From Verrucomicrobiota bacterium (GTDB taxonomy: Bacteria > Verrucomicrobiota > Verrucomicrobiia > JADLBR01): DNA of 34,240 nucleotides. Location of the stretch: positions 1 through 34,240 of the forward strand of contig JAKQKQ010000062.1 of assembly GCA_029560585.1 (NCBI GenBank), read 5' to 3'. The position numbers and the translations under genes are program-made. The notes under the pieces were generated by a model, which was not told where the DNA came from, made no database searches, and was given only the letters and a program-made list of their open reading frames with translations. This document shows positions 1-34,240 of this stretch, one piece after another (position 1 is the first letter of the stretch; each line of letters opens with the position of its first letter).

Positions 1-43
1 AGACCTTTCCCACTAAATGGCTCTCATGGCGCGGTTTTTCCAG

Positions 44-86
44 AGCCCGGAATTTCACAGCCGGCAGGCTGTGAAATATCCGGGCT
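44..86. repeat. Near-perfect palindromic repeat, copy 1
   Basis: The left arm (44-62) and right arm (67-86) are reverse complements except for one T missing from the left arm, around a GGCA loop. The reverse complement of the right arm is AGCCCGGATATTTCACAGCC. The same 20 bases recur exactly at 13377-13396, so this is a dispersed intergenic element and not a chance palindrome. It would form a stable stem of about 19 bp in RNA. Its place relative to an upstream gene is unknown because the window starts here. Copy 2 sits on the stop codon of the porin gene, so a role in transcript ends is possible but inferred. Confidence 0.8.
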
Positions 87-117
87 AGCTCGAGAAGAGG
101 GCGTATCGGTCGGGTGG

Positions 118-168
118 CGAAGGGCTTGCGCCCTTCGGCGGTGGCCATGGGCAAGATGCCCATGCCAC
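118..168. repeat. Two adjacent hairpins
   Basis: The first hairpin (118-137) has perfect 8-bp arms CGAAGGGC/GCCCTTCG around TTGC. The second (141-168) pairs a 13-base left arm with a 12-base right arm with a single bulged C, around AGA. Neither is followed by a run of T, so an intrinsic terminator is not supported in either direction. They look like members of the same intergenic repeat cluster as the 44-86 palindrome. Confidence 0.65.
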
Positions 169-318
169 GGTCCTGTGGCACGGGCGTCCCCGAGCGAGGG
201 CCGAAGCCGGAATGTTCGTAAAATCGCCTCTGGCGGTCGGCTTCGCTACGAATTTTCTGCCCCGGTGGTCTGGCAGCCGCCGGATGGGATCTGGTTCGAA
301 AATGCAGATGCGGGGCAG

Positions 319-373
319 CAGGAGCCTGCTTGCAGGCCATTCCATGCGCGAATCGCGCGCAAGCGCGCTCCTA
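319..373. repeat. REPIN-like pair of inverted REP units
   Basis: Unit 1 (319-342) and the reverse complement of unit 2 (350-373) align without gaps. Both contain AGGAGC, two variable bases, GCTTGC, two variable bases, GC, and end in ATTC. The variable pairs (CT/AG in unit 1, GC/GC in unit 2) co-vary, so each unit keeps a hairpin around its GCTTGC core. The two units face each other across a 7-bp spacer (343-349). This head-to-head layout is that of REPINs, and the core resembles the REP family known from Pseudomonas. REPINs are normally mobilised by a RAYT (TnpA-REP) transposase, and none is encoded here. Confidence 0.7.
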
Positions 374-602
374 TGACCCATTTTCACCCCCGATGGTGCA
401 CCGAATGCCCGCCGCCGGGCGGGCGGCCGGGGCATGGGATATCGCAAAACTCGTATCAGAATGCAAATCCCGTTTCCGAGCGCGTGAGCGTTTGGCCCGC
501 GTCTCCAGCGCCCACGCGCCAAGAACCGATTGCTCAGCATGTCTCAGGGTACCTCTTGCTTTTGTGGGCTTGCTTGGTTATGAAACCCGGCCGATGCATC
601 GG

Positions 603-3600
603 ATGGAATCTCTCGGGTGGACCTTGCGGTCTAGGTGGTTGAGCGGGTGGTGTGTGGGGTTGGTGTTGGCGGGTGGGACTCCCGCGGCCATGGCGCAGTC
701 GTCGCGAGACACGGTTGTCGAACTGAATGCCGTGGTCCAGACGAACGCGCCCGTGATCACGCTGCAGTGGAACAGCGTGGCGGTGACCACGGCCCTTGAT
801 GTTTATCGGCGAGACAAGGGGGCCACGAGCTGGGGCACGGCCATCGCTGCGCTGGATTCAAATGTGACCTCGTTCGCCGATTCCAACGCTGTCACGGGTG
901 CTGTGTACGAGTACATGATTCGCCGGGCGCGATCCTCGGCTCCAACCGAGGCCTATGGAACGATCGTGGCGGGCTGCAACGTGCCGCTGGTGGAGGATCG
1001 CGGCCGGGCGCTGCTGATGGTGGATCAGTCGCTGCTGTTGTCGCTGGCACCGGAGGTCGATCGGCTGGAGCGAGACCTAGTGGGCGACGGTTGGACGGTG
1101 GTTCGGACCAACGTGGCGCGCATGGCGGTGGATCCGGCCTCGACCAATTCGGCGCAGTGGGCCGCGCGCCTTGCCGAGTTGCAGGCGGTGCGCGCCATCG
1201 TCCAGTCAAACTACGTGGCAGATACTAACCGCATCGGGTCGGTCTTCATACTGGGGCGTTTGCCGGTGCCGTATGCCGGGAACCTTAACCCTGATGGTCA
1301 CCCCGACCATCAGGGCTCATGGCCGGCAGATGCATACTATGCGGACGTGAATGGGACGTGGACCGACACGAGCGTCAACACGGTCAACAATTGGACGCAG
1401 CCTTCGGATCTCCGCAACCGGAACGTTCCCGGAGACGGGAAGTTCGATAACACCACGATCCCGACGACCTCTGAGCTGGCCGTCGGCAGGGTCGATTTTG
1501 CCAACATGACCAACGTGCCCACGGGCATGGGGGAGGTGGCGCTGCTCCGGCAGTATTTGAATAGGGACCACGCGTTCCGGCATGGGCGTGCGCCATACGC
1601 CAGCGTGCCGCGCCGGGCGCTGATCGACGACGGTTTCGGCTATTTCTATGGCGAGGCCTTCGCGGCATCGGGCTGGCGCAATGGCTTCACGTTCTTTGGG
1701 CGCGCCTCGACCAACGTGGTGGCCGCGGATTGGTTCGCGACGCTGGGGACAAACCAATATCTGCTGGGCTACGGCTGCGGGGGCGGATCTTACACCAGCG
1801 CCGGCGGCGTGGGGACATCAACCTATGACTTTGCGCGGAAGGACTCGCGCGCGGTGTTCACCATGCTGTTCGGAAGTTACTTCGGGGATTGGGACAAGAC
1901 GGACAACTTCTTGCGTTCGCCTCTGGCGGGGACTTCGGGCTCCATGGGCCTGACGTGCGCGTGGTCGGGTCGCGGCTATTTCCATTTTGACCACATGGCC
2001 ATGGGCGAGATGGCGGGCTATGGCATGTGGATAAGGTACAACGATCCCGTGTACCTGGTTTCCGGAGGCTGGGAGGGCAACGGTTATTCGAGGTACGTTC
2101 ACCACAACCTCATGGGTGACCCGACTCTGCGGCTACACACGGTGCCGCCGCCTCTCAAGCCCGCGGCGCAGGTGGCCACGAATCAGATTGCGCTGTCGTG
2201 GCAGGCCCCTTCCGATCCCACGATCGCCGGGTATCATGTGTACCGCGGGACGAATCCGGCTGGTCCGTTCACGCGGCTGACGGGTTCGGCCGCGACGCCG
2301 ACCGATCCCATGGGCTCGCCCATCGGCGCGACAACGTTTGCCGACAGCACCGTGGTCGCGGGAACGAACTACACCTACCTGATCAAGAGCATCCGTCTCG
2401 AGGGCAGCGCCAGCGGCACGTACGCGAACAGCAGCCAGGCGGCGGGGGTCAATGCGGCGGCGGTGGATGCGGGACTCGGGGCACCGGCCGCGCCAACCGG
2501 TCTGTTGGTCGTATTCCAAGGTGGCACCACCTACCAGCTGACATGGGAGGACAATGCGACGGGCGAGACCGGGTACGAGGTGCAGCGCCGGGATCCAGCT
2601 ACGGGCAACTGGTCCACGATCACGACGCTTGGGGCGGACAGCACCTCGCACAGCGACGGTGCGGCACCCTCCGGCGGGGTGGTCCACTACCGCGTTCGCG
2701 CCAATGGCGCATCGGCCAACTCGGCGTATTGCGAGGCCACCGCCGACCCGAATACGCCCGGGGTGCTTCGTCCGGTCGCCGACACCGTCTTCGCCAACAA
2801 GGCGACGCGAAAGGCCGTCATCGACGTGCTCAGATACAACGGTTCGGCCGGATCGGTCGGGGTGAACTATGCGACATCGGATGTTACCGCGACCAACGGC
2901 GTGGATTTCCTTTACGCATCGGGCTCGCTGTGGTGGGCGCACGGCGAGACGACGAATAAGACGGTCAATGTGACCCTCGGATATGTCGTGGCGCCGCAGC
3001 TGACGCGGATCTTCCGGTTCAATCTGAGCGGCGCAACAAACGGGGCGGGCGTGCAGACGCCGGGGTACAATTACGTGTTCATCTCCGACACCAACGCGCA
3101 ATCGATGCCCGCGCCATGGACCACGACAAACATCGGCGCGCTTTCGATCACGGGATACAGCGAACACGTCTCGGGCACCTTCGGCTCGACCTGCCGCTCC
3201 GGCGACATCGCCGGCACGTCGGACAACTACCGATCGATCCACCAGCAGGTTTCGGGTGATGTGCAGGTGACGTGCCGCGTGCCGAGTTTTCCGACGACAT
3301 TCCTCGGGAGCGCGAAGGCCGGCGTGATGATCCGGTCGAATATGAACGCCAATGCCGCGTGCGTGGCCGCACTGGTCGAGCCCGATGGCGCCGCACAATC
3401 CTTGTCGCGTGCGTCGGTGGGGGGGAATGCATCCACCCCGGGCACCGCGACCGGCGTGAAGTTCCCGTGCTGGTTGCGCGTGAGGCGGGCCGGCACCACC
3501 AACAACTGCTGGTATTCCACCAACGGCGCGTCGTGGATCGCACTTGGCGGCGCCACCGTCAACGCGGGCCTCGCCACGAATGCCTACGTCAGCCTCGGCG

Positions 3601-4370
3601 TCGCGGCCAACGGTACGTCGGGGTCGGAGTGGCCCGCCTACGCCCGATTTGACAGCGTGAGCCTCGTGACTCCGCCCGCGGTGCCTGAGCCATTGACCGC
3701 GGGATTCGGGGCCTCGACCGGCGAGGTGGCGCTCGCGTGGGCGTCGGTCTCAAATGCCACCGCCTACCGAATAGAGCGCTCGCTCGCGGAGGCCGGACCC
3801 TTCGCCGAGATCACGTCAGTCTCCCACCCGACCACCTCCTATGTGGATCCGGGCCTCGACCCCGCAACCACCTACTATTACCGCGTCCGCTCAGACAACG
3901 ACGCGTTTCAGTCGGCCTACACCACGGTGGCGAGTTCCAAACCCCGTCCCGGCGGAGTCGCCGGATGGAGGCTGGATCACTTCGGCTCACCGGACAACAT
4001 CGGCATCGGTGCCAACGAGGCGGATCCTGACGGCGACGGCCATCCCAATTTGGAGGAATATGCTTTCAAGACCGACCCGCTCGGCGCAACGAGCCGTCCG
4101 GTGTTTGTCCAAGAGTTGGTGCCGGGCGCCGGCATCGCCATCGGATTCGACCGCGATCCCGCGCTGGGCGACATTGACCTCATCGTCGAGAGTTCTGACG
4201 ACCTCGTCAGTTGGCGGACCGTCGCCCAGAGTCTGGTTGGCGGGGCCTGCACATCGACTGATTCCGGCTGGAGCGTTGGGGAGTCGGGCGCAGATCCCGT
4301 GCGGGTGCGCGTTAGCCAAAACGCCGCACAGCCACCCGAGTTCGTCCGCGTTCGCGTCGTGGCCCATTGA
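603..4370 (+). CDS. Secreted C25-like (gingipain-fold) multidomain protein with FN3, Calx-beta and DUF1349-like domains
   Basis: This is a 1255-residue exported protein. I chose the ATG at 603 because a signal peptide begins there (hydrophobic core about 13-27, cleavage after AMA at 31); ATG 594 is the alternative. Residues about 135-515 resemble caspase-clan peptidase family C25, with DAYYAD, GDGKFD and GRVDF motifs. Then follow two FN3 domains (about 517-610 and 630-720), a Calx-beta-like domain (720-820), a DUF1349/concanavalin-like domain (836-1025), a third FN3 (1027-1115), and a C-terminal domain with a calcium-loop-like DPDGDGHPNLEE (about 1140), a layout common in Verrucomicrobiota. 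By my alignment the gingipain catalytic His falls on Cys392 and the catalytic Cys on Ser425. It may therefore bind rather than cleave, or use different chemistry. The fold is likely; activity is unproven. Confidence 0.85.
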   Translation: MESLGWTLRSRWLSGWCVGLVLAGGTPAAMAQSSRDTVVELNAVVQTNAPVITLQWNSVAVTTALDVYRRDKGATSWGTAIAALDSNVTSFADSNAVTGAVYEYMIRRARSSAPTEAYGTIVAGCNVPLVEDRGRALLMVDQSLLLSLAPEVDRLERDLVGDGWTVVRTNVARMAVDPASTNSAQWAARLAELQAVRAIVQSNYVADTNRIGSVFILGRLPVPYAGNLNPDGHPDHQGSWPADAYYADVNGTWTDTSVNTVNNWTQPSDLRNRNVPGDGKFDNTTIPTTSELAVGRVDFANMTNVPTGMGEVALLRQYLNRDHAFRHGRAPYASVPRRALIDDGFGYFYGEAFAASGWRNGFTFFGRASTNVVAADWFATLGTNQYLLGYGCGGGSYTSAGGVGTSTYDFARKDSRAVFTMLFGSYFGDWDKTDNFLRSPLAGTSGSMGLTCAWSGRGYFHFDHMAMGEMAGYGMWIRYNDPVYLVSGGWEGNGYSRYVHHNLMGDPTLRLHTVPPPLKPAAQVATNQIALSWQAPSDPTIAGYHVYRGTNPAGPFTRLTGSAATPTDPMGSPIGATTFADSTVVAGTNYTYLIKSIRLEGSASGTYANSSQAAGVNAAAVDAGLGAPAAPTGLLVVFQGGTTYQLTWEDNATGETGYEVQRRDPATGNWSTITTLGADSTSHSDGAAPSGGVVHYRVRANGASANSAYCEATADPNTPGVLRPVADTVFANKATRKAVIDVLRYNGSAGSVGVNYATSDVTATNGVDFLYASGSLWWAHGETTNKTVNVTLGYVVAPQLTRIFRFNLSGATNGAGVQTPGYNYVFISDTNAQSMPAPWTTTNIGALSITGYSEHVSGTFGSTCRSGDIAGTSDNYRSIHQQVSGDVQVTCRVPSFPTTFLGSAKAGVMIRSNMNANAACVAALVEPDGAAQSLSRASVGGNASTPGTATGVKFPCWLRVRRAGTTNNCWYSTNGASWIALGGATVNAGLATNAYVSLGVAANGTSGSEWPAYARFDSVSLVTPPAVPEPLTAGFGASTGEVALAWASVSNATAYRIERSLAEAGPFAEITSVSHPTTSYVDPGLDPATTYYYRVRSDNDAFQSAYTTVASSKPRPGGVAGWRLDHFGSPDNIGIGANEADPDGDGHPNLEEYAFKTDPLGATSRPVFVQELVPGAGIAIGFDRDPALGDIDLIVESSDDLVSWRTVAQSLVGGACTSTDSGWSVGESGADPVRVRVSQNAAQPPEFVRVRVVAH

Positions 4371-4485
4371 CGCGCGGGGAAAGGGCGAGACCCCCACCGG
4401 GCGCGAGGGAATCCGGTCGTCCTGCGCGCGCGCGGATGCAACAGCGCTCGAAGGGTGCGCCCGGCGACGGCATCTGTTTTTATAA

Positions 4486-4566
4486 TGTGCGAACAGAAAA
4501 CCGCACAATAAGGGATGCTTATGTTTCACAAGATACTTATCCGCAACATATTGCGTTCAAGAACGC
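4486..4566 (+). promoter_or_regulatory. Three inverted repeats upstream of the PEP-CTERM gene
   Basis: Three short inverted repeats lie in an AT-richer island before the adhesin gene. TGTGCG (4486-4491) pairs with CGCACA (4502-4507). CGCAA (4542-4546) pairs with TTGCG (4551-4555) around CATA. GCGTTC (4553-4558) pairs with GAACGC (4561-4566) around AA. The last two overlap and lie 15 or more bases upstream of the putative -35. The layout suits operator sites for dimeric regulators controlling the large downstream gene. The first hairpin could instead belong to the 3' end of the preceding transcript, although no T-run follows it. The function is inferred. Confidence 0.4.
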
Positions 4567-4580
4567 GGCCTGAATTTTGT

Positions 4581-4610
4581 TTGAAACCGATGCGCTTGGG
4601 CGACTAATCT
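4581..4610 (+). promoter_or_regulatory. Putative sigma70-type promoter for the PEP-CTERM gene
   Basis: TTGAAA (4581-4586) and TAATCT (4605-4610) are separated by 18 bp. A start near 4617 would give a leader of about 56 nt that includes the strong GGAGGAG ribosome binding site at 4661-4667. A perfect TATAAT also lies at 4481-4486, but it has no recognisable -35 partner or extended -10. Confidence 0.4.
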
Positions 4611-4672
4611 TCAGGGTATTGGTTCGTGCCCGAATGCGTCGCCGTGGCGTGCTTGGGCGAGGAGGAGAAAGC

Positions 4673-7600
4673 ATGAGCAGGATAGGTTTTGTCGCGACGC
4701 GTGCGATCGCGTTGGTTCTCGGGTTCGTTTTTGGAGGCGCCACTTTGGCGTCGGCCCAAACGACGAACAGCTGGACCAACAACGTCGGTAACACCCTGTG
4801 GACGATTCCGGGCAACTGGTTGATCCTGACCAACAGCCCGAACGGTTGGGCGGGCACAAACATATATCCCGATGGCGGCGGCACCGTCGTGCTGATCACC
4901 AACAACATCGGCGGCCAGCGCATCATCTATCTGACCACCAACGTGACGATCGGCGAGATGTTCCTTGGCGATTGGGACCGGGGCAGCGATTTTCACATCC
5001 GCACGACCAACACCGTGGCCAACTCGATCACCTTTGACACGGGCGACTCCCGCCAGGCGCTCTTGCTCCATGGCTCCGGAGACCGGATCATGGATATCGG
5101 CAACGGTGGCGATGAAATCGACGTGGGCATCAGCGTGACCGACGCCGAGGGCCTCTTCGTGGACAACTGGCAGAACCTGGTCCTCAACGGGGCCATCAAC
5201 GGGGTCAGGGGGAGCGATCCGAACCGTGCGTTCGACGGCGGGGGCCACGACCTCACGAAGGGTGAGGACGGCGCCCTGTACTTCCGGAGGGTCTCCACCA
5301 ACATCGCCACGGTCTTCGTGCGCGACGGCGACCTGCGCTTTGAGATGGAGGGCGACCCCCTGCTCAAACCCGGCATCAGCAACGTGGTCATCGGCGTGGC
5401 CCCGGGCGTGGTGGACACGGGCGGGAACCCGGGCGGGGTCGTCACCAACCTGGGCGAGGGCGGGGCCTATGACCGCATCCAGTTCCCCCTCTTCACCGTC
5501 GTGGGGGCGAATTTAACCAATGCGGCCTTCGTCGGCCAGATCGCAACGAATGACTTCGACGTCACGATCAACCGCGGTGTGTTCCGCACATACAATCGCC
5601 CCCAGACCAATGGCCTGCCCCCGGTCTACAGCGGCACCTTCACCCTAAACGGCAACGCCAACGAGGTCTTCTTCTATACGGAGGGCCAGGACTTCGGGAA
5701 CATCTCCAGCACCGTCCAGCGGACCATCTTCACGGGCCCGATCACCGGAAGCGGCGGCTTCACGAAGATCGCCAGCGGCGAGATGACCCTCGTGGGCAGC
5801 AATGACTTCACCGGCTCGCTGAACATCAACCGTCCCTCCGACCGCGCGATCGGCAGATCGGGCGGCGTGCGCCTCATGGACAATGGCACGCTCTCCGGCG
5901 TTGGTGAGATCGTCCTCAACCGCAACGGCAATTTCTTCATCGACAACGACGCAATCAATCTCTCCAACCGGATCAACGACGCGGCCTCGATCATCGGCAG
6001 TGGCCGCAGCCACGTGGAATTCGTCGGGAACGCATCCGCGTCATCCTACGAGCGGGTTGGCGCAGTGACCTCGGCGGTGGGCTCCCTCACCTTTGAGTTC
6101 GACAAGAACAACGCGACCCCGCAGGCGCAGACGCTGGAGATCGGCAATCTCGTTCGGACGCCCGGCACCATCATGAATTTCGCAGCCAGCGACCTCCAGC
6201 AGGGCGCCTTCCTCAATAACGGCCCCTCCAACATTGTCATCAATGTCCTCGATGGCGGCGCTTCCCTCTTGCAGGTCGGTTCCGGCGGCGGCACCGGCAC
6301 GGTGAACCGCAGCGTCGCGATTGGCGTTTTCGGCGGTGATGGCGTTGATTTCAACGTGGATCCCACGACGCGGGACCCGAATCGCTCCGACGAATTCATG
6401 ACGGTGGACAACGGGCGCCTGCGCACCCTGGACCCCCTGACCGAGATGGTCTCGCTCGGTGGCCGCAGCACCAACGCGCTGAACATTACGCAGGCATCCG
6501 CCGCTTCGGACGCGAACGTCAACATCGATTTCCAATCGAAGGCGCCCGTCATCTCCCTCGGTAGCGTCGTCAACACCAACCTCATCGATAAGCGCGTCAC
6601 CGAAAGCGCCACCTTCAACAGCATCCGCTTTGGCATCGTGCCCGGTGCCGGGGCCAACGAAAACGGCCGTTCCCTTGTCATGGATGACGGGGTCAAACTG
6701 ACCTCCGAATCGGGGATGATCCTGCTGGGCCGCGACACCGGCAGCCCCACCGGTGACACCAACCCCGTCGGCACGGTGTGGCTCGTTGGTGGCACCCTTG
6801 ATCTCGACGGGACCAGCAACAACCGTGAGGGCATCATCCAGAACATGAGCGGCAACAGCCTCGTCCTGCGCAGCCAGATCGAGGCCAGCCAGGGCCTGAC
6901 CAAGGGTGGTTCCCAGCGCGTCTATCTCGACAACGACAACAACATCGGGGGCGTCGTCACCGTCGCCCAGGGCGAACTCCAGCTGCGTTCCAGCGGGGCC
7001 GTCCGCGGCGCCAGCGAGATCCGGCTAGCGGGTGATGGGGCGCTGATCCTCTCGGGCGGCATCTCGGTGACCAACGTCGACCTTCGCGTCACCGAGCGCG
7101 ACACCACGCGGACCACGCTGTTCAGCGAGGGCCAGCACAACGTCTTCGGCGGCGACATCCTCGTCGAGAACGTCGACCCGCAGGGCATGGTCTTGCACGA
7201 GGTGCGCATCGGCGCCGGCTCCAGCGCGCAGACCGCAACGCTCACCCTGCTGGGTGACATCGGCATCACGGTCACGACGAATATCATGTCGGACATCAAC
7301 CTGATCGACGCGCAGATCTTCGCGGTGCGCGACAGCGGCGGCATCATCAACCTCAGGGGGACGTTCGGCGACCGCCTCGTGAATGGCGAGGCCCTGCCAA
7401 TCGATCCTTCGGCCGTCGGCCAGAGCCGCCTGAGCGGCGGCTTCATGAGCAACCGCGCAGCCGACGAGAACCAGGTACTTCGGTTCCTCATCGATGCCCC
7501 CTCCCTCGCCGCCAACGGCGACGAACTGGTCGTGAACATCGACAGGTCGTGGAACGCCGCCGGCAGGTTCTACGCCGCGCAGGGAACCGTCCGGTTCACC

Positions 7601-10600
7601 GGCGATCCGACCCTCGGCCAGGGCGACTTTTGGACAACCAACGCCCTCGCGGCGTCGGATTTCTCCCACGGTTTCGGCGGCTTCCAGATGGGCGGGCTGG
7701 GTAGCGGCGAGAGCGATCGCAATAGCAGCACGACGCTTCTCCTCACGAGGGACGGCCAGTCCTTCAACGCCGAGCGGTGGACCGTCGCCAACGACAATAA
7801 CGGCGGCGACTTTACGGCGACCATGGGCCTGGAGCACTTCGGTCCGTCGAACTCCACCGTGACCATTGGCAACAACTGGAATGACATCAACCCGGGCACC
7901 GACGACAACCGGATCACGATCAATGGGACCGACGCCGCGCAGGTCCGCGAGTTCCGGCTCCTGTCGCACGACGGCTACGACTCGGCGACCGGAAGCAACA
8001 GCGTCGGCACCGTCAACGTCATCCAGAGCATCCGCGGCAACGACTTCTCGATCCTGACCACGGTGGGCAACGGCAGGGTGGTCTTGGGCGGACAGGCGGT
8101 GGCCAACACCAACTTCGACGAGGACAACGACATCCGCAACTTCATGCTGCTGGGTGGCGAGCTGGTGTTGGATCGGACCGACACCTACGCGCAGGGCGCG
8201 CGCCGGACGACCGGAAGCCGTGCCTCCCTGACCCTCGCGGGCGGCGATCTGACATACCTCGGGCGCGCTGGCGCCACCACGGAGATCCTGAACAGCAACC
8301 TGACGGTGCGGGCCGGCGACTCGCGGGTGTCGGTCGTGGCTGGCAGCGGCGGCCTGACGGAGCTGTACTTGGCCACCAACGCGAACGCGATCGTGACACG
8401 TCAGCGCGGTGGCACAGTGGGCTTTGTGGAGGACAGCACAGCGGGAGGCACCGCGAACATCCGGCTGGCGGGCACCGGGGTCACCGTGGGCCAGAGAGTC
8501 GGGTCTTGGGCGACGTACGGGACCAACTACGGGGGCGGGGCCTACACGTGGGCCGCGACCGACTCTCTGAGCAACGTGATCGAATTCGCCGAGGGCTTCT
8601 ATTCGGCGGACGCCTTCGGCGGCGGGCAGCACGTGACGCTGGAAACGCCCACGGCGTTCAACGCGGACGACGTGGCCGCGTCGCTGCGCTACACGAATGC
8701 GGCGGCGCTGGACCTCGGCGGGTTCTCCCTGAACGTGACGGAGGGCGGCATCCTGGTGACCCCGACGGTGGCGGGGGCGGCGTCGATGGGCAACGGCGCG
8801 CTGACCAGCTCGGGTGGCGAGTTGATCATCCACAACTACGCGGACCCGCTGGGGAGCCTGGCGATCTCGGCGGCGATCACGGGCAACGTGGACCTGACCT
8901 TCTCGGGTACCGGCAAGACGGTGTTGACGGGCGCCAACAGCTTCAACGGGGCGACCCGCATCAACGGCGGCACGGTGCAGATCGACGACGCCTCGCGCCT
9001 GGGCAGCACGGTGTCGAACCTCGAGCTGCGCGGCGGCATCCTCTTCACCACCGCGAGCATGACGTTCACCAACCGCACGATCATCCTCGGGGGCGACGGC
9101 GGCACCTTCCAGGTCGCGGCCGGCACCACGAACCTCGTGGGAACGATCCGCTCGGAGGACAACTTCCTCGATAACCTGCGTTTCAACAATGGCCACGGTG
9201 ACCTGATCAAGACCGGCACGGGTATCCTGGCGCTGGGTATCAACACCGGAGCATCCAATAACCTCACGGCCGGTTTCAACATGTACCAGGGGATGACCGA
9301 TGTCCGGGAGGGCACCCTCCTGATCGTGGGGACGAACAACTTTGCGCTGGGTTCCAACAAGTCGTTCTACGATGGCACGGTGGTCCGCGGCGGCGCGACC
9401 CTGACCCTCGGCAGCACCCCGACCACCCTTCTCGCCGTCGGCGTGACGAACACCTACAGCATCACGGAATGGATGACATTTGAACAGGGGTCGACCCTGC
9501 GGGTCGAGGATCCGGCGGGCGGCTACCAGAGCCCGAACATCAACGGCGTCGTTAACTTCGCCGGAGACACGACGGTCTTTGTGCAGGCCGACGAGTTCAA
9601 TTTCAACAGCACCGGCGCGGGGTACCTCATGGGCTCAGGCGACATCGTGAAGACCGGCGGCGGCGCGCTGCGCATCTACGAGAACAATATCGACTTCACC
9701 GGAGATCTCGTCATCCGGCAGGGGGACGTGCAGGACGTTGGCTACCGCAACTCCTCGATCCCGAATGTCGGCACGATCACCCTCGGCACCAATGGCACCA
9801 GCGACCCGGGCAACGTGGCGTTCCACGTCCGGTCCGAGCGGGATGGCATTGGCAGCGACTGGACAATCAATGCGGACATCGTCGCCCTCGGCAACAGCTC
9901 CGACATGCGCCTCGGTCTCCGTCGGCCGAACCACAATGACGTCGTGACCTTTGCGGGGGACATCGACCTCAGCCAGTTTGATCCGACGAACAACCTCCGG
10001 GAGTTTAGGCTGGAGATCATGGACTCCACCGACACGCGCGATGCGGTCGGTGGCACCGAGTACCGGGAGGAATATTATATGGTGCTCGCTGGCGACATCA
10101 CGGGCGGCAACAAGCGGATACGGACTTTCATGAGCCAGGAGGGCACGGCGAACTTTGACCTGGGCAACCAGGGGGCATCCAACCAGTTCGACATGATCGG
10201 GTTCTTTGATTTTAGGGGCACGAACACCGGCTGGACTGGCTCGCTGGAGGTGGGCAATCGCGCCGGTACCGGAAGCACCGATGGGCCGGACCGCGACAAG
10301 CAGCACTTCGTGAGATTCGGGAATAACGACGGTGCCGCGACGCTGGCGATCGGGGCGAGCAACAGCGTGGTGCTGCGGCACGACGCGACGCTGCAGGCCT
10401 ACGGCAGCCAGGTGACCATTGGCAACCTCTTCAGCGACGGCAACAGCGGCGGGGACGGCTACTTTGGCCAGCAGCTGGTGACCAACAGCTTCCTCGAGAA
10501 CGGCGGGACGGTGGCGGGCAGCTTCACGATCAACCAGACCTCCAACCGCACGTTCAACGCGGTGATCCGCGACGGGACGTACCACTCGCCGACGACCACG

Positions 10601-11272
10601 AATATTGCCTCCGCGGCGCTGAGCATCATCAAGGCCGGAAGCGGCATGCTGACCTTTGACCAGAGCAACTATTACACGGGGACAACGACGGTGCGCGGGG
10701 GGCTGCTGCAGGTCAACGGCAGCCACTTGGGCGGGGGCCTGTACTCGGTGCTGGCCGGCGGCTCGCTGGGCGGCACCGGCATCATCGGCTCCGCGGTGAG
10801 CGTGGCCGACGGCGGCACGCTGGCGCCGGGCGACCTGAACGCGGGGGCCGGCGGGACCCTGAACATCAACTCGGGGCTGGTGCTGTCCAACAACGCGATC
10901 CTGTCGTTTGACCTGGACGGCACGGACGGGACGGCGGGCGGCGGGATCAACGACCTGGTGCAGGGGATAGGCAACCTGGTGCTGGACGGGATGCTGACGA
11001 TCTCGCCGCTGGTGTCCTTCAGCGGGGCGGGGACCAACGACTTCTGGACGCTGATGACCTACAGCGGCTCGCTGACGGACAACACGCTTGTGGTGGACGG
11101 GGCCTCGCAGTCGCTGCTGGACCCTGGGCTGGCGTTCTTCGTGTACAACTTCGAGGGCGGTGCGATCGACGAGATCCGGCTGGGGATCATGGTGCCGGAG
11201 CCCTCGACCTGGGCGCTTCTGGCCACTGGCCTCGGCATGGTGGCCTGGATGGCGCGACGCCGCAGGCGATGA
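4673..11272 (+). CDS. Giant PEP-CTERM surface protein with autotransporter-associated beta-strand repeats
   Basis: This 2199-residue exported protein starts at ATG 4673, preceded by GGAGGAG at 4661-4667 and followed by a signal peptide (1-28, cleavage after ASA). The body is low in Cys and rich in Gly, Asn, Thr and Asp. It carries degenerate autotransporter-associated beta-strand repeats of the form K-x-G-x-G-x-L-x-L...F-x-G-x-x-x-h-x-x-G-x-L, for example near residues 360, 741, 1407, 1510, 1656 and 1983. This predicts a very long parallel beta-helix. The C-terminus is a textbook PEP-CTERM sorting signal: VPEPS at 2174-2178, a hydrophobic segment, then the basic tail ARRRRR. Such proteins are cut by an exosortase and often associate with exopolysaccharide; no exosortase is encoded here. 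There is no outer-membrane autotransporter barrel. The role is probably adhesion or matrix scaffolding (inferred). Confidence 0.93.
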   Translation: MSRIGFVATRAIALVLGFVFGGATLASAQTTNSWTNNVGNTLWTIPGNWLILTNSPNGWAGTNIYPDGGGTVVLITNNIGGQRIIYLTTNVTIGEMFLGDWDRGSDFHIRTTNTVANSITFDTGDSRQALLLHGSGDRIMDIGNGGDEIDVGISVTDAEGLFVDNWQNLVLNGAINGVRGSDPNRAFDGGGHDLTKGEDGALYFRRVSTNIATVFVRDGDLRFEMEGDPLLKPGISNVVIGVAPGVVDTGGNPGGVVTNLGEGGAYDRIQFPLFTVVGANLTNAAFVGQIATNDFDVTINRGVFRTYNRPQTNGLPPVYSGTFTLNGNANEVFFYTEGQDFGNISSTVQRTIFTGPITGSGGFTKIASGEMTLVGSNDFTGSLNINRPSDRAIGRSGGVRLMDNGTLSGVGEIVLNRNGNFFIDNDAINLSNRINDAASIIGSGRSHVEFVGNASASSYERVGAVTSAVGSLTFEFDKNNATPQAQTLEIGNLVRTPGTIMNFAASDLQQGAFLNNGPSNIVINVLDGGASLLQVGSGGGTGTVNRSVAIGVFGGDGVDFNVDPTTRDPNRSDEFMTVDNGRLRTLDPLTEMVSLGGRSTNALNITQASAASDANVNIDFQSKAPVISLGSVVNTNLIDKRVTESATFNSIRFGIVPGAGANENGRSLVMDDGVKLTSESGMILLGRDTGSPTGDTNPVGTVWLVGGTLDLDGTSNNREGIIQNMSGNSLVLRSQIEASQGLTKGGSQRVYLDNDNNIGGVVTVAQGELQLRSSGAVRGASEIRLAGDGALILSGGISVTNVDLRVTERDTTRTTLFSEGQHNVFGGDILVENVDPQGMVLHEVRIGAGSSAQTATLTLLGDIGITVTTNIMSDINLIDAQIFAVRDSGGIINLRGTFGDRLVNGEALPIDPSAVGQSRLSGGFMSNRAADENQVLRFLIDAPSLAANGDELVVNIDRSWNAAGRFYAAQGTVRFTGDPTLGQGDFWTTNALAASDFSHGFGGFQMGGLGSGESDRNSSTTLLLTRDGQSFNAERWTVANDNNGGDFTATMGLEHFGPSNSTVTIGNNWNDINPGTDDNRITINGTDAAQVREFRLLSHDGYDSATGSNSVGTVNVIQSIRGNDFSILTTVGNGRVVLGGQAVANTNFDEDNDIRNFMLLGGELVLDRTDTYAQGARRTTGSRASLTLAGGDLTYLGRAGATTEILNSNLTVRAGDSRVSVVAGSGGLTELYLATNANAIVTRQRGGTVGFVEDSTAGGTANIRLAGTGVTVGQRVGSWATYGTNYGGGAYTWAATDSLSNVIEFAEGFYSADAFGGGQHVTLETPTAFNADDVAASLRYTNAAALDLGGFSLNVTEGGILVTPTVAGAASMGNGALTSSGGELIIHNYADPLGSLAISAAITGNVDLTFSGTGKTVLTGANSFNGATRINGGTVQIDDASRLGSTVSNLELRGGILFTTASMTFTNRTIILGGDGGTFQVAAGTTNLVGTIRSEDNFLDNLRFNNGHGDLIKTGTGILALGINTGASNNLTAGFNMYQGMTDVREGTLLIVGTNNFALGSNKSFYDGTVVRGGATLTLGSTPTTLLAVGVTNTYSITEWMTFEQGSTLRVEDPAGGYQSPNINGVVNFAGDTTVFVQADEFNFNSTGAGYLMGSGDIVKTGGGALRIYENNIDFTGDLVIRQGDVQDVGYRNSSIPNVGTITLGTNGTSDPGNVAFHVRSERDGIGSDWTINADIVALGNSSDMRLGLRRPNHNDVVTFAGDIDLSQFDPTNNLREFRLEIMDSTDTRDAVGGTEYREEYYMVLAGDITGGNKRIRTFMSQEGTANFDLGNQGASNQFDMIGFFDFRGTNTGWTGSLEVGNRAGTGSTDGPDRDKQHFVRFGNNDGAATLAIGASNSVVLRHDATLQAYGSQVTIGNLFSDGNSGGDGYFGQQLVTNSFLENGGTVAGSFTINQTSNRTFNAVIRDGTYHSPTTTNIASAALSIIKAGSGMLTFDQSNYYTGTTTVRGGLLQVNGSHLGGGLYSVLAGGSLGGTGIIGSAVSVADGGTLAPGDLNAGAGGTLNINSGLVLSNNAILSFDLDGTDGTAGGGINDLVQGIGNLVLDGMLTISPLVSFSGAGTNDFWTLMTYSGSLTDNTLVVDGASQSLLDPGLAFFVYNFEGGAIDEIRLGIMVPEPSTWALLATGLGMVAWMARRRRR

Positions 11273-11692
11273 CTACCGGTTGAGAATCCCGCCCGCCACG
11301 CCGTCGCGACAGGCGCGGGAGGCACGCCGGCCTTGGCGTCCGCGGTCCACCCGTGTGCGTTAGTCGAAGTTCCGTGGCTCATGCCCTTTCGAAGGATGCG
11401 CCATGCGAGCATCCTGGGGAGGGCCCGCGGCCTCGCGGGCCGGGTTGGCCCGGGCGTTGCGCGGCTGGTGAATCGCGGACGCCGGGGACGGCGTCCCTCC
11501 TCCATTGGAGGCCGGAAAGTCCTCGGTGTTTTGATTCCTCTGGAATGTGGCAACGCGCCGAGGTGATCTGGATTGATCCGGATCAAGGGAGTTGCCGATT
11601 TCGCTGGTGCGCCGGGTCCGTGCGTCGCGACAATTCCCCGTGACAATCTGGATCGACATGGAGATTCACGGGTGAATGCGCGGAGATCTGCG
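11273..11692. other. Intergenic spacer between PEP-CTERM and porin genes
   Basis: This spacer of about 420 bp holds no gene I can support. Its left part contains a wide inverted repeat, TCCCGC (11287-11292) with GCGGGA (11315-11320), without a T-run. Its middle holds the hairpin cluster annotated at 11393-11511. The porin reading frame is open from TTG 11573, but 11573-11692 encodes nothing resembling a signal peptide and is treated as leader. Confidence 0.6.
11393..11511. repeat. Cluster of four hairpins
   Basis: Four inverted repeats lie in a row. AGGATGC/GCATCCT (11393-11415) has a 9-base loop. GGCCCGCG/CGCGGGCC (11422-11441) has perfect 8-bp GC-only arms around GCCT. GGACGCCG/CGGCGTCC (11477-11496) has perfect 8-bp arms around GGGA. 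CCTCC/GGAGG (11499-11511) encloses ATT. None has a downstream T-run on either strand, so they are not classical intrinsic terminators. They may block exonucleases or belong to dispersed palindromic repeat families of the kind seen at the left end of the window. Confidence 0.65.
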
Positions 11693-13378
11693 ATGGGCGC
11701 GATTGCCCGGGATTGGGTATCGGGACGAATTCGGGGCGCGCGGCAACGACTGTGGTGGGGGGCGCTCGCGTCGTTTTTCTTGGCGGTGGCGTCGGCCTTG
11801 GGTGGTGGCGGTGAACTGGAGCGCGGGATCGTCGCATCCGACATGCCGACGGGAGAACCCGCATGGAAACCGGGCGATCCCATACGGTGGCTTGGCGGGG
11901 CTCTGGGCGTAGACTTTCAGGCACGCGAACGATTTGAGTATCGCGAGAACTGGATCGATTTTAACGACGATTACGATCTTCGCGATGACGTCGGACTATT
12001 GCAGCGGTTGCGTTTCGGCCTGAAGATTCAACCGGCACCATGGCTCAGGGTGTATGGGCAACTTCAGGACTCCCGGACGTTTTTTGACGAGACCAACGGC
12101 GATCTCGGCGATCCATTTCGGGGGGTGCGGGCGTACTCGGCTTCGCCCGCGAACACACGGGAATTCGTGGTTCAGAATAGCTCGATAGACCTGAGGCAGG
12201 GTTGGGTGGAGTTCGGCGGTCTCGAAGACGGGCCATTCGCTTTCCGGGTGGGGAGACAGCTCCTCAGCTACGGCGACGAGAGGCTGATCGGCGGATTCGA
12301 GTGGGACAACAACGCGCGGACGTTCGATGCGGCGAAGGCGCAGTGGAAGTCCCGCGATTTTCAGATCGACGCATTTGCGGGCTGGGTCGTCTTACACAAG
12401 AATGATCGGTTCAACGACCCGGATACCGCCGATCTCTTGACCGGCATCTACTCGACTGTTCAGGCGGTTCCCAAACACCAGTTGGACGCATACCTGCTAT
12501 TCCGCAGCAAGTCGGACGTCGATTTTTCGACGGCGTTCAGCGATCGGCCGCAGCAGAACGGCGGCAATACCGCGCCCCCCGGTGATTACTTCACGCTCGG
12601 CTTCCGGGGGAAATCGAGGGAGGGGGAACTGGGGCCATGGGATTGGAACGGCGAGGTCGCGGTCCAGTGGGGGGATGTTGTCAACCCCCAGGGTTTCTAT
12701 CAGTTGGATCCCTCGACGGGGGAGTACGAGCCGGTGGATCGTATCGGATCGCGGACGATCAACGTCCTTCGACAAGACTTGCTCGCATGGGCGGCGCACC
12801 TGGAACTCGGGTATGCCCTCCGCTGCCCGTGGAAGCCGCGGTTTCACGCCGGGTACAGCTACGGATCCGGGGACGATAATCCATCCGATGGCGAGAGTGG
12901 CACGTTTCAAAACCTATTCCCGACGAACCACAAGTTCTACGGTTTCATGGATCGGTTCTCTTGGCAGAACATGCATGATCCCGAGGTGGGTGTGATGGTG
13001 AAGCCCACGCCGGCCTTGCAGATGACCCTCGACTATCACATGTTTTGGCTGGATGAGACCGAGGATGTCTGGCGATTCGCGGGCCAGGAGGCGGTGGGCG
13101 GCCAAGGGCGCTATGCGAACGCAATACTCGGGGGCACGCCAGTGCCCGAGACCGCGGTCTTGGGGAAGAACATTCTGCGGGGGGCGCCGAGCAGTTTCGT
13201 CGGGTCGGAATTGGATTTTGTGGTCGCATGGAAGGTGGCCAGATGGCTCAAGGTCGAGGGGGGATACTGCCACTTTTTTGCGGGTGATTACGTGCTCGAT
13301 AGCGCGGGTGTCCTTGGCGACAGGCGACGGGCCGATGACGCGCGTTTCGGATACGTGCAGATGCAGGTCGATTTCTAG
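11693..13378 (+). CDS. Alginate-export-family outer-membrane porin
   Basis: This 561-residue protein is predicted to form a beta-barrel channel in the outer membrane. I start it at ATG 11693 because GGAG (11682-11685) lies 7 bases upstream and a signal peptide follows (basic region to about residue 20, hydrophobic WWGALASFFLAVASA); GTG 11672 is the alternative. The mature part resembles the Alginate_exp family, with RERFEYRENW, LLQRLRFGLKIQP, the GRQLLSYGDERLIGGFEWDNNARTFDA region, and alternating amphipathic strands rich in Trp, Tyr and Phe. It ends in Phe, as expected for outer-membrane barrel assembly. Family members export alginate or take up small solutes and oligosaccharides, so the substrate cannot be read from sequence. 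It follows the PEP-CTERM gene on the same strand, 420 bp downstream. The stop codon overlaps a palindromic repeat. Confidence 0.85.
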   Translation: MGAIARDWVSGRIRGARQRLWWGALASFFLAVASALGGGGELERGIVASDMPTGEPAWKPGDPIRWLGGALGVDFQARERFEYRENWIDFNDDYDLRDDVGLLQRLRFGLKIQPAPWLRVYGQLQDSRTFFDETNGDLGDPFRGVRAYSASPANTREFVVQNSSIDLRQGWVEFGGLEDGPFAFRVGRQLLSYGDERLIGGFEWDNNARTFDAAKAQWKSRDFQIDAFAGWVVLHKNDRFNDPDTADLLTGIYSTVQAVPKHQLDAYLLFRSKSDVDFSTAFSDRPQQNGGNTAPPGDYFTLGFRGKSREGELGPWDWNGEVAVQWGDVVNPQGFYQLDPSTGEYEPVDRIGSRTINVLRQDLLAWAAHLELGYALRCPWKPRFHAGYSYGSGDDNPSDGESGTFQNLFPTNHKFYGFMDRFSWQNMHDPEVGVMVKPTPALQMTLDYHMFWLDETEDVWRFAGQEAVGGQGRYANAILGGTPVPETAVLGKNILRGAPSSFVGSELDFVVAWKVARWLKVEGGYCHFFAGDYVLDSAGVLGDRRRADDARFGYVQMQVDF

Positions 13379-13448
13379 CCCGGATATTTCACAGCCGTAA
13401 GGCGCTAGTCTGAAACTTCGGGCGCGTTTGGCGTCTCGCAGAGACGCC
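13377..13448. repeat. Palindromic repeat copy 2 plus hairpin between convergent genes
   Basis: Bases 13377-13396 match the arm of the 44-86 palindrome exactly (20 bases) and begin inside the TAG stop of the porin gene. The matching second arm (about 13401-13423) is badly decayed. A separate perfect hairpin, GGCGTCTC/GAGACGCC around GCA, follows at 13430-13448. This lies in the 223-bp gap where the porin and HAD genes converge, so a bidirectional role in ending or protecting transcripts is plausible but unproven. No T-run is seen. Confidence 0.7.
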
Positions 13449-13601
13449 CCACCAGTCTTGTAGGCCGTCTGTGTCAGGCGGCAACGGGCGTCAAGTTACC
13501 ACATGACTGATGCGGCGCGCTCTCGACCCGGTCAGCCCCGCCGCGCGGCGGCGGATGCGGCGATCGCCCAAGCCATTGTCCGGCCGGGCCGCTGGATTTG
13601 G

Positions 13602-14525
13602 CTATTCTCGGGCCAGGAGGTCGGGCAGGTGCCGCAGGTCGGTGATGAGCGCTGCCACACGGATTCTCTTGCAGCGCGCGTCCTCCTCGCGCCGGCGCAG
13701 GGACCGGCGATCACCGGCGAAGAGGATGGGGCGCAGCCCGAGTTCGTGGGCGGGCAGGAGATCGTTTAGGCAATCGTTGCCGACGAAGGCGATCTGGTCG
13801 GGTTGGAGCCCGTCGGCCGCGAGGCGTTCGATGGGTTTGAGAAAGGGGAGAGGGGAAGGTTTTGCTTCACCGGCCTGATACGACCATGCCGTAAGAGCAG
13901 GTTCAAGACCGAGGCTCGCCGGCGCGGCTCCAAGCAGGGCCTCGATTGCGAGGGGGGTGAAGAACTGGGCATTTGACACGATGCCGAGCCGCAGGTCGCG
14001 GTCGCGCAGGGACATTAGGGCACGGGCCGCGCCGGGCATGGGCCACACCGGATTGACGCGACATTCGTACTCGATCGCGAGCCGGGCGACCGTCTGCGCG
14101 CTGGGTTTGGCGGAGATGAGGGCCCCGGTCACGAGCTGATCGACGACCGCGTTCCAGACGGAGAGAATATCGATTTCGGGATAGTGCCGACCATCGTCGC
14201 GGAGTGCCGCGTGACGCCGCCGGATCTCGTCTTTGAAAGCGGCGGATCCGACGGCGCCCGCGTCGGGTTGGGGCGATAGGCGACAGGATTGCAAGGTCTC
14301 TTGCAGTGCGCCCGCCGGCTCGACCTCACCCGCGGCGTCGATGTCGCCCGAGGCGGAGATGAGGAGGGTGCCGTAGACGTCGAAGAGGACCGCGCGAACA
14401 CCCCGAAGAATCCGCGGGCCACTTTGCTCATCCGTGGGCACCGGCTCAAGCGGCCGACTGAGGCGCCGGAATAGGTCGAGGAGATCCGCCGTGCGCAGGG
14501 AATCTTGATGTGTCTTTCGAGTCAT
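13602..14525 (-). CDS. HAD-superfamily hydrolase with a dehalogenase-type DxYGT motif
   Basis: This 307-residue cytoplasmic protein has HAD motif I LFDVYGTLL (nucleophile Asp49), motif II Ser184 in IVSNAQ, motif III Lys222 in GEAKPSP, and motif IV FVGNDCLND (Asp251, Asp255). The second Asp usual in HAD phosphatases (DxD) is Tyr51 here, as in haloacid dehalogenases, although motif IV looks phosphatase-like. Its ATG overlaps the stop of the upstream glycosyltransferase by 4 bases (ATGA), so it is the last gene of a coupled operon with GpgS. The context suggests it could dephosphorylate glucosyl-3-phosphoglycerate or a mannosylated derivative. The missing second Asp makes that uncertain. The N-terminal 40 residues are an extension outside the HAD core. 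Confidence 0.85.
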   Translation of the reverse strand: MTRKTHQDSLRTADLLDLFRRLSRPLEPVPTDEQSGPRILRGVRAVLFDVYGTLLISASGDIDAAGEVEPAGALQETLQSCRLSPQPDAGAVGSAAFKDEIRRRHAALRDDGRHYPEIDILSVWNAVVDQLVTGALISAKPSAQTVARLAIEYECRVNPVWPMPGAARALMSLRDRDLRLGIVSNAQFFTPLAIEALLGAAPASLGLEPALTAWSYQAGEAKPSPLPFLKPIERLAADGLQPDQIAFVGNDCLNDLLPAHELGLRPILFAGDRRSLRRREEDARCKRIRVAALITDLRHLPDLLARE

Positions 14526-15988
14526 GACATCAGCGGCAGGAATCTCCCGGGGTCGAGGAATTGATCGAGGACGGCATCGGGTTCCAGTGCCAGGGCCGGG
14601 GTCATGGCAGACGCGCGCACCACGGAGTAGGCACGCTTCAGCCGCGCGGCATACGCCCCTGTGGAGAGTTCTCGTGCGATCATCGCTCGGTTTCGGGCCA
14701 GGCTCTCTCCGTGGGCGGAATTGGGGCCGAGCCCGCAGCCGGGCTCGATCATCTCTCTGGCGCGAGGGTTCCCGAGGATGTGCTGGATGACCAACCGCTG
14801 CAGGGGTTCATCGAGGTGACCAAAATCGACTTTGTCAGCCCGGCACGCCGCGGCGGTGGCGGCGTCCACGTCGGCGGCCGATGTCTGGCGGCCAAACAGT
14901 TGGCGCGAACGCGCGATGTCGCGGGCGAAGAGCTCGTGGAGGCGATGGGTTCCGATCCAGTCGATCGGGATGTCGAGTCGAGAGTACAGGCCTGGCAGGG
15001 CGATGCCGAGCTCGGAAAGGCCCGCCGTTATCTCCGGGATATCGCGACCGACGACGGGGCGATCCGCGAGGAGGGGCTCGACAAATGCGAGCCCGAAACC
15101 CTCGGTGACACTGGTCGTCACGGCGGCAGTAGATTCTCTCAGGAGTCCGGCGAGTGGGCGCGCGCCTCCGCCGACCTCAAAATCGACGGGGAGATTGGTG
15201 GCGCGCGCGAATTCGACCCAGGCCTGATAGATAGGTCGTTGGGCCGGATTCTGAGGTGCCAGCGTTACGGCAAAATGATCGCTGCGCACAGCCAGCCCCG
15301 CCCAGAGGAGCAACTCGCCAATATTCTTCCTCCTGATCGCGCGCGACGGATACAGGAATCGCCGTGGGCCAACCACGTCACTCGCCGCTGGGGAAGGGGC
15401 GGTATCGGCTTCCATTTCGACGGGGTTGTGGACGAGGTGGACGTGGTCTGGCGGGATGCCGCCGCGGACAAGGGCACTGCGGTCACGGGAATTGATGGTG
15501 GCGTAATGGACGTGGTCGGCCCGGGGATATAGCATGGCGGAAAGCCGGGCTGGATCTTGGCCGACGTGGGCCAGCAGCGCGCGATAGTTGGCCGGTCGGC
15601 CATCCTCGGCGAAGTCATGGATGTGCAGCAGTAGTCGCTCGCCCTCGGTGGCCAAGATGGCGACCGCCTCGCTAACGACGGGGTTCTTGCCGAGCGAGTG
15701 GTTGTGGAAGTGCCAGACATCCGGGGGCGCGCCAAGCTCGGCACGGGCCGATTCGCGGAGACGCCGCACCAGGGCCTTGGCCGGGGGCACCGCGCCGTCG
15801 TCGGCATAGCCCAGGCCCTTCACGACTCCAACCGCACAGTCGGGTCTCTCTTCCGGGGCCGCGGGTTCACCGGAGAGAATGGCGAAGGCGAATTGGTCCC
15901 GCAGTGCCCGGACGGTCCGCGAGATGACGCGGGTCACGCCGCCCGGCCGGAGGTGGTGGTGGACGATGGCGATCCTTGCCAGGGCCAT
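14522..15988 (-). CDS. Family 4 glycosyltransferase of the glucosylglycerate cluster
   Basis: This 488-residue GT-B fold retaining glycosyltransferase starts at ATG 15988, which shares its first base with the GpgS stop (TGATG); a GTG sits one codon upstream. The N-terminal domain has a donor-loop-like HHHLRPGGVTRV and WHFHNHSLGKNP. The C-terminal domain has the YPSRAIRRKNIGELL nucleotide-sugar segment (about 213-227) and the E-x7-E signature in TEGFGLAFVEP (about residues 296 and 304). A C-terminal extension of roughly 100 residues with no family match I know follows. Translational coupling with GpgS and HAD suggests that it acts on glucosyl-3-phosphoglycerate or glucosylglycerate, like the mannosyltransferase MggA of Petrotoga. 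The assignment comes from context and not from specific residues. Confidence 0.82.
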   Translation of the reverse strand: MALARIAIVHHHLRPGGVTRVISRTVRALRDQFAFAILSGEPAAPEERPDCAVGVVKGLGYADDGAVPPAKALVRRLRESARAELGAPPDVWHFHNHSLGKNPVVSEAVAILATEGERLLLHIHDFAEDGRPANYRALLAHVGQDPARLSAMLYPRADHVHYATINSRDRSALVRGGIPPDHVHLVHNPVEMEADTAPSPAASDVVGPRRFLYPSRAIRRKNIGELLLWAGLAVRSDHFAVTLAPQNPAQRPIYQAWVEFARATNLPVDFEVGGGARPLAGLLRESTAAVTTSVTEGFGLAFVEPLLADRPVVGRDIPEITAGLSELGIALPGLYSRLDIPIDWIGTHRLHELFARDIARSRQLFGRQTSAADVDAATAAACRADKVDFGHLDEPLQRLVIQHILGNPRAREMIEPGCGLGPNSAHGESLARNRAMIARELSTGAYAARLKRAYSVVRASAMTPALALEPDAVLDQFLDPGRFLPLMS

Positions 15989-16968
15989 CACGAATCATCC
16001 CGCCCGAATTTCTCCCTGTAGGCGGGTATGGTGATCATCGGCGGGCGCTCTTCCTCGACGATCTTGAACTCCACCTGCTCGTAGACGGCATCATTGACCT
16101 GGTATTGGCGAAGGACCTCGGCGAGTTCTGGGAGATCGCCGATGATGCCGAGCGATCGCGCACGCGATAGAAAGGTGCGGAGTATGGCGAATGCCATCTT
16201 GCTGAGGTCTCGCGTTGGCTGGTTGCGATGGACGCGCCGATCGAGATCGGTTTGCCCAAAGGCTTCGAGGCCCCACCGCCGGTAGACATCAATGAGGTGG
16301 GATGTCTCCACGCCATATCCGACCGGGAAGCAGATCTTTTCGAGGACCTCGCGTCGGACGGCGTACTCGCCCGAAAGGGGCTGGATGATCGCGGTCAGTT
16401 CTGGAAACAAGAGTGAGAACAGGGGCCGGACGAGGATCTCCGTGACGCGGCCGCCGCCGGAGGGGCGGATCCCGTGCGAGGACACCAGGGGCCGGTCGTA
16501 GAAGGCTTTCATGTACTGGATGTCCGGGCGATATATGAGGGGAGCGACCAGACCGTACACGAACTTGGGACGGATGTTTTTGATGTCGGCATCGATGTAG
16601 ACGATGATGTCGCCGCGCAGCTGGTGGATGGCTTTCCAGAGATTCTCACCCTTGCCGTGTTTGGTCCCGGTCTCTGGCAGGATCTCGGAGGCGAGATGGA
16701 CGTCGGCGCCGAAAGAGGCCGCGATCTCGCGGGTGCCATCCTTTGATCCGGAGTCGATGACAGTAAGTTCGTCTATGAGGGGGTATCTCTGGACGAGTTC
16801 GGATCTCAGGATGACGACTTCTTTCCCGATAGTCTTGGCCTCGTTGAGAGTTGGGATACAGACGGAGATGCGGAGGCCTTGCCGCTCCTTCTCCTGGATG
16901 ATCGTCCGGATATCCCGGAATGATGAGTGGTGGAACGTATTGGAGGCAAGCCACTTACGAGTTTTCAT
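15988..16968 (-). CDS. gpgS: Glucosyl-3-phosphoglycerate synthase (GT81)
   Basis: GpgS transfers glucose from a nucleotide sugar to 3-phosphoglycerate, the committed step to glucosylglycerate. The 326-residue protein matches the family throughout: WLASNTFHHSSF near the start, SVCIPTLNE (35-43), VIDSGSKDGT (70-79), KGENLWKA (106-113), the metal-binding DAD (126-128), GGGRVTEILVRPL (171-183), QPLSGEYAVRR (196-206) and GYGVETSHLIDVYRRWG (217-233). I use ATG 16968 because family homology begins just after it; ATG 16983 is also in frame. It overlaps the M20-like gene by 14 bases and the GT4 gene by 1 base, so these proteins are probably co-translated. The product may be a compatible solute or a precursor of mannosylglucosylglycerate. 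The family call is strong; the final solute is inferred. Confidence 0.9.
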   Translation of the reverse strand: MKTRKWLASNTFHHSSFRDIRTIIQEKERQGLRISVCIPTLNEAKTIGKEVVILRSELVQRYPLIDELTVIDSGSKDGTREIAASFGADVHLASEILPETGTKHGKGENLWKAIHQLRGDIIVYIDADIKNIRPKFVYGLVAPLIYRPDIQYMKAFYDRPLVSSHGIRPSGGGRVTEILVRPLFSLLFPELTAIIQPLSGEYAVRREVLEKICFPVGYGVETSHLIDVYRRWGLEAFGQTDLDRRVHRNQPTRDLSKMAFAILRTFLSRARSLGIIGDLPELAEVLRQYQVNDAVYEQVEFKIVEEERPPMITIPAYREKFGRDDS

Positions 16969-18136
16969 GGTTCCGCGCCTCATCCATGATCATCAGCGTG
17001 CCGGCCAATTGGGCGAGGCCCGTGGCCATGGGGGCAGTATCGACATATTCCCTGATCTCGTCGATTTCAGGGCTTCGAGAACCGCGCGTGATGCCCAGCG
17101 TGAGCGCGGGGATGCCGCGCTCGAAGAACGCGGACATCGGCGATGTCGTGAGGTACATCATGGGCTTGAGGTCGAGTGCCTCGAGCACCGATCGAGTCCC
17201 GCGCACGAGAGGATGCGTGTCCTCAATGCCGCCCGGCTCGCGCCGCGTGAAGAGATCCAGTCGCACGGAGACGCCGGAGCGGGACGCGACGAGGCCCGTG
17301 ATCTCGCGCAGGCGCGCACCCACGTCATCGAGGATCTGGGAGGACTCGCTCCTGACCTCGAAACCGAGTCGGGTCTCTCGCGCGATATTCTGGCACGAGA
17401 TGCCCCCGCGGATCATTCCCGTGACGAGGTGGGTGCGGGGCCGCTGCGGGAGGGGGATCTGGCTGAGCATCAGGACGATGTCGCTCATGGGCAAGATGGT
17501 TCCCGATTTGCCATGCTGGGCCCATTCGAAGTCGTCCGGCAGGCGACAGATGATTTCGCCCCGGAGCGTGCCGAGGCAGGCATGGTTGAGGCGTCCAAGC
17601 TGGACCCCCTCGACATAGAGGCCGGCCACGGGCGGCGCGGAGGCGTTGCCGAGATAGAATTTTAGGCCCTCGAGATTGCCACGATTCAGCATGCGCGCGG
17701 CGGTCATGAGCAGCAGGTTGGCCCGCAGGGTGATCCCGAGGCGCTCAAGGAGCGTGGGGAGGACCGTGAGGGCGGCGAGCCCGACGCTGTTGTCCCCGAC
17801 GAATGGGCCCTCGATGCGATCCGCCTCGATCTCGACCGTCTGATCTTCGGGGTCTTCCACGATCGTGTCCGCGTTGGCCGCGACGACGATCGTATGGTCG
17901 CCAACCGAGCCCGGTATCAGGCCGAAACCATTCCCGACCTCGTCCGAAGAGGGGTTTTGGAGGCCGCAATCGGCGAATCTCTCGAGGATGAAGCTGACGC
18001 GGTCTGCCTCGGAGAACGTGGGGGAGGGGATCTCCCCAATCATGACGATGTCGGCGAGCAGAAGCTCGCGCAAGTCGGCGGCGGCCGCGCGTATCGCGGG
18101 CAATCTGGCTAACACCGATTGGCCATTGGACGCCAT
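16955..18136 (-). CDS. M20-like peptidase homologue lacking most metal ligands
   Basis: This 393-residue protein has the overall layout of M20 metallopeptidases: an N-terminal catalytic-type half, a lid domain (about 185-295) and the C-terminal GIPALTLG segment (341-348). The ligand positions are mostly changed. The HxD motif reads N88-A89-D90, the Glu-Glu pair aligns with Met149-Leu150, the TD of TDAN aligns with Ser332-Pro333, and the final His aligns with about Asp359. Only Asp90 and Asp115 (in GDN) remain. It is therefore probably not a zinc peptidase. It heads the minus-strand operon and overlaps gpgS, so a structural, regulatory or substrate-binding role in the solute pathway is possible. 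A new catalytic use of the fold cannot be excluded. No signal peptide is visible. Confidence 0.82.
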   Translation of the reverse strand: MASNGQSVLARLPAIRAAAADLRELLLADIVMIGEIPSPTFSEADRVSFILERFADCGLQNPSSDEVGNGFGLIPGSVGDHTIVVAANADTIVEDPEDQTVEIEADRIEGPFVGDNSVGLAALTVLPTLLERLGITLRANLLLMTAARMLNRGNLEGLKFYLGNASAPPVAGLYVEGVQLGRLNHACLGTLRGEIICRLPDDFEWAQHGKSGTILPMSDIVLMLSQIPLPQRPRTHLVTGMIRGGISCQNIARETRLGFEVRSESSQILDDVGARLREITGLVASRSGVSVRLDLFTRREPGGIEDTHPLVRGTRSVLEALDLKPMMYLTTSPMSAFFERGIPALTLGITRGSRSPEIDEIREYVDTAPMATGLAQLAGTLMIMDEARNHENS

Positions 18137-18227
18137 GAGATAGATTTACCCTCTCCGTGGGACCGCGGGGATTTCATAAAAATTCCCTTGCATGCTAACC
18201 CGATGCGGGAAGTTTGTCTAGGCGACC
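18137..18227. promoter_or_regulatory. Divergent promoter region of the glucosylglycerate cluster
   Basis: These 91 bp separate the divergent start codons of the M20-like gene (minus) and the GT4 gene (plus), so they should hold both promoters. The centre is AT-rich with an imperfect inverted repeat, GGGATTT (18168-18174) and AAATTCCC (18180-18187). TATGAA read on the minus strand (18173-18178) is a possible -10. TTGCAT (18188-18193) is a possible -35 for the plus strand, without a good -10. The shared spacer suggests joint regulation of both arms, for example by osmotic or nitrogen stress, as known for glucosylglycerate in other bacteria. That link is inferred. Confidence 0.45.
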
Positions 18228-19541
18228 ATGGCAAAAAACTTCGTTTGGAAGAGCAGCAAGCACATCGAGCCGCAGCGGATCGGGTTCGTCTCGACCCGTT
18301 TCGCCGGGACGGACGGCGTCTCGCTAGAGAGCACGAAATGGGCGGACGCGCTGGGCGATGACCGGCACGAGAGCTTCTGGTATTCGGGGCGATCGGATCG
18401 GCCGCCTGATTCGAGCATGTGCGTTCCGGAGGCGAATTTTGCGCACCCGGAGAACGTGTGGATCAACAGCCGCATCTGGGGCGTGATACGGCGAGATCCG
18501 GTGGTGAGCCGTCGAATCCATAACGTCTCGGACTATCTGAAGCTTACGCTAAGGGAGTTCATCGAGCGGTACGACATCGGCATTCTTGTGGTGGAGAACG
18601 CCCTGGCGATACCGATGCACGTCCCGCTGGGGGTGGCGATCGCGGAATTGCTGTGCGAGATGCCGGTCGCTGCGATCGGACACCACCATGATTTCTATTG
18701 GGAGAGGCAACGCTTCGGTGTCAACGCGGTGCCGGACTATCTGGACATGGCGTTCCCCCCCCGGAGGGCGTCGCTGCAACACGTGGTGATCAATGAGGTC
18801 GCCCAGGAGGAGCTGTCGCGGCGCAAGGGGCTGCCATCGGTGCTGGTCCCGAACGTCCTGGATTTCGAGAACCCGCCCCCGCCGCCCGACGCGTACGCGG
18901 CCGACGTCCGCGCGGAACTGGGACTGGTGCCGGGCGATGTCTTCATCCTCCAGCCAACCCGCGTCGTGCCGCGCAAGGGAATCGAACAGGCCATCAATCT
19001 GGTCAAGCAATTGGGCGACTCGCGGTACAAGCTGATAGTCTCGCACGAGTCCGGCGACGAGGGGGAGGAATACCGGCAGATGCTCGTGGACTGGGCGAAG
19101 GCGTCGGGCGTTGACCTGAGGTTCGTGGCGTACCGCGTGGGGGACGTTCGGCAGGTCGATAACGAGGGGAGGAAGATCTTCACCATGTGGGACCTTTACT
19201 CGCAGGCGGACCTGGTGACCTACCCGAGTCTCTACGAGGGATTCGGCAACGCATTTCTGGAGGCGATCTATTTCAAGGTGCCCGTGATCGTCAACCGGTA
19301 TGCGATTTTTGGAAGGGACATCGAACCGAAGGGGTTCAGGGTTCCGACGATGGACGGTTTTGTGACCCGACGCATGGTGGCAGAGGTGCACCGCGTGCTG
19401 GAGGATGCGGAATATCGGCGCGAGATGGTGGAGCACAACTATCGGGTGGCCGCGCGGTACTTCGATTATGCGGAACTGCGCCGGAGGCTGAGGACGGTGA
19501 TCGCAAACATCGCCGGTGGCACGAGGATTAATGGGGCATGA
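18228..19541 (+). CDS. Family 4 glycosyltransferase, candidate mannosylglucosylglycerate synthase
   Basis: This 437-residue GT-B fold enzyme has an N-terminal acceptor-domain motif [20 protein letters not shown] (19-38), HHHDFYWER (152-160), a donor-binding segment [18 protein letters not shown] (242-259) and the E-x7-E pair at Glu337 and Glu345 in [11 protein letters not shown]. It is cytoplasmic, with no signal or membrane segment. The stop overlaps the GH13 start by 4 bases (ATGA), and the gene is divergent from the gpgS operon. The opening motif and this setting fit the GT4 enzymes that add mannose to glucosylglycerate in the MGG pathway described for Petrotoga. A nucleotide-sugar specificity cannot be read by eye, so other disaccharide synthases remain possible. 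The ATG at 18228 has no clear Shine-Dalgarno. Confidence 0.83.
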
Positions 19542-21277
19542 TCAAGTGTATTTCGCGGGAATCGCTCGAGAGGATGCGTGGGAGGTTTGAGCGCCTGTAC
19601 GGCGCGGACCTTGCGGCCAGGTGCGTGGAGCGGGCGGTGATGCTGGTGGGACGCTACGGCGTGGGGCTGGATGCCCGCCCCCCCGCGGCGCCCTGGAGCG
19701 AACGGGATGCCCTGCTGATCGCGTATGGGGACATGGTCCGCCGCGAGGGCGAGGCGCCGCTCGCCACCCTCGGGAGATTCGCGGGCGGAGCCCTGCGCGG
19801 AGCGTTTTCAATGCTGCACGTGCTGCCCTTCTTTCCGTATTCGTCGGATGATGGTTTTGCGGTCCTGGGGTATCGCGAGGTAAATCCGAGCCTGGGGGAC
19901 TGGCGGGACATACGGAGGCTTGGCGAATCGAATCGGCTCATGGTGGACCTCGTGCTGAATCATTGTTCGCGAGGGCATCCATGGTTCAGGGACTACGTGC
20001 TGGGGATCGATCCGTATGCCGGGTATTTCGTCGAGGCCGACCCGGGCGCGGATCTCTCGGCGGTGGTGCGCCCGCGACCATCGCCGCTGTTGCATCAGGT
20101 GCAGACGCGGATGGGGACGCGCTGGGTGTGGATGACATTTGGCGAGGATCAGGTGGATCTGAATTTTGCAGAACCCGATGTCCTGTTTGAGCTCTTGGAT
20201 ATCCTGATCACGTACATAGCAAACGGCGCGAGGATTGTCCGGCTGGATGCGGTGGCGTTCCTGTGGAAGGAGCCGGGGACGTCGTGCGTTCATCTGCCGC
20301 AGACCCACGAGGTGGTGAAATTGATCCGGGACTTTCTGGAAATCGTTGCCCCGGACGTGATCCTTGTCACGGAGACGAATGTGCCGCATGCGGAGAATGT
20401 CGGCTACTTCGGGTGCGGCGACGAGGCGCACGTCGTCTATCAATTCAGTCTGCCCCCGCTGCTGTTGCACGGTTTGCTCTCGGGTTCGGCGCGACACCTG
20501 GCGTCGTGGGCGGCTGGTCTGGGCAGTCCGCCGCCGGGGTGCGCGTTCTTGAATTTCACGGCGTCGCATGATGGGATCGGCGTCAGGCCTTTGGAGGGTC
20601 TGGTGCCTGGAGATGCCGTGGGGTGGATTGCGTCGGAGGTGGTGAGGCGGGGCGGGCGCGTTTCATCGCGGTCGGTTGCTGGCGGCGGGGAGGCGCCCTA
20701 TGAGCTGAACACGACATTTTATGATGCGCTGGGTTTTCCCGGGGGTGAGCCACGCGGCGGCCTGCACCTGCGGCGATTCCTGTGCTCGCAGGCGATCCCG
20801 ATGTCGCTGAAGGGCATTCCGGCATTCTATTTCAATAGCCTGCTGGCCGCGCCCAACGATCAGGAGGGTTTTCAGTTACTGGGCTATCCGCGCGCATTGA
20901 ATCGTCGGCGGTGGCGGGAGGAGGAAGCCGTTCAGCTGTTGGCGGGCGAGGGGCCGCCGGCGGTGGCCTGTCGGGAGATCCTGCGCATGCTTGCGGTGCG
21001 CTCGGCACATCCCGCCTTCCATCCCGACGGAGGGCAACGGATACTGGACATGGGTGATGCAATCTTCTGTGTCGAGCGGTTGGTGCCCGGTGGTGCGGGC
21101 AAGGTGGTCTGTATTCATAATATGATCTCCGAACCGGTGACGATCGGGGTGGATGAAGGATCGCAAGATCTCCTTGGCGGTTTGCGAGTGGCCGCGGGCG
21201 GCCGGGCAGAAATTGAACCATATGGCGTGGCTTGGTTGGCATCCCATGGGGGGCCGGCTGGTAGAAATCGCGATTGA
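19538..21277 (+). CDS. GH13_18 phosphorylase, probably glucosylglycerate phosphorylase
   Basis: This 579-residue protein belongs to the sucrose phosphorylase subfamily of GH13. Visible motifs are [19 protein letters not shown] (94-112), DLVLNHCS (137-144), [14 protein letters not shown] (235-248, nucleophile Asp237), [16 protein letters not shown] (277-292, acid/base Glu279) and the ASHDGIG segment (stabiliser Asp345). The [17 protein letters not shown] stretch is typical of members acting on glucosylglycerate, and the neighbouring gpgS cluster supports that over sucrose. The reaction would be glucosylglycerate plus phosphate giving glucose-1-phosphate and glycerate. Coupling to the GT4 gene by a 4-base overlap means synthesis and recycling genes are encoded together. 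Sucrose or glucosylglycerol phosphorylase are the alternatives. Confidence 0.87.
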
Positions 21278-21309
21278 CAGGTTGGCCTCGCTGCGCGAAG
21301 CGAAGTGCG

Positions 21310-23079
21310 GTGGATCTATTTGGCATCAAGCTTTGGCCGGAGCGCAGCATCGAGGACGAGGAGTTTCCCGAGCAGAGGCGCCGCCGATGGCTTTGGGCGT
21401 GGGCCCTTGTGGGGCTGGTTGTGGCGGCGGTGCTGCTCCGGCCCGTGGCCGGGCCCGCCTTCCGGCATTTTCAGTCCGAGCGGCTGTTGTCGAAAGCACG
21501 GCAACAGATGGCGACTGGGGATGTGTCCATGGCGCGGACGAGCCTGGAGCGGGCCCTGTATTATGAGCCAGCAAGAACGGATTTGTTGGAGGTGCTGGCC
21601 GATGCGCTCCGGGCCGAGGGTTCGCCCCGTTACGTGACGATGCTGGCGCGGGCGGCGGCGATTGAGACCAACCGTCCGGATCTCGCGCTGGCCGCGGTCC
21701 AGGCTTGTGTCACGAACGGGGCGGTGGAGCTGGCGGTGCCGCTGATCGATCGGTTCAGCGGCATGCATTCGGACAACGCCGAATTGTGGTACTGGAGCGG
21801 ACGGGTCCTGGAGCAGGAGGGGCGGCAGGCGGAGGCCGCCGCGGCGTGGATGAGGGCTTGCCAATTGGCCCCTCGGGATTCTCGGATCCACCTCGGCGTG
21901 GGGATCCGCGAGATCGCATCCCAGAGACCCGATATCGTGGCACGCGGCATGCAGCGGCTAGAAGGTCTGCGCCGGGATCCGGATGGGGGGATCCGTTCTG
22001 CGGCGGTATCCGCGCTTGCGGATCATGCGATGTCATCCGATCCGCGAGCCGCCGCAGCGATCTGGGACCGGTACCTGGCTGAGAATCCGGGCGACCGGGG
22101 CGCGGCCATCTCGCACCTGAGGGTGCTTGCCAGGGTGGATCCGGCCTCGGTTCCGGGGCGGATCGCGACACTCTGGGCGAATACGGCGAACTTGGACCAG
22201 AGGTTGGAGCTTGTGTCGGCGGTGGCGAAGATCAGTGGCCCGGAGGCGGGATGGGGCCTGATCGAGCGGTTGACCCCGAGAGAGAAGCTGGAGGCGAAGG
22301 CGCTGGTATCGCGGTTGGAGATCTTGGCGGGGATGGGTCGCTGGCCCGAGGTGGTGGAGACCGCCGAGGTTTCGGCAGAGAGTCGCTCGCTATTTGGGGT
22401 GGATGACCAGATCTCGGTCTGGGGATGGTTGGGGGTGGCGAGGTTCTCGCTCGCGGACGTGGCCGGGTTTCAGGCGGCGAGCCGCGCACTGGAGGCGCTG
22501 GTGGGCACGAACGCGGATCGGGCGATGCGGGTGGGCGAATGGCTGGCATCGCGAGGCTTCGATTATGAGGCGGCGGCTTTTTTTCGCACCGCGTCCCGCC
22601 CGAACAGCCCACGCCGGTATGCGGCACTGTTGGCGCTGGATATGCTCTACGGTCGCATGGGCGACCGCCAGAAGCGGCTGCTGGCCTGCGAGCAATTGCT
22701 GCAGCTGGATTCCGAAAATCCGGCGGTGCAGAGCAAGTTGGCCTCCGTGCTGCTCGAGCTGGGCTGGGATCGCGAGCGGGCGCTGAAACTGGCGCGAGAG
22801 GCATGGGATAAGAAGAGGGCCTCCTACGAGTTCATGGACACGTACGCGCACGCGCTCGCCATGAATGGTCTGGCCGGAGATGGCGTCGCCCTGTACGAGC
22901 AGATGCCGCCGGAGTTTTTGGGGCGGGACACGGTCCGGTTGAATTATGTGGAGTCGCTCATGAGCGCCGGCCGTTTTGCAGATGCACGATTGCAGCTGAA
23001 TCAGGTGAAGGCCGATCGTTTGCCGAGGGCGATCCAGCCCCGGCGTGATCGGATCGAGATCGAGCTGCGTGCCCGATGA
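21310..23079 (+). CDS. Membrane-anchored TPR-type protein
   Basis: This 589-residue protein has a short cytoplasmic segment, one transmembrane helix (about 28-44, after the basic QRRRRW) and a long helical-repeat domain presumably outside the cytoplasmic membrane. The repeats are TPR-like, for example QQMATGDVSMARTSLERALYYEPARTDLLEVLADAL, AELWYWSGRVLEQEGRQAEAAAAWMRACQLAPRD and the segment with LLQLDSENPAVQSKLASVLLELG. I chose GTG 21310, which gives a compact N-terminus; the frame is also open from a TTG at 21274 inside the preceding stop. It lies 32 bp behind the GH13 gene. Such proteins usually scaffold envelope or exopolysaccharide complexes. No specific partner can be named from the sequence. 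Confidence 0.8.
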   Translation: MDLFGIKLWPERSIEDEEFPEQRRRRWLWAWALVGLVVAAVLLRPVAGPAFRHFQSERLLSKARQQMATGDVSMARTSLERALYYEPARTDLLEVLADALRAEGSPRYVTMLARAAAIETNRPDLALAAVQACVTNGAVELAVPLIDRFSGMHSDNAELWYWSGRVLEQEGRQAEAAAAWMRACQLAPRDSRIHLGVGIREIASQRPDIVARGMQRLEGLRRDPDGGIRSAAVSALADHAMSSDPRAAAAIWDRYLAENPGDRGAAISHLRVLARVDPASVPGRIATLWANTANLDQRLELVSAVAKISGPEAGWGLIERLTPREKLEAKALVSRLEILAGMGRWPEVVETAEVSAESRSLFGVDDQISVWGWLGVARFSLADVAGFQAASRALEALVGTNADRAMRVGEWLASRGFDYEAAAFFRTASRPNSPRRYAALLALDMLYGRMGDRQKRLLACEQLLQLDSENPAVQSKLASVLLELGWDRERALKLAREAWDKKRASYEFMDTYAHALAMNGLAGDGVALYEQMPPEFLGRDTVRLNYVESLMSAGRFADARLQLNQVKADRLPRAIQPRRDRIEIELRAR

Positions 23080-23116
23080 CGTCTCAGCATTGACCGGGCG
23101 ACGCGACCGCGCGAAC

Positions 23117-23764
23117 ATGTCGCTCATGAGAAACATGCGTTCCGTCCGACTATTGGTGCTGGGACTTTTTTCAATTGGGATCACCGGTCGTGCTTTTGCG
23201 GAAGGGGGCTTCGAGCCCATCTTCAACGGCAAAGATCTGTCGGGCTGGAAGGCCAAGGGTGATGCGCAGTTCTTCGTCCGCGATGGGTGCCTGGTGGGGA
23301 CTCAGACCACCGGAAAGGGGGGCGATCTTTCGACAGATGCCTCGTATGGGGATTTCGAGTTCCGGGCGACCTACCGCGTAAAATGGCCTGCGAACAGCGG
23401 GTTCTGGTTCCGCTGGGATCCGGCGACAGGCAAGGGATACCAGTTTGACATTCTGAAGTACTCCAAACCCGTGGCATTCAGCGGCACGATCTACTGTCCC
23501 GGGAAACTCTTTCTGACGACGAACCTTGTCGAGTCTCTGGAGAATCGCGATGGTTGGAATGAGGCGCGGATCTGGGCGAAAGGGGGGCACATCATCGTGT
23601 GGCTGAACGGGAAGAGAGTGGGCGACAGCCATGACACGACTTTTGTGAAAGGCAGCATCGGGATCCAGGTCCACGGTGGTGATGGCGTCAAAGGGATGGA
23701 GATCGCCGCAAAAGACATGAAGATCAGGCCGGTTGGGTCGGAGGAGCAGCCGCCCAGCGATTGA
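23117..23764 (+). CDS. Secreted DUF1080 (3-keto-disaccharide hydrolase type) protein
   Basis: This is a 215-residue exported protein with a signal peptide (RLLVLGLFSIGITGRAFA) followed by one concanavalin-like domain. The domain opens with FEPIFNGKDLSGWKAKGDAQFFVRDG, the usual beginning of DUF1080, and continues with FEFRATYRVKWPANSGFWFRW and the IGIQVHG segment. DUF1080 proteins are abundant in Verrucomicrobiota and Planctomycetota, and some hydrolyse 3-keto-glycosides. ATG codons at 23117, 23126 and 23135 are all possible starts; none has a good Shine-Dalgarno. The gene starts 37 bp after the TPR gene, so it is probably co-transcribed. Confidence 0.85.
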   Translation: MSLMRNMRSVRLLVLGLFSIGITGRAFAEGGFEPIFNGKDLSGWKAKGDAQFFVRDGCLVGTQTTGKGGDLSTDASYGDFEFRATYRVKWPANSGFWFRWDPATGKGYQFDILKYSKPVAFSGTIYCPGKLFLTTNLVESLENRDGWNEARIWAKGGHIIVWLNGKRVGDSHDTTFVKGSIGIQVHGGDGVKGMEIAAKDMKIRPVGSEEQPPSD

Positions 23765-23792
23765 GGTGTCGGCAGGACGGGGCAGCCCGAAA

Positions 23793-24107
23793 ATGCAATT
23801 TGATCACATCGGCATCGTGACCAGCGAGAGGCACGAGGGTGAGCGATTCGTCCCTGCGACTCGCGCCTGGGTCACGGATTTCACCCGGCACCCCTTCCGT
23901 GTCGAATGGCTGAGGTTCGAGCCCGACAGTCCGGTGCGAGGACCGGTGCGCGAGAGGCCTCACGTCGCCTATCGCGTCGATGATATCGAAGAGGCCGCGG
24001 TCGGGATGGAGACGCTGCTCGAGCCATTCGATGCCGGGCCGCGCATCGTCGGGTTCTACTCGAGCGCCGATGGCGCGGTGATCGAGTTCGTGAAATACAA
24101 GGCATGA
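23793..24107 (+). CDS. Small VOC-superfamily (glyoxalase-fold) protein
   Basis: This 104-residue cytoplasmic protein begins with MQFDHIGIVTS, typical of VOC proteins, and carries possible metal ligands His5, Glu38, His57 and Glu98 (in AVIEFVKY). The family includes glyoxalases, methylmalonyl-CoA epimerases and dioxygenases; the substrate here is unknown. I chose ATG 23793 because homology starts there. The stop overlaps the next gene by 4 bases (ATGA), so it is translationally coupled to the gamma-glutamyltransferase. It is too short for a two-module enzyme and should act as a dimer if active. Confidence 0.8.
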   Translation: MQFDHIGIVTSERHEGERFVPATRAWVTDFTRHPFRVEWLRFEPDSPVRGPVRERPHVAYRVDDIEEAAVGMETLLEPFDAGPRIVGFYSSADGAVIEFVKYKA

Positions 24108-25861
24108 CACTCGCGGCTTGCGGGGGCAGAACGTTGGGGCCACCAGTGCCCGGCGACGCATCATGGGCGAGGGCGCCGGCGATCTCCCGTGTCCTTTTGG
24201 TCGCCCTGATGATGTCCTGGGCCTGTCTGGGGAGGGCGGAGGGGGCGCCTGGCCGCGTCGGGGGCGTCGTGGCCACCGTTCACCCATTGGCGACGCAGGC
24301 CGGCATCGAGGCGCTGGAGGGTGGCGGAAATGCGATCGATGCCGCCGTGGCGGCTGCGCTCACGCTGGGGGTGGTGGACGCGCACGACTCGGGGATCGGG
24401 GGCGGCTGTTTCATGCTGATCCGGTCGGCCGATGGACGGCTGGTTTGCATCGATGGTCGCGAGATGGCGCCCCGGGCCGCATCGCGCGATATGTATATTC
24501 GGGAGGGGAGGCCCGATGCGTCGCTGAGCAAGACGGGGCCACTGGCGAGTGCCGTGCCGGGCGCCCTGGCGGCGTACCAGTACGCCCTGGATCAATTTGG
24601 CAGGCGCAAGCTGGCGGACGCACTTCGGGCGGGCATCAGGCACGCGGAGGAGGGGTTTCCGATCGATGCGGTCTTCGCGCGCAAGCTGAAGGTCGGCGCG
24701 GGGGACATCGCGCGGTTTCCGGCGTCACGGGCTATCTTTCTAAAGCCGGATGGAAGTCCGTATCAGGAGGGCGAGACCCTCGTCCAGAAGGATCTCGCGC
24801 AATCTTACCGCGCCTTGGCAGAAGTGGGCGCAGACTGGTTCTATCGGGAACCGTTTCCGCGTGAATGTGAGGCGAGCATGGGGGCCGACGGCGGGATCCT
24901 CGCCGCCGAGGATTTCCGAAAATATCGGATCCGGCTGCGAGATCCCCTGATTACAACCTATCAGGAATGGACGGTTGTCGGCGTGCCACCACCAAGTTCT
25001 GGCGGCGTTCACGTGGCGCAGATGCTCAACATCCTTGAGCATTTCGATTTCAGGTGCGCGCCGGCCGAATCTCCCGACGCGGCGCACATGATTATCGAGG
25101 CGATGAAACTGGCGTTCGCGGACCGGGCGCACTGGCTGGGGGATCCAGACTTCGCGGACGTGCCGCGCGGACTCGTCGACAAGGGCTATGGCGCCGCGCT
25201 CTTCTCCCGCATTGATCCGTTCAAGGCGACGCGCGTTTCAGGCCACGGTGAGCCCCCGGATTGGCAGAGCCGACATTTTGAAAAGCACACGACACATTTC
25301 GCCGCGGCCGACGAATTGGGAAACTGGGTCGCGTGCACCGCGACGATCAATACGCCCTTTGGGTCCAAGGTCGTCATCCCGGGCACGGGCATCCTCATGA
25401 ACAATGAGATGGACGATTTCTCAATCGCGCCCGGCCAGCCCAATAGCTTCCAGTTGGTCGGCGCCGATGCCAATGCGATCGCCCCGGGCAAGCGGCCCCT
25501 CTCCAGCATGAGTCCGACGCTTGTGATGAAGGGGGGCCGGGTCGTCTTGGCCATCGGGGCATCGGGGGGGCCAACGATCATATCACAGACGTTGCTGGGC
25601 CTCGTGCGATGCCTGGATTATGCCATGTCGCCCGTCGAGGCACTGCGCCTACCGCGCTTTCACCATCAGTGGTCGCCTGATCGGGTGCGAATCGAGAAGG
25701 GGTATTCCGACGATTTTCGAGAGAATCTGCGGCGGCGGGGGCACGTCCTTGATGCGGTGGAGAATTTTGGCGCATGCCAGATCATCGGCATCGACGCGAC
25801 CGGCGAATTCTCGGGTGCCAGCGACCCGCGCGTGCCGGGCCTGGCCGCCGTCGTTCCCTGA
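24104..25861 (+). CDS. ggt: Gamma-glutamyltransferase (glutathione hydrolase)
   Basis: This 585-residue protein, close to the E. coli enzyme in length, is predicted to be exported and autocleaved. Family landmarks are GGGNAIDAAVAAALTLGVV, SGIGGGCFMLI, DGREMAP (substrate-binding Arg), PPPSSGGVH, the autocleavage site HTTHF with nucleophile Thr396, NTPFGSKVVIPGTGILMNNEMDDF, PLSSMSPTLV and GASGGPTI. It cleaves or transfers the gamma-glutamyl group of glutathione and related compounds in the periplasm. The N-terminus is long before its hydrophobic core (about 28-42), but no better in-frame start exists. It is coupled to the VOC gene and followed 5 bp later by the WbqC-like gene. Why it sits in a sugar-related operon is unclear. 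Confidence 0.93.
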   Translation: MTLAACGGRTLGPPVPGDASWARAPAISRVLLVALMMSWACLGRAEGAPGRVGGVVATVHPLATQAGIEALEGGGNAIDAAVAAALTLGVVDAHDSGIGGGCFMLIRSADGRLVCIDGREMAPRAASRDMYIREGRPDASLSKTGPLASAVPGALAAYQYALDQFGRRKLADALRAGIRHAEEGFPIDAVFARKLKVGAGDIARFPASRAIFLKPDGSPYQEGETLVQKDLAQSYRALAEVGADWFYREPFPRECEASMGADGGILAAEDFRKYRIRLRDPLITTYQEWTVVGVPPPSSGGVHVAQMLNILEHFDFRCAPAESPDAAHMIIEAMKLAFADRAHWLGDPDFADVPRGLVDKGYGAALFSRIDPFKATRVSGHGEPPDWQSRHFEKHTTHFAAADELGNWVACTATINTPFGSKVVIPGTGILMNNEMDDFSIAPGQPNSFQLVGADANAIAPGKRPLSSMSPTLVMKGGRVVLAIGASGGPTIISQTLLGLVRCLDYAMSPVEALRLPRFHHQWSPDRVRIEKGYSDDFRENLRRRGHVLDAVENFGACQIIGIDATGEFSGASDPRVPGLAAVVP

Positions 25862-25866
25862 AGATC

Positions 25867-26574
25867 ATGCGCATCGCGGTTACCCAGCCTTACCTGTTTC
25901 CGTACATCGCGTGGTATCAGGTGATCGACGCGTGCGACACGTTTGTCATCGGGGATGATTTCCAGTACTTTAAATCCGGGTACATCAATCGGAATCATAT
26001 TTTGCTGGGTGGGAGGCCATCGCCCTTCGTCGTGCCGTTGCGGCGGGCCAGCCGCACGGCCCTGATCGGTGAGCGCGAGATCAGCGGGTGGCATTGGGCC
26101 GGCCGATTGCTGCGGAGCATCGCCACGGCCTACCGGCGTGCCCCATGTTTCAATGAGGTCTATCCACTGATCGAGGATATCGTGTCGGAGCCGAGCCCTC
26201 TGCTTATCGATCTGCTGGAGCGGGCGATCGTTCGGACGTCGCGCCATCTGGGGCTGGATCGGCGCATCGTCCGGGCGTCTCGCTGCCACGAGAATCGCGG
26301 GTTGCGGGGGCAGGAACGGATTTTGGACATCGCGCGGGCGATGGGCGCCGACTGCTACCTTCAGCGGGAGACAGACGCGGTCAGGGCACTCTATTGCCAC
26401 GACCTCTTTGCGGCGCGGGGTGTCGAATTGAAGTTTGTCCGCGTGGGCTTGCTGCCATATGTCCAGCGTCGGGTGAGAGAGTTCATTCAGGGCCTGAGCC
26501 TGATCGATTTCCTCATGTTCGTTCCGCCAGAGGAGCGCGGGCGGCACTTGCGGGCGTACGCGATCGTCGATTAA
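25867..26574 (+). CDS. WbqC-like family protein
   Basis: This 235-residue cytoplasmic protein begins MRIAVTQPYLFPYIAWYQVID and has DTFVIGDDFQYFKSGYINRN, both typical of WbqC-like proteins. The family occurs in O-antigen and surface-sugar clusters and is thought to act in modifying nucleotide-linked sugars; the biochemical role is poorly established. The ATG at 25867 begins 5 bp after the ggt stop. It is followed 9 bp later by a NeuD/PglD-like acyltransferase, a common partner, so the two probably act on the same sugar. Confidence 0.87.
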   Translation: MRIAVTQPYLFPYIAWYQVIDACDTFVIGDDFQYFKSGYINRNHILLGGRPSPFVVPLRRASRTALIGEREISGWHWAGRLLRSIATAYRRAPCFNEVYPLIEDIVSEPSPLLIDLLERAIVRTSRHLGLDRRIVRASRCHENRGLRGQERILDIARAMGADCYLQRETDAVRALYCHDLFAARGVELKFVRVGLLPYVQRRVREFIQGLSLIDFLMFVPPEERGRHLRAYAIVD

Positions 26575-26583
26575 GTAATCACC

Positions 26584-27306
26584 ATGCCAGGGATTCAGGT
26601 GCGCCCATCCGCCCCCATGCGAGACTTTGTCATGTTTGGCCAGAGCCAGTTCTTTGGGGACTACGTCGATCTGATACACGCCGCGGGAGGGCGACTGAGC
26701 CGCGTGGTTTTGAATGCCGATGAGGTCACGCAACCGCGCCGCAAGACCTTCGCGGACCGGCTCCGGGAGTATCACGTCTTTTTGCGGCAGATCGGGATCC
26801 AGGGGCAAGTCGACGTGGTGCGCATCGATGAGTTTCGGGCGCGGGATGGGGAGGCGTATGTGTACGGTTTCCGAAATCCGGTGGGTTTGGCGCGCCTGCG
26901 GGACAGTTTGTGGGATGAGCATCGGATCCGTTTTTCCACACTGGTGCATCCCGCCGCATACGTGTCGCCGACCACGGTACTGGGCGAGGGGGTCGTCGTG
27001 CTACATGGTGCGCAGGTGGCATCGTTCTGTCGGGTGGAAGATTTGGTCCTGATTAACAAGGGTGCGGTGGTAGGACACGACGTGAGAATCGGAATACAGG
27101 CCGAGATCGGTCCGGGGGCCGCCTTGGCGTCAGGGACAATTGTTGGCCCCCGCGTCCGCATTGGGATTGGGGCCTCGGTCATCGAGAATCTTGTGCTAGG
27201 GGAAGACTGCATGGTGGCGGCTGGTGCCGCAGTGATCCATGACGTTGAGCCGAAGACGCTGGTGGCCGGAGTTCCGGCTGTGGTGAAGAAGCGACTAGGG
27301 GGGTGA
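26584..27306 (+). CDS. NeuD/PglD-like sugar O- or N-acyltransferase
   Basis: This 240-residue protein has an N-terminal alpha/beta domain (about 12-110) and a C-terminal left-handed beta-helix of hexapeptide repeats: STLVHPAAYVSPTTVLGEGVVV, LINKGAVVGHDVRIG, AEIGPGAALASGTIVG, then the closing LVAGVPAVVKKR. The His in VVGHD is at the usual catalytic-base position of NeuD/PglD enzymes, which acetylate nucleotide-activated sugars using acetyl-CoA. The start could be ATG 26584 or ATG 26617 (MRDFVMFG); neither has a clear Shine-Dalgarno. It ends the tightly spaced plus-strand run; the next gene begins 122 bp later. Confidence 0.85.
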   Translation: MPGIQVRPSAPMRDFVMFGQSQFFGDYVDLIHAAGGRLSRVVLNADEVTQPRRKTFADRLREYHVFLRQIGIQGQVDVVRIDEFRARDGEAYVYGFRNPVGLARLRDSLWDEHRIRFSTLVHPAAYVSPTTVLGEGVVVLHGAQVASFCRVEDLVLINKGAVVGHDVRIGIQAEIGPGAALASGTIVGPRVRIGIGASVIENLVLGEDCMVAAGAAVIHDVEPKTLVAGVPAVVKKRLGG

Positions 27307-27340
27307 GTTCTCGGACGAGACCACAGGGCATACGACCGAT

Positions 27341-27392
27341 CTTTACGGCAGCTTTACAATTTGTCGGGAGAATCGAAACATTCCCTTTACGG
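27341..27392 (+). promoter_or_regulatory. Three phased CTTTAC direct repeats
   Basis: CTTTAC occurs at 27341, 27352 and 27385, giving spacings of 11 and 33 bp, which are whole helical turns. The first and third copies extend to CTTTACGG. They lie in the 122-bp spacer before the propeller gene, upstream of its AAGGA ribosome binding site (27421-27425). This is the pattern of a binding site for a regulator occupying one DNA face. I do not recognise the regulator and see no convincing -35/-10 pair. Confidence 0.35.
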
Positions 27393-27428
27393 AAGTGGCC
27401 CATGTTATGGGCAGAGTCACAAGGATAC

Positions 27429-29450
27429 ATGGCAGCCATGAAACCGTTCACAATGCTCGTGATGCTTGCGATGGCGAGTTCGCTTTTGGCCCAGGGGAGA
27501 GCGTCGCCGTCGGACCGACCGCAGCCAGAAGGTCTTGCGAGGGAGGTGGCCCGGTCGCGGGACGGCGGGGATGAAACCGGATTCCGACATGGCCCTCGCG
27601 AGGAGTCGCGGTTTGGCCCGGACGTGGGGCGGCGGAGGCCTCTGCCCCCGCATGTCGGAGGGAGTCTCCAGTCGCACCAGGTCCAGAGCGCGACGAGCCA
27701 GGATGGTTTGGTGTGGACACGCGATGAGGGCGTGCGAATTGCGAGCGCCTCGGTGCCGTGCGTGATTAACGACGGCGACCGGCGCGTGTTGATCTACTTT
27801 GTGCAGCCGCCGAGTGAGCCGGGCAGGCCGGAGACGGTCGCGTGCGCGGCTTCCTCCGATGGGATGAGATTTGAGCAGGAGCCTGAATTCAAGATCGAGG
27901 GTCTTAGCACCATGAAGGCGGTCGATCCTTCGATCCTCAAGGACGCCGCTGGCAAGTTTAGACTCTATTACCTTGCGTCGGATCACCGGGGCGACCCCGC
28001 GGCGGCGGCCGGTCCTCACGCGATCCATCTGGCGATTTCCGACGACGGCATCCGGTTTCAGGAGAAAGACGCGGTGTTCCATCGCGAGGGTCTGGTGGAC
28101 CCGGATGTGTTTCAGTACAAGGATCGTTGGTTCATGTATGTTTTTGGCGGCGGTGCGACCATCATCGCCACCTCGCCAGATGGCGAGAGGTTCGATTATG
28201 CGCGTGACCTGACGCCGCCAAATTGGGGAACCACCGCACCCGTGTTGCTGGCGGACGGGCGTCTGCGGCTCTACGCCTTTGAGCAACGTGTCCCCCTGGG
28301 TAACGCGGTGCGGAGTTTCCTGTCGGCGGATGGGATCAGCTGGACGGCGGAGCCCGGTGAGAGATTGAGGGCCGGTGCCAGCGAACAGATCACCGATCCT
28401 TTCGTTATCCGGTGGCGCGGTGGGTACAAGATGTATTTCAAATCCTCGCCGGCCCGGGCCCGTGATATCGGAGTCAACCAGTCTCGCCCCGGGCCACCCG
28501 ACAGAGCGGCGGATGGCCCGTGGAATCGCGATGTGATCGTGTATCGGGTGGGCGGCGACGGCGGGGCGGAGAAGATGGCGGTATTTGAGCGCGCGGGCGT
28601 GCCGACGATCACGCGGATGCGCGACGGTCGCATCATCGCGGCCCACCAGCATTTTCCCGAGAATGATCGCGAGAACTTTGACAAGGTCGCCGTGCGTTTC
28701 TCCGGCGACGAGGGCAAGACGTGGACGGCGCCGGCGGTCATTCGTGTGAGGGGTTTACCGGAGGGGATGCGCTTCCCATTTGATCCGACGCTGGTCGCCC
28801 TGCCGGACGGCCGGATTCGACTCTATTTCACATCGCTCAAAGGGCGGCGGATGGAGGAGGACCTCGCGGCAATTTACTCGGCAATTGCGACAGACGGGGA
28901 GAATTATGATTTTGAACCGGGCGTGCGGTTTGGCATTGCGGGGCGACCGGTGATTGATTGCGCCGTCGCGCTGCACGGGGGTGTGTTTCACCTCTATGCG
29001 CCGGACAATGGGACCCGGCTTCCGGGACCGGGGCGGCCGGGCAACGGCGCAGGGCAGGAGCAGCGGCCCAGTGGCATCGGTTATCATGCGACGAGCAAGG
29101 ACGGATTGAGTTTTGTTCGTACGGACAATGTGACTATCCCGGGCAACCGCCGCTGGCTCGGCAATGCGCTCTCGGACGGGAGGCGGATCACATTCATCGG
29201 CACAGGTAATCCCGGGCCGACGCCAGATGGACGACGGGGTGGTGGCACTTGGATGGCCACCAGCGTCGATGGTTCATCATGGGAGCTGGTGGACGCCCCC
29301 GAGATCGGCGGCGGGGATCCGGGCGCCGTCCGGCTGCGCGATGGTGGACTGCTTATCGTCATAACGGGTGAGTCGCGCCTGCGCCCCGCAGGTGAGCCGT
29401 CGCGAACTGCACGACCCCGAGATGAACGTGGGCCTCGAGCACCGCAATAG
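27429..29450 (+). CDS. Secreted tandem five-bladed beta-propeller protein (GH43/sialidase-like fold)
   Basis: This 673-residue exported protein has a signal peptide cleaved after about residue 21 (SSLLA). I start it at ATG 27429, which has AAGGA just upstream. Two propeller halves follow. The first (about 85-385) repeats the blade pattern DP-x-hydrophobic followed by an aromatic strand: VDPSILKDAAGKFRLYYL, VDPDVFQYKDRWFMYVFGG and TDPFVIRWRGGYKMYF. The second (about 395-665) has an Asp-box-like FSGDEGKTW near residue 424, FDPTLVALPDGRIRLYF and IDCAVALHGGVFHLYAPD. This fold is shared by GH32, GH43, GH62, GH68 and GH130-type enzymes and sialidases. I cannot assign a catalytic triad or substrate. 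It lies among other carbohydrate-active genes, which supports a role on polysaccharides. Confidence 0.82.
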   Translation: MAAMKPFTMLVMLAMASSLLAQGRASPSDRPQPEGLAREVARSRDGGDETGFRHGPREESRFGPDVGRRRPLPPHVGGSLQSHQVQSATSQDGLVWTRDEGVRIASASVPCVINDGDRRVLIYFVQPPSEPGRPETVACAASSDGMRFEQEPEFKIEGLSTMKAVDPSILKDAAGKFRLYYLASDHRGDPAAAAGPHAIHLAISDDGIRFQEKDAVFHREGLVDPDVFQYKDRWFMYVFGGGATIIATSPDGERFDYARDLTPPNWGTTAPVLLADGRLRLYAFEQRVPLGNAVRSFLSADGISWTAEPGERLRAGASEQITDPFVIRWRGGYKMYFKSSPARARDIGVNQSRPGPPDRAADGPWNRDVIVYRVGGDGGAEKMAVFERAGVPTITRMRDGRIIAAHQHFPENDRENFDKVAVRFSGDEGKTWTAPAVIRVRGLPEGMRFPFDPTLVALPDGRIRLYFTSLKGRRMEEDLAAIYSAIATDGENYDFEPGVRFGIAGRPVIDCAVALHGGVFHLYAPDNGTRLPGPGRPGNGAGQEQRPSGIGYHATSKDGLSFVRTDNVTIPGNRRWLGNALSDGRRITFIGTGNPGPTPDGRRGGGTWMATSVDGSSWELVDAPEIGGGDPGAVRLRDGGLLIVITGESRLRPAGEPSRTARPRDERGPRAPQ

Positions 29451-29534
29451 CGCCTGGGATTGTCCCGGGACTGGAGGGGTGGCGCTTTTTGGTTTTCCCT
29501 GTCAGGGATGCCAGAATACGATATTCTCGCGGTC

Positions 29535-32500
29535 ATGGCTTCGGTATCAGGTGGATGGCGCGGACTCCTCGGATGCGCGGCGGTTGGACTCGGCCTCTTT
29601 GGGTGCGATGCGCTGATCGGGGCGAATCGGGCGGGGATCGTCTTCGAGGCGGAGGATATTGCGGGATCCCAGGATGCGTGGAGACGCGATGAGCGGTCGG
29701 CGAACCGATGGACGCTTTGGACCAAGGAGGCCGACATAGAGAAAAAGCGGTCGCGTGGCGCTGTCATGGCGTCACCGCTCGTGACGAAGGATCGCGCGAC
29801 CTCGGAGGAAGGGGCGCCGCCACTGCACTGCGCGGTGACGAACTTGCCCCCTGGGGCGTACGGGGTTTTCATCAGCGCGCCGGGTCGGCCGCTGGCGTAT
29901 TCATTGGATGGGAAGGAGTGGGTCCGATATCAGGGTGGAGAGTTGGCCCTGGGGATGAGGGATATCCGATCGGGGCGATTCGAGTTCTGGGTTGACGATC
30001 GATTTGCATCTCCTGCGGATAATCCGGGGGCCGGTTACTTCGACTACGTGCGGTTCGTGCCCGTCGACGTCGAGGCACTCAACGTCGAGCGATCCGCGGC
30101 TTGGCAGGGGATGGATTCGATCGTGGCCGGGGAACTGGGCGGCTGGATCGTGCCCGCGCAAGGATGCAGGCTCGAGGGCTTCGATGCCGAAGGGCGGGAG
30201 ATGGCGAAATCCGACGGGCCGCCCGCAAAGATGACGTACGCTTTTGAGAAATCGGGCCGATTTTATCTGGCGGTGCAGATGGTAGACGACCGGGATGGCG
30301 TGGAACGCCTGGATATCCTGCTCAACGGCCGTCGCATGGGCGTCATTGTGGGCGATGCCGATACCGATGCTCGGGCGATCTTTCGTCTGAAGGAACCATT
30401 GGATGTCAAGGCCGGCGACGTGCTGACACTGGTGCCGCGGAGCCGGGTGGGCATGTATCGCGTGGAGAGACTCTTCTTCGGGTCGAAACCGATCATCCCA
30501 CCGCCGCCACGGTTTGCCGATTTTGAGCCGTGGTGCCCAAGCGCGGGGACCGTGCATTTATGCTGGACGACATCGCGGCCGATCGAAGGGCAACAGCTGG
30601 AACTCTCGTCCGACGGTGTCGCCACGCGCGAGGTCGAGATCAGGGGAGGGTCGGCGCGCAACCACCGGGTTATTCTCGCTGGGCTTGATCGGGCCAAGAG
30701 GTACCGGGCCCGCATCTCGTCGCAATTCGGCGGCAGGTGCGTCGAATCTGAGGAGTTTTCATTCTGCGCCGTGCCACCGCAGCCCGGGGCGACGGCCAAT
30801 CAGGTGATCCCCCTTATCCTCGCGGAGCCGACAGGTGCGGCGCGGTGTCAGGCGCCGGCGGTCATCGGCATGCCCTTCGGGCGCGGGAAGTTGGCGCGGG
30901 CTCAAGATCTGCGGCTGTCCGATTCTGCCGGAGTACCCACGCCGCTGCAGGCGGATGTGTTCGCGCGCTGGTCGGACGGATCGGTGAAATTCGCGACGCT
31001 TTCGTTCTTGGCGGATACGCGGGTGGATCATCCGGTGACTTATCGACTTGAGGCGCGATCCGACTGGGTCGAACCAGAGAAGCCGTCACGGGGTGTGGTC
31101 GTGATCACAGAGAATGGTGGTTCATGGCATGTCGGTGGCTCCGGCCTTCATTTCCAACTCGGCAGGAAGGTGCCCGCGTTATTTGCAAATGTCGCCTTTG
31201 ATCGCGATGGTGACGGCAGGATTTCCGACGATGAGCGGATCTCTGCCGCACCGAAACTTTCGAATGTCCGGTTGGAGACGGGCGAGGGGGTCAGTTTGAC
31301 GTGCGGTCCGCCGCAACGATTTGAAGTGGAGTGCAACGGTCCGGTTCGCGCCGTGCTGCGGTGGTCTGGTCCGCTCGTGGATCCGGAAGGTAACGCGGGT
31401 TGGGCGTACGTGATCCGCGCAACGCTTTTCGCAGGGTTGCCAGAGATGCGTCTCAGCGTGACGGTTATCAATGACAACGCCCAGCCGAAGTATCGGGAGG
31501 CAAAGATGCTCGCCCTGCGGTTGCCGCTGGACGGCATCGGTGGAGTGAGGGGTGCGTTCGGTGGGGGGTCGCTTGCGGCCCCCCCAGATGAGGAGGGTCT
31601 TTGGGTCCAGCAGGATGACGAGAATCGGGCACGCGTGCGGATTGGGAGTGAATCGGCGACCCAGCGGATGCCTGGCGTTGCGGTGGTTGCGGATGGCAAG
31701 GCGCGCGTCCTCGTAGCGATGTGTGACTTCTGGCAGGCGTATCCGTCGGGCTTTGCCGTTAAATCGGACGGGCTGCACATCCGGCTGTTGCCACCGGTGC
31801 CAAAGGACGCGTACGCGGGCGCGAGCGAACTGGACGCGCTGAGACTGTTTGGCTGGTGCCGCGACGGGAAGTACCTCTTTAAAGCAGGTCAACCGGTGCA
31901 GCGGGAGATCGTCGTGCGATATGGCCGGTCAGATGAGACGAGTGATGCCCTTGTCTTTGGGAGGTGGGCGAATGAGCCGTTGCTGCCACAGGCAGCGCCG
32001 GATTACTTATGTGGCAGCGGTTTTCTCTCCCGGCCAATTTTCCCGCGGACGGCAGGTGTCTGGGATGCATACGAGAAGGTGTTTGAGGAGGGTTTTCAAG
32101 CGAGCTTGCAGGATCGGGAAAAGCAGAGGACGTGGGGCTGGATGCATTATGGCGACTGGTTCGGCGAGCGCCTGCTGAACTACGGGAACAACGAATATGA
32201 CATGGCTTGGGCGATGGCGCTGCAGTGGGCGAGGACGGGGGACCGCCGATATTTCGAGCGTGGGATGCAGATGGCGCGTCACCACAGCACAATCGATACC
32301 GTTCACGGCGAGTTCTCGGAGGGGTGGAATGGCCTCGTGTATGAGCATAGTTTCAATCACGTGGGCGTGGACATATCGCGCGACGACCCGAGGCTCAAGG
32401 AAGGGCTGTTGGCGAAATACATCACCGAATATGGGGCGATGTTCGGCGGCGCGATCGATCGGCAGGGGCACGTGTTCCAGGCGGGCAACTGGGCGTATGC

Positions 32501-33191
32501 GGCGCTCACCGGGGACGGATGGCTTCGGGACGTGGCCGAGCGAGTCTGCAACAACCAGGCCGAGCGATTGACCCCAGCCTTCGAGTTTTCCATCGAGCGG
32601 GCGGGCGGCTGGCCGATCATCAACATGGCGATGGCGTATCACTACAGCGGAAACCCATTTTATTTGAACGCCGCGCGGATCATGGTGGAGCGAGCCCTTC
32701 AGAGGCAGGATCCCGAAAGCGGCGGGTGGTTGCACTGGCATGCCGGGGGCGAGTCGGGTGGCGAGCAGGGGATGGGCGGCAAGGCATTCGCGGTCGGGAT
32801 ACTATCCCACGGGCTGCTGCGCTATCTTGAGCAGGAACCGAGGCCGCGACCCGATGTCGAGCGCATGCTTGTGCGCGGCGCCGATTTCCTGCGCGATTAC
32901 GCCTGGGTGCCGGGGAGAGGATTCAGATACATCAGCCATTTGAAGTACCATGCGGACAAGCCCAGGCGCGGTGGCTCGGAGGGATTGAACGCCGAGCTGG
33001 TGGCGTTCGCATACGAAAAAACTCATGATGAGAAATACAATGCGTTTCTCAAGGACATGCTCACGGGTTACTTTGACAAGTCGGTCGGCGGCAACGGCAA
33101 GTCATTTAGCATGAGCACACGGCAGACGATATACGGGCTGGACCGGATGCGTGGATTTGGGGTGACGGGTGCGCCAGGGGCGTCACGGTAA
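29535..33191 (+). CDS. PL26-like (exo-rhamnogalacturonan lyase/YetA-type) lipoprotein
   Basis: This is a 1218-residue predicted lipoprotein. ATG 29535 gives a type II signal peptide with lipobox LFGC (Cys24); ATG 29508 is an alternative. Residues about 35-180 look like a carbohydrate-binding beta-sandwich (FEAEDIAGS, YFDYVRFVPV), followed by a second beta domain (185-320) and an FN3-like domain (325-415). The enzyme part starts with the RIFT-type domain (IGMPFGRGKLARAQDLRL, ARWSDGSVKFATLSFL), then a large beta domain and an alpha/alpha-barrel-like C-terminal half with WGWMHYGDWFGERLLNYGNNEYDMAW and YEHSFNHVGVD. These resemble PcRGLX/YetA proteins of family PL26, which release unsaturated sugar from rhamnogalacturonan. 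A canonical EF-hand loop, DRDGDGRISDDE, is inserted at 556-567. The substrate is inferred from the family only. Confidence 0.82.
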   Translation: MASVSGGWRGLLGCAAVGLGLFGCDALIGANRAGIVFEAEDIAGSQDAWRRDERSANRWTLWTKEADIEKKRSRGAVMASPLVTKDRATSEEGAPPLHCAVTNLPPGAYGVFISAPGRPLAYSLDGKEWVRYQGGELALGMRDIRSGRFEFWVDDRFASPADNPGAGYFDYVRFVPVDVEALNVERSAAWQGMDSIVAGELGGWIVPAQGCRLEGFDAEGREMAKSDGPPAKMTYAFEKSGRFYLAVQMVDDRDGVERLDILLNGRRMGVIVGDADTDARAIFRLKEPLDVKAGDVLTLVPRSRVGMYRVERLFFGSKPIIPPPPRFADFEPWCPSAGTVHLCWTTSRPIEGQQLELSSDGVATREVEIRGGSARNHRVILAGLDRAKRYRARISSQFGGRCVESEEFSFCAVPPQPGATANQVIPLILAEPTGAARCQAPAVIGMPFGRGKLARAQDLRLSDSAGVPTPLQADVFARWSDGSVKFATLSFLADTRVDHPVTYRLEARSDWVEPEKPSRGVVVITENGGSWHVGGSGLHFQLGRKVPALFANVAFDRDGDGRISDDERISAAPKLSNVRLETGEGVSLTCGPPQRFEVECNGPVRAVLRWSGPLVDPEGNAGWAYVIRATLFAGLPEMRLSVTVINDNAQPKYREAKMLALRLPLDGIGGVRGAFGGGSLAAPPDEEGLWVQQDDENRARVRIGSESATQRMPGVAVVADGKARVLVAMCDFWQAYPSGFAVKSDGLHIRLLPPVPKDAYAGASELDALRLFGWCRDGKYLFKAGQPVQREIVVRYGRSDETSDALVFGRWANEPLLPQAAPDYLCGSGFLSRPIFPRTAGVWDAYEKVFEEGFQASLQDREKQRTWGWMHYGDWFGERLLNYGNNEYDMAWAMALQWARTGDRRYFERGMQMARHHSTIDTVHGEFSEGWNGLVYEHSFNHVGVDISRDDPRLKEGLLAKYITEYGAMFGGAIDRQGHVFQAGNWAYAALTGDGWLRDVAERVCNNQAERLTPAFEFSIERAGGWPIINMAMAYHYSGNPFYLNAARIMVERALQRQDPESGGWLHWHAGGESGGEQGMGGKAFAVGILSHGLLRYLEQEPRPRPDVERMLVRGADFLRDYAWVPGRGFRYISHLKYHADKPRRGGSEGLNAELVAFAYEKTHDEKYNAFLKDMLTGYFDKSVGGNGKSFSMSTRQTIYGLDRMRGFGVTGAPGASR

Positions 33192-34240
33192 GGCGCCCGC
33201 CGGACCGATGTCATCAGAGATTCTTGTGGCGGGACTGGACGCAGTCAGCCGATAGTCGCGCTCGGCCGGGGCGACAAATCCTGGGTCGGCGAACAGGTCA
33301 CCGTCGCCCAGCCTGCGGGCGGCCAGAAAACTGGGTGCGTCGGCGGCGGCGATGAGATTCGTGCCCCAGAGCAGCGATGGGCCCGTGGGTTGGTACCAGA
33401 CATTATGATCCATCGTGAGCGCGGGCGTCCAGTCGCGGCCGTGGAGTCTGAGCAGGCTGTCGGCAGAATTGGCAAATATATTGTATCGCACGAAGAAGTG
33501 CGATGTCTTCGCCGAGTTGTTGTAGAACATGAGATGGCGGCCGTTGCGATCGGGTCGCTGGGCGTGACCCCAGCCGCGGCCGGCATCAACGCAGGTGTTA
33601 TGCTCGAAGCGGATCTCGCGGGTGATGCTGGCTTCGGGGTGATTCCAATACTCGAATGAATACTCGGCATTCCAGATCACGTTGTTGCGGTAGGTGATGT
33701 TCTCTTGGGTGTTGGTGCCCTTGCCCTGATTGGTGAGCGCGGCGTCGTAGATCTCCCAGATCCGGCAATGCTCCACGAGGCAGTCCCTGGCGTCGGCCCA
33801 GAACTCGATGCCGTTGCCGAAGCGGACGGGTTTTCCGCCGGGCTTCGTGAACTGGTGCCCTCCGCCGATCCAAGAGATGTCACAATCGCGGACGACGATG
33901 CCGCGCGTCCTGCCGCCCCCGATGCCGTGGGCCGCCCCAAAGCATAGGGCGAGGTTCTCGTAGGTGACAAACGATTTGCCCCCCTGGCTGATGATGTGAC
34001 GGCGCAATGCGAGCTCGATGCTGCGGTGTCGGCCGGCCGGGTTGGCCGGGGATCTGAGGAGGACGCGCCAGCCATTGGCGTCGTAGAAGTAGTCCCCGTC
34101 TCTCGTGAGTTCCTCGGGGCTCCACCGCTTGGTGCCCCAGCTCGCGCCATTGTCAAAGATGATATTCCCGACGTCCACGGAGAGTGGGACGGGCTGATTG
34201 CTCATGGCGAGACGAAGGTCTCCGGGCTCGAACGTCAGGG
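33183..34240 (-). CDS. Right-handed parallel beta-helix protein, N-terminus beyond the window
   Basis: This is a partial gene. The frame stays open from the TGA at 33183-33185 to the right edge. An internal ATG lies at 34205, but the 11 codons before it (LTFEPGDLRLA) read as a natural continuation into SNQPVPLSVDVGNIIFDNG, so the true start is outside. The visible part of about 352 residues carries beta-helix rungs such as IVVRDCDISWIGG, CLVEHCRIWEIYDAALTNQG, NITYRNNVIWNAEYSFEYW and IRFEHNTCVDAG. This Asn/Asp/Cys ladder occurs in polysaccharide lyases and related secreted glycan-binding proteins. Catalytic residues cannot be assigned. The 3' end overlaps the end of the PL26-like gene on the other strand by 9 bp. 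Confidence 0.83.
   Translation of the reverse strand, partial: LTFEPGDLRLAMSNQPVPLSVDVGNIIFDNGASWGTKRWSPEELTRDGDYFYDANGWRVLLRSPANPAGRHRSIELALRRHIISQGGKSFVTYENLALCFGAAHGIGGGRTRGIVVRDCDISWIGGGHQFTKPGGKPVRFGNGIEFWADARDCLVEHCRIWEIYDAALTNQGKGTNTQENITYRNNVIWNAEYSFEYWNHPEASITREIRFEHNTCVDAGRGWGHAQRPDRNGRHLMFYNNSAKTSHFFVRYNIFANSADSLLRLHGRDWTPALTMDHNVWYQPTGPSLLWGTNLIAAADAPSFLAARRLGDGDLFADPGFVAPAERDYRLTASSPATRISDDIGPAGALP

Follow-up and report, generated by a model that had tools for sequence, protein, structure and literature searches.

A GTAG-tagged REPIN family of a Verrucomicrobiota genome lies in a frame that carries other REPIN families in a sister species

The window, which is the whole stretch of 34,240 nucleotides analysed here, holds at positions 318-374 an inverted doublet belonging to a family of GTAG-tagged REPINs of the Pseudomonas-like type (family A) in a genome of the PVC group (Verrucomicrobiota). 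The doublet is real, and chance does not account for it; it belongs to a short intergenic hairpin repeat with at least 150 copies, which was probably mobile in the past. Most doublets of the family lie in a conserved frame, which is common to a sister species and which, for the families searched, holds different REPIN families there. It is proposed, as the probable reading, that family A is a non-autonomous REPIN in an inherited frame whose insert has been filled or replaced by successive REPIN families, with RAYT enzymes presumably responsible for the copying. The term REPIN refers here to structure and to kinship of the unit and stops short of a complete REPIN-RAYT system.

A sequence-only reading had pointed to an inverted pair at 319-373, and this pair is present as AGGAGC-CT-GCTTGC-AG-GC at 320-337 on the plus strand and AGGAGC-GC-GCTTGC-GC-GC at 355-372 on the minus strand, the two being exact inverted partners. 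The units had been given as 24 bp long, a length reached only if the first spacer bases are counted; with their feet the units measure 20 nt. The features of this part of the window are as follows.

44-86, no strand: family D palindrome of 43 bp, AGCCCGGAATTTCACAGCC..GGCTGTGAAATATCCGGGCT, adjoining the framed array (read from the sequence)
85-97, plus: left frame end of the first unit, CTAGCTCGAGAAG (degenerate CTGACTCGAAAAT)
114-249, plus: cargo E, a REP-like segment with several hairpins, running from GTGG (a degenerate GTAG) to CTAC; same cargo and frame at four other loci
252-268, plus: right frame end of the first unit, ATTTTC-TG-CCCCGGTGG
269-292, plus: small hairpin TCTGGCAGCCGCCGGA (269-284) and terminal TGGGATCT (285-292) of the first unit
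291-303, plus: left frame end of the second unit, CTGGTTCGAAAAT, within the match of covariance model R1
318-374, plus: family A REPIN (window doublet), 57 bp with GTAG-type feet (a 17-nt spacer between units of 20 nt each), the feet here degenerated to GCAG and CTAT
318-337, plus: CT-type REP unit, foot and AGGAGCCTGCTTGCAGGC, the latter exact at 320-337
338-354, no strand: spacer of 17 bp, CATTCCATGCGCGAATC (common form GATYCCATGCGCGAATC), the length found in 42 of 73 doublets
355-374, minus: GC-type REP unit, foot and AGGAGCGCGCTTGCGCGC read on the minus strand, the latter exact at 355-372
380-396, plus: right frame end of the second unit, ATTTTC-AC-CCCCGATGG
397-442, plus: variable hairpin (397-434) and terminal TGGGATAT (435-442; sequence)
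476-497, plus: family G REP remnant, CCGAGCGCGTGAGCGTTTGGCC; G is the commonest cargo in the sister-species frames

The feet of the window copy are degenerate on both sides (GCAG on one, CTAT in place of CTAC on the other), and with both feet lost this copy is probably immobile. Inside the window alone the exact unit is matched just by this pair, and four matches at three mismatches do not exceed chance (shuffle mean 5.35). RNA folding of the window copy is weak and not exceptional with full flanks (z -1.1 and -1.7) and better for the core (z -2.3 and -3.1). Searches of window 1-700 against Rfam returned no match up to E 1, and an automated repeat finder at default settings reported nothing in the same segment, despite the plain inverted units and the 43-bp palindrome. 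No matches were obtained in a distant search of a plasmid collection with window 280-450, or in viral contigs with the exact doublet core (CT-type half, GATYC, 0-7 bases, GAATC, GC-type half).

The genome itself (G000; 7.06 Mb in 336 contigs, 95.7% complete, contamination given as 4.2%) contains 302 exact matches to the pattern AGGAGCNNGCTTGCNNGC, 148 forward and 154 reverse, and none to the same pattern written backwards. Counting units and doublets genome-wide, the check suggested by the sequence-only reading, thus yielded 302 exact units together with 73 doublets formed from an exact CT-type unit. The partner is of GC-type in all 73 (two with one base changed) and of CT-type in none; the pattern behind this count starts from an exact CT-type unit with any partner and is blind to GC/GC pairs. 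A pattern without the CT-type condition, applied to DNA fetched from the same genome, found 33 distinct doublets, all CT/GC, many of them at loci fetched for holding the unit. The spacers of the 73 doublets are 17 bp (42), 10 bp (30) or 9 bp (1) long. Unit variation in this genome comes down essentially to two types, CT/AG and GC/GC, in keeping with the earlier remark that the flanking dinucleotides differ between units while pairing is preserved within each; family-wide, both variable stem positions are Watson-Crick paired in 13 of 19 distinct GTAGGAGC unit sequences, drawn from all loci fetched up to then, against a mean of 2.1 and a maximum of 7 in shuffles. Doublets fold into a single long hairpin, in which the unlike dinucleotides form internal loops. 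In 14 plus-oriented doublets the bases before AG are GT in eight, GC in five and TT in one, and the right side ends in AC in 11, with three others. Family A thus combines high-copy short palindromic units, inverted doublets with preferred spacing, extragenic location and a GTAG-type foot, and the resemblance to Pseudomonas REP/REPIN elements noted earlier is borne out by a GTAG-type family of hundreds of units. At C9:55780-56010 and at locus L086 the 10-bp and 17-bp spacer forms are fused in tandem, which suggests recombination between copies.

When the surroundings of the REPINs were aligned, conservation was found to extend past the feet, a feature absent from the sequence-only reading. The consensus of this frame is CTGACTCGAAAATTCAGACACCGAATC-GTAG..REPIN..CTAC-GTCCCATTTTC-nn-CCCCGGTGG, after which come a variable hairpin and, in some copies, ATGGGATCT; its ends can be recognised as CTGACTCGAAAAT on the left and ATTTTCnnCCCCGGTGG plus hairpin on the right, often with GGGATCT after it. 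With 2 and 3 substitutions allowed in the frame ends, 23 of the 33 doublets carry both ends (left 27, right 26), an arrangement met at one in 5000 random positions. Ten doublets lack at least one end within these limits and three lack both; by eye, two of the latter are degenerate frames and the third, on the minus strand of L084, has no trace of a frame and is the one doublet of the 33 left out of the alignment (A2). Downstream of the right end a GC hairpin is found in 17 of 26 cases, against 29% of random 70-mers, and an end like ATGGGATCT in 10 of 26, against 7%. The left frame end reads C-TRR-CTCG in most copies. Searching contiguous sequence gave 28 frames in 834 kb of G000 and two in the same sequence reversed. 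No empty frame was recognised in the genome, which argues against a landing-site model, since such a model would predict one.

R1, the covariance model built on the framed element, has at least 150 matches in the genome, 10 in the congener G001 (E<=0.01) and none in G002-G004. On the window it matches 290-402 over all 113 positions with 118.9 bits, the window copy being among the 32 rows behind the model. Matches in Opitutaceae run through the REPIN core and reach 42-59 bits at the loci viewed, against at least 93 for the listed G000 copies; unframed Opitutaceae copies also match over the full length, and a full-length match was therefore dropped as proof of a frame. Nor does the R1 count serve as a family A count in G001, since three of the five matches with loci (L366, L372 and L384) hold cargo of other kinds.

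The window shows how framed units can follow one another: 85-292 and 291-442 are two tandem framed units, with cargo E and then cargo A, and bases 291-292 form both the end of the first and the start of the next left frame end. In window 85-442 and at C254:70283, REPIN, right frame, hairpin and left frame alternate in tandem. Apart from family A, the frames of this genome carry the GTAG..CTAC segment E (C24:150677, C24:157212, C9:61856, C9:133408 and window 114-249) and the family B REPIN (C254:31940 and C254:70301); for the first of the family B sites, comparison with the orthologous region of G001 gives no clear picture.

The cargo of the frame differs in the sister species. A search for any of six families no more than 60 bases behind a left frame end (at most 2 or 3 substitutions, right end not required) yielded 22 sites in G000, of which 15 hold A, five E and two B, and 42 sites in G001, of which 35 hold G (GTAGCCGAACGCG..), six I (GTAGCCACGGCC..) and one H (GTAGGCTGCGCC..); these counts, which cover six families only and stand without a shuffled control, include one L423 cargo counted twice. 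The right end is present at 21 of the G000 sites and at 23 of those in G001. The six cargo families start and end within the frame mostly at GTAG/CTAC feet. Irrespective of cargo, 606 kb of G001 contain 22 frames and the reversed sequence none, although at least four of the 22 look by eye like chance coding matches (L348, L394:4074, L396:16868, L414:15276); the sample was partly chosen, several contigs entering through collinearity matches and L356, L372 and L384 through R1, with 20 pieces taken by contig number. The frame is therefore common to the two species, and the REPIN families in it differ as far as the families searched are concerned.

Contig C254 is collinear with G001 at 73-89% identity. 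At C95:64268, behind the 3' end of a gene common to both species, G000 carries REPIN A after a left frame end, and G001 carries two G units, each with a left frame end; G000 has no right frame end at this A/G site, and the one in G001 is truncated or degenerate. At the L030 site G000 has an A remnant, and G001 has a framed G unit and, behind it, a framed A unit in degenerate form. At L410 and L420, G001 has framed G units, and the orthologous gene ends of G000 carry none. At C254:27845 frame and REPIN are both absent from G001, where another short hairpin stands between the two genes. C254:39930 was discarded as a test for an empty site, since a different gene occupies that place in G001. These comparisons suggest that family A is older than the species split at one site, and that G is framed in G001 where G000 has A or nothing; the case for cargo replacement thus comprises one clear and one complex orthologous locus.

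As to their position, none of the 19 family A sites that could be placed lies in a gene, compared with 88% of random positions (home-made codon-based gene calls), and five of the 24 A sites, at edges of fetched pieces, were left out of the orientation count. Eight of the 19 lie between convergent, nine between tandem and two between divergent genes, with an excess of convergent sites (p ~0.007). In G001 the upstream gene uses the frame's own TGA, TAG or TAA as its stop codon at 16 of 42 sites (e.g. L410, L407 and L420), where 11% would be expected from CTRR in non-coding DNA (p 6e-6); in G000 it does so at four of 22 against 8.5% (p 0.11). The coincidence may reflect target preference, selection, or both.

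Among 113 relatives, G000 included, unit matches were obtained in four, namely G000 itself and three others with one match each. The exact pattern has no match in G001, and the statement that family A is absent there was nevertheless dropped because of degenerate framed A copies at C243 and C185. Across 387 genomes of the phylum, 27 have a unit match and seven have at least 10; besides G000 the unit-rich genomes are G194 (113), G248 (62), G336 (60), G229 (40), G391 (24) and G339 (14), all of one family, taken as Opitutaceae or close; the window's genome would belong to a different order of that class. The 23 doublets in Opitutaceae and related named contigs comprise 19 homotypic and four mixed ones, and two of them have a left frame end, none a right end and none both.

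The sequence-only reading also predicted a RAYT gene flanked by the same units. RAYT-like genes do exist in the genome, with six matches to Y1_Tnp and eight to the RAYT model NF047646 (E 1e-11 or better, none above its cut-off), but family A units were not found flanking any of the eight NF047646 matches in this 95.7% complete assembly of 336 contigs, and a RAYT could lie on a lost contig. Two closely similar broken Y1 transposase genes on C246 (9537-9866 and 15222-15512, L037) were rejected as the partner: one copy has an in-frame TAG and the other is without the C-terminal part (two frames compared), and the nearest doublet lies about 1.25 kb off. The Y1 genes on C243, C268, C147 and C163, coding for 318-356 aa, were rejected as well, the family A unit being absent from the 5.8-11 kb fetched around them. 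Two RAYT-size genes, C287:31658-32026 (L046) and C223:32651-33019 (L048), carry DHAH or DHGH together with RYIRENP motifs and are flanked by REP family B, whose core GGCGTCTNNNNNAGACGCC is found at 59 places in G000 and at none in G001; together they are possibly an intact second REP-RAYT system.

Flanked RAYT genes were found elsewhere. In 11 genomes (G001 and ten bearing the unit) NF047646 has 94 matches, and 70 loci around them, a few of which overlap, were viewed (30, three of these from G001, and then 40). Family A lies on both sides of a RAYT gene at L127 in G336, L131 in G229 and L132 in G248, with T or C allowed at two loop bases; most RAYTs of the unit-rich Opitutaceae genomes are unflanked. 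Profile A1, built from these three flanked RAYTs, has its highest scores in G000 on C287 (45 bits) and C223 (39 bits), against at least 310 for its own members. At E<=1e-20 it matches 41 of 387 phylum genomes, taken as the same draw as for the unit count, with six of the seven unit-rich genomes (G000 is the exception) against 35 of the 380 others; at most nine candidates were scored per genome, with all 36 scored in G000, and among the matches the G194 copies carry stops and the G339 match is weak. A further 124 loci of A1 relatives (44 unnamed, 80 named) contain 52 units in 12 loci, nine of which are among the 80 named and three of which repeat flanked-RAYT loci already counted; the backwards pattern gives 0, and most A1 relatives have no unit nearby. 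Named RAYTs with units on both sides come from Verrucomicrobiota (L206, L208 and L209, from Opitutia or Opitutus MAGs) and from proteobacteria (L225 Stutzerimonas stutzeri, L233 Pseudomonas jinjuensis, L268 Comamonadaceae and L281 gammaproteobacterium). Unit and RAYT thus co-occur elsewhere, since flanked RAYTs are found in Opitutaceae and proteobacterial loci, and the best explanation for G000, in which the units are so far without a cognate RAYT, is that the family A RAYT has been lost or is unassembled. GTAGGAGCNNGCTTGCNNGCGA is carried beside RAYTs in Pseudomonas and Stutzerimonas loci; to judge from these loci, family A is presumably akin to GTAG-1. The single-contig genome G194, with its 113 family A units, has three RAYT-A relatives with in-frame stops (L167, L176 and L181), a possible case of a decayed RAYT and a surviving REP population.

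Taken at sequence level, these data allow a mechanism to be sketched. A RAYT (HuH single-strand transposase) reading GTAG-footed hairpins would most likely have copied family A around the genome. In the genus the element is laid out as CTGACTCGAAAAT, linker, GTAG..REPIN..CTAC, linker, ATTTTCnnCCCCGGTGG, hairpin and often GGGATCT, with tandem units possible between genes. The frame would be an older scaffold, whose insert successive REPIN families fill or replace, A here and G in the sister species. The framed hairpins, extragenic and enriched at convergent genes, would probably have an effect on transcript ends. That neither an empty frame nor a family A RAYT was recognised argues against the simplest form of this mechanism. 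A genus-specific REPIN socket, in which HuH enzymes acting at the GTAG/CTAC feet would cut out one family and join in another within the inherited scaffold, leaving sister species with different hairpins at the same gene ends, is a tentative and rather doubtful extension.

Frame and REPIN might instead form one mobile unit, MITE-like or IS200/IS605-like, with cargos swapped by recombination between copies. Such a unit would account for C254:27845, where G001 has neither frame nor REPIN, for the G001 frames at L410 and L420 without a counterpart in G000 and for the failure to recognise an empty frame; the C-TRR-CTCG left end even resembles a fixed target tetranucleotide, which is an idea only. 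It fits poorly with six cargo families bounded mostly by GTAG/CTAC feet in a common frame and with the frameless A REPIN of L084, and the flanks at the compared sites are too diverged for clean junctions; this reading is possible but on the unlikely side. On a more doubtful one, selection maintains the framed repeat because it signals transcript ends in both directions, with a GC-rich hairpin and ATTTTC on both strands. The enrichment of convergent sites (8 of 19), the stop-codon coincidence in G001 and the folding of doublets as one long hairpin speak for a signal of this kind, but the T-tracts are just four long and the coincidence in G000 is slight. A terminator and promoter scan of window 1-700 was not above shuffles: its single intrinsic terminator, at 231-248 and ahead of ATTTTC in the first unit, compares with 1.0 on average in shuffled sequence. 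Termination also leaves the conserved CTGACTCG and CCCCGGTGG unexplained.

It is quite improbable that family A is an ordinary REPIN population whose flanks are hitchhiking DNA copied with the source element. Tandem REPIN clusters with flanking sequence have been described in P. fluorescens SBW25 (legend of Figure S7, PMC3116915), but here the same flanks surround several REPIN families in two species. Chance, a base-composition artefact or contaminating contigs have a practically negligible probability: the contamination figure of the assembly is all that was found in their favour, and against it stand the backwards unit control of 0, the reversed-frame controls of 2 and 0 and the copies on C254, which is collinear with its congener. 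An inherited frame with successive REPIN inserts is thus retained as the preferred reading.

Several known systems invite comparison. E. coli BIMEs are mosaics of hairpin units and linkers in which Y and Z REPs with constant motifs form heterotypic pairs, and in general layout the framed array may resemble them, with hairpins alternating with constant linkers and heterotypic pairs; unlike in BIMEs, one mosaic slot is here taken by different REPIN families, which differ in two species. IS200/IS605 elements encode HuH enzymes and insert beside a fixed short target without target duplication; unlike them, the framed repeat has no coding capacity, and C-TRR at the frame edge is only a candidate target. 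According to Bertels and Rainey 2011 (PMC3116915), the REPINs of P. fluorescens SBW25 are extragenic inverted REP doublets with conserved spacing, predicted to form one hairpin and present in hundreds of copies. Family A shares with the REPINs so described its inverted extragenic doublets, preferred spacing, one-hairpin fold and hundreds of units; it differs in that its doublets are CT/GC heterotypic (73/73 and 33/33), mostly framed and without a unit-flanked RAYT found in the genome. GTAG-tagged REPs, according to the part of Di Nocera 2013 available (PMC3733652), form heterodimers with different stems and lie mostly between unidirectional and convergent genes, and REPs are already reported there from Verrucomicrobia, as families GTAG-17, -19 and -20 of Opitutus terrae. 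Family A, with its GTAG foot, unlike-stem heterodimers and similar gene placement, agrees with that description, and the frame of the window's genus, with its REPINs that may be exchangeable, sets it apart from the O. terrae families as described in that part. In the literature searched, mainly freely readable full texts, no account was found of one frame common to several REPIN families, and we regard family A as a new REPIN family in a common-frame arrangement, with frame and cargo having presumably spread as outlined above. REPINs are usually viewed as free-standing, each tied to its own RAYT. Six families in one frame, differing by species, offer a natural test of RAYT preferred sites versus cassette exchange; framed REPINs also bear on whether REPIN populations outlive their transposase, and a Pseudomonas-type REP unit is linked to flanked RAYT genes in Verrucomicrobiota.

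Further repeats occur in the genome. Family D (AGCCCGGATATTTCACAGCC..), whose palindrome adjoins the array in the window, has 27 half-sites in 800 kb of the genome and none in the reversed control. At C17:399-764 (L015/L310) a family A REP has its loop split by an insert whose ends resemble D, and family D may insert into REP loops. Other abundant 14-mers in the 800 kb of G000, CCACCGCAGTCCAA with 12 copies and GAGGGCCCGCGGCC with 10, point to further repeat families.

Follow-up and report, generated by a model that had tools for sequence, protein, structure and literature searches.

A cross-phylum clade of gingipain-like (C25) domains with serine in place of the catalytic cysteine, probably pseudopeptidases

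Introduction

C25 peptidases of clan CD (gingipains R and K, PorU) are built from a two-subdomain unit. An acidic loop precedes an invariant Gly-Arg strand, the strands bearing the catalytic His and the nucleophile follow in fixed order, and a GDP motif, which is invariant in canonical members, closes the unit. The fold is caspase-like with a ten-stranded pseudo-continuous sheet, and the active peptidases cleave after Arg or Lys. In active members the catalytic His, followed by Gly, ends the third strand of the catalytic subdomain and the catalytic Cys ends the fourth. In RgpB, Asp103 and Glu107 lie at a Ca2+ site, and the strands of the N-terminal subdomain run antiparallel to those of the catalytic subdomain (PMC4357240). 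Kgp has a structural Ca2+ in its N-terminal subdomain too (PMC6426963).

Clan CD homologues without a catalytic dyad have precedents in the Tyr/Ser (YS) pseudo-orthocaspases and in T. brucei MC4, in which the clan CD fold is kept, Cys is exchanged for Ser and the His is lost; such proteins are widespread and presumed non-proteolytic (PMC6426788). Outside the clan, P. falciparum SERA5 carries Ser at the nucleophile position of a Cys protease and has an essential, non-enzymatic role (PMC4671257).

Here, a divergent C25-like domain is described which is encoded in a Verrucomicrobiota assembly (G000, contig C307), within a stretch of 34,240 nucleotides which was analysed as a whole and is called the window. 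A preliminary description, made from the sequence alone, had proposed that the His/Cys dyad of this domain was replaced by Cys392 and Ser425 at identical spacing.

Results

The open reading frame 603-4370, already delimited in the preliminary description, is intact and codes for 1255 amino acids, of which residues ~120-516 form the C25-like domain (Table 1). A same-genus orthologue (L044/L015) was found in a metagenome-assembled genome named Verrucomicrobiia. The Asp/Gly-rich C-terminal region (residues 1101-1246, positions 3903-4340) is also found in six or more further proteins encoded by this genome and is, judged by this recurrence, a shared C-terminal module.

Table 1. Features of the gene and its product in the window.
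Feature	Position	Strand	Basis
Gene, 1255-aa multidomain protein, predicted secreted	603..4370	+	Open frame; same-genus orthologue
Probable signal peptide, residues 1-31 (...AMA|Q)	603..695	+	Inferred from the translation by eye
N-terminal subdomain of the C25-like unit, residues ~122-328	966..1586	+	Pfam Peptidase_C25 on 192-297, E 0.0013
D231-G-H233	1293..1301	+	Asp and His invariant in Ser clade (67/67 each); motif missing from Cys clade
GDGKFD acidic loop (D278, D282)	1434..1448	+	D278 63/63, D282 63/64
C-terminal subdomain (caspase-like, formerly catalytic), residues ~329-516	1587..2150	+	Profile alignment, end to end, with intact-dyad relatives
Y390-G-C392-G393, segment where the catalytic His was lost	1770..1781	+	hhalign: His on G393; C392 variable
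Ser425, catalytic Cys position	1875..1877	+	Ser 67/67 in clade, Cys 5/5 in sister clade
GDPTLR motif, end of the C25-like unit	2115..2132	+	G505 67/67, D506 66/67
Fibronectin type III domain	2478..2714	+	Pfam
Calx-beta domain	2778..2978	+	Pfam 4e-7, above cut-off
Fibronectin type III domain	3684..3926	+	Pfam; PDB 3mpc match

When the full-length protein was searched against Pfam, no C25 match was obtained at reporting level and only FN3 and Calx-beta domains were named. Residues 120-516 alone reached 18.4 bits (E 0.0013) against Peptidase_C25 (PF01364), which is below the curated cut-off of 23 bits, and the match was confined to residues 192-297 in the N-terminal half. The family was therefore needed to confirm the assignment. 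Peptidase_C25 was matched by 28 of the 35 aligned family members, with a best E of 1.1e-7. In profile-profile comparisons, the family profile aligned end to end with the intact-dyad relatives (345 columns, prob 99.9, E 6.3e-34) and over 290 columns with three canonical C25 proteins of the same class (hhalign, E 1.3e-7). Five dyad-bearing relatives match Peptidase_C25 across much of its length, and the canonical C25 proteins of this class match RgpB, PorU and Kgp in the PDB. By these successive matches, the sequence comparison establishes descent of the domain from C25. The C25 assignment of the preliminary description is thereby upheld through the family, while the HMM search it suggested remained below threshold for the window domain taken singly. 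The Ser-clade profile gave no match to PDB sequences, and an AlphaFold2 model built with three sequences only (window, L044, L067) had a pLDDT of 31 and a pTM of 0.36. On its sequence, the domain is best filed as a member of C25 by descent and as a non-peptidase variant by its active site.

Ser425, the first residue of SYFGDW (425-430), is aligned with the catalytic Cys both by the family HMM and in two independent profile-profile alignments, as had been proposed. This column is Ser throughout the 67 distinct members of the family and Cys in all five proteins of the sister clade. Ser425 is encoded by 52 AGY and 16 TCN codons; since both Ser codon classes are used, the residue has been retained through codon changes which a neutral site would not show. 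In a scan of the window protein, residues 328-460 were free of His and residues 393-451 of Cys. The dyad is thus missing under any reasonable alignment, a stronger loss than originally claimed: by analogy with active C25 peptidases, the fourth strand of the former catalytic subdomain would end in Ser425, and the third without His-Gly.

The segment GYGCGGG does lie at residues 389-395, but the proposal that its Cys392 takes the place of the catalytic His did not hold. Both hhalign alignments set the His on Gly393, one residue past Cys392, and the Cys392 column contains C in 27 of 83 aligned rows and G, A, N, S, T, F, E or Y in the others. Two members, L024 and L081, read GHGCGGG, with His at column 390, two residues before Cys392; both are nested deep in the Ser clade, so this His is probably secondary. 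From these alignments, the His column can be placed within 390-393, no more finely. The 33-residue spacing which had been put forward as evidence is not diagnostic, given that true C25 dyads which were fetched are 31-42 residues apart and that the distance from 392 to 425 ranges from 23 to 50 residues across the Ser homologues. The suggested check for conservation in homologues hence confirmed Ser425 and spoke against Cys392, and with it the idea of a Cys/Ser dyad at identical spacing was abandoned. The only invariant polar residues in the former catalytic subdomain are Ser425 and the Asp and Arg of GDPTLR, so the lost general base has no conserved replacement there.

The N-terminal subdomain instead holds most of the invariant charged residues (D231, H233, D243, D255, D278, D282, R296 and D298); of these, D231, H233, D278 and D298 are for the most part confined to the Ser clade. 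Mean column entropy is 1.92 bits in the N-terminal versus 2.49 bits in the C-terminal subdomain. D278 and D282 precede the Gly-Arg strand, and their offset from the invariant Arg matches that of RgpB Asp103/Glu107; by analogy, the GDGKFD loop is likely to be a Ca2+ site like that in the N-terminal subdomain of gingipains. A Roseobacter homologue lacks most of the GDG loop, though D-x-H and Ser425 persist.

A domain search of 188 related genomes gave matches in 29. An alignment-based search of 388 Verrucomicrobiota genomes matched 33, of which 29 had Ser-type members, and this phylum-wide search also reached five distant proteins with His-Gly (or His-Ser) and Cys. In a maximum-likelihood tree, the 67 Ser proteins form one clade (bootstrap/SH-aLRT 100/99), the five dyad-bearing proteins are its sister (99/89) and the canonical C25 proteins lie outside; one Cys-to-Ser event would therefore suffice. 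The sister clade, also from Verrucomicrobiota (L094, L102, L103, L104, L105), shares with the Ser clade the end-to-end profile match and motifs such as WxD and the R...Y strand region. It differs in keeping SHG or CHS ... C and in lacking both Asp-x-His and D278. Homologues with a standard His and Cys, named beforehand as evidence against the replacement, were accordingly confined to this sister clade and the canonical C25 proteins. Three proteobacterial homologues on plasmids (Methylomagnum, Roseobacter) keep D231, H233 and S425; these genes (L151:11662-13572, L152:7662-9578 and L150:11659-13917) are annotated as ‘hypothetical protein’. A literature search, with subscription papers mostly outside its coverage, turned up no C25 clade that bears Ser; the Ser clade is apparently a large, undescribed family.

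Between the window protein and its same-genus orthologue, domain identity is 83-84%, dN is 0.13 and dS is 1.21. The resulting dN/dS of about 0.1 for this pair indicates purifying selection. Homology to a peptidase, loss of the catalytic residues and a gene under selection, which together define a pseudopeptidase, are all found at the sequence level.

Partner domains in Ser-clade proteins are Laminin_G_3, Ig, Calx-beta and Spherulin4. In one member (L019:382-3021) the domain is fused to Spherulin4 (E 4e-41), pointing to a carbohydrate-related context for this protein. The neighbours of the window gene encode a PEP-CTERM protein, an alginate-export porin and glycosyltransferases; downstream, at 4577-13378, a PEP-CTERM protein of 2231 amino acids with PATR (passenger-associated) repeats and an alginate-export-type porin (E 3.9e-62) were recognized. 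The Roseobacter genes are located in exosortase xrtD / VPLPA-CTERM / exopolysaccharide clusters, beside sulfate adenylyltransferase/APS kinase. Exosortases are found in 28 of 29 Ser-type genomes compared with 293 of 388 (Fisher p 0.003). Because genome size and relatedness confound this difference, it was kept out of the main argument. Lectin- and glycosidase-like partner domains together with exopolysaccharide and exosortase neighbourhoods weakly suggest a role of the Ser-clade protein in the matrix or at the cell surface.

Two canonical C25 domains with intact THG ... CSC are encoded in the genome of the window protein (L001:1501-2625 and L002:1501-2625). Among the samples searched, canonical C25 proteins co-occur in only a few Ser-carrying genomes (G000, G041, G065, G072). 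Since most carriers show none in these samples, the Ser-type domain seems to be independent of an active C25 partner, and an obligate partner of this kind was given less weight.

Discussion

The Ser-clade domain is probably a pseudopeptidase which is kept as a ligand-binding or scaffold module in multidomain secreted proteins, perhaps with a link to exopolysaccharide/exosortase functions. This is the simplest reading because neither His and Cys nor a conserved general base is present in the catalytic subdomain. Of the two options offered by the preliminary description, the pseudoprotease scaffold is the one best supported, given the clade-wide Cys-to-Ser exchange, the lost His and the missing replacement base; a changed active site in the form of Cys392/Ser425 is not. 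A C25 (gingipain-type) ancestor would have lost its dyad once, by exchange of Cys for Ser and loss of the catalytic His, and Ser was retained in all known descendants of this presumed dyad-less ancestor. With both His and Cys missing, peptide hydrolysis by the C25 mechanism should be impossible for the window domain. The old cleft and the newly conserved site of Asp231/His233 and the acidic loop, probably stabilized by Ca2+, may then bind a ligand, while the neighbouring FN3, Calx-beta and lectin-like domains would anchor the domain in the matrix or on the cell surface. As the ligand, a matrix polysaccharide or protein is hinted at by the partner domains and by the exopolysaccharide/exosortase neighbourhoods. 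Ser425 would be kept for its small polar side chain, needed in folding or in contact with the ligand, and not as a nucleophile. Both precedents differ in detail. The pseudo-orthocaspases belong to family C14 and have Tyr at the His column, which is variable in the Ser clade, and unlike them the Ser-clade domain is part of secreted multidomain proteins (PMC6426788). SERA5 has a papain fold and retains its own His (PMC4671257).

The main doubt about a pseudopeptidase is that an invariant Ser425 with a strictly co-occurring Asp-x-His would also be expected of a working active site. In a rewired serine hydrolase or transferase, Asp231-x-His233 would replace the lost His and activate Ser425, giving a Ser/His/Asp site in a caspase-type fold. 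That Asp231, His233 and Ser425 are each found in 67 of 67 members, that all three persist in Methylomagnum and Roseobacter and that the intact Cys clade is without Asp-x-His agrees with such an enzyme. However, the co-occurrence is explicable by one shared ancestor, the C25 catalytic site makes no use of the Asp-x-His loop and, by analogy with the antiparallel strands of RgpB (PMC4357240), this loop, which follows the third strand, should sit at an edge far from the nucleophile. Coevolution of H233 and S425 was not computable, as both columns are invariant. On balance, we regard a rewired enzyme as unlikely, and likewise improbable is its more specific form, a hydrolase or transferase linked to exopolysaccharide and exosortase functions with a Cys-to-Ser nucleophile and the base moved to the Asp-x-His of the other subdomain. 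If true, an Asp-x-His/Ser enzyme would resemble no known clan CD enzyme.

It is quite doubtful that the domain acts on active C25 peptidases of its own cell, as a decoy or a regulator. Regulation of active relatives is frequent among pseudoproteases (PMC6426788), and the genome of the window protein does encode two canonical C25 proteins with intact dyads, but most Ser-clade genomes lack any in the samples searched. Decay into a functionless former peptidase domain, which the weak C25 similarity and the higher column entropy of the former catalytic half might suggest, is very improbable and was rejected on the dN/dS value; the invariant residues common to 67 diverse members and the preservation of Ser across codon class switches also contradict it. 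Hardly any credence is left for a residual Cys392/Ser425 active site, which was rejected on the non-conservation of Cys392: the window protein shares this Cys with about a third of the aligned relatives, but others in which Ser425 is intact have G, A, N, S, T, F or Y instead, the alignments do not set it on the His column, and we know of no peptidase with Cys as general base for a Ser.

The gingipain relatives with Ser425 form a clade which spans phyla and in which the Cys-to-Ser exchange is fixed and an invariant Asp-x-His is new, beside a sister clade which keeps the dyad. The pair offers a clean system for the conversion of a secreted protease domain into a binding module, as we favour, or into a different enzyme. 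In Verrucomicrobiota, a Pfam C25 match which covers the N-terminal subdomain alone should not be taken to indicate an extracellular peptidase.

Two members stand apart by their genomic context. A paralogue in the genome of the window protein itself (L004, G000:C1:1933-3393), on a contig of 3.7 kb, is nearly identical to L028 from a genome of another family (G134), pointing to contamination of the assembly or to a recent transfer. Further scans of viral contigs for Ser-clade members yielded nothing beyond one viral-classed contig (IMGVR_UViG_3300032456_000517), on which the Ser-clade gene L067/L112 is located no more than a few kb from a gene for the terminase large subunit (phrog_15).
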